DNA of 64,000 nt, from NCBI RefSeq assembly GCF_026712205.1, contig NZ_JAPPUW010000012.1, forward strand, positions 1 through 64,000. The letters run 5' to 3'. Made by a program: the position numbers and the translations under genes. The stretch comes from Pelomonas aquatica. GTDB taxonomy: Bacteria; Pseudomonadota; Gammaproteobacteria; Burkholderiales; Burkholderiaceae_C. Shown in pieces: positions 1 to 64,000 of this stretch (within the stretch, counting starts at the first letter, position 1; each line of letters begins with the position of its first letter). Under the pieces are notes generated by a model that worked only from the letters and a program-made list of their open reading frames with translations, made no database searches and was not told where the DNA came from.

Positions 1-112
1 CTTCCTTCAGACCCACAGTCACCCGCGGAACCCTTGCCATTGGCTAACCATTCCCCTTGCCGGGCTGATAGAGGACTCTCACCTCCGAGTAGGTGCACCC
101 TGCCGGGCGCAC
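1..112 (-). mobile_element. Group II intron, 5' end (domain I), truncated by window edge
   Basis: Read on the minus strand from base 112, the sequence starts with GTGCGCCCGGCAGGGTGCA. It continues with GGTGAGAGTCCTCT, GAGCCCGGC-type, GTTAGCC and GGCAAGGG blocks and ends with TCTGAAGGAAG at the edge. These are the usual 5' and domain I blocks of bacterial group II introns. The intron begins one base after the T-run of the lpdA terminator, which is the known target preference of class C introns. The remainder, including any reverse transcriptase, lies to the left of the window. A short reading frame starting at base 40 lies inside this RNA and is not treated as a gene. Confidence 0.8.
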
Positions 113-113
113 C

Positions 114-144
114 AAAAAAAGGGGCGACTGGATGGCCGCCCCTT
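114..144 (-). terminator. Rho-independent terminator of the sucAB-lpdA operon
   Basis: A perfect 8-bp stem pairs AAGGGGCG (119-126) with CGCCCCTT (137-144). On the minus strand it is followed by a run of seven T (120-114). It lies 19 bases after the lpdA stop codon. The group II intron begins immediately beyond the T-run. Confidence 0.85.
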
Positions 145-162
145 GCTGTTTGCGCTGCGCGA

Positions 163-1593
<1,431 letters not shown>

Positions 1594-1594
1594 A

Positions 1595-1918
1595 TCAGCT
1601 CTTGATGATGATGAGTTTGAGAGGACGCTGCTCGGCCAGGAAACCCTTCACTGCCTTGCCAATCACTGCATCACGTTGAAGTTCTCGAATCGTTTTGCCG
1701 TCCAGTTCGGAGATCGGATTGCTTGCCCACACAAGCGCTTTCTCCCGAAACACGCACCAAGCTGCTTTGGCAATGCCTTCATCGGCACATGCTTCCAGCA
1801 GTTCTTGCTGCCATGGGCAAAGGTGCCAGTACTGCGACACCTCGGCCACCGCGGCGGCCCACTTGCGATCGGTCACCGGGCCTTCCAGATAACGCTGCGC
1901 TGAAGTGGACAGCCACAT
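1595..1918 (-). CDS. Small protein of unknown function between sucB and lpdA
   Basis: This 107-residue protein starts MWLSTSAQRYLEGP and is not one I can name. It is rich in Trp and Ala, and its C-terminal half (ASNPISELDGKTIRELQ and onwards) is weakly reminiscent of the toxin-binding domain of Xre/MbcA/ParS antitoxins (DUF2384); this resemblance is only a suggestion. No signal peptide or membrane segment is visible. It lies 13 bases after sucB and one base before lpdA, so it is translated from the same message as the 2-oxoglutarate dehydrogenase subunits. A TTG six bases upstream is an alternative start. The position suggests a role tied to the complex or simple co-expression, but nothing in the sequence proves it. 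Confidence 0.75.
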   Translation of the reverse strand: MWLSTSAQRYLEGPVTDRKWAAAVAEVSQYWHLCPWQQELLEACADEGIAKAAWCVFREKALVWASNPISELDGKTIRELQRDAVIGKAVKGFLAEQRPLKLIIIKS

Positions 1919-1931
1919 GGTCAACCCGAAC

Positions 1932-3173
<1,242 letters not shown>

Positions 3174-3261
3174 GGTGGGAGGCTCCGTGTCTTCTATTTG
3201 GGTGTGAGGTGCAGGCGCGAACGCGCGCAGCGCCTGTCAAAGGGCGCTGCGCGTGGCGGTC

Positions 3262-6117
3262 TTATTTGGTGAGGATGAAGCCCTTGAGCTTGGCGAAGGC
3301 CTGATCCAGCAAGGCCTTCTGCTGCTCCTGGTGCAGATGGGCGTAGCCGCAGGCGGGGCTGGCGCTGGCCGGGCGGCCGGCGTAGCCGAGCTTCTGGCCG
3401 TCGGCCATGTTCTCGTGCACATAGTGCTGCACGAAGAACCAGGCGCCCTGGTTCTGCGGCTCGTCCTGGCACCAGACGATGTCGCTGGCGTTGGGGTACT
3501 TCTTGAGCTCGGCCGCGAAGGCCTTGTGCGGGAAGGGGTAGAGCTGCTCGACGCGCACGATGGCCACGTCCTGCGACTTCTTCTCTTCGCGCTTGCGCAC
3601 CAGGTCGTAGTAGACCTTGCCCGAGCAGACGATGACGCGCTTGACCTTGTCGGCCGCGACCTCCGCGTCCTGCTCGCCGATGACGGTCTTGAACTCGCCC
3701 TTCGTGAACTCGGCCAGCGGCGAGGTCGCGTCCTTCGCGCGCAGCAGGCTCTTGGGCGTCATGATGACCAGGGGCTTGCGGAACATGCGCAGCATCTGGC
3801 GGCGCAGCACGTGGAAGATCTGCGCGGCGTTCGTCGGCTGCACGATCTGCATGTTGTTGTCCGCGGCCAGCTGCATGAAGCGCTCCAGGCGCGCCGAGCT
3901 GTGCTCGGGGCCCTGGCCTTCGTAGCCGTGCGGCAGCATCATCGTCAGGCCGTTGGAGCGGCCCCACTTCACTTCGCCGGAGGCGATGAACTGGTCGATG
4001 ACGACCTGGGCGCCGTTGACGAAGTCGCCGAACTGCGCTTCCCAGATGGTCAGCGTGTTGGGCTCGGCGGCGGCATAGCCGTACTCGAAGCCCAGCACCG
4101 CCTCTTCGGACAGGATGGAGTCAATGACGGTGAACGGCGCCTGGCCGTCGGCGACGTTCTGCAGCGGGATGTAGGTGCCGGCGTCCCAGTTGGCGCGGTT
4201 CTGGTCGTGCATGACCGCGTGGCGGTGCGTGAACGTGCCGCGGCCGCTGTCCTCGCCGGACAGGCGCACCGGGTAGCCGCTGGCCACCAGCGACGCGAAG
4301 GCCATGCTCTCGCCCATGCCCCAGTCGACGTTGACCTCGCCGCGGCCCATCGCGGCCCGGTCGCCGTAGAGCTTCTGCACCAGGTTGTGGGCGGCGAAAT
4401 CCTTGGGCAGCGTCGTCAGCCTTTCGGCCAGGCGCTTCCATTCGGCGACCGGGATGGCGGTGTCGCAGCTGTCCGTCCACTTCTTGCCGAGGAAGGGCGA
4501 CCAATCGGTCGCGAACTTGCTCTTGAAGTTGGTCAGCACCGGGTCGACGGTGTGGCGGCCTTCGTCCATCGCGGCGCGGTAGGCCTTGACCATCTCGTCC
4601 GGGCCTTCGGCCTTCAGCACGGTCTGCGCGACCAGCTTGTCGCCATAGACCTTGCGCGTGCCGGGGTGGGCGGCGATCTTCTTGTACATCAGCGGCTGGG
4701 TCAGGGCCGGCGTGTCCTGCTCGTTGTGGCCCAGCTTGCGGAAGCAGACGATGTCCAGCACCACGTCCTTCTTGAACTCGGCGCGGTAGTCCATGCACAG
4801 CTGCGTGGCCCAGACGACGGCCTCGGGGTCGTCGCCGTTCACGTGCAGCACCGGCGCCTCGATCATCTTGACGACGTCGGAGCAATACCAGGTCGAGCGC
4901 AGGTCGCGCGGGTCGCTAGTCGTGAAGCCGATCTGGTTGTTGATGACGATGTGGACCGTGCCGCCGGTGCGGTAGCCGCGGGTCTGGGCCATCGCCAGCG
5001 TCTCCTGCACGACGCCCTGGCCGCCGAAGGCCGCGTCGCCGTGCACCAGCACCGGCAGCACCTGGGCGCCGGCGGTGTCGCCACGGCGGTCCTGGCGCGC
5101 GCGCACGCTGCCCTCGACGACCGGGTTGACGATCTCGAGGTGGGAGGGGTTGAAGGCCAGGCTCAGGTGCACCGGGCCGCCGGACGTGGACACGTCGGAG
5201 CTGAAGCCCTGGTGGTACTTCACGTCGCCGGCCGGCAGGTCCTCGGCGGCCTTGTGCTCGAACTCGGCGAACAGGTCGGCGGGCATCTTGCCCAGCGTGT
5301 TGACCAGCACGTTCAGGCGGCCGCGGTGGGCCATGCCGATGACGATCTCCTGCACGCCGCGCTCGCCGGCGCGCTGGATCAGCTCGTCCATCGCCGCGAT
5401 GAAGCTCTCGCCGCCTTCCAGCGAGAAGCGCTTCTGACCGACGTACTTGGTGTGCAGATAGCGCTCCAGGCCCTCGGCGGCGGTCAGGCGGTCGAGGATG
5501 TGCTTCTTCTCGTCGGCCGTGAAGCTGGGCTTGCCGCGCGCCTTTTCCAGGCGCTCCTGCCACCAGCGCTTTTCGCCGGGGTCGGAGCCGTGCATGAACT
5601 CGGAGCCGATGCTGCCGCAGTAGGTCTCGCGCAGGGCCTGCACGATCTGGCGCAGCGTCATCGTCTCGCCGCCGAAATAGCTGTTCACGGCGCTGAACGA
5701 AATGTCCATGTCGGACTCGGTCAGGTCGTAGAACGCGGGATCGAGCTCGGGAATCTTGGGGCGCTCGGCGCGCTTGAGCGGGTCCAGCTCCGCCCAGCGG
5801 TTGCCGAGGATGCGGTAGGCCGCGATCAGCGACTGCACGTGGACCTGCTTGCGGGCGACGGCGAGGTCGGCGCTGCTGGCCTTGGCGGCGAAGGCATTGG
5901 CCTTGGCGCGCTGGGCGAAGGACTCGATGACCGGCGCGTGGGCCACGTCGCGGGCCTCGGTGCCATCGACGGCGGGAACGTGCTGGAGGGCGTCGAAGTA
6001 ATCGCGCCAGTTGTCCGGAACGGAGCCCGGGTTGTCGAGGTAGGCCTCGTACATCTCCTCCACATACGGCGCGTTTCCGCCGAACAGGTAGGAGTTCGAC
6101 CTGTATTGCTGCATCAT
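3262..6117 (-). CDS. sucA: 2-oxoglutarate dehydrogenase E1 component
   Basis: This thiamine diphosphate enzyme decarboxylates 2-oxoglutarate and succinylates the lipoyl group of SucB in the TCA cycle. The 951-residue protein starts MMQQYRSNSYLFGGNAPYVE, the usual N-terminal E2-binding segment. It contains GMAHRGRLNVLVN in the cofactor-binding region, FNPSHLEIVNPVVEG, and a C-terminal transketolase-like half with LPHGYEGQGPEHSSAR. Length is normal for OdhA/SucA. It is the first gene of the sucA-sucB-unknown-lpdA operon. Two adjacent ATG codons could each serve as the start. Promoter-like elements are visible about 150 bases upstream. Confidence 0.97.
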   Translation of the reverse strand: MMQQYRSNSYLFGGNAPYVEEMYEAYLDNPGSVPDNWRDYFDALQHVPAVDGTEARDVAHAPVIESFAQRAKANAFAAKASSADLAVARKQVHVQSLIAAYRILGNRWAELDPLKRAERPKIPELDPAFYDLTESDMDISFSAVNSYFGGETMTLRQIVQALRETYCGSIGSEFMHGSDPGEKRWWQERLEKARGKPSFTADEKKHILDRLTAAEGLERYLHTKYVGQKRFSLEGGESFIAAMDELIQRAGERGVQEIVIGMAHRGRLNVLVNTLGKMPADLFAEFEHKAAEDLPAGDVKYHQGFSSDVSTSGGPVHLSLAFNPSHLEIVNPVVEGSVRARQDRRGDTAGAQVLPVLVHGDAAFGGQGVVQETLAMAQTRGYRTGGTVHIVINNQIGFTTSDPRDLRSTWYCSDVVKMIEAPVLHVNGDDPEAVVWATQLCMDYRAEFKKDVVLDIVCFRKLGHNEQDTPALTQPLMYKKIAAHPGTRKVYGDKLVAQTVLKAEGPDEMVKAYRAAMDEGRHTVDPVLTNFKSKFATDWSPFLGKKWTDSCDTAIPVAEWKRLAERLTTLPKDFAAHNLVQKLYGDRAAMGRGEVNVDWGMGESMAFASLVASGYPVRLSGEDSGRGTFTHRHAVMHDQNRANWDAGTYIPLQNVADGQAPFTVIDSILSEEAVLGFEYGYAAAEPNTLTIWEAQFGDFVNGAQVVIDQFIASGEVKWGRSNGLTMMLPHGYEGQGPEHSSARLERFMQLAADNNMQIVQPTNAAQIFHVLRRQMLRMFRKPLVIMTPKSLLRAKDATSPLAEFTKGEFKTVIGEQDAEVAADKVKRVIVCSGKVYYDLVRKREEKKSQDVAIVRVEQLYPFPHKAFAAELKKYPNASDIVWCQDEPQNQGAWFFVQHYVHENMADGQKLGYAGRPASASPACGYAHLHQEQQKALLDQAFAKLKGFILTK

Positions 6118-6264
6118 CTTTCGCTCACCTCATGCCCCGGCTTCCAGGGAGTTGGCTGGTTGAAGAACCTTCCGCGACACGGCTCGACCGATTGGCGGAT
6201 TGCGACCCACCTTCTCTGTAGTCAGAAAAAGGGACGGGAAGGACCATAAGTCTCAAGGGATCGA

Positions 6265-6292
6265 ACTCTAGCACCTCGGGTTTGCCCGACAA
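6265..6292 (-). promoter_or_regulatory. Candidate promoter of sucA
   Basis: On the minus strand TTGTCG (6292-6287) and TAGAGT (6270-6265) are separated by 16 bases, resembling sigma-70 elements. A short GGGC/GCCC dyad lies in the spacer. It is upstream of sucA with about 150 bases of leader. This rests on consensus similarity only. In the rest of the 6118-6464 gap I see only the inverted repeat at 6396-6446 and the RBS of the next gene. Confidence 0.3.
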
Positions 6293-6395
6293 CAGGCACG
6301 GGCTGCGACAAAGTTCACCGATCGGGATCGGAAAAAGTTGACTGACCCGTAAACTTGCCGCCGGCGACGGCCCCGCGATTGAATGGCTGCGCCGG

Positions 6396-6446
6396 GGGAC
6401 TGTTCACGCCACGGCAACGGCCCATTGCCGTGGCGTGAACAGTCCC
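6396..6446. repeat. 22-bp perfect inverted repeat (hairpin) with 7-base loop
   Basis: The arms 6396-6417 and 6425-6446 are perfectly complementary over 22 bp; the left arm starts GGGACTGTTCACGCCACG. The loop is CGGCCCA. There is no T-run on either strand, so it does not look like an intrinsic terminator. It ends 18 bases before the ATG at 6465 and about ten bases before that gene's AGGAG site, so in RNA it would sit just ahead of the ribosome-binding site. Confidence 0.9.
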
Positions 6447-6464
6447 GGACATTCAGGAGATCCC

Positions 6465-7307
6465 ATGCAAGTCCAGGTCGTCGACTACCGTGCGGCAGAC
6501 GCCGCCGAGAAGTTCACCCGCTCCCTGCACGAGACCGGCTTCGGCGTGCTGACCCACCACCCGATCCGCCAGGCCCTGGTCGAGAAGATCTACGCCGACT
6601 GGCTGGCCTTCTTCGACGGCAGCGGCAAGCAGGCCTATGCCTTCGCCAAGGAGACCCAGGACGGCTGGTTCTCCACCGAGGTCTCCGAGACGGCCAAGGG
6701 CTTCAAGCAGAAGGACATCAAGGAGTATTTCCACATCTACCCCTGGGGCCGCATCCCGCCCCAGCTGAAGGAAGACGCCCTCGCCTACTACCGCGAGGCC
6801 AATGCACTGGCCGAGGAACTGCTGGGCTGGGTGGAGCGCTACACGCCGCCCGAGATCGCCGCGAAATACCGCGAGCCGCTGTCCCGCATGATCCAGGGCA
6901 GCACGAAGACGCTGCTGCGCGTGCTGCGCTACCCGCCGCTGACGGGCCAGGAGCCGGAGGGCTCGCTGCGCGCCGCGCCGCATGGCGACATCAACCTGCT
7001 GACCATCCTGCCGGCGGCCAACGAGCCCGGCCTGCAGGTGCTCGGCAAGGACGGCGCCTGGCACGACGTGCCCTGCGACTTCGGTACGCTGACCATCAAC
7101 ATCGGCGACATGCTGCAGGAAGCCTCCGAGGGCTATTACCCGTCGACCCAGCACCGCGTCGTCAACCCGAGCGGCGCAGGTGCGCGGAAGAGCCGCGTGT
7201 CGCTGCCGCTGTTCCTGCACCCGCGCGACAACGTCGTGCTGAGCGACCGCTACACGGCCGACAGCTATCTGAGCGAGCGCCTGCGCGAGCTGGGCGTGAA
7301 GACCTGA
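6465..7307 (+). CDS. 2-oxoglutarate/Fe(II)-dependent oxygenase of the isopenicillin N synthase family
   Basis: This is a predicted cytosolic non-haem iron oxygenase; its substrate cannot be read from the sequence. The 280-residue protein shows the N-terminal non-haem dioxygenase region with ETGFGVLTHHPI and the Fe2OG domain. The iron ligands are His173 and Asp175 (PHGDINLLT) and His230 (STQHRVVNP). Arg244/Ser246 (SRVSLP) fit the 2-oxoglutarate-binding RxS motif. The ATG at 6465 is chosen because AGGAG lies six bases before it; a GTG 30 bases earlier falls inside the inverted repeat. The next gene overlaps its stop codon. The strong hairpin just upstream may influence translation. Confidence 0.9.
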   Translation: MQVQVVDYRAADAAEKFTRSLHETGFGVLTHHPIRQALVEKIYADWLAFFDGSGKQAYAFAKETQDGWFSTEVSETAKGFKQKDIKEYFHIYPWGRIPPQLKEDALAYYREANALAEELLGWVERYTPPEIAAKYREPLSRMIQGSTKTLLRVLRYPPLTGQEPEGSLRAAPHGDINLLTILPAANEPGLQVLGKDGAWHDVPCDFGTLTINIGDMLQEASEGYYPSTQHRVVNPSGAGARKSRVSLPLFLHPRDNVVLSDRYTADSYLSERLRELGVKT

Positions 7308-7588
7308 ACCGGATCATCCAGATCCACCCCGAGGCGCCGCACAAGCCGGCCCTCGGCCAGCCCTGCAACGGCTGCGGCGTCTGCTGCCTGGCCGAGCCCT
7401 GCCCGCTGGGCGTGCTGCTGAGCCGGCGCTTCAAGGGTGCCTGCGCCGCGTTGCGCTGGGACGGCGCGCGCTATGTGTGCGGCGCGCTGACGGCGCAACC
7501 GGGCGGCCTGCGCGGCTGGCTGGTCAGGCGCTGGATCGCGGCCGGTGCCGGCTGCGACTGCTCGCTGGAGGCTGCGGGCAAGCCCTAG
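7304..7588 (+). CDS. Small cysteine-rich protein, no canonical start codon
   Basis: The frame encodes about 94 residues with a Cys cluster, PCNGCGVCCLAEPCPLGVL, followed by CAALRWDGARYVCGAL and a terminal CDCS. This suggests a metal-binding or Fe-S-like fold of the kind seen in small Burkholderiales proteins of unknown function. No ATG, GTG or TTG exists in frame between the upstream gene and the conserved region. The only near-cognate codons are CTG at 7304, overlapping the TGA of the oxygenase gene, and ATC at 7313 or 7316. The start is therefore uncertain; CTG 7304 is used here. Overlap with the upstream stop suggests translational coupling. Confidence 0.65.
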   Translation: MNRIIQIHPEAPHKPALGQPCNGCGVCCLAEPCPLGVLLSRRFKGACAALRWDGARYVCGALTAQPGGLRGWLVRRWIAAGAGCDCSLEAAGKP

Positions 7589-7646
7589 CGGACACCACCT
7601 GAGCCGCCGCTAGCATTTTTGGCTTCTGTCGCCCCGAGGAAGCCGC

Positions 7647-9215
7647 ATGAAAACCTGGTTCCGCCTCCTGCCCCTGCTCGCCACCCTGGCCCTGGGCGCC
7701 GCCTGCGCCGCCCCGCTGCGCTGGGCCGCGCAGAACGACATCCTGACGCTGGACCCGCACTCGCAGGACCACAACACCTCCAACACCATCTCGGCCCACA
7801 TCTACGAGGGCCTGACGCGCCGCAGCGAGGTCTACCAGCCCGAGCCCGCACTGGCGACCCAATGGACCTATCTGTCGCCCACGCAGGTCCGCTTCGAGCT
7901 GCGGCGCGGCGTGAAGTTCCACGACGGCTCGCCGTTCACGGCCGACGACGTCGTCTACAGCTTCGAGCGCATCCGCCAGCCGCTGGGCACCAAGCAGACC
8001 TATGTGTCGGGCATCAAGGAGGTGAGGAAGATCGACGACCACACCGTCGACCTGTTGCTGGAAGCGCCGACGCCGATGCTGCTGCAGAACATCGTCAACT
8101 TCAACATCATGAGCAAGTCGTGGTGCCTGAAGAACAACGCCGGCAGCATCGCCGACTACAAGGCCAAGGACGAGAACTTCGCCAGCCGCAACGCCGTGGG
8201 CACCGGCCCCTACCGCTTCGTGTCCTGGCAGCCCGACCAGGCCCTGAAGCTGGTGCAGAACAAGGACTGGTGGGGCGCGAACAAGGGCAATGTGACGGAA
8301 CTGACCTATCTGCCCATCAAGTCCTCGCCCACGCGCGTGGCCGCGCTGCTGTCGGGCGACGTCGACATCGTCACCGACCTGCCGCCGGCCGACTTCTTCA
8401 AGATCAAGGAAGACGGCAAGTTCAAGCTGCTGGAGGGCGCCGAGGTGCGCACCATCTTCTTCGTCATGGACGAGGGCAGCGACGAACTGCGCGACTCCAG
8501 CGTGAAGGGCAGGAACCCGTTCAAGGACAGGCGGGTGCGCGAGGCCATGAACCTGGCGCTGGACCGCGAGGCCATCAAGCGCAGCATCATGCGCGGCCTG
8601 TCGGTGCCGGCCGCGCTGATGGTGCCGCCCGGCGTCAACGGCTGGGACGCCGCGCTGGACACGCCGCTGAAGCCCGACGTCGACAAGGCCCGCAAGCTGC
8701 TGGCCGAGGCCGGCTACCCGCAGGGCTTCGAGGTGCCGCTGCACTGTCCGAACAACCGCTACGTCAACGACGAGCAAATCTGCCAGGCCGCGGTGTCGAT
8801 GTGGGCCAAGATCGGCGTCAAGGCCCGGCTGATCGCGACGCCCTTCGTCACGCACAGCCAGACCTTCCAGCGCGGCGAGTCGCCACTCTACATGCTGGGC
8901 TGGGGCGTCTCCACCTACGACGCCCAGTACGCGATGCAGGCCTGGGGCCACACGCGCACGGGCGGACCGGACGGCAACTTCAACTTCGGCAAGGTCAGCG
9001 ATGCGAAGCTGGACGCGCTGATCCAGCAGATCAAGTTCGAGCCCGACGTGGCCAGGCGCAATGCGCAGATCCGCGAGGGGCTGCTGCGCATCCGCGACGA
9101 ATCCCTGTTCATCCCCATCCACCACCAGGTCCGGCCCTGGGCGATGAAGCCGGGCGTGAACACGCTGCACCGCTCCAACGACACCTTCGAGGCTCGATTC
9201 ACGACGGTGAAGTAG
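7647..9215 (+). CDS. ABC transporter substrate-binding protein, peptide/nickel (SBP_bac_5) family
   Basis: This is a periplasmic binding protein of the oligopeptide/dipeptide class. The 522-residue precursor has a signal peptide MKTWFRLLPLLATLALGAACA. Typical family motifs follow: NDILTLDPHSQDHNTSN, the WTYLSPTQVRFELRRGVKFHDGSPFTADDV block, and the C-terminal FIPIHHQVRPWAMKP. The ATG is preceded by GAGGAAG. No permease or ATPase gene is adjacent, so it is an orphan binding protein whose partners must be elsewhere. The ligand cannot be predicted with confidence. Confidence 0.92.
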   Translation: MKTWFRLLPLLATLALGAACAAPLRWAAQNDILTLDPHSQDHNTSNTISAHIYEGLTRRSEVYQPEPALATQWTYLSPTQVRFELRRGVKFHDGSPFTADDVVYSFERIRQPLGTKQTYVSGIKEVRKIDDHTVDLLLEAPTPMLLQNIVNFNIMSKSWCLKNNAGSIADYKAKDENFASRNAVGTGPYRFVSWQPDQALKLVQNKDWWGANKGNVTELTYLPIKSSPTRVAALLSGDVDIVTDLPPADFFKIKEDGKFKLLEGAEVRTIFFVMDEGSDELRDSSVKGRNPFKDRRVREAMNLALDREAIKRSIMRGLSVPAALMVPPGVNGWDAALDTPLKPDVDKARKLLAEAGYPQGFEVPLHCPNNRYVNDEQICQAAVSMWAKIGVKARLIATPFVTHSQTFQRGESPLYMLGWGVSTYDAQYAMQAWGHTRTGGPDGNFNFGKVSDAKLDALIQQIKFEPDVARRNAQIREGLLRIRDESLFIPIHHQVRPWAMKPGVNTLHRSNDTFEARFTTVK

Positions 9216-9246
9216 CCAGAGGCAGGAACGATGGAATGATGCGCGG

Positions 9247-9894
9247 GTGAAACCTCCCGTCATCAACTTCTCCACGCTGCAGTCCGCCGTCGAAATCGCC
9301 GCCACCCTCGCCTTCGCGCTGTCCGGCCTGCTGGCCGGGGCGCGCAAGCAGCTCGACGTCGTGGGCCTGTGCGTCGTCGCCGGCCTGTCGGCCTTTGGCG
9401 GCGGCACGCTGCGCGACGTGCTGCTGGACCGCCGGCCGTTCTTCTGGGTCGAGCATGCGGACTGGCTGTGGGCGCTGATGGCACTGTCGTTCAGCGCGAT
9501 GCTGTTCATGCGCCGGCGCCACCTCGCGCTGACCGAGCGCGCCATCCAGTGGCCCGACGCACTGGGCCTGGGCCTGTTCACGGCCAACGGCACGCTGGTG
9601 GCGCTGGATGCCGGCATGCCGGCCATCGTCGCGGTGCTGATGGGCGTCATCACGGCCACCTTCGGCGGCGTGCTGCGCGACATCGTCTGCAACGAGATCC
9701 CGGCCGCCTTCCACGACCACCGGCCCTATGCGCTGTGCAGCTTCGTCGGCGGCTGGGTCGTGGTGGCCGCCGTGGCGCTCGGCGCGCCGCAGTGGGCCAC
9801 CATCAGCACGGCCGCCGCGACGGCCGTGCTGCTGCGCGGCCTGGCGCTGTGGAGGGGCTACACGCTGCCGGCCTGGCGCATCGCGAAGCGCTGA
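9247..9894 (+). CDS. Trimeric intracellular cation (TRIC) channel family protein (YadS/YicG-like)
   Basis: The 215-residue inner-membrane protein has about seven hydrophobic segments. It carries the two internally related glycine motifs of the family: AGLSAFGGGTLRDVLLDRRPF near residue 50 and ITATFGGVLRDIVCNEIPA near residue 140. Prokaryotic TRIC proteins form trimeric cation channels; the physiological role in bacteria is not settled. The chosen start is GTG, 31 bases after the preceding gene. It is followed tail-to-tail, 12 bases away, by the MerR regulator on the other strand. Confidence 0.9.
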   Translation: MKPPVINFSTLQSAVEIAATLAFALSGLLAGARKQLDVVGLCVVAGLSAFGGGTLRDVLLDRRPFFWVEHADWLWALMALSFSAMLFMRRRHLALTERAIQWPDALGLGLFTANGTLVALDAGMPAIVAVLMGVITATFGGVLRDIVCNEIPAAFHDHRPYALCSFVGGWVVVAAVALGAPQWATISTAAATAVLLRGLALWRGYTLPAWRIAKR

Positions 9895-9906
9895 CGCGGT
9901 CGCCGC

Positions 9907-10362
9907 TCAGTGCGAATGCACCGAGCGCAGATGGGCGCCCGGCGCGGCCGCCGGCGCGCTGCCCTCCTGGGCCGCGGCCGACAGCCCGCTCAGGATGCCG
10001 CATTGCTCGGCGCTCTGGGCCGCCGCGCAGCGCTGGCGCAGGTCCTTGAGCTGCTTCTCCAGCACGCGCAGCTCCCTGATGCGGCGCGACACATGGCCGA
10101 TGTGCTCGTCCAGCAGCGCATTGACATCGCCGCAATCGGCACCGGGCGCGTCCTTCGCGCGCAGCAGCACGCGCACCTCGTCCAGCGACATGTCCAGCCC
10201 GCGGCAGTAGCGGATGAACTGCAGCCTCTCCAGGTGCGCGGCCTCGTAGACACGGAAGCCCCCCTGCGTGCGCCCCGGCGCGGGCAGCAGGCCCTCGCGC
10301 TCGTAGTAGCGGATGGTGTCGACGGCGGTCGACGAGGCGGCGGCGAGGTCTCCGATCTTCAA
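9907..10362 (-). CDS. cadR: MerR-family Cd(II)/Pb(II)-responsive regulator
   Basis: This is a DNA-distorting metal-responsive activator. From the TTG at 10362 it has 151 residues starting with [25 protein letters not shown], the MerR winged helix, followed by a dimerisation coiled coil. Three metal-binding Cys match the CadR/PbrR pattern: one in GADCGD, then RC and QC separated by eight residues. The C-terminus ends in a short His segment (HLRSVHSH). A longer frame to 10440 would run through the operator, so TTG with GGGAG six bases upstream is preferred. It is divergent from the metal ATPase and should control the operator between them. Whether Cd, Pb or Zn is the main inducer cannot be told. 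Confidence 0.9.
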   Translation of the reverse strand: MKIGDLAAASSTAVDTIRYYEREGLLPAPGRTQGGFRVYEAAHLERLQFIRYCRGLDMSLDEVRVLLRAKDAPGADCGDVNALLDEHIGHVSRRIRELRVLEKQLKDLRQRCAAAQSAEQCGILSGLSAAAQEGSAPAAAPGAHLRSVHSH

Positions 10363-10401
10363 GGCGGCTCCCGGCAGATGTCGAGGCAACAGTCTAGTCA
10401 C

Positions 10402-10432
10402 TTGACTCTGGAGTTGCTCCAGGGATTCCAAT
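10402..10432 (+). promoter_or_regulatory. MerR-type promoter/operator of the metal ATPase
   Basis: TTGACT (10402-10407) and TCCAAT (10427-10432) are separated by a 19-bp spacer, the overlong spacing typical of MerR-activated promoters. The spacer contains the dyad CTCTGGAG-TTG-CTCCAGGG, seven of eight bases symmetric. It points at the ATPase gene at 10458 and lies between it and the regulator gene. Confidence 0.8.
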
Positions 10433-10457
10433 ACCCGCAACCGAGCAACGAGACCCC

Positions 10458-12698
10458 ATGAGCGCCCACGAACACACGCATGCCGGGCACCGGCACGATC
10501 ACCACCACGGACATGGTCACTCGCCTGAGCACTCGCACGACCCAGGCTGCTGCCACGGCGCCGAACCCACGCCGCCGAGCATGCCGGCCGCCCGAGGTGG
10601 GCTGCTGCTGCGCATCCCGGCGATGGACTGCCCGACCGAGGAAGGCCAGATCCGCCGCGCGCTGGAGGGTTTCGCCGACGTGCGCCGCCTGCATTTCGAC
10701 CTGCCTGCGCGCGCGCTGAGCGTGGATGCGCCGGCGGCGTCGTGGGCCGCCATCACGGCCGCCATCGCCGGCGCCGGCTTCCAGACCGAGACGCTGTCCG
10801 CCCCGCCGGCCGCCGCGGACACGGCCAAGGCCCAGCGCGCCGAACTCCTGCGCCTGCTGGCCGCGCTGACCGTGGCCGTGGGCGCCGAGCTGTTGCACTT
10901 CCTCGCGCCCGACGGCATGGCCTGGCAGGCCGCCGGCATGGCGGTCGCCGCGCTCGCCGTCGCGCTGTCCGGCCTCGCGGTCTTCCGCAAGGGGCTGGCG
11001 GCCCTGCTGCGCGGCCAGCTCAACATCAATGCGCTGATGTCGGTCGCCGTCGCGGGCGCCTTCGCCATCGGCCAATGGCCCGAGGCCGCGATGGTGATGG
11101 CGCTGTACTCGCTGGCCGAGTTCATCGAAGCCCGCTCGGTGGAGCGCGCGCGCCATGCCATCACGGGCCTGCTGGCCCTGTCGCCTGAGCAGGCCGAGGT
11201 TCGCCAGCCCGACGGCAGCTGGGCCCGCGTGGACGCCAAGGCCGTGGCCGTGGGTGCAACCGCGCGCGTCAAGCCGGGCGAGCGCTTTGCGCTCGACGGC
11301 CGGGTTACGGCCGGCCGCAGCGCGGTGGACCAGTCGCCCGTCACCGGTGAAAGCATCCCGGTGGACAAGGCGACGGGCGACGCGGTCTTCGCCGGCACCA
11401 TCAACCAGGGCGGCGCGCTGGAGTTCGAAGTCACCAGGCCGGCCGGCGACACGGTGCTGGCCGGCATCATCCACGCCGTCGAGGCGGCCCAGGGCCAGCG
11501 CGCGCCGACGCAGCGCTTCGTCGACCGCTTCGCCGCCGTCTACACGCCGGCCGTCTTCGTGCTGGCGCTGGCCGTGGCCGTCGGCACGCCGGCGCTGCTG
11601 GGCTGGCCCTGGCTCACCGGCATCTACAAGGCGCTGGTGCTGCTCGTCATCGCCTGCCCCTGCGCGCTCGTCATCTCCACGCCGGTCACGGTGGTCAGCG
11701 GCCTGGCCGCGGCCGCGCGGCGCGGCATCCTCATCAAGGGCGGCGTGCACCTGGAGCAGGCGCGCAAGCTCAAGGTGCTGGCCCTGGACAAGACCGGCAC
11801 ACTCACCGAGGGCCGCCCGCGCCTCGTCGCGCAGCGCGTGCTCGCCGCCGACCTGGCCGAGGCGCGCGTGCTGCGCATCGCGCACAGCCTCGCGGCCCGC
11901 TCCGACCACCCGGTCTCCAAGGCCGTGGCGGCCGGGCTGGACGGCGAGGCGCTGCCGGTGGACGGCTTCGGCGCCGAGCTGGGCCACGGCGTGCATGGCC
12001 GCGTCGACGGGCTGGACGTCGTGCTGGGCAACCACCGCTGGATCCACGACCGCGGCCAATGCTCGCCCGAGCTGGAAGCCCTGATGCAGGCCCACGAGGC
12101 CCAGGGCCGCACCGTGTCGCTGCTGGCGGACGGCAGCCGCGTACTGGCGCTGTTCGCCGTCGCCGACACCACCAAGCCGACCAGCCGCGAGGCCGTCGCC
12201 GAGCTGCTGGCGCTGGGCGTGCGGCCCGTCATGCTGACGGGCGACAACCCGTCCACGGCCCAGGCCATCGGCGCCCAGGTCGGCATCGCCGACGTGCAGG
12301 CCAATCTGCTGCCGCAGGACAAGCAGCAGGCCGTCATCGCGCTGGGACGCCACGGCGCGGTCGGCATGGTGGGCGACGGCGTGAACGACGCGCCCAGCCT
12401 GGCCGCCGCCGCCATCGGCTTCTCGATGGGCGCGGCCGGCACCGACACCGCCAAGGACGCGGCCGACGTGCTCATCATGAACGACGACCTGCGCAAGCTG
12501 CCGGAGACGATCCGGCTCTCGAAGCGCACCTATGCCGTGCTGTGGCAGAACATCGTGCTGGCCCTGGGCATCAAGGCCGCGTTCTTCGTGCTGGCCGTGT
12601 TCGGCAGCGCGACGATGTGGATGGCCGTGTTCGCCGACATGGGCGCCAGCCTGCTGGTGGTGTTCAACGGGCTGAGGCTGCTGCGCAGCCGCCCATGA
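10458..12698 (+). CDS. cadA: P1B-type heavy-metal exporting ATPase (Cd/Pb/Zn)
   Basis: This inner-membrane pump exports divalent soft metals at the cost of ATP. The 746-residue protein starts with a His-rich tail (repeated HxH between residues 4 and 35) and a heavy-metal-associated domain with AMDCPTEEGQ. The transmembrane metal site is CPC in IACPCALVISTP, the phosphorylation site is DKTGTLTEG, and the hinge is GDGVNDAPSLAAA. These fit the ZntA/CadA subgroup. It is preceded by a MerR-type operator and a divergent cadR-like gene. The gene could equally be named zntA or pbrA; the metal preference needs experiment. Confidence 0.93.
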   Translation: MSAHEHTHAGHRHDHHHGHGHSPEHSHDPGCCHGAEPTPPSMPAARGGLLLRIPAMDCPTEEGQIRRALEGFADVRRLHFDLPARALSVDAPAASWAAITAAIAGAGFQTETLSAPPAAADTAKAQRAELLRLLAALTVAVGAELLHFLAPDGMAWQAAGMAVAALAVALSGLAVFRKGLAALLRGQLNINALMSVAVAGAFAIGQWPEAAMVMALYSLAEFIEARSVERARHAITGLLALSPEQAEVRQPDGSWARVDAKAVAVGATARVKPGERFALDGRVTAGRSAVDQSPVTGESIPVDKATGDAVFAGTINQGGALEFEVTRPAGDTVLAGIIHAVEAAQGQRAPTQRFVDRFAAVYTPAVFVLALAVAVGTPALLGWPWLTGIYKALVLLVIACPCALVISTPVTVVSGLAAAARRGILIKGGVHLEQARKLKVLALDKTGTLTEGRPRLVAQRVLAADLAEARVLRIAHSLAARSDHPVSKAVAAGLDGEALPVDGFGAELGHGVHGRVDGLDVVLGNHRWIHDRGQCSPELEALMQAHEAQGRTVSLLADGSRVLALFAVADTTKPTSREAVAELLALGVRPVMLTGDNPSTAQAIGAQVGIADVQANLLPQDKQQAVIALGRHGAVGMVGDGVNDAPSLAAAAIGFSMGAAGTDTAKDAADVLIMNDDLRKLPETIRLSKRTYAVLWQNIVLALGIKAAFFVLAVFGSATMWMAVFADMGASLLVVFNGLRLLRSRP

Positions 12699-12722
12699 AA
12701 ACGGCCGCCCGAGGGCGGCCGT
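12697..12722 (-). terminator. Terminator of the nitronate monooxygenase-like gene
   Basis: A 9-bp perfect stem ACGGCCGCC / GGCGGCCGT (12701-12709 and 12714-12722) has a CGAG loop. On the minus strand four T follow, fitting termination of the gene whose stop is at 12744. The T-run overlaps the stop codon of the ATPase gene on the other strand. Confidence 0.7.
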
Positions 12723-12743
12723 CGCGGCGACAGGGCCGGGCCT

Positions 12744-13697
12744 TCAGTTCAATGCCAGGCGTGCGCGCGCCGCGGCGTACTCACGCTTGAGGCGGGCCAC
12801 CAGCTGCGCCGCGGGCAGCACCTCGCGCACCGCACCGATGCCCTGACCGCTGCCCCAGATGTCCTTCCAGGCCTTGGCCGCGCCGCCGCCGAAGTTCATC
12901 TTGCTCGGGTCGCTCTCGGGCAGGTTCTCCGGGTCCAGGCCGGCTGCGACGACCGAGCCGCGCAAGTAGTTGCCGTGCACGCCGGTGAAGAGGTTGCTGT
13001 AGACGATGTCGTCGCTGTTGCTGGCGACGATCATCTGCTTGTAGGCCTCGCTGGCGCGCGCCTCTTCCGTCGCGATGAAGGCCGAGCCGATGTAGGCCAG
13101 GTCCGCGCCCATGGCCTGGGCGGCCAGGATGGCATCGCCCGTCGCCATCGAGCCCGACAGCGCCAGCGGGCCGTCGAACCATTCGCGGATCTCGTGGATC
13201 AGCGCGAACGGGCTCTTCACGCCCGCATGGCCGCCCGCGCCGGCCGCCACGGCGATGAGGCCGTCGGCGCCCTTCTCGATGGCCTTCTTCGCGAACTTGT
13301 TGTTGATGACGTCGTGCAGCACGATGCCGCCCCAGGCGTGCACGGCCTGGTTCACGTCCTCGCGCGCGCCGAGGCTGGTGATGACGATGGGCACCTTGTA
13401 CTTGGCGCAGACCTGCATGTCGTGCTCCAGGCGCTCATTGCTCTTGTGCACGATCTGGTTGATGGCGAACGGCGCGGCGGGCTGGTCCGGGTTGGCGCGG
13501 TCGTAGGCGGCCAGCTCCGTCGTGATCTCGTTCAGCCATTCGTCGAGCAGTTCGGCAGGCCGGGCGTTCAGCGCCGGCATGGAGCCGACGACGCCGGCCT
13601 TGCACTGCTCGATGACGAGCCTGGGGTTGCTGATGATGAACAGCGGCGAGCCGATGACCGGCAGCGGCAGGTTCTTCAGGATCGGTGGCAAAGCCAA
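12744..13697 (-). CDS. Nitronate monooxygenase / 2-nitropropane dioxygenase family flavoprotein
   Basis: This FMN-dependent TIM-barrel oxidoreductase of 317 residues may oxidise alkyl nitronates or act as an NAD(P)H-dependent reductase. The sequence shows the N-terminal PVIGSPLFIISNPRLV strand, the central GADGLIAVAAGAGGHAG phosphate-binding motif, and LALSGSMATGDAILAAQAMGADLAYIGSAFIATEEA in the C-terminal part. Length is usual for the family. It lies ten bases after the acyl-CoA dehydrogenase gene on the same strand, so the two are probably cotranscribed, and it is followed by a terminator. The physiological substrate is unknown. Confidence 0.9.
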   Translation of the reverse strand: MALPPILKNLPLPVIGSPLFIISNPRLVIEQCKAGVVGSMPALNARPAELLDEWLNEITTELAAYDRANPDQPAAPFAINQIVHKSNERLEHDMQVCAKYKVPIVITSLGAREDVNQAVHAWGGIVLHDVINNKFAKKAIEKGADGLIAVAAGAGGHAGVKSPFALIHEIREWFDGPLALSGSMATGDAILAAQAMGADLAYIGSAFIATEEARASEAYKQMIVASNSDDIVYSNLFTGVHGNYLRGSVVAAGLDPENLPESDPSKMNFGGGAAKAWKDIWGSGQGIGAVREVLPAAQLVARLKREYAAARARLALN

Positions 13698-13707
13698 TTC
13701 GGTCTCC

Positions 13708-15495
13708 TCAGAAGGCTTCGAGCGGCAGCTCGGTCACGCTGTCGGCGCCGTCGACGATGGCGGCGCGCAGCGCGCCGGTGCGCGGCAGGATGTGCTCGGC
13801 GTAGAAGCGCGCCGTGGCGATCTTGGCGCCCATGAAGGCGGGGTCGGTCGCCAGCATGTCTTCCGCCACCAGCAGCGCGCGGGCGAGCTGCCAGCCGGCG
13901 ACGAGGTTGCCGGCCAGCATCAGATAGGGCACGGAGCCGGCATAGGCGACGTTGGGATTGCCCTTGGCCTGGGCCGCGATGAAGTCGACGACGGCGAGGT
14001 AGTCCGCGCGCGACGCGCGCAGCGCCTTCAGCATGGCCCGGGCCGCCGCGCTGTCGCGCCTGGCCAGTGCGGCCTCGGTCGCCTCGATCTGGCCCGCCAC
14101 GGCACGCGCCAGCTGGCCGCCGTCGCGCGCCGTCTTGCGGCCGACGAGGTCGTTCGCCTGGATGGCCGTCGTGCCCTCGTAGATGGTCAGGATCTTCGCG
14201 TCACGGTAGTGCTGGGCCGCGCCGGTCTCCTCGATGAAGCCCATGCCGCCGTGCACCTGCACGCCGAGGTCGGTGACCTCCAGGCTCATCTCGGTGCTGT
14301 AGCCCTTCACCAGCGGCACCATGAAGTCGTAGAAGGCCTGGTTCTGCTTGCGGGCTTCCGCATCGGGGTGGTGGTGGGCCGCGTCGAAGGCCGCGGCGGC
14401 GGTGCTCGCCATCGCGCGGCAGCCCTCGGTCAGCGAACGCATCGTCATCAGCATGCGGCGCACGTCGGGGTGGTGGATGATGGCCGCGCTGCCGGCCACC
14501 GAGCCGTCCACCGGGCGGGACTGCACGCGGTCCTTCGCATAGGCCACGGCCTTCTGGTAGGCACGGTCCGCAATCGCGACGCCCTGCAGGCCGACGCCGT
14601 AGCGGGCCGCGTTCATCATGATGAACATGTACTCGAGGCCGCGGTTCTCCTGGCCGATCAGCGTGCCGATGGCGCCGCCGTGGTCGCCGAACTGCAGCAC
14701 GGCCGTGGGGCTGGCCTTGATGCCCATCTTGTGTTCGATGGACACGCAGTGGGCGTCGTTGCGGGCGCCCAGGCTGCCGTCGGCATTCACCATGAACTTG
14801 GGCACCAGGAACAGGCTGATGCCCTTCACGCCCTCCGGCGCGCCGGCCACGCGGGCCAGCACGAGGTGGACGATGTTCTCGGCCATGTCGTGCTCGCCGT
14901 AGGTGATGAAGATCTTGGTGCCGAAGATCTTGTAAGTGCCGTCGGCCTGCGGCTCGGCGCGCGTGCGCACCAGGGCCAGGTCGGAGCCGGCCTGCGGCTC
15001 GGTCAGGTTCATCGTGCCGGTCCAGGAGCCGTCCAGCAGCTTGGGGATGAAGATGGCCTTCTGCGCGTCGCTGCCGGCGGTCAGCAGCGCCTCGACGGCG
15101 CCGTCGGTCAGCAGCGGGCACAGCGCGAAACTCATATTGGCCGACTGCAGCATCTCGGCACAGGCCGCGGCGATGGTCTTGGGCGCACCCTGGCCGCCGA
15201 ATTCGGCCGGGTGCACCAGGCCCTGCCAGCCACCCTCGGCGTAGGCACGGAAGGCCTGCTTGAAGCCGGGCGTCGTCGTGACGACGCCGTCCTTCCACGA
15301 CGAGGGGTTCTTGTCGCCCTCGAAGTTCAGCGGCGCGATGACGTCCTGGGTCAGCTTGGCGCACTCGTCCAGCACGGCGGCGGCGGTGTCCAGGCCGAAG
15401 TCGGCAAAGGCGGGAATCTGTTGGGTCAGCGTCTCCAGGCCAGCGAGGTGCTGGATGTTGAAGAGCATGTCCTTGACGGGAGCTTGGTAACTCAT
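13708..15495 (-). CDS. Acyl-CoA dehydrogenase with C-terminal extension
   Basis: This FAD enzyme introduces a trans-2 double bond into an acyl-CoA and gives electrons to ETF. The 595-residue protein has the N-terminal helical domain, the FAD/substrate motif [12 protein letters not shown], and YGVGLQGVA. The C-terminal catalytic motif is [20 protein letters not shown], with the catalytic Glu in YEG. A further helical domain follows. This size and layout match the long-chain or 3-methylmercaptopropionyl-CoA (DmdC-like) class rather than the usual 380-residue enzymes. The adjacent upstream etfBA genes supply its likely electron acceptor. Chain-length specificity is not evident. Confidence 0.93.
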
Positions 15496-15515
15496 TTGTT
15501 CCTCCAGACGGAGAC

Positions 15516-15551
15516 AAAAAGGGCGCCGCGACGACTGTGGTCGGGGCGCCC
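15516..15551 (-). terminator. Terminator after etfA
   Basis: GGGCGCCGCGAC (15521-15532) pairs with GTCGGGGCGCCC (15540-15551) with one mismatch. On the minus strand it is followed by five T. It separates etfBA from the acyl-CoA dehydrogenase gene, so the latter may depend on partial read-through. Confidence 0.75.
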
Positions 15552-15573
15552 GAGTGCGATTGCGTGGGCCGGC

Positions 15574-16506
15574 TTACAGCGCGTTGACGAGTTCCGGCAC
15601 GGCCGTGAACAGGTCGGCTTCCAGGCCGTAGTCGGCCACCGAGAAGATGGGCGCCTCGGCGTCCTTGTTGATCGCGACGATGACCTTGGAGTCCTTCATG
15701 CCGGCCAGGTGCTGGATCGCACCCGAGATGCCGCAGGCCACATAGAGCTGCGGCGCGACGATCTTGCCGGTCTGGCCGACCTGCCAGTCGTTGGGCGCGT
15801 AGCCCGCGTCGACGGCGGCGCGGCTGGCACCGAGGGCGGCGCCGAGCTTGTCGGCCAGCGGCGTCAGCACTTCCATGAACTTCTCGTTCGAGCCCAGCGC
15901 GCGGCCACCGGAGACGATGATCTTGGCGGCGGTCAGCTCGGGGCGGTCGCTCTTCGTCACCTCACGGCCGACGAAGCTGCTCCTGCCGGAGTCGGCGGAA
16001 GCGGCCACGGTCTCGACGGCGGCCGAGCCACCGGTGGCGGCGGCCGGGTCGAAGCCGGTCGTGCGCACGGTGACGACCTTGGTCGCGTCGCCGCTCTGCA
16101 CCGTCGCGATGGCGTTGCCGGCGTAGATCGGGCGCTCGAAGGTGTCGGCGCTGATGACCTTGGTGATGTCGCTCAGCTGGGCCACGTCCAGCAGGGCAGC
16201 CACGCGCGGCGCGACGTTCTTGCCGGCGGCGGTGGCGGGGAACAGGATGTGGCTGTAGCCCGAAGCCAGCGCGATGACTTGCGCGGCGACGTTCTCGGCC
16301 AGGCCTTCGGCCAGCGCGGCCGAGTCGGCGTGCAGCACCTTGGCGACGCCGGCGATCTGCGCGGCGGCCGCGGCAGCGGCGGCGGCGTTGTGGCCGGCCA
16401 CCAGCACATGCACATCGCCCCCCAGGGCGGCGGCGGCGGTGACGGTGTTCAGCGTGGCGGACTTCAGGGTGCCGTGGTCGTGTTCGGCAATGACAAGTGC
16501 GGTCAT
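15574..16506 (-). CDS. etfA: Electron transfer flavoprotein alpha subunit
   Basis: With EtfB it forms the FAD/AMP heterodimer that takes electrons from acyl-CoA dehydrogenases to ETF:ubiquinone oxidoreductase. The 310-residue protein starts [21 protein letters not shown]. It contains the C-terminal FAD-binding segment with [36 protein letters not shown] and [16 protein letters not shown]. The ATG at 16506 is preferred to a TTG one codon earlier because GGAG lies seven bases upstream. It follows etfB by 75 bases containing a hairpin, and a terminator follows. Confidence 0.96.
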
Positions 16507-16534
16507 CAAAATCTCCAGATTCCTTGATCAGTTG

Positions 16535-16572
16535 GGGACAGAGCTACTCGCTTCGCTCGTGCGGTCTGTCCC
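16535..16572. repeat. Hairpin between etfB and etfA
   Basis: GGGACAGA (16535-16542) pairs with TCTGTCCC (16565-16572). The interior contains a second CGCTTCGCTCG-type fold. There is no T-run, so it is more likely an RNA-processing or repeat element inside the operon than a terminator. Confidence 0.6.
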
Positions 16573-16581
16573 ACAAGGTCA

Positions 16582-17346
16582 TCAGATGACCTTGGCTTCG
16601 GTCTTGAGCTTGGTCACCAGCGTGGCGACATCAGGCACCTTCACACCGGCGCCGCGCTTGGGCGGCTCGCTGACCTTCAGCGTCTTGATGCGCGGCGCCA
16701 CGTCCACGCCCAGGTCGGCGGGCTTGACGATGTCGAGCGGCTTCTTCTTGGCCTTCATGATGTTGGGCAGCGTGACGTAGCGCGGCTCGTTCAGGCGCAG
16801 GTCGGTCGTCACGACGGCCGGCAGGCTCAGGGACACGGTCTCGAGGCCGCCGTCCACTTCGCGGGTCACGTTGACCTTGTCGCCGGCCACTTCCACCTTG
16901 GAGGCGAAGGTGCCCTGCGGCATGCCGGTCAGCGCAGCCAGCATCTGACCGGTCTGGTTGCAGTCGTCGTCGATGGCCTGCTTGCCGAGGATGACCAGGG
17001 ACGGACCTTCCTTGTCGACCAGCGCCTTCAGCAGCTTGGCCACGGCCAGCGGCTGCAGTTCGACGTCGGCGGGCGTTTCCACCAGGATGGCGCGGTCCGC
17101 GCCGATGGCCATGGCCGTGCGCAGGGTCTCCTGGCACTGCGTGACGCCGCAGGACACGGCGATCACCTCGCCCCCCTCGCCCAGGGCGCCCTTCTCCTTC
17201 AGGCGCACAGCCTCTTCGACGGCGATCTCGTCGAAGGGGTTCATCGACATCTTCACGTTGGCGATGTCAACGCCCGTGCCGTCGCTCTTCACGCGCACCT
17301 TGACGTTGTAGTCCACGACGCGTTTGACAGGGACCAAGACCTTCAT
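16582..17346 (-). CDS. etfB: Electron transfer flavoprotein beta subunit
   Basis: This is the AMP-binding partner of EtfA. The 254-residue protein starts [27 protein letters not shown]. It has the family pattern [23 protein letters not shown], the [24 protein letters not shown] signature, and [29 protein letters not shown] near the C-terminus. It is the first gene of etfBA. A palindrome lies 19 to 34 bases upstream of the start and may be the operator. Neighbouring acyl-CoA dehydrogenase and nitronate monooxygenase-like genes suggest a role in fatty-acid or branched-chain acid oxidation. Confidence 0.96.
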
Positions 17347-17364
17347 CGAAAACTCCAGCTCGAA

Positions 17365-17380
17365 TTGACGTAAACGTTAA
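17365..17380. promoter_or_regulatory. Palindromic operator candidate upstream of etfB
   Basis: TTGACGTAAACGTTAA is an imperfect palindrome (TTGACGT / ACGTTAA, six of seven positions symmetric) just upstream of etfB. It resembles the ACGT-containing sites I associate with LiuR-type MerR regulators of branched-chain acid catabolism. That assignment is from memory and unproven. Confidence 0.4.
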
Positions 17381-17519
17381 TTGGATTCTACGGGGCGCTC
17401 CGGGTGGGGCCACGCATAAAAAAGCACGATCGTTCGATTCTAGCCAGACCCTTGCCGGCCGCGGGCGAAGCTTTTTTGGAGAGCCCTCTCGAAATCGTGA
17501 AGCTAGACTGCACGCGCCC

Positions 17520-18320
17520 ATGCAGACTGCCCCCTCCCCGCGCCGAGAGATCGGCGTCTTCGACTCCGGCGTCGGCGGCTTCACGGTGCTGCGCGAACTG
17601 CGCGCGCTGCTGCCCACCGCCCGGCTGCGCTATCTGGCCGACACGGCCCATGCGCCCTACGGCAACCGCAGCCCCGAGGACATCCGCGCGCGCAGCATCG
17701 CGATCACCGAGCACCTGATCGAGCAGGGCGCCGAGCTCATCGTCGTCGCCTGCAACACGGCCACGGCCCATGCCATCGAGGCCCTGCGCGCCCGCTGGCC
17801 CGCCCTGCCCTTCGTCGGTACCGAACCCGGCATCAAGCCCGCCGTCGCCGCAACGCGCAATGGCCACATCGGCCTGCTGGCCACGCCCGCGACCGCCGCG
17901 AGCGCACGGCTGCGGGCATTGATCGAGCGGCATGCCGGAACGAGCGAAGTGGTCGTGCAAGGCTGCCCCGGAGTCGTCGACCGCATCGAGGCCGGCGACC
18001 TCGACAGCACCGAACTGCGCGCCCTGGTCGCCCGCCACTGCGAACCGCTGCGGGCCGCCGGCGTCGACACCGCCTTGCTCGGCTGCACGCACTACCCGCT
18101 GATCGAGCCGCTGTGGCGGGCGGCCCTCGGCCCGGACGTGAAGCTGCTGCACATCGAGACCGCCGTCGCCCGCCGGGCCACGGACCTGTGGGCACCTGGC
18201 CCGGAGTCCCCTGCGCTGCACATCGAGACCAGCGGCGACCCTGTCCAACTGCGCTGCTGGGTCGAGCGCGTGCTGGGTTGGTGCGAGTCGGATGTCCGGC
18301 ACTGGTCTGCGGCCCCGTGA
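17520..18320 (+). CDS. murI: Glutamate racemase
   Basis: This cofactor-independent racemase makes D-glutamate for peptidoglycan. The 266-residue protein has the catalytic pair Cys78 (VVACNTATAHA) and Cys189 (LLGCTHYPLIEP), with His191 next to it. The N-terminal IGVFDSGVGGFTVLREL motif carries the conserved Asp-Ser. Length is typical. It stands alone on the plus strand, divergent from etfB across 173 bases, and is followed by the small YjfB-like gene. Confidence 0.97.
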   Translation: MQTAPSPRREIGVFDSGVGGFTVLRELRALLPTARLRYLADTAHAPYGNRSPEDIRARSIAITEHLIEQGAELIVVACNTATAHAIEALRARWPALPFVGTEPGIKPAVAATRNGHIGLLATPATAASARLRALIERHAGTSEVVVQGCPGVVDRIEAGDLDSTELRALVARHCEPLRAAGVDTALLGCTHYPLIEPLWRAALGPDVKLLHIETAVARRATDLWAPGPESPALHIETSGDPVQLRCWVERVLGWCESDVRHWSAAP

Positions 18321-18363
18321 TTTCCGCCCTCAAGTCGGCGCAGCAATGGCCGATAGACCGCAG

Positions 18364-18579
18364 ATGAACATCACCAGTTCCGCCAGCATCGGCGCGGCTG
18401 TCAACAGCGCCTCCAACAGCGACCCGGACACCGTTCAAGGCGTGGCGAGCACGCTGATGCTGAAAAAAGCACTGGACGTGCAAGCTCAGGGAGCCATCGC
18501 GCTGCTCAATGCGCTGCCGCAGCAGCCGGCCCTGGCGACCGAGGGCAGTGTGGGTCGCAACATCAACACCTTTGCCTGA
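18364..18579 (+). CDS. YjfB-like putative motility protein
   Basis: The 71-residue protein starts MNITSSASIGAAVNSASNSD and continues with VASTLMLKKALDVQAQGAIALLNALPQQP. The LLKKALDxQ..GAxALLxAL pattern matches small YjfB-family proteins, often found near motility genes; their biochemical role is not known. No flagellar gene is seen nearby. The ATG at 18364 is chosen because the conserved segment begins there, although the frame is open for 24 codons upstream. It ends 31 bases before the proposed displaced 3' end of tRNA-Leu. Confidence 0.75.
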   Translation: MNITSSASIGAAVNSASNSDPDTVQGVASTLMLKKALDVQAQGAIALLNALPQQPALATEGSVGRNINTFA

Positions 18580-18610
18580 GGCCCCTCCCGGAGCCAGCCG
18601 GCACTGATCC

Positions 18611-18620
18611 TGGTGCGCGG
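18611..18620 (-). tRNA. Displaced 3' end of the split tRNA-Leu(UAA) (CCGCGCACCA)
   Basis: On the minus strand these ten bases read CCGCGCACCA. Joined to the truncated tRNA-Leu that ends ...CCCGTC at 24470, they complete CCCGCGC-A-CCA. This is the exact complement of that tRNA's 5' strand GCGCGGG plus discriminator and CCA. They lie on the same strand in the right order, with the recombinase element between. A local palindrome GTGCGC-G-GCGCAC overlaps the junction, so a chance match is not fully excluded. Confidence 0.65.
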
Positions 18621-18641
18621 CGCACGTACTAGCAGGTTTTG

Positions 18642-18746
18642 AAAAAATGGACAGCCCCGCAGCCTAGAGAATCAACAACTTAGCGAGGCCAGCCATGTCC
18701 ATCAATTCTTGACAAAAATGGACACGACAGGCCGGTTTTGTCCATT
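18642..18746. repeat. Four ATGGACA motifs near the left end of the element
   Basis: ATGGACA occurs four times in 105 bases, twice direct (AAAAAATGGACAGC from 18642 and AAAAATGGACA from 18714) and twice inverted (ATGTCCAT near 18695 and TGTCCATT at 18739-18746). The last direct and last inverted copies form an 8-bp inverted repeat, AATGGACA / TGTCCATT. TGGACAGC also occurs, facing inward, 49 bases inside the right end. These are candidate recombinase-binding sites. The rest of 18580-18853 shows a short hairpin (18795-18811) and no gene. Confidence 0.6.
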
Positions 18747-18853
18747 CCATGAGGAGGCGTTCGTCGCATGTCGTCGCGCGGGCCGACCGCGCGCCCCCTG
18801 CTTCGCAGGGGCAGGCGACCGATGCTCCTCTGCACCGGCATAGCACTCAACGG

Positions 18854-19231
18854 TTATTGTCTTGAGGTATCCCTACCGCCCTTGAGCTGTACGATTTTGC
18901 CAGCTGTGTACGCCTCAAGCTGCGCCTTCAAGGTATATATCTCGTCAAGCAGGTTGATTTCGCGCTCGATAGATTCATCAAGAAGCTGTCGCAAACTCTT
19001 TTTGTCGTCGGTCAATTGTTTGATCTTAGCCTTTGGCTCAGCCCGCTTTTCCGCAATCTCTTCAGCCGCGGCATCTATTGCCTTGATGAGGTCTTCAAAG
19101 ACCGCTCGTGAGCGCTTTATCGAGCCCTTCTTGTTGCCGGCTTCAATCGCTACGGTGTCGTTATTGATCTTCGAACCGCGCTTTTTAAGCCGCTCTAGCG
19201 CTGCGTAATAGGCCTCAAGTGCTTCAGACAT
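18854..19231 (-). CDS. Small coiled-coil accessory protein of the recombinase element (TnpC-like)
   Basis: The 125-residue protein starts MSEALEAYYAALERLKKRGS. An N-terminal basic segment (INNDTVAIEAGNKKGSIKRSR) could be a DNA-binding helix-turn-helix. It is followed by a long helical, heptad-like region (IDAAAEEIAEKRAEPKAKI to YTLKAQLEAYTAGK). Size, layout and position after the recombinases resemble TnpC of Tn554, which sets insertion orientation or frequency, or the small partner of trio systems. Its start overlaps the end of the third recombinase gene by eight bases, which implies translational coupling. Longer upstream in-frame sequence overlaps that gene and is not used. Confidence 0.75.
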   Translation of the reverse strand: MSEALEAYYAALERLKKRGSKINNDTVAIEAGNKKGSIKRSRAVFEDLIKAIDAAAEEIAEKRAEPKAKIKQLTDDKKSLRQLLDESIEREINLLDEIYTLKAQLEAYTAGKIVQLKGGRDTSRQ

Positions 19232-21158
19232 TGGCCGGGGCCTCCTTGAGCTTCGTTCGGGCACTAAGAAGCGTTTGCAGGTTCTCGACTTCGAGCCGGT
19301 GCTCAACAGAGCCTTGATCCGATGCTGCTAGCGCTGCGATGACAGCTTCTTGAGACTCGATAACCCGCGCGAGACGCTTGCCGAATACCGCTAGGTTCTT
19401 ACAGTTTGTCTTCAGGCATTCATAAGGAATGGCGGACAGGGGACTAGTCTTGCACTCTTCGGTGGAAGTACAACCACCCAGAGGGGTTTCGGAATAGGCC
19501 ATTTCCCCTCGCCTGAAAAGTTCCAGGCCATGTTCCCGTGAATGAACCGAGACAGATGACTCTTTGACCTTATCGCTTCGCGCCCAGGTCGCAGCTCCGC
19601 CAAACAATTCATCATCATTTAGTAGCAATCCGAGGACGTAGCCAAAGTAGCTTGACTCAGCCTTTGCCGCGCTCCATTCATGTGAGAAATGGTCAGTATC
19701 AAATACCAGCGATGCTGCCTTTTGAAAGCCTGCCGAGTAGTACATGGACATCTCTTCCGTGATGTGCTGCAGCTGTGCTTTGAGTGAAGGCAAGGTGACC
19801 ATGCCGCTTCTATGAGCGTAAACAGCCAATGCTCGACGGAACTGATGTGCCCTCATAGGCCACCGCAAGCCCACCTGTATCCCGGTCAGCTCCCAATCCC
19901 GCCCCAATTGCATTCGCTCGAGTTCGGACATGTCCGCTTCTGAGACCACTGGGCATACGTTCTCAACGAGTTCAGTCCATTTGTCCTTCCATCTGTTGGA
20001 TAGCCGAGAGTATTCGGATGGAGTCCCACAGAACAATAGCGGATACTCAGCCTCGCGGGACTCAACTGCAGCCTTCGCACCGATTGCCGCCGAGATCTTC
20101 TGTGCAGCAGATAAGGCGCGGCGCCCGATTTCGTTAGTTACCCAACTCGTCTCGCGCATTTCGCCATTTTCGAGCTTGTAGGTGAAGCCTCGGACTAGCC
20201 AATGACGCTTTCCGCCATGCTCAAAAGAGACGAGGCTGTCTCTCGGTAGGTTGAGCGCTTCGCCAAGGCGCATTCCTGTAAAGGCCACGCATAGAGCTAT
20301 AAGAGTCGTTTGGCAGTCAAGGATCCGGGAGCAAAGAAAATTGTGGACCGTGCCACTCCCTGGCTCTTTACCTAGCTCGTGCGCATAATCGAAGACAGAT
20401 TCCAGCAACCCCTTGCGGTATCGCCCTCGGGCGCTACCAGCCAACTCTTCAGGGATTTCGCTCGTTGCGTTTCTGCTCTGGGCGAAAGCAGCCAAGAGAC
20501 GCTCTAGACTGGACTCAATTTCTTCCAGGTTTGAAATGAGGGATGCAAGGATTGACGAGTAGATGTGGGCAGGAATTAATGGGGTTTGCTGAGAGCCCGG
20601 AGAATCGATGCGCAAACGGTAAAGGTCCTTTTGTATTTTGTCCAGGTCAAAAGAAATACCGTACACCACGCGATTCTTGTACAGCGCCTTCAATAGAACG
20701 CTTGTCGTGGAGAGTTCCCCGGCGTTCTCGGCGTCGATCTTGGCCAGAACTAATTCCGCATTTTCGAGCAGTTGGAATAGCGAAAGACCTTCGGCAACTG
20801 CCCGAACCGCCCATTTCTTCAGCGTCACGTTGACACTGTATATCATCCCAAACGACGGGGCTTTGTTTTTCAAACAAATATACGTCCACAAAAGCGCTTT
20901 TGCTTGCGCCATAACGAGAGACGCCAGCGCGCCGTCTCGCGACGATATGTTGCCTTTCGACGTTTCGGTGAACTCGGTGAGGTGATATAGGCGCTTACTC
21001 TTTTGTCTAGTGGAAGCCGAATAGTCCCAAACGTCGTCGCGATAACGCGAGAGTGGATTACCCTGTCTGTCTCGAGTAGTCACCATTTCTGGATCGAAAT
21101 AGATCGGGCAGGCTGCCGTGTCGGTCGCACTATTTTGCCGGGAAAGCGCCAAGTTCAT
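19224..21158 (-). CDS. Tyrosine recombinase, third of three (about 644 residues)
   Basis: This is a predicted site-specific recombinase. The C-terminal catalytic region shows the first Arg in AFTGMRLGEALNL, the HxxR box in MRAHQFRRALAVYAHR, and a downstream His with candidate nucleophile Tyr in LQHITEEMSMYYS. After the catalytic domain comes a Cys cluster (GGCTSTEECK to YECLKTNCKNL) that may bind zinc, then a helical tail. The ATG at 21158 forms an ATGA overlap with the preceding stop, matching the other junctions in the operon; a start at 21200 is possible. Large recombinases of this type occur in TnpB-like or RitC-like positions. Confidence 0.85.
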   Translation of the reverse strand: MNLALSRQNSATDTAACPIYFDPEMVTTRDRQGNPLSRYRDDVWDYSASTRQKSKRLYHLTEFTETSKGNISSRDGALASLVMAQAKALLWTYICLKNKAPSFGMIYSVNVTLKKWAVRAVAEGLSLFQLLENAELVLAKIDAENAGELSTTSVLLKALYKNRVVYGISFDLDKIQKDLYRLRIDSPGSQQTPLIPAHIYSSILASLISNLEEIESSLERLLAAFAQSRNATSEIPEELAGSARGRYRKGLLESVFDYAHELGKEPGSGTVHNFLCSRILDCQTTLIALCVAFTGMRLGEALNLPRDSLVSFEHGGKRHWLVRGFTYKLENGEMRETSWVTNEIGRRALSAAQKISAAIGAKAAVESREAEYPLLFCGTPSEYSRLSNRWKDKWTELVENVCPVVSEADMSELERMQLGRDWELTGIQVGLRWPMRAHQFRRALAVYAHRSGMVTLPSLKAQLQHITEEMSMYYSAGFQKAASLVFDTDHFSHEWSAAKAESSYFGYVLGLLLNDDELFGGAATWARSDKVKESSVSVHSREHGLELFRRGEMAYSETPLGGCTSTEECKTSPLSAIPYECLKTNCKNLAVFGKRLARVIESQEAVIAALAASDQGSVEHRLEVENLQTLLSARTKLKEAPANV

Positions 21159-22840
21159 ACAAAGCCCAGAAAAGCGAGCTGCTGCATCTTCGCAGCCCAA
21201 TACGCGGTCAATTTGTGGTCCCTGTCAACTTCTACTTCGATGCTAGCGAATAGCTGCTCATTCTTCGTTCTTTGTTCCGCTAGCAGTTCATCTAAAATGC
21301 CAGATACATGGCTGTAGACATTGTCAACGAAGTCATTTGCACCTTGCATCCAACGAATCTTGCGCAGGGAATACCTGAAGCTCAACAGTTTCCTCATGTC
21401 TATCTCATCGGCATAGACGCGGTACTTGCTGCAGAACAAACAGCCTTCTTGACGCCTGCAATCTGGTTGGATAGGAACTGTGGAGGTCGCTGGCTCCGGC
21501 GTGCCGGGTCCCAAGCACCCGCCGACGGGAGTGGGCACCTGGTCCGCGGTCTTGGCTCCCTCTGTAGCCCGTCTAGCCAGCGATTCAAGGTAAGTCCCCA
21601 GTTCATCCGCCTGGTCGCCCTTGCGGCCGTTGCTATAGGCCTTTAAAGCCGTCTCGATCGAGTGACCCATGATCGCCGCTGCGATCGGCAACGGCTCGTG
21701 TCGAACGACGTAGTCCTGCTTGTGCGAGCGCCAGCCCCTGGCAGATATGTTGGCAAGTTCGAGCCCCTGCCTATTCAGCCGCCTACGGAGCATCGGCAGG
21801 AATTCTTTTGAGATGCCCACGGGTTGACGTTGACGATTTTGCGCAATAAACAACGCGCCACAATGATGGTCTTTAAGCATCCAACTCCTAAGGAGCAAAT
21901 ATCTCCTCATTCGTTGCACCGTCGCCAGGGTAAAGGTAAGAGGGACAGATTTGCCACCGGCTCTAAACTTCATTACTCTTTGCCTAGCAGTGGACACCTC
22001 GGGACTCTGCAATTGCTGCACTATTTCGTCATCGAACTGCAGGCCAAGGAACTGCGCCAAGTTGGCTCCGGAGTCAGCAAGTGCCAGCGCCGCCATACAG
22101 AGCGAAGCATTAACAGCTGTATCCCAGTCACTTGCAGCCTGCCCGTCGTAAATCTGCGCCGTATCTCCTGTCGAGGCAACACGCGCTCGAGATAAGATGG
22201 CCTCTACAGATTGGTCGAAGAATTGCGCAATGTCTTGCAGATATCTATCGCTGTCGCTCTGTAAAGGCACAGTCGTTGAACCATTCCCTCGCCGCTTCGT
22301 AAGAAGCGAGAGACTTTCTGCAAAATCTCGCCCATGGGCCAATTGCAGAATCTTATGAGACATCTGGACCGGCTGCGCTGCTGAATTGATTTTTCTAGCG
22401 CCACTGAGAATTAAGGCCTTGCTATATTCGTTGAATGCGCCCAGCGCATTCACTGCACATGATGCGTCATGGAAGATGTCATCGTATTGGAGCCTGTGCT
22501 CTTCGCGGTCCACCCAAGCTAGAAACGATCCGAAGTCTCCAAGGTTAGTCTCGACGGTCCGAGCTCGCCACCCAATTGTCTTGGCTTGGCTGCTCAATGG
22601 CGGAAGCAGTTTGGCAAGTGCTGCGATCCGCTTCTCACAGCGAGAAGCAGGATCAATAATCCAATTTCTGGGATGCTTGTTTGAGGTATCCCTGTTCCGA
22701 TAGCACCACGCCCAAATATGAGTGCGCCTTGTCCCCTGCAACTCGAGCACAAGCCTAGACGGTGAGATCAAATCCGGCAGGTCGTCGAATGGAAAGCTGA
22801 CCTTGACCAGTCCTTGTAGCTGCTGGGCTGCGAAGGTCAT
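21155..22840 (-). CDS. Tyrosine recombinase homologue, second of three, first catalytic Arg apparently missing
   Basis: The 561-residue protein has the C-terminal tyrosine recombinase signature AAAIMGHSIETALKAYSNG with candidate nucleophile Tyr, and an Arg box ISARGWRSHKQD. At the place of the first catalytic Arg, usually TGxR, it reads ADSGANLAQFLGL, so Asn or Leu replaces Arg. The HxxR motif is also altered. A C-terminal Cys group (GGCLGPG, DCRRQEGCLFCSKY) may bind zinc. The start ATG overlaps the upstream stop as ATGA. It may be a structural partner, or the alignment by eye may have missed the Arg. Confidence 0.82.
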   Translation of the reverse strand: MTFAAQQLQGLVKVSFPFDDLPDLISPSRLVLELQGTRRTHIWAWCYRNRDTSNKHPRNWIIDPASRCEKRIAALAKLLPPLSSQAKTIGWRARTVETNLGDFGSFLAWVDREEHRLQYDDIFHDASCAVNALGAFNEYSKALILSGARKINSAAQPVQMSHKILQLAHGRDFAESLSLLTKRRGNGSTTVPLQSDSDRYLQDIAQFFDQSVEAILSRARVASTGDTAQIYDGQAASDWDTAVNASLCMAALALADSGANLAQFLGLQFDDEIVQQLQSPEVSTARQRVMKFRAGGKSVPLTFTLATVQRMRRYLLLRSWMLKDHHCGALFIAQNRQRQPVGISKEFLPMLRRRLNRQGLELANISARGWRSHKQDYVVRHEPLPIAAAIMGHSIETALKAYSNGRKGDQADELGTYLESLARRATEGAKTADQVPTPVGGCLGPGTPEPATSTVPIQPDCRRQEGCLFCSKYRVYADEIDMRKLLSFRYSLRKIRWMQGANDFVDNVYSHVSGILDELLAEQRTKNEQLFASIEVEVDRDHKLTAYWAAKMQQLAFLGFV

Positions 22841-24270
22841 TTCTCTTCTCTTGCTGAAAGCAGCTTGATAAGGTGAGTTCCCCAGCCCTCTTCCGCGCTT
22901 TTGAGCATGTGAAGATTTCTGCGATAGTCAATGTATTTCATCGTGGTTTGTACATTTTTATGCCACATCAACTCTCGAAGTTGATGCATTACCCACTTTC
23001 GCTTCTCCGGATTGCCTTCCACTTCTTTCTCAAAGAAATCAACGAAGTTCATCCCGAATGTCGCTCGCAGATCATGAAATCTATACGAGAAGTCTGGATT
23101 TGACAGCTTCTTCCGAACAAGAGGAATCACACGCTCCAGAATATAATTCCGAAGTCCTTGGGCGATTTTGGCTGATTTAAGCAGCTCATCATTTTCGCGC
23201 TGGCTGTTTCTCTCGTCGACACCTTCGTAGTAGGGCTTGCCGTGCTGCGTCAGGAAAAGGTAGTTTTCTTCGGCGTCTCCAAGCACAGATTTCTCTCGGC
23301 GACGTCGTGCTCTTTCACTTTGCGCGTATGTATACAGGCGTTCATAGAACAACTTCGGAATCGTCAGGTAGACCCCGCTCTTGCTTCGCTTGGTATCTAT
23401 GCCCGTGCCCGGTCCGCATCGCAATTTATAGTCACTGGCAACTTGAGCCGGCGGCCTACTAAAGTGCTTCAAACGAAACGTCAGAATGGTTTGCGCTCTC
23501 GCACCGGTTAACAGTGCTGTCTCATGCATTAGAGACATTTCGGTGTTGCCGAGCTCTCGGAGTGCCGAAATCAACGCTTGTTGCTCCGTTTGAGGAAGCG
23601 GTCGCAGCTTTGCACCGTCATCGATAGAGGCATCCCATGGGTCCGACGAGTTCGGCACAGGGATGCTTATATCCGTCGTCTTGACTCCCATGCTTTGTTC
23701 AAAGCCTTGAGCATCCTTGTACGTGATACTCACCGATCTGTCTTGCCATGGGGAAAAGGCGGGGCGGAAACCGTATCTCTCTTGCTTTTGGAGATGACGA
23801 TAAAAGGCAATAACTGCCGCCATTCGCCGACTGGCGACGCCGTGGCTGGTACTGCCGACTTTCAATAAGTGCAACAGATGCGCGCGATATTGATACGTAG
23901 GCAATGCATATGGCTCGGCCGAATGAAACTCATCCCATTCGTATTCGAACTCTTCAAGAAATGACTTGTAGTGAGCTAAGTCGCCGGCGACGGACCCGAG
24001 TGTCTCCATTGCCAACGGACGAAGCTTCGCTCGATCCAGTAGATAAAGGCAGGCCACTGCCCATGGGCTGCCATCGCCGTTCTTAACGACTGGGAATTTA
24101 AAGAATTTGGTTCCGCGTGCAGTCTTGGAAGCGACTGGCGCGCGGTAGTAGAGTCGCTCTCTGCTTCCCGCAGAAAGGTGGACGCTTGTCGCGTTTGGCT
24201 CGGGCGTCTCAGAAACTCTAGTGATTTGCAGCACTGGCAATCGCTCAGTACTTGGCAGGTTAGACATCAT
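22837..24270 (-). CDS. Tyrosine recombinase/integrase, first of three
   Basis: The 477-residue protein is a predicted integrase with a full catalytic set: Arg in ALLTGARAQTILTFR, HxxR in YRFHDLRATFGMNF, and a late His with nucleophile Tyr near residue 446 in HKNVQTTMKYIDYRR. The N-terminal part should form the core-binding domain. An ATG at 24270 is followed directly by a second ATG, with AAGGAG upstream. The start lies only 30 bases from the 3' end of the element's tRNA-Leu, so transcription may come from, or through, the tRNA gene. It begins the three-recombinase operon. Confidence 0.9.
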   Translation of the reverse strand: MMSNLPSTERLPVLQITRVSETPEPNATSVHLSAGSRERLYYRAPVASKTARGTKFFKFPVVKNGDGSPWAVACLYLLDRAKLRPLAMETLGSVAGDLAHYKSFLEEFEYEWDEFHSAEPYALPTYQYRAHLLHLLKVGSTSHGVASRRMAAVIAFYRHLQKQERYGFRPAFSPWQDRSVSITYKDAQGFEQSMGVKTTDISIPVPNSSDPWDASIDDGAKLRPLPQTEQQALISALRELGNTEMSLMHETALLTGARAQTILTFRLKHFSRPPAQVASDYKLRCGPGTGIDTKRSKSGVYLTIPKLFYERLYTYAQSERARRRREKSVLGDAEENYLFLTQHGKPYYEGVDERNSQRENDELLKSAKIAQGLRNYILERVIPLVRKKLSNPDFSYRFHDLRATFGMNFVDFFEKEVEGNPEKRKWVMHQLRELMWHKNVQTTMKYIDYRRNLHMLKSAEEGWGTHLIKLLSAREEK

Positions 24271-24299
24271 TGCTCCTTGGCGACAATGCCTACCTTGTG

Positions 24300-24385
24300 T
24301 GCTGGGGACGGGACTCGAACCCGTACGAGGATTTACCCTCGGCGGATTTTAAGTCCGCTGCGTATACCGCTTTCGCCACCCCAGC
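24300..24385 (-). tRNA. tRNA-Leu(UAA), complete copy carried by the element
   Basis: It folds as a class II tRNA: acceptor GCTGGGG / CCCCAGC with discriminator A, D-arm, anticodon loop CTTAAAA (UAA), variable stem CGAGG / CCTCG, and T-arm ACGGG-TTCGAGT-CCCGT. CCA is not encoded; ACACA follows. The intact neighbouring tRNA genes all encode CCA. With its sequence differences from the split copy, this suggests a foreign origin. It would supply the UUA-reading tRNA lost by insertion. Confidence 0.93.
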
Positions 24386-24428
24386 CTTGGATGGGCATCG
24401 ACAACATCTGTCGCTGTCCACTTTACCG

Positions 24429-24469
24429 GAAGATGCTTGTACTGCATCCTGAGCCAGAAGATGCTCGTA
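24429..24469. repeat. Direct repeats at the right end of the element
   Basis: GAAGATGCTTGTA (24429-24441) and GAAGATGCTCGTA (24457-24469) are 12 of 13 identical and 28 bases apart. The second ends exactly at the proposed junction with the tRNA fragment. They resemble paired recombinase-binding arms. Confidence 0.65.
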
Positions 24470-24548
24470 GACGGGACTTGAACCCGTACGTCCCTTTCGA
24501 GACGGCGGATTTTAAGTCCGCTGCGTTTACCGATTTCGCCACCCGCGC
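24470..24548 (-). pseudogene. Split tRNA-Leu(UAA): 5' portion without the acceptor 3' strand
   Basis: The 5' strand GCGCGGG, D-arm, anticodon stem-loop with UAA, variable arm CGTCTC-GAAA-GGGACG and T-arm ACGGG-TTCAAGT-CCCGT are all intact. The 3' acceptor strand after the first C is replaced by TACGAGCA, which does not pair properly with GCGCGGG. The expected continuation CCGCGCACCA is found at 18620-18611. The gene is therefore read as interrupted rather than merely decayed. Confidence 0.8.
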
Positions 24549-24573
24549 GCTGGCCGGAGATTATCCGGGCCGC

Positions 24574-24613
24574 ACAAAAGAAAACGGGAGACTCGATTGC
24601 TCGAATCTCCCGT
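24574..24613 (-). terminator. Terminator after the tRNA-Cys/tRNA-Gly group
   Basis: ACGGGAGA (24584-24591) pairs with TCTCCCGT (24606-24613), with a smaller inner TCGA fold. On the minus strand TTTTCTTTT follows. It lies five bases after the tRNA-Gly ending at 24619 and before the split tRNA-Leu. Confidence 0.8.
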
Positions 24614-24618
24614 GAATC

Positions 24619-24694
24619 TGGAGCGGGTAACGAGGCTCGAACTCGTGACCTCAACCTTGGCAAGGTTGCGCTCTACCAACTGAGCTACACCCGC
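24619..24694 (-). tRNA. tRNA-Gly(GCC), copy 3
   Basis: The 76-base cloverleaf has acceptor GCGGGT.. / ..ACCCGC, anticodon loop TTGCCAA (GCC), discriminator T and an encoded CCA. It is identical to the two other tRNA-Gly copies upstream in the cluster. Confidence 0.97.
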
Positions 24695-24742
24695 GCATTT
24701 CGCTTGGCATGGTGGCCAAACATCGGTGCGACCGATTTTCAC

Positions 24743-24818
24743 TGGAGCGGGTAACGAGGCTCGAACTCGTGACCTCAACCTTGGCAAGGTTGCGCTCTAC
24801 CAACTGAGCTACACCCGC
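24743..24818 (-). tRNA. tRNA-Gly(GCC), copy 2
   Basis: It is identical in sequence to the copies at 24619 and 24990, with anticodon GCC and encoded CCA. It lies 13 bases after tRNA-Cys in the transcribed direction. Confidence 0.97.
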
Positions 24819-24831
24819 ATGGTGTTTATTT

Positions 24832-24905
24832 TGGAGGCGCGATCCGGAGTCGAACCGGACTAACCGGATTTGCAATCCGGGGCATAACCGCTTTGCTATC
24901 GCGCC
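24832..24905 (-). tRNA. tRNA-Cys(GCA)
   Basis: The 74-base tRNA has acceptor GGCGCGA / TCGCGCC, anticodon loop TTGCAAA (GCA) and encoded CCA after discriminator T. It lies between the first terminator of the cluster and tRNA-Gly copy 2. Confidence 0.97.
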
Positions 24906-24955
24906 GCCGTAAACCCAAATCAAAGCCGTTGGTGCGACCCTGACGCTTGCTGATG

Positions 24956-24978
24956 AAAAAGGGAAGCCGGGGCTTCCC
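24956..24978 (-). terminator. Terminator inside the tRNA cluster
   Basis: GGGAAGCC (24961-24968) pairs perfectly with GGCTTCCC (24971-24978). Five T follow on the minus strand. It lies 11 bases after the first tRNA-Gly, implying that this tRNA forms its own transcription unit or that partial read-through feeds the downstream tRNAs. Confidence 0.75.
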
Positions 24979-24989
24979 TTTTGAAGAAC

Positions 24990-25065
24990 TGGAGCGGGTA
25001 ACGAGGCTCGAACTCGTGACCTCAACCTTGGCAAGGTTGCGCTCTACCAACTGAGCTACACCCGC
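24990..25065 (-). tRNA. tRNA-Gly(GCC), copy 1
   Basis: This is the first tRNA of the cluster, with anticodon GCC and encoded CCA, identical to the other two copies. A sigma-70-like promoter lies about 75 bases upstream. Confidence 0.97.
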
Positions 25066-25141
25066 ATTGCCTGACGCAATCGCTTGCGCAATCTTGTCTG
25101 CAATTGCCACCAGATCGTTTTTGCGATCTAGCGAAGCTGGC

Positions 25142-25171
25142 ATTGTAATCCAATTTTTGGTCGAAAGACAA
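25142..25171 (-). promoter_or_regulatory. Candidate promoter of the tRNA cluster
   Basis: On the minus strand TTGTCT (25171-25166) and TACAAT (25147-25142) are 18 bases apart, close to sigma-70 consensus. It lies between the end of lon and the first tRNA-Gly. Confidence 0.6.
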
Positions 25172-25187
25172 GCCGGCCGCACTTCTT

Positions 25188-27602
<2,415 letters not shown>

Positions 27603-27616
27603 GAAGACCTCTCTTT

Positions 27617-27639
27617 CTCAGGCCGATGTGCGGCCTGAG
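27617..27639. repeat. Hairpin between clpX and lon
   Basis: CTCAGGCC (27617-27624) and GGCCTGAG (27632-27639) form a perfect 8-bp stem with a GATGTGC loop. No T-run follows on the minus strand, so it may stabilise or separate the messages rather than end transcription. Confidence 0.55.
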
Positions 27640-27670
27640 GGGGCAATTGCAAGTTGAGGGCTTGAAGGGC

Positions 27671-28942
<1,272 letters not shown>

Positions 28943-28990
28943 GAAACTGCTCGATGAGAGGCGGGATGCCTCGAATGATGATAGTTCAAA

Positions 28991-29028
28991 CGATCACGGG
29001 GCCCCCGTGGGGATAAGGGCCCCGATCG
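28991..29028. repeat. Stem-loop between clpP and clpX
   Basis: CGGGGCCC (28997-29004) pairs with GGGCCCCG (29017-29024). The flanking CGAT and ATCG could extend the stem with a small bulge. T content after it on the minus strand is low, so it may be a processing or weak attenuating structure between clpP and clpX. Confidence 0.5.
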
Positions 29029-29064
29029 CTTCGCGAATCCGGGACCGTTACAGCCCCGCTCGGC

Positions 29065-29673
29065 TCAGGGCCGGTGTTCCAGCACCTGGTCGATCAGGCC
29101 GTAGCCCTGGGCTTCCGCGGCCGACATGAAATAGTCGCGCTCGGTGTCGACCTGGATTTTCTCCAGGCTCTGGCCGGTGCGCTCGGCCAGGATGCGATTG
29201 AGGGCGTCGCGAGTCTTCAGGATTTCACGCGCATGGATCTCGATGTCGGTCGCCTGGCCCTGGGCGCCGCCCAGCGGCTGGTGGATCATGACCTTGGCAT
29301 TGGGCAGCGAGAAGCGCTTGCCCTTGGCGCCCGCCGCCAGCAGGAAGGCGCCCATGCTGGCCGCCATGCCCATGCACAGCGTGGTCACGTCGGGCTTGAT
29401 GAAGTTCATCGTGTCGTAGATGGACATGCCGGCCGACACGCTGCCGCCGGGGCTGTTGATGTAGAGCGAGATCTCCTTGTCGGGGTTCTCGCTCTCCAGG
29501 AACAGCAATTGCGCGACGACGAGATTGGCGACCGCGTCATTGACCGGGCCGACCAGGAAGACGATGCGCTCGCGCAGCAGGCGCGAGTAGATGTCGTAGG
29601 CGCGCTCGCCACGGCCCGACGTTTCGATGACCATGGGCACGAGGCCGAGATTGCTGGTGTCCAGAGCGCTCAT
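29065..29673 (-). CDS. clpP: ClpP protease proteolytic subunit
   Basis: This is the barrel-forming serine protease subunit. The 202-residue protein has the catalytic triad Ser106 (GMAASMGAF), His131 (VMIHQPLGG) and Asp180 (TERDYFM), plus the [12 protein letters not shown] strand. A short N-terminal propeptide may be removed. It sits between tig and clpX in the conserved tig-clpP-clpX-lon order. A terminator after tig separates it in part from that gene. Confidence 0.98.
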
Positions 29674-29734
29674 TCAGATCCTTGAAGACAAATCAGTAAC
29701 CACCGTTATGGGGGCGGATTATGGCCACGCAAGT

Positions 29735-29767
29735 AAAAAGGCGCCGGGCCTCGCGGCGCGGCGCCTT
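29735..29767 (-). terminator. Terminator between tig and clpP
   Basis: AAGGCGCC (29738-29745) pairs with GGCGCCTT (29760-29767). The minus strand continues with TTTTT. It lies just after the tig stop codon. Confidence 0.75.
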
Positions 29768-29784
29768 CGTCAGGCGGGGGCCTC

Positions 29785-31098
29785 TCAGTTGCCGGCAGCC
29801 ATCAGCTCGTCGAACGGCAGGGCCTTGTCGGTCACCTTGGCCGAGGCCAGCACGAAGTCCGTGACGTTGTTCTCGACGACGACTGCTTCCACCTCGGCCA
29901 TGCGCTCGCGGTCGCTCAGGTACCAGCGCATGACTTCGGCGGGCTTCTCGTAGCTCTGCGACAGCTCCTCGATGTGGGCCTGCAGCTGGGCCGGCTTGGC
30001 CTGCAGGCTGTTGGCGCGCACCAGCTCGGCGACGACCAGGCCCAGGCGCACGCGGCGCTCGGCCTGGGGCTTGAAGATGTCGGCCGGGATCTCGGCCTTG
30101 TCGGCATCCTTGACGCCGCGCTTCTTCAGGTCCTCGCGGGCACCGGCGACCATGCGCTCGGCCTCGCCCTGCACCAGCGCATTCGGCACGTCCAGCTCGG
30201 AGACGGCGACCAGCGCGTCCATCACGGCGCCCTTGTTGCGGGCCAGCACGCGGAACTTCACTTCGCGCTCGAGGTTCTTCTTGATGTCGGCGCGCAGGGC
30301 TTCGACAGTGGCGTCCTTGATGCCGAGCGACTTGGCGAATGCCTCGTTCACTTCGGGCAGGTGCTGGGCCTCGATCTTCTTGACCGTGACGAGGAAGTCG
30401 GCTTCCTTGCCGGCCACGTCCTTGCCGTGATAGTCCTCGGGGAACTGCAGCGGGAAGGTCTTGCTCTCGCCGGCCTTCATGCCGCGCACGGCGGCGTCGA
30501 ACTGCTCCAGCATCTGGCCTTCGCCGATCAGGAACTGGAAGCCTTCGGCCTTGCCGCCGGAGAAGGGCTCGCCATCGATCTTGCCTTCGAAGTCGATGGT
30601 GACGCGGTCGCCGGCCTGGGCCACGTCGGCGGCGGCGCGCTGGGCGAAGCTGCGGCGCTGCTTGCGCAGGATCTCGACGGTCTTGTCGATGGCTTCCTCG
30701 GTCACGTCGCTGGTGACGCGCTCGACTTCGGCGGCGGCGAGGTCGCCGATCTTGACCTCGGGGTAGACCTCGAAGGTCGCGTCGAAGGCCATCTGGCCTT
30801 CGGGAGCTTCATTCTTCTGCTCGATGCGCGGCATGCCGGCCACGCGCAGCTGGGCTTCGTTGGCGGCGTTGTTGAAGGCGGCGCCGAGCTTGTCGTTGAC
30901 GACCTCGTACTGCACCGAATAGCCATAGCGCTGGGCGACGACGTTCATCGGCACCTTGCCGGGGCGGAAGCCGTCGGCCTTGACGGTGCGGGCCAGCTTC
31001 TTCAGACGGGCTTCGACTTCGCTGTTGATGTCAGCGGCGGCGACGTGCAGCGTGATGCGGCGTTCCAGCTTTTCGAGGGTTTCGACGGTGACGGCCAT
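29785..31098 (-). CDS. tig: Trigger factor, ribosome-associated chaperone and peptidyl-prolyl isomerase
   Basis: Trigger factor binds at the ribosome exit tunnel and helps nascent chains fold. The 437-residue protein has the N-terminal ribosome-binding domain with the signature [12 protein letters not shown]. The central FKBP-type isomerase domain contains [38 protein letters not shown], and a helical C-terminal domain follows. It lies directly after tRNA-Leu(UAG) and before clpP. Confidence 0.97.
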
Positions 31099-31129
31099 GA
31101 TGGACTCGGGAACAGTTGAAGGACAGGGG

Positions 31130-31216
31130 TGGTGCGCGGGGCCGGACTCGAACCGGCACGCCCGTGAAGGCGTCAGGACCTAAACCTGGTGCGTCTACCA
31201 ATTTCGCCACCCGCGC
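31130..31216 (-). tRNA. tRNA-Leu(UAG)
   Basis: The 87-base class II tRNA has acceptor GCGCGGG / CCCGCGC, anticodon loop TTTAGGT (UAG), a long variable arm and encoded CCA after discriminator A. Its acceptor stem is identical to that predicted for the split tRNA-Leu(UAA) at 24.5 kb. It lies 31 bases upstream of tig on the same strand, a common arrangement. Confidence 0.96.
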
Positions 31217-31354
31217 AACGGGTTGGTTCTGGTCGGGCCGCCTTGCAGGCAAGCCCTGAGAGACGATTCTGGCGATTCGGCAAACCGGCGATTGTAGCGA
31301 CCCCGCGCGACCTGCCCGCCGCCCCAAGGGCTGGGCGGCAAAAACCTGAAGGAC

Positions 31355-34300
31355 TCAGCTCGGATCGCCGATTTCCGTCGGCAGCTCGCTGTGCAGCCGG
31401 CTGTGCTCCTCCTCCTCGGGCCGCACGACGCGGAACCAGGCCGCGTACATGGCCGGCAGGGCCAGCAGCGTCAGCACCGTCGCGACGATGAGGCCGCCCA
31501 TGATGGCCACGGCCATCGGCCCCCAGAACACGCTGCGCGACAGCGGGATCATGGCCAGCACCGCCGCCGCCGCCGTCAGCACGATGGGGCGGAAGCGCCG
31601 CACGGCGGACTCGACGATGGCCGACCAGTCCGGCACGCCGCGGGCGCGGTCCTGCTCGATCTGGTCGATCAGGATGACGGAGTTGCGCATGATCATGCCC
31701 ATCAGCGCAATGACGCCCAGCAGCGCGACGAAGCCGAACGGCCGGTTCAGCGCCAGCAAGGCCATCGCGACGCCGGCAATGCCCAACGGCCCGGTCAGGA
31801 AGACCAGCATCGCGCGGCTGAAGCTCTGCAGCTGCAGCATCAGCAAAGTGAAGGTGATGAAGAGCATGACCGGCATGCCGGCCGCGATGGAGCCCTGGCC
31901 CTTGCTGCTCTCCTCCACGGCGCCGGCGATCTGGATGCTGTAGCCGGTCGGCATCTGCTTCTGCAGCTCATCGAGCCTGGGCCAGACTTCCTGCGTGACC
32001 GTCGCCCCCTGAAGGCCCTCGACGACGTCGCCCTGCACGGTGACCGCGTAGTTGCGGCCCTCGCGCCACATGACGCCGGGCTCCCAGTCGAAGTCCACCT
32101 TGGCGATCTGCGTCAACGGAATGGCCCGGCCGCTGCTCGTCGGCACATAGGCGCTGGCGATGTCCGTGATGACGGCCCGCTCGTCCAGCGGCTGGCGCAG
32201 CACGATGTCGATGAGCTTGTCGGCCTCGCGGTACTGGCCGACGACGCTGCCCGACAGCAGCGTGCGCGCCGACTGCGCCAGGCTCTGGCTGCTCACGCCG
32301 AGCGCCCGGGCCTTGTCCTGGTCGACGTTCAGCCGCAGCACCTTGACGTTCTCGTTCCAGTTGTCGTTGACGCCGCGCATATTGGGGCTGGCGCGCAGGA
32401 TGTCCTTGGCCTTGTCGGCCCAGTTGCGCACGACCTTGGGGTCGGCGCCCATCACGCGGAACTGCACCGGGTAGGGGACCGGCGGGCCGTTGGGAAGCAG
32501 CTTCACGCGACCGCGGGCCTCGGGGAATTCCTCGGCCAGCAGCGCCGGCAGCCGCTTGCGCAACTCCTCGCGCTCGACCAGGCCCTTGGACAGCAGGATG
32601 GACTGCATGACGTTGGACTGCGGGAAGATCTGGTCCAGCGGCAGGTAGAAGCGTGGCACGCCCGCACCCATCCAGGTCGTCACGGTGGCGATGCCCTGCT
32701 CCTTCAGCAGGCGGGCCTCGAAGCGCTTGGCCAGTGCCTCGGTTTCCTGGATGGTCGAGCCCTCGGGCAGCCACAGGTCCACCAGCACCTCGGGGCGGCT
32801 GGAGTCGGGGAAGAACTGCTGCTGCACCCGCGTCATGCCGAACAGCCCCAGCACGAACACCAGCAAGGTGATGCCGATGGTCTTCCAGCGGTTCTCCACG
32901 CACCAGCGCACCAGGCCGCGAAAGCGGTTGTAGAAGGGCGTATCGAAGAGCTCATGCACCTCGCCTGCCGCCGCATGCTTGCCCTTGAGCAGCAGCGCGC
33001 CGAGGTAGGGCACGAAGTAGACCGAGACGCCCCAGGAGATCAGCAGGGATGCCGCCGTCACGGCAAAGATCGCGAAGGTGTATTCGCCGACCGTCGACTT
33101 GGCCAGGCCGATGGGCAGAAAGCCCACCGCGGTGATCAGCGTGCCGGTCAGCATGGGCATGGCCGTCACGTCGTAGGCGAAGGTGGCGGCGTGCATCTTG
33201 TCGTAGCCCTCTTCGAGCTTGCGCACCATCATCTCGACGGCAATGATGGCGTCGTCCACCAGCAGGCCCAGCGCGATGATCAGCGAGCCCAGCGAGATCT
33301 TGTGCAGGCCCACGCCCCAATAGAACATCGCGACGAAGGTGATGGCCAACACCAGCGGGATGGTGATCGCGACGACCAGGCCGGGCCAGATGTCGATGCG
33401 CAGCGGCTTGGTGTGCAGGCCCAGCGAGATGAAGCTGACCGCCAGCACGATGACGACGGCCTCGATCAGCACATGCACGAACTCGCCGACCGAGGTCGAA
33501 ACCGCCTTGGGCTGGTCCTGCACCTGCTCGATGTGGATGCCGGCCGGCAGGTCGCGCTCGACGCCCTTCATCGCCACGCCCAGGGCCTTGCCCATCGCGA
33601 TGATGTCGCCGCCCTTGGCCATCGACACGCCGAGCGCGAGCACTTCCTTGCCGTTGTGGCGCACCATCGTCGTCGGCGGGTCGACGTACTCGCGCCTGAT
33701 GTCGGCGATGTCTCCCAGGCGCATCTGGCTGGCCGCGCCGGTCTGCGGGTTGACCGCACGGATCGGCACGTCGGCCAGCGCCTGCGGCGTTGTGAACTGG
33801 CCCTGCACGCGGATCTGGAAGTTGGCGCTGCCGGCATTCAGCACGCCCGCGCCTTCGACGGCGTTCTGCGCGCCGATCTGGCCGATAACCTGGCTGAAGT
33901 CCAGGCCCAGCTGGGCCAGCCGCTTCTGCGAGATCTCGATGAACAGCTTCTCGGGCTGGATGCCGAAGATCTCGACCTTGGCCACGTCCTTGACCTGCAG
34001 CAGCGCCTGGCGCACGCGGTCGGCGTGCTCGCGCAGCTCCTCGCGGCTGAAGCCGTCGGCCGACAGCGCATAGATCGAGCCGTAGACGTCGCCGAAGTCA
34101 TCGTTGAAAACCGGCCCGAGCACGCCCTGCGGCAACGTCGAGCGCATATCGTTGATCTTCTTGCGCACCTGGTAGAAGGCGTCAGGCACGTCCTTGGGCG
34201 GCGTGTTGTCCTTGAGCTGGAAGAGGGTCAGCGACTCGCCGGGCTTGGTGTAGGAACGGATCTTGTCCGCATGGTTCACCTCCTGCAGCGTCTTCTCGAT

Positions 34301-34537
34301 CTTGTCGGTGACCTGGTCGGCCATCTGCTGGGCCGTCGCCCCCGGCCAGAAGGCCTGGACGACCATGATGCGGAAGGTGAACGGCGGATCCTCGTCCTGG
34401 CCGAGCTGGAAATAGGCCGCGAAGCCCATCAGCATCAGCACCACCATCAGATAGCGCGTCAGCGCCGGGTGTTCCAGCGCCCAGCGCGAGACGTTGAAGC
34501 CTTCGGCCAGCGCGGCCTTGTTCGGCGGGATGTTCAT
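31355..34537 (-). CDS. RND-family efflux transporter permease
   Basis: This is an inner-membrane proton/drug antiporter that works with a periplasmic adaptor and an outer-membrane channel. The 1060-residue protein has 12 predicted membrane spans in two halves and large periplasmic loops. The TM4 proton-relay acidic pair lies in GLLVDDAIIAVEMM. Features such as FAAYFQLGQDEDPPFTFRIMVV at the first span and LGVIALMGMIMRNSVILIDQI in the second half fit the AcrB-related group often paired with HlyD-like adaptors. It follows the adaptor gene by 13 bases. No outer-membrane factor gene is adjacent, so a shared TolC-type channel is likely. The substrate is unknown. Confidence 0.95.
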   Translation of the reverse strand: MNIPPNKAALAEGFNVSRWALEHPALTRYLMVVLMLMGFAAYFQLGQDEDPPFTFRIMVVQAFWPGATAQQMADQVTDKIEKTLQEVNHADKIRSYTKPGESLTLFQLKDNTPPKDVPDAFYQVRKKINDMRSTLPQGVLGPVFNDDFGDVYGSIYALSADGFSREELREHADRVRQALLQVKDVAKVEIFGIQPEKLFIEISQKRLAQLGLDFSQVIGQIGAQNAVEGAGVLNAGSANFQIRVQGQFTTPQALADVPIRAVNPQTGAASQMRLGDIADIRREYVDPPTTMVRHNGKEVLALGVSMAKGGDIIAMGKALGVAMKGVERDLPAGIHIEQVQDQPKAVSTSVGEFVHVLIEAVVIVLAVSFISLGLHTKPLRIDIWPGLVVAITIPLVLAITFVAMFYWGVGLHKISLGSLIIALGLLVDDAIIAVEMMVRKLEEGYDKMHAATFAYDVTAMPMLTGTLITAVGFLPIGLAKSTVGEYTFAIFAVTAASLLISWGVSVYFVPYLGALLLKGKHAAAGEVHELFDTPFYNRFRGLVRWCVENRWKTIGITLLVFVLGLFGMTRVQQQFFPDSSRPEVLVDLWLPEGSTIQETEALAKRFEARLLKEQGIATVTTWMGAGVPRFYLPLDQIFPQSNVMQSILLSKGLVEREELRKRLPALLAEEFPEARGRVKLLPNGPPVPYPVQFRVMGADPKVVRNWADKAKDILRASPNMRGVNDNWNENVKVLRLNVDQDKARALGVSSQSLAQSARTLLSGSVVGQYREADKLIDIVLRQPLDERAVITDIASAYVPTSSGRAIPLTQIAKVDFDWEPGVMWREGRNYAVTVQGDVVEGLQGATVTQEVWPRLDELQKQMPTGYSIQIAGAVEESSKGQGSIAAGMPVMLFITFTLLMLQLQSFSRAMLVFLTGPLGIAGVAMALLALNRPFGFVALLGVIALMGMIMRNSVILIDQIEQDRARGVPDWSAIVESAVRRFRPIVLTAAAAVLAMIPLSRSVFWGPMAVAIMGGLIVATVLTLLALPAMYAAWFRVVRPEEEEHSRLHSELPTEIGDPS

Positions 34538-34550
34538 GCGCGGCCCCGGC

Positions 34551-35675
34551 TCAGCGAGAGGCTGCAGGAGCCGCAGGCGCCGCGGCGGCGGTCGTCCGCG
34601 GCGGCACGTAGCGCTTGACCTTCTGGCCCGGGTTCAGCACATGCGCGCCGGCCACGACGACCTCCTGGCCGGGGTTCAGGCCGCCGGCGATGACGACCTC
34701 GTTGCCCTCGGCCCCGCCCACCTGCACGGCCACCGGCCTCACCGTCATCGATGCACCGTCCAGCACCCAGACCGAGGTCTTGCCGGCCTGCTGCATCACG
34801 GCCGCCAGCGGCAGCTTGATGATGCCGGCCACCTGCGGCAGGTCCAGCACGGCGGTGGCCGACTGGCCCAGGCGCACGTCCAGCCTGCCGGCGTCGGCCT
34901 TGATGAGGAAGGTGCGCGTGGCCGGATCGGCCGCCGCGGCGACCTCGCGCAGCGTCAGCGGCGCGGTCTTGTCGCTGCCCCACAGGCGCACCTTCAGCGC
35001 GGCCGGCCGGCCGGCCGCGGCCCGCACGCGGGCGATCTGGTCCTCGGGCACCGCGAAGACGATGTCGCGCGGCCCGTCCAGCGCGACGCGCACGACCGGC
35101 GTACCGGCGGCCAGCACCTGGCCGGGCTCGGCATCGATGCCGGTGACGACGCCGGCGCCGTCGGCCAGCAGCTGGGCATAGCCGGCCTGGTTGCCTTGCA
35201 CGTCGGCCTGGGCCTTGGCCTGTTCGAGCTGGGCCTGGGCGGCCTTGAAGGCCGAGTCGCGCCGCTCCAGCTCGGCCGTGCTGATGAAGCCCTGGCGCTG
35301 CAGGTCGACGAAGCGCTTGTAGTCCTGCCCGGCCTGGTCGCGGTTGGTGCGCGCGGCGGCCACGGCGGCACTGGCGGCGGCCTCGGCCAGCCTCAGGTCC
35401 TGGCCGTCGATGCGGGCCAGCAGCTGGCCGGCCTTGACGGCGTCGCCCAGGTTCACCGCGCGGCTCAGCAGCTTGCCGCCGACGCGGAAGGACAGGCGCG
35501 ACTCGATGCGAGGCTTCACCTCGGCCGCATACTCATGGCTGGCGCTGGCCGTGCCGGCCGTGACGAGCTGGGTGCGCACCGCGCGTTCCGGCTCCGGGGC
35601 CGCAGGCTGCTTGCCACAGGCTGAAAGCAAGGCCGCGAGCAGCAGCGGCGATGCGAGACGCAAAAGTTGGGGCAT
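34551..35675 (-). CDS. RND efflux periplasmic adaptor (membrane fusion lipoprotein)
   Basis: This adaptor links the RND pump to the outer-membrane channel. The 374-residue precursor starts MPQLLRLASPLLLAALLSACGK, a lipoprotein signal with lipobox LLSAC. A biotinyl-lipoyl-like hairpin follows (SRLSFRVGGKLLSRAVNLGDAVKAGQLLARID), then coiled-coil and barrel domains (RTFLIKADAGRLDVRLGQSATAVL). The frame stays open far upstream, but the ATG at 35675 is chosen because a signal peptide starts there, GAGG lies upstream, and a good promoter lies 60 to 90 bases before it. It heads the two-gene efflux operon. Confidence 0.93.
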   Translation of the reverse strand: MPQLLRLASPLLLAALLSACGKQPAAPEPERAVRTQLVTAGTASASHEYAAEVKPRIESRLSFRVGGKLLSRAVNLGDAVKAGQLLARIDGQDLRLAEAAASAAVAAARTNRDQAGQDYKRFVDLQRQGFISTAELERRDSAFKAAQAQLEQAKAQADVQGNQAGYAQLLADGAGVVTGIDAEPGQVLAAGTPVVRVALDGPRDIVFAVPEDQIARVRAAAGRPAALKVRLWGSDKTAPLTLREVAAAADPATRTFLIKADAGRLDVRLGQSATAVLDLPQVAGIIKLPLAAVMQQAGKTSVWVLDGASMTVRPVAVQVGGAEGNEVVIAGGLNPGQEVVVAGAHVLNPGQKVKRYVPPRTTAAAAPAAPAASR

Positions 35676-35717
35676 GCAGACCTCGGCAGGAATGAAACGA
35701 CCAGCCGTCTTTTTAAT

Positions 35718-35762
35718 GACCGGCGGGTCAGTAATGTATGCAGACCCGGTGACAACTGTCAA
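35718..35762 (-). promoter_or_regulatory. Promoter with overlapping dyad upstream of the efflux operon
   Basis: On the minus strand TTGACA (35762-35757) and TACATT (35738-35733) are 18 bases apart, near sigma-70 consensus. An imperfect inverted repeat, GACCGGCGGGTC against GACCCGGT, overlaps the spacer and -10 region and would suit a repressor. No regulator gene is adjacent. Confidence 0.65.
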
Positions 35763-35819
35763 ACCTCGCAGAATTTCGCTTGAATATCGCGGCTTTGCAA
35801 GCGGAACTTGAGAAAAAGC

Positions 35820-36644
35820 TTGAGCGTCGACCACTACGAAAACTTTCCCGTTGCGTCGCTGCTGTGCTCGCCCGCGCTGCGGCCGGCGGTGGTGGCCATC
35901 TACCACTTCGCCCGCACGGCTGATGACTTGGCCGACGAGGGTGACGCCAGCACCGCCGAGCGGGTCCAGGCCTTGCGCGACTACCGCGCCGACCTGGCCG
36001 CCACCGTCGCCGGCCAGCCGCCCTCCCCGCGCTGGCCGCAGGTGTTCACACCGCTGGCGCGCGAGATCCGCCGCCTGCAGCCTGCCCTGCTGCACGACCT
36101 GCTGGACGCGTTCGAGCAGGACCTGAGCCCGCCGCGCTACCGCGACCGCGCCCACCTGCTGGACTACTGCCGCCGCTCGGCCAACCCGGTCGGCCGCCTG
36201 CTGCTCGGCCTCTACGGCATCAGCGACGCGGCCTCGCTGCGGCGCTCGGATGCGATCTGCTCGGCGCTGCAACTCGTCAACTTCTGGCAGGACTTCAGCC
36301 GCGACGGCCCCAACGGCCGGCTCTATGTGCCGCAGGCCGACCTCGACCGCCACGGCGTTGCCGGCGAAGCGGTGCTGGCCTGCCAGGACGGCCCGGCCGC
36401 GCGGGCGTTGATCGCCGACCTCTGCGCCTGGGCGCGGGGGCTGATGCTGGCAGGCGCGCCGCTGGCCCTCACGCTGCGCGGCCGCGCCGGCTGGGAGCTG
36501 CGCCTCGTCGTGCAGGGCGGCCTGGCCATCCTCGACAAGATCGAGGCGCGCGGCCACGACAGCCTGCTGCACCGCCCGGCGCTGTCGGCCCGGGACTTTC
36601 CGCGCCTGCTGTGGCGAGCCCTGACAATGCAGCGCAGATCATGA
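35820..36644 (+). CDS. hpnC: Squalene synthesis protein HpnC (hydroxysqualene synthase)
   Basis: HpnC converts presqualene diphosphate to hydroxysqualene in the bacterial HpnCDE route. The protein, about 274 residues, starts SVDHYENFPVASLLC and has the two Asp-rich motifs of trans-prenyl synthases: FARTADDLADEGD near the N-terminus and VNFWQDFSRDGPNGRLYVP later. The start is taken as TTG at 35820 because the conserved N-terminus begins there; TTG at 35808 is the alternative. It overlaps hpnD by four bases. The divergent efflux promoter shares the upstream region. Confidence 0.92.
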   Translation: MSVDHYENFPVASLLCSPALRPAVVAIYHFARTADDLADEGDASTAERVQALRDYRADLAATVAGQPPSPRWPQVFTPLAREIRRLQPALLHDLLDAFEQDLSPPRYRDRAHLLDYCRRSANPVGRLLLGLYGISDAASLRRSDAICSALQLVNFWQDFSRDGPNGRLYVPQADLDRHGVAGEAVLACQDGPAARALIADLCAWARGLMLAGAPLALTLRGRAGWELRLVVQGGLAILDKIEARGHDSLLHRPALSARDFPRLLWRALTMQRRS

Positions 36645-37489
36645 GCCCCGAGCAATACGTCCAGGAAAAAGCCGCCGCGAGCGGTTCGAGCTTCTACTAC
36701 GCCTTCCTCTTCCTGCCGCCGCCGCGGCGCGCGGCCATCACGGCCTTCTACGCCTTCTGCCGCGAGGTGGACGACGTGGTCGACGAGACCCACGACGCCG
36801 GTGTCGCCGCGACCAAGCTGGCCTGGTGGCGCAAGGAGGCCGCCAGCGCCTATGCCGACCAGCCCACCCACCCGGTCATGAGGGCGCTGATGCCGCACAC
36901 GGCCGCCTACGACATCCGGCTGGAGCAGTTGAACGCCGTCATCGAGGGCTGCGAGATGGACCTGCAGCAGACGCGCTACCTCGATTTCGCCGGCCTGCAG
37001 CGCTATTGCCACCTGGTGGCCGGCGTCGTCGGCGAGGTCGCCAGCGGCATCTTCGGCCGCACCCAGCCGCAGACCATCGACTACGCGCACAAGCTCGGCC
37101 AGGCCATGCAGCTGACCAACATCATCCGCGACGTCGGCGACGACGCGCGGCGCGGCCGCATCTACCTGCCGGTGAACGAGCTGCAGCAGTTCGGCGTGAA
37201 AGCCAACGAGATCCTGCTGCGCAGCCAGCCCTGGGGCTACGGCGAACGCTTCACGGCGCTGATGCAGTTCCAGGCCGAGCGCGCCCACCGCCTCTACGAC
37301 GAGGCACTGGCCCTGCTGCCGGAGGCCGACCGCGCCGCGCAGAAGCCCGGGCTGATGATGGCCAACATCTACCGCGCGCTGCTGGTCGAGATCGAGCGCG
37401 AGGGCTTCCAGGTGCTGCACCAGCGCATCGCGCTGACGCCGCTGCGCAAGCTGTGGATCGCGATGCGCACGAACTGGCGAGGCCGGTGA
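36641..37489 (+). CDS. hpnD: Presqualene diphosphate synthase HpnD
   Basis: HpnD condenses two farnesyl diphosphates to presqualene diphosphate. The 282-residue protein starts MSPEQYVQEKAAASGSSFYYAFLFLPP. It contains the Asp motifs FCREVDDVVDETHD and LTNIIRDVGDDARRGRIYLP. The ATG forms an ATGA overlap with hpnC and its stop overlaps the GTG of hpnE, so the three genes are coupled. The product should lead to squalene for hopanoids or related lipids; no squalene-hopene cyclase gene lies in the window. Confidence 0.95.
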   Translation: MSPEQYVQEKAAASGSSFYYAFLFLPPPRRAAITAFYAFCREVDDVVDETHDAGVAATKLAWWRKEAASAYADQPTHPVMRALMPHTAAYDIRLEQLNAVIEGCEMDLQQTRYLDFAGLQRYCHLVAGVVGEVASGIFGRTQPQTIDYAHKLGQAMQLTNIIRDVGDDARRGRIYLPVNELQQFGVKANEILLRSQPWGYGERFTALMQFQAERAHRLYDEALALLPEADRAAQKPGLMMANIYRALLVEIEREGFQVLHQRIALTPLRKLWIAMRTNWRGR

Positions 37490-38772
37490 GGGTTGCCATC
37501 GTCGGCGGCGGCTGGGCCGGCATCGCGGCTGCCGTCGCGCTGGCGGACGCCGGCCATGACATCGCCGTCTTCGAGATGGCGCCACAGCTCGGCGGCCGGG
37601 CGCGCAGCGTCGCGGGCCAGCCCGACTACGACAACGGCCAGCACATCCTCATCGGCGCCTACCGCGACAGCCTCGCGCTGATGCGGCGCCTGGGCGTCGA
37701 CCCCGAGCTGGTGCTGAAGCGCCTGCCGCTGGCCCTGCCCTACCCTGGTGAGCCGGGGCTGCGCCTGCCGCCCGGCTCACCGCTGATCGCCTTCACGCGC
37801 GGCGTGCTGGCCCACGGCGGCTGGCCGCTGAGCGCGCGGCTGGGCCTGCTCGCCGCGGCCGGCGGCTGGCTGGCCCACGACTTCCGCTGCGCGGCCGGTC
37901 TGAGCGTCGCCGAACTCTGCGCCGGCCTGCCCGCCACAGTGAAGCGCGACCTCGTCGAGCCCCTGTGCGTCGCCGCGCTGAACACGCCCGCGCGCCAGGC
38001 CAGCGCCCAGGTCTTCCTGCGCGTGCTGAAGGACGCGCTGTTCAGCGGTGCCGGCAGCGCCGACCTGCTGCTGCCGCGCCGGCCGCTGTCCGAACTGCTT
38101 GCCGGGCCGGCCACTGCGTGGCTGGGCGGGCGGCTGCGGCTGGGCCGGCGCGTGCAGTCCATCGAGCCCGGCTGGCGCGTCGACGGCGAGGCTTTCGATG
38201 CCGTCGTGCTGGCCTGCACCAGCGTCGAGGCGGCCCGCCTCGCCGCGCCGCTGAATGCCGGCTGGGCAGCCGAGGCCCAGGGCCTGCGCTTCGAGCCCAT
38301 CGTCACCGTCTATCTGCACAGCCCCGGCAGCACGTTGCCCGCACCGATGCTGGCGCTGCGCGAAGGCGCGGACGCGCCGGCCCAGTTCGCCTTCGACCAT
38401 GGCCAGCTCGGCGGCGCACCGGGCCGCTTTGCCTTCGTCGTCAGCGGCGCGGCGCCCTGGGTCGAACGCGGCGGCTGCGCCGAGGCCGTGCTGGCGCAGG
38501 CGACGCGCGAGCTGCGCTGGGCCACGCCGCCCGTCGTCGACCGGCTGCTGACCGAGAAGCGCGCCACCTTCGCCTGCACGCCCGGCCTGGCCCGGCCGCC
38601 CGCGCGCATCGCGCCCGGCCTGTTTGCCGCGGGCGACTACATCGCCGGCCCCTACCCGGCCACGCTGGAAGGCGCCGTGCGGGCCGGCCTCGCCGCCGCT
38701 CAGGGCGTGGCCGCGGAGGCCGGCACGGCCGCAAACGGCGCCGCCAGCGGCTCGCCGACGAAGACGCCCTGA
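37486..38772 (+). CDS. hpnE: Hydroxysqualene dehydroxylase HpnE
   Basis: HpnE is an FAD enzyme that reduces hydroxysqualene to squalene. The 428-residue protein starts VRVAIVGGGWAGIAAAVALADAGH, the dinucleotide-binding motif. It contains LGGRARSV and YDNGQHILIGAY, and ends with GDYIAGPYPATLEGAVRAGLAAAQG, the C-terminal FAD motif. Translation starts at GTG within GTGA, overlapping the hpnD stop by four bases. Its last 73 bases overlap the end of the convergent TIGR03790 gene. Confidence 0.95.
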   Translation: MRVAIVGGGWAGIAAAVALADAGHDIAVFEMAPQLGGRARSVAGQPDYDNGQHILIGAYRDSLALMRRLGVDPELVLKRLPLALPYPGEPGLRLPPGSPLIAFTRGVLAHGGWPLSARLGLLAAAGGWLAHDFRCAAGLSVAELCAGLPATVKRDLVEPLCVAALNTPARQASAQVFLRVLKDALFSGAGSADLLLPRRPLSELLAGPATAWLGGRLRLGRRVQSIEPGWRVDGEAFDAVVLACTSVEAARLAAPLNAGWAAEAQGLRFEPIVTVYLHSPGSTLPAPMLALREGADAPAQFAFDHGQLGGAPGRFAFVVSGAAPWVERGGCAEAVLAQATRELRWATPPVVDRLLTEKRATFACTPGLARPPARIAPGLFAAGDYIAGPYPATLEGAVRAGLAAAQGVAAEAGTAANGAASGSPTKTP

Positions 38773-39812
38773 GCCGGCCAGGCCACGCTGTGCCAATAGG
38801 CCTCCAGCGCGCTGACGCCCTGGGCATAGGCCTGGATCAGCACCTGCGGGTGCGGGAACTTCTGCAGGTGGTTGCAGGGTTCGCTGACCGTGCCATAGCT
38901 GGCTGTCGCGCCGGCGTCGATCCAGTCGAGGACGCTCATCTGCCCGTCGCCCACCGGCCGCTCCAGATGGCCGCCGAAGGAGGTCAGATGGTCGGCCAGC
39001 GCGCCGGGCAGCCACTCCTGGCCCGGCGGCGCCGGCACGCGCGCCAGGCCGGTCTCGTAGACGAGGGTGCGGCGCAGCTGCGGCAGCGCATCGCTCTTCA
39101 CGCGGCCCACCTCGAAGCCGGCCACGCCCGGCACGGCGCCCGCCGGCGGGAAGAGGCGCTCGCGCACATTGCGGTTGGCATCCGGCGTCGCGGCCAGCCA
39201 GGCCATGGCCGGCTCGGCCGCGCCGGCCGCCAGCATGTGGTCCGACGCGATGCCGCGCTCGATCATCGCCAGGGCCGCCGGCACCGAGCGCGCCGCCAGC
39301 TGCATCGCGGGCCGCAGCCCGAGCACGATCCAGGGCCGCGCGCCGAAATAGCTGGCGTAGGGGCTGGCCCGGGTCGGCGCACAGCTCTGGGCGCAGACCT
39401 CGGGCTGCAGGCCCATGCCCAGCGCGCTGGTCAGCGAATTGCACTCCACGGCATAGGGCTGGACCCAGGCCAGCGCCAGGCCGTTGACGTTCTCGGGCAT
39501 CTGGCTGCGGATGGCCTGGTCCAGCGCCACGAACTCCTCGCGCGAGAGGCTGGCGCGCTGCGGCAGTTGCACGCGCACAACCTGGGCCGGCGGGATGCCG
39601 CGGCGCCTGGCGTAGTGCTCGCCCACGGCGACCGAATAGGGATCGGCCGTGTTGATGACGAGGCCCAGTTCATGGGCCGTGATGCGGCCGTACAGGCGCG
39701 GCATGCGGCCCCAGCGCGCCTCGGACGCCGGCTCGGCGGCCTGGCAGGCCGCGGCCCAGGCCAGGCAGAGGGCGGCTAGAGCCTGCCACTTAATGAAGCC
39801 CGCTTTCGCCAT
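38700..39812 (-). CDS. TIGR03790 family secreted protein of unknown function
   Basis: The 370-residue precursor starts MAKAGFIKWQALAALCLAWAAACQAAEP, a clear signal peptide, so it is exported. The mature part includes VINTADPYSVAVGEHYARRRGIP, WVQPYAVECNSLTSALG and GATASYGTVSEPCNHLQKFPHPQVLI, matching my memory of the TIGR03790 family, whose function is not known. The ATG at 39812 is preferred over upstream frame because of the signal peptide. It converges with hpnE and overlaps it by 73 bases. It is divergent from the IclR gene with only 34 bases between starts. Confidence 0.85.
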   Translation of the reverse strand: MAKAGFIKWQALAALCLAWAAACQAAEPASEARWGRMPRLYGRITAHELGLVINTADPYSVAVGEHYARRRGIPPAQVVRVQLPQRASLSREEFVALDQAIRSQMPENVNGLALAWVQPYAVECNSLTSALGMGLQPEVCAQSCAPTRASPYASYFGARPWIVLGLRPAMQLAARSVPAALAMIERGIASDHMLAAGAAEPAMAWLAATPDANRNVRERLFPPAGAVPGVAGFEVGRVKSDALPQLRRTLVYETGLARVPAPPGQEWLPGALADHLTSFGGHLERPVGDGQMSVLDWIDAGATASYGTVSEPCNHLQKFPHPQVLIQAYAQGVSALEAYWHSVAWPAQGVFVGEPLAAPFAAVPASAATP

Positions 39813-39846
39813 ACAAAACACCCGCAATCTCCCCCACAATGACGGC

Positions 39847-40617
39847 ATGAAATCCAAAGAGGCGCAGCAGACCCCGGCCATCCAGGTGCTGGAGCGCATG
39901 TTCGCGCTGCTGGATGTGCTCGCCAGCCATCAGGATCCGGTGTCGCTGAAGGCCCTGTCCGAGGCGACCGGCCTGCACCCCTCCACGGCCCACCGCATTC
40001 TCAATGACCTGACGCTGGGCCGCTTCGTCGACCGCCCCGAGGCTGGCAGTTATCGGCTCGGCATGCGCATGCTGGAGCTGGGCAATCTCGTGAAGGCGCG
40101 GCTGGATGTGCGCGACGCGGCCCTGCCCGCCATGCGCGAGCTGCACAAGTTCACCCACCAGCCGGTCAACCTGTCGGTGCGCCAGGGCGACGAGATCGTC
40201 TACATCGAACGCACCTACTCCGAGCGCTCGGGCATGCAGGTCGTCCGCGCCGTCGGCGGCCGCGCGCCGCTGCACCTGACCTCGGTCGGCAAGCTCTTCC
40301 TGGCCTGCGACGACAGCTCGCGCGTGCGCGCCTATGCGACGCGCACCGGCCTGTCCGGCCACACCCGCAACAGCCTCACCGACGTGGGTGCACTGGAGCG
40401 CGAGCTGGCCATGGTGCGCCAGCGCGGCATCGCCCGCGACGACGAGGAGCTGGAACTGGGCGTGCGCTGCATGGCCGCCGGCATCTACGACGACCAGGCC
40501 AAGCTGGTGGCCGGCCTGTCCATCTCGGCGCCGTCGGACCGGCTGGAGGAAAGCTGGGTCGTGCGCCTGAAGGAAACGGCCGCGCAGATCTCGGCCTCGC
40601 TGGGGCATCGCACCTGA
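39847..40617 (+). CDS. IclR-family transcriptional regulator
   Basis: The 256-residue protein has an N-terminal winged helix (QVLERMFALLDVLASHQDPVSLKALSEATGLHPSTAHRILNDL). A GAF-like IclR effector domain follows, with HLTSVGKLFLAC, and ends in GLSISAPSDRL. The effector and target are unknown. It lies 34 bases from the divergent TIGR03790 gene and may regulate it or itself through that short shared region. Confidence 0.94.
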   Translation: MKSKEAQQTPAIQVLERMFALLDVLASHQDPVSLKALSEATGLHPSTAHRILNDLTLGRFVDRPEAGSYRLGMRMLELGNLVKARLDVRDAALPAMRELHKFTHQPVNLSVRQGDEIVYIERTYSERSGMQVVRAVGGRAPLHLTSVGKLFLACDDSSRVRAYATRTGLSGHTRNSLTDVGALERELAMVRQRGIARDDEELELGVRCMAAGIYDDQAKLVAGLSISAPSDRLEESWVVRLKETAAQISASLGHRT

Positions 40618-40623
40618 AACGCA

Positions 40624-40647
40624 AACGCGGCGCCGAGGCGCCGCGTT
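40624..40647. terminator. Bidirectional hairpin between iclR-like and pbpG-like genes
   Basis: AACGCGGCGCC (40624-40634) and GGCGCCGCGTT (40637-40647) are perfectly complementary. The two genes converge on it, with stops at 40617 and 40665. T-runs are short on both sides. Confidence 0.6.
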
Positions 40648-40664
40648 CTGCGAGGTTCAGCCGT

Positions 40665-41642
40665 TCAGAGCTTGGCCGACGGCGTGTCTGCCTCGCCGGG
40701 CAGCGTCGAGGCCAGCCATTTGCGCATGCGCTCGGCGTCGGCAATCCGCGAGGCCTTGCCGCTGGAGTCCAGGAACACCATGATGAGCTGGCGGCCGGCC
40801 ATGCGGGCCTGCATGACCAGGCATTTGCCGGCCTCGTTGATGAAGCCGGTCTTCTGCAGGCCGATGTCCCACAGCGGGTTGGACAGCAGGCCGTTGGTGG
40901 AGCGGAACTGCACCAGGCGCTTGCCCAGGGCCACACGGGCCTCGCGCGATGTGGACAGGTCGCGCAGCAGCGGCACCTGGCTGGTCACGTTGACGAGCTT
41001 GGCCAGGTCGGACGCGCTGCTCTGGTTGTGGCTGGACAGGCCGGTGGGCTCGACGTAGTGCGTGTCGGCCATGCCCAGGCTCTGCGCCTTGGCGTTCATC
41101 GCCGCGACGAAGGCATCCAGGCCACCGGGATAGTTGCGGCCCAGCGCATGCGCGGCGCGATTCTCGCTGGACATCAGCGCCAGGTGCAGCATGTCGCCGC
41201 GCGTCAGCGTCGTGCCGACGGCCAGGCGCGAGCGGGTGTTCTTCTCGGTGTCGATGTCGTCGGCCGTCACCGTCAGCTTCTCATCCAGCGACTGGCCGAC
41301 CTCGACGACGACCAGGGCCGTCATCAGCTTGGTGATGGACGCGATGGGCAGCACGGCCTGGGGATTCTTGGAGAACAGCACCTCGTTGGTGTTCTGGTCC
41401 ATCACATAGGCCACGCTGGACTTCAGCGCCAGGGGGTCGTCCACCTCGTGCAGGCCGGCGGTCTGCCCGAAGGTCGGCACCGCGGGCACGACGACGGCCT
41501 GCTTGCGCAGCACGACGGACTTGACCTGGCGGGTCGACGAGGTCCTGGCCTTTGACTTGACGTCGGCGGTGCCAGCCGTGGCCACGCCGGGCAGCGCGGT
41601 CAGCAGGCTGAAGCTCAAAAAGGCGGCGGCAAAAGTCTTCAA
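40665..41642 (-). CDS. pbpG: D-alanyl-D-alanine endopeptidase (PBP7-like serine peptidase)
   Basis: This periplasmic low-molecular-weight penicillin-binding protein trims peptidoglycan cross-links. From TTG 41642 it has 325 residues starting KTFAAAFLSFSLLTALPGVATA, a signal peptide. It carries the SxxK motif in LPIASITKLMTALV, SxN in MSSENRAAHALG and KTG in LQKTGFINEAG. A strong sigma-70-like promoter lies 25 to 53 bases upstream of the TTG, so the longer frame beginning at 41759 would start before the promoter and is rejected. GGGGA lies five bases before the TTG. Confidence 0.9.
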   Translation of the reverse strand: MKTFAAAFLSFSLLTALPGVATAGTADVKSKARTSSTRQVKSVVLRKQAVVVPAVPTFGQTAGLHEVDDPLALKSSVAYVMDQNTNEVLFSKNPQAVLPIASITKLMTALVVVEVGQSLDEKLTVTADDIDTEKNTRSRLAVGTTLTRGDMLHLALMSSENRAAHALGRNYPGGLDAFVAAMNAKAQSLGMADTHYVEPTGLSSHNQSSASDLAKLVNVTSQVPLLRDLSTSREARVALGKRLVQFRSTNGLLSNPLWDIGLQKTGFINEAGKCLVMQARMAGRQLIMVFLDSSGKASRIADAERMRKWLASTLPGEADTPSAKL

Positions 41643-41666
41643 CAGGATCCCCAACAGCTGGACGGC

Positions 41667-41695
41667 AGTGTAAGTGACGGCAAAAACATTGACAA
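41667..41695 (-). promoter_or_regulatory. Promoter of the pbpG-like gene
   Basis: On the minus strand TTGTCA (41695-41690) and TACACT (41672-41667) have a 17-base spacer. It predicts a transcript start about 18 bases before the TTG codon and so supports that start. Confidence 0.65.
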
Positions 41696-41772
41696 GATAA
41701 GAACTTAAGCGAAATACCTCAAGTGAACTCTCGCCCCACTTCCGGGCAACAGGCACCACAGACCAACCACTG

Positions 41773-41920
41773 CTGGCTCCTTTGCGGTGCCGCCGGCTTC
41801 AAACGCCGGCAAGTAAGCCAGGGCTGACAGGGTTCCGCCATCGGGATCTGCCCCGAATGCCAAGGATTGCCGGCGCGCGGGTTCCGCTCCGAAACCGGAG
41901 CAGCCCGTGCTTTCCGCGCC
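41773..41920. other. Structured non-coding region between leuA and pbpG-like gene
   Basis: The 320-base gap between 41642 and 41963 contains no convincing gene. It has a perfect stem GCCGGC-TTCAAAC-GCCGGC (41792-41810) enclosed by CTGGCT / AGCCAG (41773-41778 and 41816-41821). Next come TCGGG-ATCTGC-CCCGA (41841-41856) and GCTCCG-AAAC-CGGAGC (41886-41901), the latter enclosed by GGCGCG / CGCGCC (41872-41877 and 41915-41920). The motif GCGGAACCC occurs twice on the minus strand. It could be a leuA 3' region, a leader or a small RNA. I could not match it to a known riboswitch. Confidence 0.5.
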
Positions 41921-41962
41921 AGATTGCACGGCCGGCGGCAAAGGCTGCGGCCCGCCTCCGCG

Positions 41963-43504
41963 TCAGCCCTGGGCCGCCACCCGCTCAGCCTTGCTCTGCA
42001 GCTTGTTCAGCGCGCTCAGGTAGGCCTTGGCCGACGCGACGATGATGTCGGGGTCGGCGCCCACGCCGTTGACGACGCGGCCAGCATGCTGCAGCCGCAC
42101 CGTCACCTCGCCCTGCGACTCGGTGCTGCCGCCGGTGATCGCGTTGACCGAGTACAGCAGCATCTCGGCGCCGGACTGCACGACCGATTCGATGGCCTGC
42201 AGCGTGGCGTCCACCGGCCCGTTGCCGTCGCTCTCGGCGCGATGCTCCTGGTGGCCGACGGCGAACACGATGGCCGCATGCGGGCGCTCGCCGGTCTCGC
42301 TGCGCTGGGCCAGCGACAGCAGGCGGTAGTGCTCGGCGTCGTTGACGACGGACTCGTCCATGACGAGGGCGACGATGTCCTCGTCGAAGATCTCGTTCTT
42401 GCGGTCGGCCAGGTCCTTGAAGCGCACGAAGGCCGCGTTGATCTCGGCCTCGCTCTCCAGCTCGATGCCCAGTTCCTGCAGGCGCTGCTTGAAGGCGTTG
42501 CGGCCCGACAGCTTGCCCAGCACGATCTTGTTGGCGGCCCAGCCCACGTCCTCGGCGCGCATGATCTCGTAGGTGTCGCGCGCCTTCAGCACGCCGTCCT
42601 GGTGAATGCCGCTGGCGTGCGCGAACGCGTTGGCGCCGACGACGGCCTTGTTGGGCTGCACGACGAAGCCGGTCGTCTGCGACACGAGCTTGGAGGCCGG
42701 CACGATCTGCGAGGTCTCGATGCCCACGTCCAGCCCGAAATAGTCGCGCCGCGTCCTGACGGCCATGACGACTTCTTCGAGCGAGCAGTTGCCGGCGCGC
42801 TCGCCCAGGCCGTTGATGGTGCACTCGATCTGGCGCGCGCCGCCGATCTTCACACCCGCCAGCGAGTTGGCGACCGCCATGCCGAGGTCGTTGTGGCAGT
42901 GCACGCTCCAGATGGCATTGTCAGAATTGGGCACCTTCTCGCGCAGCCGGCGGATGAAGTCGCCGTAGAGCTCGGGGATGGCATAGCCGACCGTGTCGGG
43001 GATGTTGATGGTGCCGGCGCCTTCCCTGATGACGGCCTCGCAGACGCGGGCCAGGAAGTCGATGTCGGAGCGGTAGCCATCCTCGGGCGAGAACTCGATG
43101 TCGCCGCACAGATTGCGCGCGAAGCGCACGGAGAGCAGCGCCTGCTCCAGCACCTGCTCGCGCGTCATGCGCAGCTTCTTCTCCATGTGGAGTTCGCTGG
43201 TCGCGATGAAGGTATGGATGCGCGCCCGGCCGGCGCCGGCCAGCGCCTCGGCGGCGCGGGAGATGTCGCGGTCGTTGGCGCGGGCCAGCGAGCAGACCGT
43301 GCTGTCCTTCACCACCGCGGCGATGGCCTTCACGGCCTCGAAGTCGCCGTTGCTCGACGCTGCGAAACCGGCCTCGATGACGTCGACCTTCATGCGCTCC
43401 AGCTGGCGCGCGATGCGCAGCTTTTCCTCGCGGGTCATCGAGGCGCCGGGCGACTGCTCGCCGTCGCGCAGCGTCGTGTCGAAGATGATGAGTCGGTCGG
43501 TCAT
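41963..43504 (-). CDS. leuA: 2-isopropylmalate synthase, class I (short bacterial type)
   Basis: The enzyme condenses acetyl-CoA with 2-oxoisovalerate in leucine synthesis. The 513-residue protein has the catalytic barrel start [18 protein letters not shown], metal ligands in [15 protein letters not shown], and [17 protein letters not shown]. The C-terminal regulatory domain ([19 protein letters not shown]) should bind leucine. Its ATG overlaps the stop of the preceding class II gene as ATGA. It is the last recognised gene of the ilv-leu region. Confidence 0.96.
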
Positions 43505-45189
43505 GTCGCTTGCTCCTGGGATGTCGGCATCGCAAAGGCGGGCGTGCGGCGCAGGCCCGACAGGATGGCCTGCATGGACGCGCGCACGATGCTGCCATCG
43601 ATGCCCACGCCATGCCGCGTCTCGTCGCCGACACGCAATTCCAGATAGGCCACCGCGCGCGCATCCGCGCCGCTGCCGATGGCGTGCTCGTGGTAGTCCA
43701 GCACGCGGATGGGCAGGCCTGCACGGGCGCCCAGCGCGTTGACGAAGGCGTCGATGGGGCCATTGCCCTCGCCCTGCACGCGGCCCATCCAGCCGCCCAG
43801 CACGACTTCGGCGGAAATGCGCATCGCGCCGCCGCCCACCTCGTTCATCTGCGGCTGCAGCACCGAGGTGCCGGCATCGCCGATCGCGTACTCGCGCTCG
43901 AAGATGGCATGGATGTCGGCCGCGCTGAGCTCCTTGCCCATGTCGTCCATCACCCGCTGCACGACCTGGCTGAACTCGATCTGCAGCCGGCGCGGCAGTT
44001 CCAGGCCGTACTCGTTCTCGAGCAGGTAGGCGATGCCGCCCTTGCCGGACTGGCTGTTCACGCGGATGACGGCGTCATAGCTGCGGCCCAGATCCTTGGG
44101 GTCGATGGGGAGGTAGGGCATGTCCCAAATCTCCCCCTCCTGGCGGGCCGCGAAGGCCTTCCTGATCGCGTCCTGGTGCGAGCCCGAGAAGGAGGTGTAG
44201 ACGAGGTCGCCGACATAGGGGTGGCGCGGATGCACCGGGATCTGCGTGCAGTGCTCGACGCAGCGGCGCACCTCGTCGATGTCGGAGAAATCGAGCTGCG
44301 GGTCGACGCCCTGGGTGTAGAGGTTGAGCGCGATGTTGACGAGGTCGACATTGCCGGTGCGCTCGCCGTTGCCGAACAGGCAGCCCTCGACGCGGTCGGC
44401 GCCGGCCATCAGCGCGAACTCGCCGGCCGCCGTGCCGGTGCCGCGGTCGTTGTGCGGGTGGACCGACAGCACGATGCTGTCGCGGCGTTCGAGGTGGCGG
44501 TGCATCCACTCGATCATGTCCGCGAAGATGTTGGGCGTGCTGTGCTCGACGGTGGACGGCAGGTTGACGATGCACTTGCGCTCGGGCGTCGGCTCCCACA
44601 CCGCGGTCACCGCGTCGACGACGCGCTTGCTGAACGCCAGCTCGGTGCCCGAGAACATCTCGGGCGAATACTCGAAGCGCCAGTCCGTGCCCGGCCGCGC
44701 GGCGGCCAGTGCCTTGATCTGGCGGGCATGCGAGCTGGCGAGTTCGACGATGCCATCCTCGTCCTGGCCCAGCACGACGCGGCGCATGATGGGCGCCACC
44801 GCGTTGTAGGCGTGGACGATGACGCGCTTGGCGCCGCCGAGCGACTCGAAGGTGCGCTCGATCAGATGGGAACGCGCCTGGGTCAGCACCTGGATGCTGA
44901 CGTCGTCGGGGATGTGGCCGCCCTCGATCAGCAGGCGCACGAAATCGAATTCGGTCTGCGATGCCGACGGGAAGCCGACCTCGATCTCCTTGAAGCCGAT
45001 CTTCACCAGCTGCTGGAACATGCGCAGCTTGCGCGCGATGTCCATCGGCTCGATCAGCGCCTGGTTGCCGTCGCGCAGGTCGGTGCTCAGCCAGATCGGG
45101 GCGCGGGTCAGCACGGCGTCGGGCCAGGTGCGGTCCGGCAATGCGACGGGGGCGAAGGGGCGGTACTTTTGCTGCGGGTGCTTCAACAT
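43501..45189 (-). CDS. leuA: 2-isopropylmalate synthase, class II
   Basis: This is a second isopropylmalate synthase of the longer class found in actinobacteria and yeast. The 562-residue protein starts [24 protein letters not shown]. It has [17 protein letters not shown] with the catalytic Asp, [16 protein letters not shown] with metal His, [13 protein letters not shown] and [22 protein letters not shown], plus a C-terminal regulatory domain. The ATG at 45189 is chosen over an in-frame start at 45261 because the latter lies inside the attenuator hairpin; ATG 45198 is also possible. It is coupled to the class I leuA by a 4-base overlap. Confidence 0.94.
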
Positions 45190-45231
45190 GGTTTCCATCC
45201 GGGGGATTGGGTGGTGCAACCGGCAGCCTTT

Positions 45232-45271
45232 GAAAACACGAACGGCCCGCTGCGGTTGCATACGGGCCGTT
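45232..45271 (-). terminator. Attenuator terminator of the leuA operon
   Basis: AACGGCCCG (45241-45249) pairs perfectly with CGGGCCGTT (45263-45271). On the minus strand CGTGTTTT follows. It lies 31 bases after the leader peptide stop and about 45 bases before leuA, as expected for a transcription attenuator. Confidence 0.75.
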
Positions 45272-45302
45272 GGGGTCAGCGTGAGCGAATAGGCGTGACT
45301 GA

Positions 45303-45362
45303 CTAGCGAACCCGTGGTTCCTTGAGGACTGGTAGCAGGCTAATTCGCGTGGCGCGGCTCAT
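45303..45362 (-). CDS. leu operon leader peptide, [19 protein letters not shown]
   Basis: A 19-codon frame on the minus strand runs ATG to TAG and contains Ile-Ser-Leu-Leu-Pro-Val-Leu, with codons CTG, CTA and CTC for leucine plus one Val and one Ile. It lies just upstream of a terminator hairpin and the two leuA genes, the standard layout of branched-chain amino-acid attenuation. A GAACC-ACG-GGTTC hairpin within its 3' part could act as the pause structure. No clear ribosome site precedes it, and the predicted transcript start is only about two bases upstream, so it may be read from a leaderless mRNA. Confidence 0.7.
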
Positions 45363-45370
45363 GGGTCGGG

Positions 45371-45398
45371 AATCTAGCACGAAAGCCTACTCGTGCAA
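45371..45398 (-). promoter_or_regulatory. Candidate promoter of the leu leader
   Basis: On the minus strand TTGCAC (45398-45393) and TAGATT (45376-45371) are 16 bases apart. The element overlaps the pssA stop codon and would start RNA near 45364. Confidence 0.45.
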
Positions 45399-46211
45399 GC
45401 CGCGCTCATCGGGCTCGTCGGTGCTCGTCGAGATGACGCTGACGGGCCGGCCCTTGGCCTTGCGCCAGCCGTAGATGACGTAGCCCGACAGGCCGTAAAC
45501 GCAGAAGGCACCGAAGAGAACGCGCGCCGGGTCGAGAGCCGCAAAGCCGATGCCGAGCATGATGATGACCAGCACGATGAAGGGCACGGAGCGCCGGCGA
45601 TCAAAGACTTTGAAGCTGTAGAAGGGCGCATTCGTCACCATCGAAAGCCCGGCGAACAGCGTCAGGCCATAGGCCGCCCAGGGCACCCAGCTGCCGCGTT
45701 GCACGCCGGTGTAGTCGGAGCTGTCCACCACGGCCCAGATCAGGCCGATGACGATGGCGGCCGCGGCCGGGCTGGGCAGGCCCTGGAAGTAGCGTTTGTC
45801 GACGACGCCGATGTTCACGTTGAAGCGTGCCAAGCGCAGAGCCGCGCCGGCGATGTAGACGAAGGCCGGGATCCAGCCCGGCTTGCCCATGTCCTTCAGC
45901 GCCCACATGTAGACGATCAGCGCCGGCGCGGCACCGAAGGCGACCATGTCGGACAGGCTGTCCATCTGCTCGCCGAAGGCGGACTGGGTGTTGGTCATGC
46001 GCGCGACGCGGCCGTCCAGGCTGTCGAGGATGGCGGCGGCGAAGATCGCCACGCAGGCCACCTCGAAGCGGCCGTTCATGGCCATGACGATGGCGTAGAA
46101 GGCGCTGAACAGCGCGCCGAGCGTGATCGCGTTGGGCAGGGCATAGATGCCCTTGCGGCGGGGGCGGACGGCGGCGCCGGGCTCGTCGTCCTCGATGGGA
46201 TCAGGGGTCAT
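45387..46211 (-). CDS. pssA: CDP-diacylglycerol-serine O-phosphatidyltransferase
   Basis: This inner-membrane enzyme makes phosphatidylserine, the precursor of phosphatidylethanolamine. The 274-residue protein has the CDP-alcohol phosphatidyltransferase signature DSLDGRVARMTNTQSAFGEQMDSLSD. About seven to eight hydrophobic segments follow, and the tail is charged and hydrophilic. It lies between ilvC and the leuA leader on the same strand, a common order in Burkholderiales, but a terminator separates it from ilvC. Confidence 0.96.
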   Translation of the reverse strand: MTPDPIEDDEPGAAVRPRRKGIYALPNAITLGALFSAFYAIVMAMNGRFEVACVAIFAAAILDSLDGRVARMTNTQSAFGEQMDSLSDMVAFGAAPALIVYMWALKDMGKPGWIPAFVYIAGAALRLARFNVNIGVVDKRYFQGLPSPAAAAIVIGLIWAVVDSSDYTGVQRGSWVPWAAYGLTLFAGLSMVTNAPFYSFKVFDRRRSVPFIVLVIIMLGIGFAALDPARVLFGAFCVYGLSGYVIYGWRKAKGRPVSVISTSTDEPDERGLHE

Positions 46212-46241
46212 GGCAGCAGGATAGCGCAGCGCTTACAAAGC

Positions 46242-46272
46242 AAAAGGCCGGCGCCCCGCGGCACCGGCCTTT
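46242..46272 (-). terminator. Terminator after ilvC
   Basis: AAAGGCCGG (46243-46251) pairs with CCGGCCTTT (46264-46272). The minus strand continues TTTTGCTTTG. It lies 19 bases after the ilvC stop. Confidence 0.8.
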
Positions 46273-46291
46273 CATCGTGCGGAGCGACGAT

Positions 46292-47335
<1,044 letters not shown>

Positions 47336-47827
47336 TCAGACCCGAAGAATGCGTTCGCCGCGGCCGATGCCCGAGGCACCGGTGCGGACCGTTTCGAGGA
47401 TGGACGCGCGGTCGATCGCGTCGATGAAGGCGTCGAGCTTGCTCGCGTCGCCGGTCAGCTCGATGGTGTAGGTCTTCTCGGTCACGTCGATGATGCGGCC
47501 GCGGAAGATGTCGGCGGTGCGCTTGATCTCCTCGCGCTCCTTGCCGACGGCGCGCACCTTGATGAGCATCAGCTCGCGCTCGGTGTAGTTGCCCTCGGTC
47601 AGGTCGACGACCTTGACGACCTCGATGAGGCGATTCAGGTGCTTGGTGATCTGCTCGATGATCTCGTCGCTGCCGGTGGTCACGATGGTCATGCGCGACA
47701 GCGACGCGTCTTCCGTCGGCGCGACCGTGAGGCTCTCGATGTTGTAGCCGCGGGCCGAGAACAGCGCCACGACGCGCGACAGCGCGCCCGGCTCGTTCTC
47801 GATGAGCAAAGCAATGATGTGTTTCAT
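47336..47827 (-). CDS. ilvN: Acetolactate synthase small (regulatory) subunit
   Basis: The subunit binds valine and controls the IlvB catalytic subunit. The 163-residue protein starts MKHIIALLIENEPGALSRVVALFSARGYNIESL, an ACT domain. A C-terminal ILETVRTGASGIGRGERILRV segment follows. The 167-base gap between ilvB and ilvN contains several strong stem-loops described separately. Confidence 0.97.
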   Translation of the reverse strand: MKHIIALLIENEPGALSRVVALFSARGYNIESLTVAPTEDASLSRMTIVTTGSDEIIEQITKHLNRLIEVVKVVDLTEGNYTERELMLIKVRAVGKEREEIKRTADIFRGRIIDVTEKTYTIELTGDASKLDAFIDAIDRASILETVRTGASGIGRGERILRV

Positions 47828-47855
47828 GGGATGTCGTCCTTCGCGCTCTTCGGTG

Positions 47856-47985
47856 CCGGCGGCGGTAACCGCCGGACCTTGGCCGCGGGTTCGAATCGTT
47901 ATAGAAAGGGACTGCCTTTGTCGGCTGTTCTCGCCATCCGCCGCCGGCCTCGGTGAGGGCGGTAACCCTCGCCAAGACCCGCGGC
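47856..47985 (-). other. Structured ilvB-ilvN intergenic region
   Basis: Two hairpins share the same six-base loop, TTACCG on the minus strand: CCGGCGG/CCGCCGG (47856-47875) and GGTGAGGG/CCCTCGCC (47952-47973, one wobble). A longer-range stem GCCGCGGGT (47882-47890) with ACCCGCGGC (47977-47985) encloses the second. It follows the ilvB stop by about ten bases and could control ilvN expression or message decay. Confidence 0.6.
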
Positions 47986-47994
47986 TTCAGCCGG

Positions 47995-49779
47995 TCACAG
48001 GTCTTCCGAGCCCAGCAGCATTTCCGAAATGCCCTTGCCCGCCTTGACCATGGGCCAGACGTTCTCGGTCGGATCGGTGCGGATGTCGAGGAAGACGGTG
48101 CGGTCCTTGAGCCGCATGGCTTCCTTCAGCGCGCCTTCCACGTCGCTCGGCTTCTCGACCAGGATACCGACGTGGCCATAGGCCTCGGCCAGCTTCACGA
48201 AGTCGGGCAGCGCATCCATATAGCTGTGCGAGTAGCGGCCCTCGTAGTCGAGCTGCTGCCACTGGCGCACCATGCCGAGGTAGCGGTTGTTCAGCGACAC
48301 GATCTTGACCGGCGTCTGGTACTGCAGGCAGGTCGACAGCTCCTGGATGCACATCTGGATGCTGCCCTCGCCGGTGATGCAGAACACATCCGACTCGGGC
48401 CTGGCGAGCTTGATGCCCATCGCATAGGGCAGGCCCACGCCCATCGTGCCCAGGCCACCGGAATTGATCCAGCGGCGCGGCGCGTCGAACTTGTAGAACT
48501 GCGCGGCCCACATCTGGTGCTGGCCGACGTCGCTCGTGATGTAGGTGTCGCGGTCGCGGGTCAGCTGCCACAGCGTGTCGACGACCATCTGCGGCTTGAT
48601 GACCTCGTCCGAGCCCTTGTAAGCCAGGCAGTCGCGGCGGCGCCAGTCGTTGATCTGGTTCCACCAGGCATTGACGGCGTTGGCGTCCGGCTTGGCCTGC
48701 GCCTCCTTCAGCTGCGCGATCAGCTCCTGCAGCACGTCCTTCACGTCGCCCACGATGGGGATGTCGACGCGCACGCGCTTGGAGATCGACGAAGGGTCGA
48801 TGTCCACATGGATGATCTTGCGCTCGACCGAGCCGAAGTGCTTGGGGTTGCCGATGACGCGGTCGTCGAAGCGCGCGCCCACGGCCAGCAGCACGTCGCA
48901 GTGCTGCATGGTCATGTTGGCTTCGTAGGTGCCGTGCATGCCCAGCATGCCCAGGAAGCGCGGGTCGGTGCCGGGCATCGCGCCCAGGCCCATCAGCGTG
49001 TTCGTGCAGGGGAAGCCCAGCATGTCGACCAGCTGGCGCAGTTCGGCCGTTGCCTCGCCGAGGATGACGCCGCCACCCGTGTAGATATAGGGCCGCTTGG
49101 CCTGCAGCAGCAGCTGCACCGCCTTGCGGATCTGGCCGCTGTGGCCCTTCTTGACCGGGTTGTAGGAGCGCATCTCGATGCGCTCCGGGTAGTGGAAGCT
49201 GGTCTTGGCCAGCGACACATCCTTGGGGATGTCCACCACCACCGGGCCGGGCCGGCCGGTGCGGGCGATGTGGAAGGCCTTCTTCAGCGTCAGCGCCAGG
49301 TCGCGCACGTCCTTCACGAGGAAGTTGTGCTTGACGATGGGGCGCGTGATGCCGACCGTGTCGCACTCCTGGAAGGCATCCAGGCCGATCGCCGGCGTCG
49401 GCACCTGGCCCGTGATGATGACCATCGGGATCGAGTCCATATAGGCCGTGGCGATGCCGGTGACGGCATTCGTCACGCCCGGACCCGAGGTCACCAGGGC
49501 CACGCCGACCTCGCCGGTCGCGCGGGCGAAACCGTCGGCGGCATGGACGGCGGCCTGCTCGTGGCGCACCAGCACGTGCTGGATGCTGTCCTGCTTGTAG
49601 AGGGCGTCGTAGATGTAGAGCACCGCGCCGCCGGGGTAACCCCAGAGATGGCGCACCCCTTCGGCCTGCAGGCAGCGAACGAGGATCTCGGAGCCGTTGA
49701 GCTCAGCGGTGGAGGAATTGGGGGAGGAATGCGGCTGCGCCAGGGCGGCGCGCTTGATATCCGCGGCAGACATGTCCAT
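47995..49779 (-). CDS. ilvB: Acetolactate synthase large (catalytic) subunit
   Basis: This thiamine diphosphate enzyme makes acetolactate or acetohydroxybutyrate. The 594-residue protein has the catalytic Glu in VLVRHEQAAVHAADGFARATG, the FAD-type segment VGARFDDRVIGN, and the ThDP/Mg motif TGEGSIQMCIQELSTCLQYQTPVKIVSLNNRYLG. It is the first gene of ilvBNC and is divergent from the ECF sigma factor gene. The ATG start has AGAGG upstream. Confidence 0.97.
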   Translation of the reverse strand: MDMSAADIKRAALAQPHSSPNSSTAELNGSEILVRCLQAEGVRHLWGYPGGAVLYIYDALYKQDSIQHVLVRHEQAAVHAADGFARATGEVGVALVTSGPGVTNAVTGIATAYMDSIPMVIITGQVPTPAIGLDAFQECDTVGITRPIVKHNFLVKDVRDLALTLKKAFHIARTGRPGPVVVDIPKDVSLAKTSFHYPERIEMRSYNPVKKGHSGQIRKAVQLLLQAKRPYIYTGGGVILGEATAELRQLVDMLGFPCTNTLMGLGAMPGTDPRFLGMLGMHGTYEANMTMQHCDVLLAVGARFDDRVIGNPKHFGSVERKIIHVDIDPSSISKRVRVDIPIVGDVKDVLQELIAQLKEAQAKPDANAVNAWWNQINDWRRRDCLAYKGSDEVIKPQMVVDTLWQLTRDRDTYITSDVGQHQMWAAQFYKFDAPRRWINSGGLGTMGVGLPYAMGIKLARPESDVFCITGEGSIQMCIQELSTCLQYQTPVKIVSLNNRYLGMVRQWQQLDYEGRYSHSYMDALPDFVKLAEAYGHVGILVEKPSDVEGALKEAMRLKDRTVFLDIRTDPTENVWPMVKAGKGISEMLLGSEDL

Positions 49780-49803
49780 TTTTTAGAACCTCTGTGAATT
49801 TCT

Positions 49804-49932
49804 CTAACGAAAAACCATTGGTGCTCCTCTTCTCGTCCTCGTGAGACGGATTCGGAACCTGCGCGTCAACAACAGATGGTGCCCCAGTCGGGCGGCCACT
49901 GAGAGACCATAACTCTTTGTGCGAAGCAGCAT
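49804..49932 (-). CDS. Possible leader reading frame upstream of ilvB
   Basis: A 42-codon frame ends 24 bases before ilvB and contains a run of three Leu followed by Ile and Leu. Its last four codons (MVFR) also form a mini-frame with AGGAG at ideal distance. There is no room for a terminator hairpin between it and ilvB, so classic attenuation is unlikely; translational effects are possible. The remaining 49933-50010 region shows no clear signals. Confidence 0.2.
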   Translation of the reverse strand: MLLRTKSYGLSVAARLGHHLLLTRRFRIRLTRTRRGAPMVFR

Positions 49933-50010
49933 TATGCCGAGCAAAAACCGCTGAGCCTTCGTATCAGACGAATGCCATAATCCGCGCTGCTGCTCGGAGC
50001 CGCCCAAGCC

Positions 50011-50577
50011 TTGGCCACAGACAAAGAACTCAACGAATTCCTGCGCACCGTGGACCGCCGCGCGTTCAAGCGCACGGCCTACCTCGTCCGCGACGACGAT
50101 GCCGCACTGGACATCGTGCAGGACGCCATGATCAAGCTGGCGGAAAACTATTTCGACCGCCCCGCGGCCGAACTGCCGCTGCTGTTCCAGCGCATCCTGT
50201 CGAACGCGACGATGGACCACTTCCGTCGCCAGAAGGTGCGCAACGCGGTTCTGACGAATATGTCCGACTTCGAAGGCGGCGATGGCGACGGCGACTTCGA
50301 CCTGCTGGAGATCCTCGAAACCCAGGACGGCGCGATGGGCGCCCGGAGCGCGGCGGACGAGGTCAGCCGGGCGCAAATCTTGCAATCCATCGAGGCGGAA
50401 GTGGAACAGCTGCCGGCGCGTCAACGCGAAGCCTTCCTACTGCGTTACTGGGAGGAACTGGATGTTGCAGAGACCGCCTCTGTGATGGGTTGCTCGGAAG
50501 GCAGTGTCAAGACGCACTGCTCACGCGCCGTCCACGCGCTGGCCAAGTCCCTCAAAGCCAAGGGGATCACGCTATGA
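50011..50577 (+). CDS. ECF-type RNA polymerase sigma factor
   Basis: The 188-residue protein has sigma region 2 (AFKRTAYLVRDDDAALDIVQDAMIKLAENYF) and region 4 (LPARQREAFLLRYWEELDVAETASVMGCSEGSVKTHCSRAVHALAKSL), separated by an acidic linker (GGDGDGDFDLLEILETQDG). It starts at TTG with a distant GGAG. The next gene, encoding a membrane protein, overlaps its stop by four bases and is in the place where an anti-sigma factor is often found. The stimulus is unknown. Confidence 0.92.
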   Translation: MATDKELNEFLRTVDRRAFKRTAYLVRDDDAALDIVQDAMIKLAENYFDRPAAELPLLFQRILSNATMDHFRRQKVRNAVLTNMSDFEGGDGDGDFDLLEILETQDGAMGARSAADEVSRAQILQSIEAEVEQLPARQREAFLLRYWEELDVAETASVMGCSEGSVKTHCSRAVHALAKSLKAKGITL

Positions 50578-51056
50578 AGTCGCCAAATCTTTCCGCCCGC
50601 CCTGCCGACCTGGACGCCCGCCTGGATGCCGCCATGAAGCGCTTCGGGCAGCGCGTTGCCGCCGGCCTGACCGAGCGCAATGCCGAGCTGCCGCACGACG
50701 TGTCGGAGCGGCTGCGCTTCGCTCGCGAGCAGGCCCTGGCCCGCGCCGCCCGGGCGCGTGCGGCCCGCACGAGCGTGAGCACGGCCCGCCCCGCCACGGT
50801 GCAGATGGGCGCCACGCTGGCGCTGGGCGGCGGCCCGCGCGGTGCAGGCAAAGACAACGGCCTGTGGCCCAAGCTCGTTTCGGCTCTGCCGCTGCTGGCG
50901 CTGGTGGCCGGCCTGCTGCTGATGCAGCGCGGCCAGGTCCACGAACAGATCGTCGCCGCGGCCGAGGTCGATACCGCGTTGCTCAGCGACAACCTGCCGC
51001 CTTCCGCCTTCAGCGACCCAGGCTTCGCCGAATTCCTGAGAGATGGTCAAGAATGA
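50574..51056 (+). CDS. DUF3619-type membrane protein, possible anti-sigma factor
   Basis: The 160-residue protein has a soluble N-terminal half (FGQRVAAGLTERNAELPHDVSERLRFAREQAL), one membrane span (LVSALPLLALVAGLLLM) and a short periplasmic tail (DTALLSDNLPPSAFSDPGFAEFLRD). This layout and the ATGA overlap with the sigma gene suggest an anti-sigma-like role, which is inference only. The family match to DUF3619 is from recognised context and tail motif. Confidence 0.82.
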   Translation: MKSPNLSARPADLDARLDAAMKRFGQRVAAGLTERNAELPHDVSERLRFAREQALARAARARAARTSVSTARPATVQMGATLALGGGPRGAGKDNGLWPKLVSALPLLALVAGLLLMQRGQVHEQIVAAAEVDTALLSDNLPPSAFSDPGFAEFLRDGQE

Positions 51057-51870
51057 CCGGATGCGCATGACCCGAGCCGCGACGACGCCGCCCCAGCCCC
51101 TGCGCCTGCTGATGGCCCTGCTGCTCGGCGCAGCGGGGCTTTCTGCTTTTGCGCAGCCGCCCGAGGCCGCCTCCGCCCCCGAAGCGGCGAGCGCCGTGCT
51201 GCCCGCGGCACCGGCGCCGGTCGCGCGCCCCGCCGTGTCCGCCCTCGCGCCCGCGCCGACCTGGCAATCGCTGACACCCGCCCAGCAGGCCCTGCTGGCG
51301 CCGCTGGAGCATGACTGGGCCAGGCTCGGCGCCATCCAGCGCAGCAAGTGGCTGAATGCGACGCCGATGCTGGCCTCGCTGCCCGCGCCCGAGCTGGCCC
51401 GCCTGCACGAGCGCATGCGCGACTGGGCTCACCTGACGCCGGCCGAACGCCGGGATGCGCGGGTCGGCTTCCAGGTCGCCAAGCAGATCGATGCCGAGGA
51501 GCGTCAGGCCAAGTGGGAGGCCTACCAGGCCCTGCCGCCCGAGAAGCGGCAGGAGCTGGCCGAAAAGGCCGCCGCACGCCGCAAGGCCCAGGCCATCGCG
51601 CCCGGCCACACGGCCAAGCCGCTGGCCGCGGCGCCCAAGTCCAACATCGTGCCGGCCGCGCCCAAGCTGGTGACGCCCACGCCGGTCACCGGCAGCCTGG
51701 TCCAGGCCAAGCCGGGTGCGACGACGGTGCTGATCACCCAGGCCCGCGTGATGCCCAGCCACCACGCCGCGGGCGAGGCCAAGGTCGTCGCCGACCCGGC
51801 CCTGGTCGACCCCAAGACCCTGCTGCCCAAGTCACTGAAGGCGCCGCCCGCGCCCGCCTCCCACCCATGA
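51043..51870 (+). CDS. DUF3106-type periplasmic protein
   Basis: The 275-residue precursor has an N-terminal signal or anchor (PLRLLMALLLGAAGLSAFAQ), an Ala/Pro-rich stretch, and a repeated helical region (WQSLTPAQQALLAPLEHDWARLG, WLNATPMLASLPAPELARLHERMRDWAHLTPAERRDARVGF). This resembles DUF3106, which is somewhat like CpxP/Spy-type helices. It overlaps the preceding gene; ATG 51043, 51061 and 51067 are all possible starts. The function is unknown, and envelope sensing with the sigma factor is a reasonable guess. Confidence 0.82.
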   Translation: MVKNDRMRMTRAATTPPQPLRLLMALLLGAAGLSAFAQPPEAASAPEAASAVLPAAPAPVARPAVSALAPAPTWQSLTPAQQALLAPLEHDWARLGAIQRSKWLNATPMLASLPAPELARLHERMRDWAHLTPAERRDARVGFQVAKQIDAEERQAKWEAYQALPPEKRQELAEKAAARRKAQAIAPGHTAKPLAAAPKSNIVPAAPKLVTPTPVTGSLVQAKPGATTVLITQARVMPSHHAAGEAKVVADPALVDPKTLLPKSLKAPPAPASHP

Positions 51871-52379
51871 CGGCGCCTGCCGGCCTGGGCGCCGCGCCTC
51901 CAGGCCTGGCGCGCCGCTTCGCGGCCTTCCTCTACGAAGGCGTGCTGCTGTTCGGCGTGACCTTCTTCGCCGGCTTCCTGTATTCGGTGCTGACGCGCCA
52001 GCAGCATGCGATGCAGGGCCGCGCGGGCCTCGGCGCCTTCATCTTCGTCGTGCTGGGCCTGTATTTCGTCGGCTTCTGGACCCGCTCGGGCCAGACGCTG
52101 GCGATGAAGACCTGGCATCTGCGGGTCGTCGATGCCGCGGGCGGCCCGCTGGGCTGGCAGCGCGCGCTGCTGCGCTATCTGCTCAGCTGGCTGTGGTTCC
52201 TGCCCGCGCTGCTCAGCGTCTGGGCGCTGGGCCTGCACGGCGGCGGCGCCATCTTCGGCAGCCTCGCCGCCGGCGTGCTGGCCTATCTGCTGATCGCCCG
52301 CCTGCATCCGCAGCGCCAGCTGCTGCACGATACGATTTGCGGCACCCGCGTCATCACCCAGCTCCCGCAGCGCCGATGA
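51867..52379 (+). CDS. RDD family membrane protein
   Basis: The 170-residue protein has the RDD signature region near its start (GLARRFAAFLYEGVLLFGV), three to four membrane spans, and a typical TRSGQTLAMKTWHLRVVDAAGGPLGW loop and DTICGTRVI ending. The role of RDD proteins is mostly unknown; some affect ion transport. It overlaps both neighbours by ATGA junctions. Confidence 0.9.
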   Translation: MTAPAGLGAAPPGLARRFAAFLYEGVLLFGVTFFAGFLYSVLTRQQHAMQGRAGLGAFIFVVLGLYFVGFWTRSGQTLAMKTWHLRVVDAAGGPLGWQRALLRYLLSWLWFLPALLSVWALGLHGGGAIFGSLAAGVLAYLLIARLHPQRQLLHDTICGTRVITQLPQRR

Positions 52380-52765
52380 GCAGCCCGCAAGACAACCCCC
52401 ACAAAGGCCGCACCGGCCTGGACCGCATCATCCACGCCGCCGGCTACTCCTGGGCCGGGCTGAAGGCCGCCTACACGGGCGAGAGCGCCTTCCGCCAGGA
52501 GACCTGGCTCTGCATTCTCGCGGCGCCGCTGGCCTTCTGGCTGGCCAACACCTGGGAGCAGGCGGCGCTGCTGCTGGGCTCGCTGTTCGTCGTCATCATC
52601 GTCGAACTGCTGAACTCAGCCATCGAGGCCGTCGTCGACCGCGTGTCCTTCGAGCGGCACGATCTGTCCAAGCGCGCCAAGGACATCGCCAGCGCCGCCG
52701 TGCTGATGGCCCTGCTGCTGGCCGCCGGCGTCTGGGGCGCGGCCGTCTGGCAGCACCTGCACTGA
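52376..52765 (+). CDS. dgkA: Diacylglycerol kinase
   Basis: This small inner-membrane kinase phosphorylates diacylglycerol for phospholipid recycling. The 129-residue protein has an amphipathic start and the catalytic signature VELLNSAIEAVVDRVSFERHDLSKRAKDIASAAVL with the conserved Glu, Asn and Asp. Three membrane spans are visible. It is the last gene of the overlapping sigma factor operon, which hints at an envelope stress function for the regulon. Confidence 0.96.
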   Translation: MSSPQDNPHKGRTGLDRIIHAAGYSWAGLKAAYTGESAFRQETWLCILAAPLAFWLANTWEQAALLLGSLFVVIIVELLNSAIEAVVDRVSFERHDLSKRAKDIASAAVLMALLLAAGVWGAAVWQHLH

Positions 52766-52782
52766 CAGGGCGGCATCGGGCC

Positions 52783-53568
52783 ATGGCATCCGCCCGGGGT
52801 TTCCAGCTGTTGCGCTCCGGCATGGCCGGCGTGGAACTCGTCGCGGCCGACTCGGCCCACAGCTTCGGCCGGCACACCCACGACCAGTTCGGCATCGGCC
52901 TCGTCGAACGCGGCGCGCAGAAGTCCGCCAGCGGGCGCGGCGTCGTGGAGGCCGGCGCGGGCGACATGATCGCGGTGAATCCCGGCGAGGTGCACGACGG
53001 CAAGCCGCTGGACTCGACGGGCCGGCGCTGGCGCATGCTCTATGTCGAGCCGGCACGCCTGCTGGATGCGGCCGACGGCGTGAGGCCGGGCACCGGTTTC
53101 GAGTTCTCGGCACCGGTCATCCGCGACCGCGTGCTGGTGGCGCGCTTCGCCGCGCTGTTCGATGCCGCGACGGCCGGCGAGCCGCTGCAATCCGAGGCCG
53201 CGCTGCTGGGCTTGATCGCCCGGCTGCTGCAACCCGTGCCGCGCGGGCGCCCTGCCCTCACGGCGGGCGTCATGGCCGCGCGCGAACGCATGGACGACGA
53301 CCCTAGCGCCACACCCACGCTGGCCGCACTCGCCGCGCAGGCGGGCCTGAGCCGCTACCAGTTCCTGCGCGCCTTCACGCGCCTGACCGGCCTGCCGCCC
53401 CATGCCTATCTGCTGCAGCGGCGCGCCCAGCACGCGCGCCGGCTGGTCGGCAGCGGCATGGCGCTGGCCGACGCGGCCGCCGCGAGCGGCTTTGCGGACC
53501 AGAGCCACATGACGCGCAGCTTCGTGCGCAGCTTCGGCCTGACGCCCGGCGCCTTCGCCCGCGGTTGA
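52783..53568 (+). CDS. AraC-family transcriptional regulator
   Basis: The 261-residue protein has an N-terminal cupin-like sensor domain (HTHDQFGIGLVERGAQKSASGRG). The C-terminal part has two helix-turn-helix motifs (PTLAALAAQAGLSRYQFLRAFTRLTGLPPHAYLLQRR and LADAAAASGFADQSHMTRSFVRSFGLTPGAF). AraC proteins of this type often control an adjacent LysE exporter, and here a LysE gene follows by 83 bases on the same strand. Confidence 0.94.
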   Translation: MASARGFQLLRSGMAGVELVAADSAHSFGRHTHDQFGIGLVERGAQKSASGRGVVEAGAGDMIAVNPGEVHDGKPLDSTGRRWRMLYVEPARLLDAADGVRPGTGFEFSAPVIRDRVLVARFAALFDAATAGEPLQSEAALLGLIARLLQPVPRGRPALTAGVMAARERMDDDPSATPTLAALAAQAGLSRYQFLRAFTRLTGLPPHAYLLQRRAQHARRLVGSGMALADAAAASGFADQSHMTRSFVRSFGLTPGAFARG

Positions 53569-53651
53569 ACCTAGAAACGGCAGTTGAAATTTCGTTCAAG
53601 ACCCGGCAGCCGGTGCACCGCAGCATGGCGCTCCAAACAAGGAGCCCCTGC

Positions 53652-54263
53652 ATGAACCTCGAATTCCTGACCCTCTCGCTGCTGGTGGTCGCCTCGCCCG
53701 GCACGGGCGCCGCGGTCACCATCGCGACCGGCCTTGCACGCGGCACGCGCACGGCGCTGGTGGCGGCCTTCGGCTGCACGCTGGGCATCGTGCCGCACAT
53801 GCTAGCGGCCGTGACCGGCCTGGCCACGCTGCTGCACGCCAGTGCGCTGGCCTTCGAGGCCGTCAAGGTCGCCGGCGTGGCCTATCTGCTCTACATCGCG
53901 TGGATGACCTGGCGCGAGAAGGGCGTGCTGGAGGTGAAGGCCGACAGCGCCGAGCGCACGGACTGGCAAGTCATCCGGCACGCGGTGCTGGTGAACCTGC
54001 TCAACCCCAAGCTGTCGGTGTTCTTCCTGGCCTTCCTGCCACAGTTCGTCGCGCGCAACGAGCCGGCGCCGACGCTCGCGATGCTGGAACTCTCAGCCAT
54101 CTTCATGGCGATGACCTTCGCCGTGTTCGCGGTCTACGGCGCCTTCGCGGCGCGGATGCGCGACCGGGTGCTGGGCAGCCCGGCAGCGATGGCCTGGCTG
54201 CGGCGCAGCTTTGCAGCCACGTTCGTGGCGCTAGGTGCGAAGCTGGCGCTGACGCCACGCTGA
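53652..54263 (+). CDS. LysE/RhtB family amino-acid exporter
   Basis: The 203-residue inner-membrane protein has about six spans. It carries the family N-terminal motif VVASPGTGAAVTIATGLARGTRTALVAAFGCTLG and the middle VLVNLLNPKLSVFFLAFLPQFV. The substrate is probably an amino acid or small metabolite. The ATG at 53652 has AGGAG seven bases upstream, while earlier in-frame starts lack this. Confidence 0.93.
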   Translation: MNLEFLTLSLLVVASPGTGAAVTIATGLARGTRTALVAAFGCTLGIVPHMLAAVTGLATLLHASALAFEAVKVAGVAYLLYIAWMTWREKGVLEVKADSAERTDWQVIRHAVLVNLLNPKLSVFFLAFLPQFVARNEPAPTLAMLELSAIFMAMTFAVFAVYGAFAARMRDRVLGSPAAMAWLRRSFAATFVALGAKLALTPR

Positions 54264-54292
54264 GGACCGGAAGTATTTCGGGCCGAGCGCCG

Positions 54293-54368
54293 GGCCGCCC
54301 CAAGCCGGCCCGTTGGGCGATGTGCGAGCGGCTCGATGCCGCGAGCATCGCCGTCCCCTCGGGGGACC
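54293..54368. repeat. REP-like structured intergenic sequence
   Basis: The stretch contains GGCGATG and CATCGCC arms around an inner fold, and a perfect GTCCCC-TC-GGGGAC stem. It resembles GGGCCGCCCCAAG / CCCCTCGGGG intergenic repeats that I recall from Burkholderiales genomes. No other copy was seen in this window. It fills the gap between the convergent LysE and glnB genes. Confidence 0.45.
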
Positions 54369-54414
54369 GACCAGACGCGCGGCGTTCAGCTCGCGCGGCT
54401 GGGCGAGGGGCACG

Positions 54415-56444
<2,030 letters not shown>

Positions 56445-56446
<2 letters not shown>

Positions 56447-57650
56447 GGGCGACAGCAATTCAGCAAAGGACGAGGCCAGCATTGTCATTCGGGTCGACGA
56501 CAGCCCGGAGGCGCTGCCGCAAGGCCTCTGGGACGAGCTGCTTTCCCGCCAGGCCCGGCCCACGCCCTTCATGCGCCTGGCCTATCTTCGCGCGCTGCAT
56601 GCCAGCGGCAGCGCCGTGGCCGGGACCGGCTGGCAGCCGCAGTTCGTGTCGCTGTGGCGCGGCGCCGAACTGCTGGCGGCCTGCCCGGCCTGGCTGAAGG
56701 CCCACAGCTATGGCGAATACGTGTTCGACTGGGCCTGGGCCGACGCCTACCAGCGGCACGGCCTGAGCTACTACCCCAAGCTGCTGGTGGCCGTGCCCTT
56801 CACGCCGGTGCCGGGCAGCCGCCTGCTGGCCGTGGACGACGCGGCCCGCCTGTTGCTGGCGCAGGCTCTGCGCGCGCTGGCCCGCGAGACCGGGGCCTCG
56901 TCGCTGCATGTGCTGTTCGGCGACGAGGCCGACCAGGCCGCGCTGGCCGCCGCCGGCTGCACGGCGCGGCAGGGCGTGCAGTTCCACTGGACGGCCGAGG
57001 GCGACGCGGACTTCGCCGCCTTCCTGGGCCGGCTGCAGCGCGACAAGCGCAAGAAGATCCAGCAGGAGCAGCGCCGCGTGCGCGAGGCCGGCGTCGTCTT
57101 CGAGGCCCGCGAGGGCGCGGACATCAGCCCCGAGGACTGGGACTACTTCTACCGCTGCTACCAGCTCACCTACCAGGCCCACCACAGCAGGCCCTATCTG
57201 AGCCGCGACTTCTTCGCGCGCATGGCGGCCGACATGCGCGCGCACTGGCTGATGTTCACGGCACGGCGCCGAATGGGTGAAGGAAGCGAGCGCGTGGCCG
57301 CGTCGCTGATCGCGCTGGACCCCGGGCGCCGCACCGCCTTCGGCCGCTACTGGGGCGCGACCCAGCACATCCCCTGCCTGCATTTCGACGCCTGCTACTA
57401 CCAGCCGCTGGCTTGGTGCATCGCGAACGGCTACCAGCGCTTCGAGGGCGGCGCCCAGGGCGAGCACAAGATGGCGCGCGGCCTGATGCCGACGCCGACC
57501 GCCTCCAGCCACTGGCTGGCCCACCCGACCTTCGCCGACGCGGTCAACGACTTCCTGGCCCGCGAGGGCGCGGCGATGAGCGGCTATCTGGACGAACTGA
57601 ACGAGCATGCGCCGTTCAAAAGACAAAACGCCGCGGATGCGGCGTTTTGA
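56445..57650 (+). CDS. GNAT-fold acyltransferase (FemAB/DUF482-like)
   Basis: The 401-residue protein starts MGDSNSAKDEASIVIRVDDSPEAL and contains PFMRLAYLRALHASG, CPAWLKAHSYGEYVFDWAWADAYQRHGLSYYPKLLVAVPFTPVPG, LGRLQRDKRKKIQQEQRR and FEGGAQGEHKMARGLMPTPTASSHW. These are characteristic of the large GNAT proteins formerly called DUF482 or peptidogalycan synthesis-like. The substrate is unknown. Its start codon overlaps that of divergent nadE by two bases, and its last codons form a terminator hairpin. Confidence 0.9.
57625..57648. terminator. Bidirectional terminator within the 3' end of the GNAT gene
   Basis: AAAACGCCGC (57625-57634) pairs with GCGGCGTTTT (57639-57648) with a GGAT loop. T-runs occur on both strands. 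It encodes part of the protein tail (KRQNAADAAF) and also lies 21 bases after the ppa stop on the other strand. Confidence 0.85.
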
Positions 57651-57668
57651 GCAGGGCGAAAAGACCGT

Positions 57669-58199
57669 TCAGGCCTTGGCGAAGTTCGCCATGCCTTCGG
57701 TGATCTCGCGCTTGGCGGAGTCCGGGCCTTCCCAGCCCTTGACCTTGACCCACTTGCCCTTCTCCAGGTCCTTGTAGTGCTCGAAGAAGTGCTGGATGGC
57801 CGACAGGCGCATCGGGTTCACGTCCTCGATCTTTTCCCAGTGGCTGTACATGGGCAGGATCTTGTTGGTCGGCACGGCCAGCAGCTTGGCGTCGCCGCCG
57901 GCTTCGTCGTCCATCATCAGCACGCCCAGCGGGCGGCAGGTCACGACGACGCCGGGCGTCAGCGCGAACGGGGTGATGACCAGCACGTCCACCGGGTCGC
58001 CATCGTCGGCCAGCGTCTTCGGGATGTAGCCGTAGTTGCACGGGTAGTACATCGGCGTGGTCAGGAAGCGGTCGACGAACAGCGCGCCGGTTTCCTTGTC
58101 GACCTCGTACTTGATCGGGTCGGCATTCATCGGGATCTCGATGATGACGTTGAACTCGTCGGGCGCCTTGGCGCCGGGGGACACGTTGTGCAGGCTCAT
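57669..58199 (-). CDS. ppa: Soluble inorganic pyrophosphatase, family I
   Basis: The enzyme hydrolyses cytosolic pyrophosphate. The 176-residue protein starts [32 protein letters not shown]. It has [32 protein letters not shown], with the conserved Asp residues binding Mg. The ATG at 58199 is used; upstream in-frame codons ([10 protein letters not shown]) lack the conserved pattern. It is divergent from the membrane pyrophosphatase gene, 150 bases apart. Confidence 0.97.
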
Positions 58200-58349
58200 G
58201 GTCGTCGTTGTAGTGCTAAGGAAAACCCGCATTCTAGTTTTGCTGGTAAACGCTCAGCTGACGCCGCAGACCCCGCCCTTAAGCTCCGCCGCGCAAGCCC
58301 GACAGCCCGCTGGGCCGAAGCAATCGCACGCACCTGAGGAGACTTTTTC

Positions 58350-60530
58350 ATGTCGACGGAGATGGCGCTGTATTTCGCGCTGGCCTGCGGCCTCGCGGCC
58401 GTTCTTTATGGTTTCATTCAACGCAGCTGGATCCTGAGCCAGGACGCCGGCAATGCCCGCATGCAGGAGATCGCGACGGCGATCCAGCAGGGCGCCGCCG
58501 CCTACCTGGGCCGGCAGTACCGCACCATCGCCATGGTCGGCGTCGTGCTGGCCATCGCCATCGCGGTGTCGGGCCTGGGGCAGACGACGGCCATCGGCTT
58601 CGTCATCGGCGCGGTGCTGTCGGGCATCTGCGGCTTTATCGGCATGAACATCTCGGTGCGCGCCAATGTGCGCACCGCGCAGGCCGCCACCAAAGGCATC
58701 GGCGCGGCGCTGGACGTCGCCTTCAAGGGCGGCGCCATCACCGGCATGCTGGTCGTCGGCCTGGGCCTGCTGGGCGTCGGCGGCTTCTACATGGCCATCG
58801 GCGGCGGGCATGACAGCGCGGCGCTCAAGCCCATGCTGGGCCTGGCCTTCGGCTCCTCGCTGATCTCCATCTTCGCGCGCCTGGGCGGCGGCATCTTCAC
58901 CAAGGGCGCGGACGTGGGCGCCGACCTGGTGGGCAAGGTCGAGGCCGGCATCCCCGAGGACGACCCGCGCAACCCCGCGGTCATCGCCGACAACGTGGGC
59001 GACAACGTCGGCGACTGCGCCGGCATGGCCGCCGACCTGTTCGAGACCTATGCCGTCACGCTGATCGCCGCGATGGCGCTGGGCGCCTTGATGGTGGTCG
59101 GCAGCAGCGCGCAGGCCGGCGTCGTCTACCCGCTGGCCCTGGGCGGCGTGTCCATCATCGCGTCCATCATCGGCTGCTACTTCGTCAAGGCCAGCGACGG
59201 CATGAAGAACGTGATGCCGGCGCTCTACAAGGGCCTGATCGTGGCCGGCGTGCTGAGCCTGGTGGCCTTCTTCTTCGTCACCCGCGCCATGTTCCCGGGC
59301 GAAGTCCAGCTCGCCAACGGCGCCACGACGAATGCGATGGCCCTGTTCGGCGCCTGCGCCGTCGGCCTGGTGCTGACGGCCGCCATGGTCTGGATCACCG
59401 AGTACTACACCGGCACGCAATACCACCCGGTGCAGCACGTCGCCCAGGCCTCCACCACCGGCCACGGCACCAACGTCATCGCCGGCCTGGGCGTGTCGAT
59501 GAAGTCCACCGCCTTCCCGGTGCTCTTCGTCTGCGCGGCCATCTACTCGGCCTACATGCTGGCGGGCCTCTACGGCATCGCCGTCGCGGCCACATCCATG
59601 CTCAGCATGGCCGGCATCATCGTTGCGCTGGACGCCTACGGCCCCATCACCGACAACGCCGGCGGCATCGCCGAGATGGCCGAACTGCCCGCCGCCGTGC
59701 GCGACATCACCGACCCGCTGGACGCCGTGGGCAACACCACCAAGGCCGTCACCAAGGGCTATGCCATCGGCTCGGCCGGCCTCGCGGCGCTGGTGCTGTT
59801 CGCCGACTACACGCATGCGCTGGAGTCGCGCGGCATGCATGTCAGCTTCGACCTGTCCGACCACCAGGTCATCCTGGGCCTCTTCATCGGCGGCCTGATC
59901 CCCTACCTGTTCGGCGCGATGGCAATGGAAGCCGTGGGCCGCGCGGCCGGTGCGGTCGTCGTGGAGGTGCGCAAGCAGTTCGCCGACGGCGCCATCATGG
60001 CCGGCCTGCGCAAGCCCGAGTACGGCGCCGCGGTCGACATGCTGACCACCGCCGCCATCAAGGAAATGATCGTGCCGTCCCTGCTGCCCGTGGCCGCGCC
60101 CATCATCGTGGGCATGGTGCTGGGCCCGGCGGCCCTGGGCGGCCTGTTGATGGGCACCATCGTGACCGGCCTCTTCGTCGGCATCTCGATGTGCACCGGC
60201 GGCGGCGCCTGGGACAACGCCAAGAAGCTGATCGAGGAAGGCTTCAAGGACGACAAGGGCGTGGTCCACAAGAAGGGCTCCGAGGCGCACAAGGCCGCCG
60301 TCACCGGCGACACCGTGGGCGACCCCTACAAGGACACCGCCGGCCCGGCCGTGAACCCGCTGATCAAGATCATCAACATCGTGGCCCTGCTCATCGTGCC
60401 GCTGCTGCCGATGGCGGCCGGCAGCAAGGCGCCCGAGCCCCTGCCCGCACCGGTCGCCGCCGTCGCGGCCAGCGAGCCAGCGCCGGCCGCCAGCATGGCG
60501 GAGATGCCGGCCTCGGCAGCGTCTCAGTAG
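58350..60530 (+). CDS. hppA: Membrane-bound proton-translocating pyrophosphatase (K+-independent type)
   Basis: This inner-membrane enzyme couples pyrophosphate hydrolysis to proton export. The 726-residue protein has about 16 spans and the pyrophosphate motif [52 protein letters not shown]. The cation-dependence motif reads GNTTKA, and Lys at this position is the known marker of K+-independent H+-PPases. A C-terminal Ala/Pro-rich tail of about 40 residues extends past the last span. GAGGAGA precedes the ATG. It lies divergent to ppa. Confidence 0.97.
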
Positions 60531-60556
60531 TTCGCTGGTAAACCCCGGCATCACGC

Positions 60557-60586
60557 CCCGAGAAATCAGACTTCTCGGGCCGTTTT
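60557..60586 (+). terminator. Terminator after hppA
   Basis: CCCGAGAA (60557-60564) pairs with TTCTCGGG (60572-60579), followed by CCGTTTTC. It ends transcription 27 bases after the hppA stop and before the J-domain gene. Confidence 0.8.
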
Positions 60587-60614
60587 CATTGCCGCGCCAC
60601 GGCAAAATCGCCCC

Positions 60615-61451
60615 ATGGCGAGCACGGCGATCACCCGACACGAACTGACGCGGCGACGCGAGCAATTGCAGGATCTGCGGCGCTACCTCGCCGTGCTGGA
60701 AGCCGACCACGACGGCGCCCGCGCCAAGCTGCTGGGCTTCCGCCTGCGCTACCTCGAAGCCCTGGGCCCGCTGATGCGCGAGCTCGACGAGCTCGAGGCC
60801 CAGCTCCACTCGGCCACCGCCCTGCTGTCCGAGGCGCTGCTGCGCCAGGGCGTCGACGCCCCCGTGTTGGCCACGCCGCGCGCCAAGGCCTGGCCCGACG
60901 TCCCGGCCCTGCCCGAAGCCGTGCCGCTGCCGCCCGAACCCACCGGGCCGATGACCGACCTGCCGCCGCCCAGCCTGAAGACGCTGTACCGGCGCGCGGC
61001 CATGCGCTTCCACCCCGACCTGGCGCCCTCGGGCCCCGAGCGCGCGGTCTGCGAGCAGCGCATGATGGTCGTCAACGAGGCCTATGCCGGCGGCGACCGC
61101 CACAAGCTCGAAACCCTGCTGCTGGCGGCCGGCGAACTGCCCGAGAAGGTCATCGGCGGCCCGGCCGACGCGGTGCGCGCCTGGCTGGGCCTGTGCGAGC
61201 ACCTCGTGCAGGGCCGCATCCGCGTCGTGCAGGCCCAGACGCTGGTGCTGCAGAACCTGCAGATGCACCAGTTGCGCATCGCCATCGAACGCGCCGAGGC
61301 GGGCGGCATGCGCCCGCTGGACATCATGGCCGCGCGGCTACGCGCGCAGATCGCGGAGCGGCGCCAGGAGCTCTATATCGGCCAGCGCCTGCAGCCGGAT
61401 TCGGACCTGGCAGCGAGCTTCGTCAGGCAGCGCCAGGCCCGAATCAGATAA
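60615..61451 (+). CDS. J-domain protein with central J-like segment
   Basis: The 278-residue protein has an N-terminal helical, coiled-coil region (LTRRREQLQDLRRYLAVLEADHDGAR to LDELEAQLHSATALLSEALL) and a Pro-rich linker. Near residues 118-165 is a DnaJ-like helix pair, LKTLYRRAAMRFHPDLAPSG...MMVVNEAYAGGD, with the HPD motif. A helical C-terminal part follows. The J-domain is usually N-terminal, so the central position is unusual; helix I of the domain is short. It may recruit DnaK to a specific client. It converges with the next gene, seven bases away. Confidence 0.85.
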   Translation: MASTAITRHELTRRREQLQDLRRYLAVLEADHDGARAKLLGFRLRYLEALGPLMRELDELEAQLHSATALLSEALLRQGVDAPVLATPRAKAWPDVPALPEAVPLPPEPTGPMTDLPPPSLKTLYRRAAMRFHPDLAPSGPERAVCEQRMMVVNEAYAGGDRHKLETLLLAAGELPEKVIGGPADAVRAWLGLCEHLVQGRIRVVQAQTLVLQNLQMHQLRIAIERAEAGGMRPLDIMAARLRAQIAERRQELYIGQRLQPDSDLAASFVRQRQARIR

Positions 61452-61458
61452 CGTCGGT

Positions 61459-61872
61459 TCAGCCGTTGTTCTGCGTCGACGGGTCGGGCGTGGGCACCAG
61501 ATTGACGACAACGCCGCTCGCGTCCAGTTGCTCGAAGACGAGCACGGTGCCACGCCAGGTGCCACCGTTCACCGTGATGGCCACGGTGTTGCCCGGCGCC
61601 AGCAGCAGGTTGTCGCCCTGCGGCACCGGCGAGCTGCCATTGAGGGTGTGGGTGACGGCCGCCCACAGGCGCAACACCGACTTGTCGCCGGTCTGCGTGA
61701 AGCGGATGCTGTCGTAGGCAGGCTGGGCCGCGGGAATGACCAGCGGCGATCGCATCGCCTGACCCTGCGGATTGGCGTAGAGGAAATAGGGCCGGTTGTT
61801 GCCGTCGACCCCGGCGGTCACGGTGACCGGATAAGGGTTCTTGGTCGATCCGAGCAAATCGTCGTTGGACAT
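61459..61872 (-). CDS. Small protein of unknown function downstream of a protein kinase
   Basis: The 137-residue protein starts MSNDDLLGSTKNPYPVTVTAGVDG and is rich in Gly, Thr, Val and Asn with alternating hydrophobic residues, suggesting a beta-sandwich. No signal peptide or Cys is seen. I do not recognise a family. It starts 30 bases after the end of the kinase gene on the same strand and is likely cotranscribed; it could be a substrate or partner of the kinase, but nothing shows this directly. Confidence 0.7.
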   Translation of the reverse strand: MSNDDLLGSTKNPYPVTVTAGVDGNNRPYFLYANPQGQAMRSPLVIPAAQPAYDSIRFTQTGDKSVLRLWAAVTHTLNGSSPVPQGDNLLLAPGNTVAITVNGGTWRGTVLVFEQLDASGVVVNLVPTPDPSTQNNG

Positions 61873-61902
61873 CAGTGATCCTTTGAAAGCTACAGCAGCG
61901 CG

Positions 61903-64000
61903 TTACTGGCAATCCCCGAGCTGGCGCCACAGCTCGGGGACCGGACTTGCAAGCCCTGCGCGGGCGACGGGCTCCCAGAAGGCCCGTGCGGTGCGACAGG
62001 TCTCGGCGGGCATTCGGAGGCCGTGCTGATGCACAAGTTGCCGACGCTCCAGCTCCAACGCAGCCCGTGCCCGCAATTCGCTGAATCGCGGGCGCTGGCT
62101 GGCCGGATTCCAGTTGGCTGGCAGTAGAAGGGCCTCATCGAGCCGCGCCATGGCGCGCTCCGGTGCCATTTGCCTCGCCTCCCACAGGGCCAGCACATAC
62201 CGGACGACGGCCGAAGGCGCCTTCACCGAGGCCAACAAACCTTGCAAGGCCTGCGCCCTCGCCCGCTGCTCGGGCAAAGGCGTTGCCGGGGCCTGCAGCG
62301 CAGACAACAGCCCGAGAGCCTCTCGATCCAGCAGCAGACGGCGCCAGCGCTGGTTGCTTCCATCCCCAGCCACCGCCTCGCGCAGCAAGGCCCTGGCCTC
62401 TCGATCGGCGGCAACGGCCTCGCCGGGGCGGGCCAGAGCATTCAGCGCATAGGCGCGCCAGCCGAGCGCGAGGGCCTGGTCTACCTTGGGCAGCAAATCG
62501 CGCGGATGCGCCGCGCTACGGCGGGCCTGAAGCGCCAGGAGCTCATCTCCGAGTGCCAGTGCATCGGCCGCGCGCCCACCGGCCACAGCCGTCTCGACGG
62601 CCCAGACCAAGTCGTCGTTGAGCTTCTTCTGGTACTCCTCGGTATCGGGATGCCGTGCATGGAGGCTGCGCGAAGCCTCTAACGCGGCGTCGAACTGCCG
62701 TCGGGCTTCATCGAGCGACAGCGAGAGCAAGGCCAGGACACCCAAATTCAGCCGGGCGTGTGACAACTCCAGCACCGGTTCCTCGGCGCCGGGCATCCGG
62801 TCAACCCATTGCTGAGCAATCTCCCGGTAACGACTCCAATGCTGTGCGGCATCGGCGGATCGGCCCCGCTGCAAGGCCAACTCGCCCATCCAAAATGCCA
62901 ACTGCGTGCCTTGACGCAGCACGGCCTCGTCTGCGGGCGACTGCCGCTGGGCCTGCTGCAGCCAGCGCTCGGCCGACGTCAGCGCTTCAGATGCCAGACC
63001 GAAGCGCTCTTTCTGCAATTGGACCTCGGCCAGGATCAGAAGCGCCTTGACACGCTTGAGCAGGTCGTCGATGGACACCGCCTGCCTGGGGTCCGGATCG
63101 CCCAGCACCTGCAAGGCCTGCTGGCCAATGCTCTCGAGCAGCGACAGCCTCCCCACCGGCCTCAGCTCATTGGCCATCTCCCCGAGTAGATAGGACAGCA
63201 AGGCCTCCGCCTGGCCGCGCCGCGCCTGTGCCTGCTGCTCGGCCACTTTGGCCCGCTGCGCCTGCCAGACGCTGACGCCCGTCAACCCGGCCAACGCCAG
63301 CACCGCCAGCGCGCCAAAACCCACCGCAAGCCGATGCCGCCGCACAAACCGCCCCAGCACATAGACCCGGCTATCCGGCCGCGCGGCGATGGGCTCGTGA
63401 GCGAGCCAGCGGCCCAGGTCGTCGGCCAGGGCCTGGGCGTTGGCATAGCGCTCGGCGGGCTTCTTCTTCAGCGCCTTGGCGAGGATGGTGTCCAGGTCAC
63501 CCTTGAGCAGCCTGGCCTGGCGAGCCAGCGCGAGGTCGCCGGACTCGGCAGCGACGCTGGAGAGCCGCCGCGGCTGCAGCTCGACGACGGCCTTCAGGTG
63601 GTCGAGCTGGGACTGCGTGCCTTCCGCCGTCGGGTGGCGGCCGCCAAGCAGCAGATAGAGCAGCACGCCCAGCGCATAGACGTCGGTGGCCGTGGTCACG
63701 TCGGTCTGCTGCACCTGCTCGGGTGCGGCGAACTGCGGCGTGTAGGCGCTGCCGGCGCGCTGGGTGATCTCGGTCGCGGCGGCGCCGTCCTGGGCCTGGG
63801 CGGCGTCGTCCAGCAGCTTGGCAATGCCGAAGTCCAGCAGCTTGACCTGGCCATCGGCGCTCACCAGGATGTTGCTGGGCTTGAGGTCGCGGTGCAGGAT
63901 CAGGCGCGAGTGCGCATGGGCCACGGCCGCCAGCACGTCGAGGAAGAGCCGGATGCGCGCCGCGACGTCCAGGCCCTGCTGCTGGCAATGGCGGTCGATG
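61903..64000 (-). CDS. Serine/threonine protein kinase with membrane segment and helical C-terminal domain (5' end outside window)
   Basis: The visible part, about 698 residues, begins inside the kinase domain at IDRHCQQQGLDVAARIRLFLDVLAAVAHAH. The catalytic loop is LILHRDLKPSNILV, DFG is in KLLDFGIAKLL, and the activation segment is AGSAYTPQFAAPEQVQ. One membrane span (RLAVGFGALAVLALAGLTGVSVW) leads to a long Ala/Leu-rich helical region with TPR-like pairs. The frame stays open to the window edge, so the N-lobe is missing. This is a Hanks-type kinase of the kind found near ECF factors in Burkholderiales. The small gene after it is probably cotranscribed. Confidence 0.93.
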   Translation of the reverse strand, partial: IDRHCQQQGLDVAARIRLFLDVLAAVAHAHSRLILHRDLKPSNILVSADGQVKLLDFGIAKLLDDAAQAQDGAAATEITQRAGSAYTPQFAAPEQVQQTDVTTATDVYALGVLLYLLLGGRHPTAEGTQSQLDHLKAVVELQPRRLSSVAAESGDLALARQARLLKGDLDTILAKALKKKPAERYANAQALADDLGRWLAHEPIAARPDSRVYVLGRFVRRHRLAVGFGALAVLALAGLTGVSVWQAQRAKVAEQQAQARRGQAEALLSYLLGEMANELRPVGRLSLLESIGQQALQVLGDPDPRQAVSIDDLLKRVKALLILAEVQLQKERFGLASEALTSAERWLQQAQRQSPADEAVLRQGTQLAFWMGELALQRGRSADAAQHWSRYREIAQQWVDRMPGAEEPVLELSHARLNLGVLALLSLSLDEARRQFDAALEASRSLHARHPDTEEYQKKLNDDLVWAVETAVAGGRAADALALGDELLALQARRSAAHPRDLLPKVDQALALGWRAYALNALARPGEAVAADREARALLREAVAGDGSNQRWRRLLLDREALGLLSALQAPATPLPEQRARAQALQGLLASVKAPSAVVRYVLALWEARQMAPERAMARLDEALLLPANWNPASQRPRFSELRARAALELERRQLVHQHGLRMPAETCRTARAFWEPVARAGLASPVPELWRQLGDCQ

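Follow-up and report, generated by a model that had tools for sequence, protein, structure and literature searches.

An SE-type transposon that splits a tRNA-Leu(UAA) gene and carries a probable replacement tRNA

Organization of the locus

Within the window (the whole stretch of DNA analysed, 64,000 nucleotides), a native tRNA-Leu(UAA) gene is interrupted by an element that itself encodes a complete tRNA-Leu(UAA). The features are listed below in the order in which the minus strand is read.

24584..24613, minus strand: terminator-like hairpin that separates the broken tRNA-Leu from tRNA-Gly (consensus match only)
24470..24548, minus strand: native tRNA-Leu(UAA), 5' part, interrupted after the first base of the 3' acceptor strand
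24475-24470, minus strand: crossover spacer at attL, CCCGTC, the last six bases of the 5' part of the broken gene
18627..24469, minus strand: whole SE-type element, 5,843 bp, with three recombinase-like genes and a small protein
24413..24469, minus strand: attL-side end of the element, with motif C TACGAGCATC, its second copy TACAAGCATC and the block ..TAAAGTGGACAG
24299..24385, minus strand: putative replacement tRNA-Leu(UAA), CCA not encoded, flanked by the element end and intA (ARAGORN, Rfam)
22837..24270, minus strand: gene 1, tyrosine recombinase of the IntA type (477 aa) with the complete R-H-R-H-Y set
21155..22840, minus strand: gene 2, Tfp-type recombinase-like protein, 561 aa, box-I Arg missing (by eye), Cys-rich C-terminus
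19224..21200, minus strand: gene 3, large tyrosine recombinase of the IntB type (658 aa) with R311, H452, R455, H479 and Y488
18854..19306, minus strand: gene 4, Srap-type small protein, ORF of 150 aa, family profile match
18627-18655: other element end, with TACTAGCAGG and TGGACAG in mirror order
18621..18626, minus strand: attR spacer CGTGCG, 6 bp, foreign to the target
18611..18620, minus strand: native tRNA-Leu(UAA), 3' part, CCGCGCACCA, assigned by empty-site comparison

The G+C content of the element is 53%, against about 63-71% in its surroundings. Its ends form a weak imperfect inverted repeat (I1) with 73% complementarity, and no cargo gene was recognised within the 5,843 bp. The tRNA-Leu gene is perhaps a separate transcription unit with a surviving upstream region, as the hairpin at 24584..24613 separates it from tRNA-Gly.

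Assignment of the element genes

Family-derived profiles for each of genes 1-4 were compared with eight target sequences. Homologues of IntA, Tfp, IntB and Srap were found in the SE order, matching the proteins of SE-6945 and SE-6283, respectively, at 2.6e-44 and 2.3e-39 (gene 1, IntA), 4.9e-11 and 4.6e-7 (gene 2, Tfp), 1.1e-45 and 4e-39 (gene 3, IntB) and 4.2e-5 and 7.5e-5 (gene 4, Srap, the weakest of the four). Matches to the non-corresponding SE proteins reached 0.014 at best. Conserved columns over 28 sequences for gene 1 and 36 sequences for each of genes 2 and 3 indicate that the IntA-type and IntB-type genes keep the catalytic set, gene 2 being the one without the first arginine. A tyrosine at position 402 of gene 2 is conserved in 36/36 sequences, although Tfp is described as lacking RHRY in the available part of the SE paper (PMC10214605).

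According to the same source, attL of an SE retains the 6 bp of the target and attR carries the 6 bp of the donor (PMC10214605). This rule is clear in the window and in the related locus L049, consistent in L044 and uninformative in L039, where both spacers are equal; by it, CGTGCG at attR would be a footprint of the donor site. The 2023 survey, in the part available, places SEs in Gammaproteobacteria only (PMC10214605). The clade of the window belongs to Burkholderiales and so falls outside that host range, an observation rather than a structural criterion, and for this reason we use the label SE-type and not SE sensu stricto.

Other classes were considered. An assignment to GInts is less favoured, because the Arg-lacking protein is the second gene and the SE proteins match one to one; the comparison with GInts is made with the published description of GinC. 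RIT elements are described as having three recombinases of 315-410 aa, all with a catalytic tyrosine, and 34-bp terminal inverted repeats (PMC10214605); the sizes of 477, 561 and 658 aa, the fourth gene and the weak imperfect inverted ends do not fit this class. NCBIfam and Pfam searches placed none of genes 1, 2 and 4 in an informative family, and gene 3 matched Phage_integrase weakly. A phage module is unlikely, since no relatives were found among viral contigs and the phage search returned one distant match. Relatives of gene 1 occur in 192 plasmid records, all below 60% identity.

The native tRNA-Leu(UAA) gene is split

The broken tRNA (24548-24470, minus strand) terminates in ...GGGTTCAAGTCCCGTC and the next letters are TACGAGCA. 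An earlier note on this DNA had located the missing 3' end at 18620-18611, and all of these coordinates were confirmed on the minus strand. Rejoining the halves gives the acceptor GCGCGGG/CCCGCGC-A-CCA, as the note had proposed, and the same join is found uninterrupted in three congeneric genomes (G002, G007 and G009), in which the gene reads CCCGTCCCGCGCACCA, exactly the predicted junction; the arrangement is no coincidence. The element limits needed one refinement: the far-side 3' fragment stands, but 6 bp (18621-18626) lie between it and the element end, so that the element proper is 18627-24469. On sequence grounds, neither junction holds a complete copy of the native tRNA-Leu gene.

Among 20 genomes of the genus, 14 have an uninterrupted gene, two are occupied (that of the window and G015), two carry a short anticodon-loop insert and the remaining two were placed in none of these classes. 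A group I intron in the insert of G006 and G014 was unconfirmed by Rfam. The joined flanks align in one block across the junction over about 2.2 kb in G001 (82%) and G016 (81%); at the other empty loci the alignment either breaks in the spacer that follows the tRNA or covers one flank only. The uninterrupted genes and flank synteny thus join 24470 to 18620 exactly, as anticipated, and no truncated tRNA-Leu lacking an element was seen among the 14 empty congeners. In Pelomonas sp. UHG3 a related element cuts tRNA-Leu(UAA) at the same base, likewise carries a tRNA-Leu(UAA), and is bounded by CCCGTC at both ends, a perfect 6-bp repeat, with the 10-mer CCGCGCACCA at its far end. The exact empty sites and this second element bear out the proposal that the element inserts inside the tRNA and does not rebuild its 3' end.

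Could the broken gene still function, with the element end as a substitute acceptor strand and both tRNAs at work? ARAGORN and Rfam (43.6 bits) do still call it as a tRNA, the former folding the junction through an abnormal, extended acceptor with mismatches. However, the native 5' strand GCGCGGG forms only 2 of 7 pairs there (by eye), the ARAGORN version needs a longer mismatched stem, and no CCA follows. ARAGORN makes no call for the broken gene of Pelomonas sp. UHG3, and in the eight related insertions in the anticodon arm the gene is cut midway, beyond the help of any substitute acceptor. We consider a working broken gene very improbable; the gene is presumably dead.

The carried tRNA

The tRNA inside the element (24385-24299) is complete by ARAGORN and scores 57.8 bits against the Rfam tRNA family. 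It has no encoded CCA, since its 3' end is A-CACAAG, in agreement with the earlier description. A whole-genome exact-pattern search for tRNA-Leu(UAA) returned two matches only, the broken and the carried copies, which upholds the view that the element brings its own tRNA, here the only whole one found. No sigma-70-like promoter was detected ahead of it by scan. The carried tRNA is probably expressed and charged, and would then functionally rescue the host.

Carried and native tRNAs of the window are alike in 70 of 86 columns, and this close resemblance could reflect two independent events, namely an ordinary element in a tRNA gene next to a pre-existing tandem duplicate of tRNA-Leu(UAA). Such a coincidence is scarcely credible: the carried tRNA always lies near intA at a similar distance across ten carriers, and each of the 14 empty congeners has a single tRNA-Leu(UAA) at this locus (about 1.5 kb on each side).

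Target choice and tRNA carriage in related elements

Every one of the ten tRNA carriers seen in the Burkholderiales clade has a tRNA-Leu(UAA) gene as its target; two have inserted at the T-arm/acceptor border and the other eight within the anticodon arm, and both orientations occur. The seven sister elements without a tRNA show no tRNA-Leu target. Upstream of intA, a native tRNA-Leu core is present in 8/9 carrier loci versus 0/71 non-carriers, up to 10 of these 71 having less than 300 nt upstream; the ninth carrier, L041, has the 5' tRNA-Leu half at the far end instead, and its attL is without the 3' half. In nine carriers the carried tRNA occupies the interval from attL to intA; in the tenth, L041, it immediately precedes intA. 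A search of about 40 kb yielded no attR for L052, and none was seen for L040, L043, L045 and L048.

Eight other carrier genomes were searched (including G434, which is Pelomonas sp. UHG3; L040 was left out), and in seven of them no whole tRNA-Leu(UAA) was found besides the carried copy. The exception, a MAG, has a further contig with a native gene running past the insertion point. In a tree from which loci below 36% identity or with short proteins were excluded, one clade with 100/100 support unites 12 rows labelled as carriers, seven as non-carriers and three of unknown state, the last excluded from the count. For two rows, P0006 and P0060, the carrier label is based solely on tRNA sequence read through in frame. 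Three label changes occur in the tree, which may represent one gain and two losses, or another history.

UUA codon use

A further possibility is that the carried tRNA is incidental cargo, serving only the UUA-containing recombinase genes of the element, and that the host has no need of it. Codon counts are in its favour, with 12 UUA in 1,850 codons of the element genes against none in 5,426 codons of 11 host genes and two in 16,218 codons of 37 GC3-filtered host ORFs, a filter that itself selects against TTA. Because host UUA codons are very rare, loss of the host tRNA might even be tolerated without rescue. Yet relatives that carry no tRNA also use UUA (5 codons in L042, 9 in L047, 10 in L050 and 2 in L051; L039 was left out, as its counts do not cover exactly its four genes), and across the loci compared tRNA presence follows the target, not codon use. 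Incidental cargo is therefore improbable.

Proposed mechanism

The reading that we regard as very probable is that an SE-type transposon splits the single-copy tRNA-Leu(UAA) gene and supplies its own whole replacement. It accommodates what the compared sequences display directly: the gene is split, relatives hold the exact empty site, the spacers are 6 bp long, the carried tRNA is the sole whole copy found, the proteins match those of SEs one to one, and carriage is coupled to target in relatives. An IntA-Tfp-IntB-Srap element would integrate site-specifically inside the single-copy host gene, with crossover through the 6-bp spacer CCCGTC at the T-arm/acceptor border, and leave the gene split. 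The carried tRNA would replace the lost one, so that the host survives and the UUA codons of the element remain readable. Movement would follow the copy-out route of SEs, without restoring the target; SEs are reported to form strand-biased circles without an empty site after circularization, as described in the available text (PMC10214605).

The carried tRNA may further be recoded so that the element cannot hit its own tRNA. A GCGGA/TCCGC anticodon stem is absent from the carried tRNA in 8/8 anticodon-arm elements and present in 2/2 T-arm elements, which is no more than suggestive of recoding at the target core. The order-wide background could explain the missing stem, because the exact arm occurs in only 38/300 genomes of the order; in the family of the window it occurs in 6/9 rows, its own genome included. 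Two D-loop bases of the carried tRNA differ from the native gene, outside the target core.

A broader reading, which we offer tentatively and with some doubt, joins these points into a copy-out transposon lineage that lives by tRNA replacement. Each insertion would destroy the host's only UUA-reading tRNA gene and substitute the element's own, the host would become dependent on the element, and the rescue copy would be immune to attack because it is recoded at the core site that the recombinases cut. Where the tRNA is lost, the target would change as well, to a harmless site (e.g. the 3' end of ychF). Since hosts barely use UUA and the element genes do, the tRNA may also make expression of the element host-independent.

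Comparison with known systems

If the proposed mechanism holds, destroy-and-replace integration at tRNA genes would extend from mycobacteriophages to a quite different class of mobile DNA, and one step would suffice to put a foreign tRNA gene in the place of a chromosomal one. The split gene and carried copy can mislead tRNA annotation. Carrier and non-carrier sister elements lend themselves to comparing how the choice of target and the rescue gene co-evolve.

Ordinary tRNA-targeting islands (Islander, PMC4383910) share a tyrosine integrase and a tRNA gene target, but are described as restoring the gene from an island-borne fragment, whereas here nothing is restored. GInt/Tn6571 (Bardaji 2017, PMC5385486) resembles the element in its three recombinase-like genes, small protein and 6-nt staggered cuts; its protein without the first Arg is GinC, whereas here, as in SEs, it is the second gene. 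The word tRNA is absent from the available main text of that paper (PMC5385486). Tn552-II of Staphylococcus also has a target-gene-like gene and a 'brought-in' att at its right end, but with Tn554-type tnpABC, a protein gene and a 7-bp att (PMC12486829).

The closest parallels are of two kinds. SEs share the four colinear homologous genes, the 6-bp spacers and site specificity, and SE-6283 carries a copy of its disrupted target, bcp (PMC10214605); bcp is, however, a protein gene on the far side of the four genes, while the tRNA here lies upstream of intA. Together with the bcp-carrying SEs, our element suggests that non-restoring elements have repeatedly arrived at the solution of bringing along a copy of the gene they target. 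In the tRNA-dependent lysogeny of mycobacteriophages (Guerrero-Bustamante and Hatfull 2024, PMC10865867), the hallmarks are those found here: the target tRNA gene is split, and a tRNA of the same isotype is carried as the only whole copy. Those systems, as far as the available text describes them, are temperate phages that use tRNA-Lys(TTT), tRNA-Leu(CAA) and others, in contrast to a four-gene SE-type transposon of Burkholderiales with tRNA-Leu(UAA) ahead of its recombinase genes and two target positions. The principle of destroying and replacing the target is thus already known from mycobacteriophages (PMC10865867) and from bcp of SE-6283 (PMC10214605); what is new is a tRNA in an SE-type transposon, placed ahead of the recombinase genes, and, less certainly, its recoding at the element's own target core.

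Split tRNA-Leu(UAA) gene and its probable carried replacement

The refined layout of the integrated element (18627-24469, minus strand) shows a native tRNA-Leu(UAA) gene cut near its 3' end, with the missing end at the far side of the element. Both this arrangement and the presence of a complete tRNA-Leu(UAA) inside the element had been claimed in an earlier note, and both are borne out by the following features:

24548-24470, minus strand: 5' part of the broken native tRNA-Leu(UAA), ending one base into the 3' acceptor strand
24385-24299, minus strand: second, complete tRNA-Leu(UAA), carried between the two native pieces
18620-18611, minus strand: missing 3' remainder of the native gene, CCGCGCACCA

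Four genes of 477, 561, 658 and 150 codons run in the same direction between the native pieces, and G+C is 0.50-0.56 across this stretch versus about 0.63-0.71 outside. Upstream of the broken gene, also on the minus strand, lie three genes for tRNA-Gly and one for tRNA-Cys. The host genome comprises 5.12 Mb in 56 contigs, the window being part of contig 4. We consider the split gene with its carried replacement a well-supported, real case. In the output of both ARAGORN and Rfam the broken gene (24462-24550) passes for a normal tRNA-Leu(UAA), and a standard annotation would consequently show two copies. A small gene for a YjfB-type motility protein (PF14070; 18292-18579), found between murI and the tRNA-Leu gene, has a tblastn match in only 2 of 19 relatives' loci.

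Element class and boundaries

Scoring of 8,000 candidates gave at least 659 relatives for gene 1, and an alignment of 28 sequences shows its full R-H-R-H-Y set. The set is kept in gene 3 over 36 relatives (one residue in 35 of 36), and the first Arg is absent from gene 2 over 36 relatives, as read by eye. Alignment profiles of genes 1-4 each match the corresponding protein of SE-6945 and SE-6283 (IntA, Tfp, IntB and Srap, in this order), and on these profile matches we classify the window element as SE-type (strand-biased circularizing integrative element). Assignment to the GInts, a first guess, was dropped: in GInts, which were compared by description only, the Arg-lacking protein is GinC (PMC5385486), whereas here it is the product of gene 2. 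A 2023 survey (PMC10214605) reports no homologues of Tfp or Srap from Alpha- or Betaproteobacteria; if the SE-type assignment is accepted, the Burkholderiales clade would thus widen the host range.

Pelomonas sp. UHG3 has an element at the same base, with a first gene product 68% identical to that of the window. Its ends read CCCGTC/TACCAGCACC and GATGCTAGTA/CCCGTC/CCGCGCACCA, which fixes the crossover spacer at 6 bp. SEs are described as keeping the target's 6 bp beside the intA end and the donor's 6 bp at the opposite end (PMC10214605). The rule is clear in the window, with the target's CCCGTC as left spacer and CGTGCG as right spacer, and in locus L049 (ATCCGC and AAGCGC; boundary read by eye). 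The spacers of L044 (ATCCGC and CTCCGC) are consistent with it, and those of L039 carry no information. Both ends could be placed in four elements; three measure 5.8-5.9 kb, and the fourth (L049) is ~38.5 kb long.

Empty site in congeners

The tRNA-Leu(UAA) locus was classed in 18 of 20 genomes of the genus: 14 are uninterrupted, two are occupied (the window's own genome and G015), and in two the anticodon loop is interrupted by a short insert. The empty-site reading that had been predicted, CCCGTCCCGCGCACCA, occurs exactly in 3 of the 14 uninterrupted genes, the remainder having another acceptor stem. Joining the window flanks gives one alignment block of ~2.2 kb across the junction in two congeners (G001, 82%; G016, 81%), where the junction is flanked by tRNA genes and, on the opposite side, by murI. 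The short inserts (~230 nt), in the tRNA-Leu(UAA) genes at L024:1778-2092 and L025 of congeners G006 and G014, look like a group I intron, judging by motifs; an Rfam search gave no confirmation of such an intron.

Carriers, their targets and their history

Within the best 80 of 95 confirmed loci from a genome scan, ARAGORN places a tRNA at most 150 nt before intA in nine, all Leu(UAA); with the window, these make ten carriers. A native tRNA-Leu(UAA) core is present at the attL side (the intA-end junction) in 8 of the 9 carriers versus 0 of 71 other loci, a count in which 10 of the 80 loci have 300 nt or less of upstream sequence. At L041, the 5' tRNA-Leu half is located at the element's far end, and the 3' half was not found. 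Insertion is at the T-arm/acceptor border in two carriers (window and L039) and in the anticodon arm in eight, of which L043, L044 and L049 follow the tRNA direction and L040, L041, L045, L048 and L052 run against it; both orientations are permitted by the near-palindrome GCGGACTTAAAATCCGC.

Relatives occur in 7 of 399 genomes of the order (E 1e-40) and 8 of 399 of the family (E 1e-60), own genome included, so the element is rare. Five of the 120 protein matches listed (P0006, P0022, P0040, P0060 and P0096) open with an apparent translated tRNA-Leu sequence, which hints that metagenomes contain more carriers. Separately, a tRNA-Arg(CCT) lies on the opposite strand near another SE-type element in Pseudomonas (L099), and an SE-type recombinase on a contig titled Helicobacter pylori PMSS1 (MAG; L078) groups closely with Aliarcobacter ones; that label may be wrong.

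In a gene 1 tree of 50 rows, one clade (100/100) holds all 12 rows labelled carriers (P0006 and P0060 from in-frame read-through of tRNA sequence only), seven non-carriers and three rows without a label. Carrier state requires three label changes, and as few were seen in 0 of 500 shuffles. Targets could be named for five of the seven non-carriers, all but L046 and L080. Four (L042, L047, L050 and L051) begin exactly where a gene encoding a YchF C-terminal domain ends, at its stop codon, the domain being identified by a Pfam PF06071 test for L047 and by eye for the others. The fifth, L153 (G573:C1 near 2,659,970), is an SE-type element without a tRNA inserted within an ORF that we take, by motif, to be aminotransferase-like. 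The simplest reading of the tRNA's history in the clade is one gain and two losses.

A probable substitute for the target tRNA

An exact pattern search, which would miss a tRNA with an unusual T-loop, matches just two genes in the window genome, the broken and the carried one. Of 8 carrier genomes searched, 7 yielded no whole tRNA-Leu(UAA) other than the carried one. MAG G438, the remaining genome, has both an occupied and an apparently uninterrupted allele (contig 63, L135, versus contig 260, L144); in the uninterrupted allele the native gene continues past the insertion point up to the contig end, and the pair suggests a mixed population. UUA is absent from 5,426 codons of 11 host genes versus 12 occurrences in 1,850 codons of the element's four genes, so the carried tRNA serves the element genes at least as visibly as host genes. 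On these counts, hosts may also be able to do without this tRNA for some time, for which bldA of Streptomyces is a comparison case.

In the non-carriers L042, L047, L050, L051 and L153, a block ending TGGACA stands shortly before intA. Nine of the ten carriers have their tRNA between intA and a block of this type, which reads TGAACA in L041 and L048; the block was looked for in L052 and not found. This placement makes it plausible that the recombinase operon starts with the tRNA gene. Scanning for a promoter ahead of the carried tRNA gave no sigma-70 match. Co-oriented insertions also retain the upstream region of the native tRNA, and a terminator-like hairpin lies between tRNA-Gly and that region.

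SEs are reported to leave no empty site (PMC10214605); the target tRNA would accordingly stay unrestored, and the element's whole tRNA would be needed as a substitute. Variable arm aside, the carried and native tRNAs of L039 differ only in a single T-loop base close to the spacer and in two 3' acceptor bases with their two pairing partners, and those of the window differ in addition in two D-loop bases. Such differences would be seen if the target core had been recoded while its base pairs were preserved; for the anticodon-arm cases, the order-wide background weakens the corresponding argument.

Comparison with known systems

No SE or GInt that brings along a tRNA matching the tRNA gene it targets was met in the literature searched, which took in no supplements and few subscription papers; neither PMC5385486 nor PMC10214605 uses the word tRNA anywhere in its main text. 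The destroy-and-replace principle itself is known. SE-6283 integrates into bcp and bears a bcp homologue (PMC9345347), and Tn552-II bears a target-gene-like gene (PMC12486829). The principle has been described for mycobacteriophages as tRNA-dependent lysogeny, in which the phage's tRNA reportedly is needed (PMC10865867).
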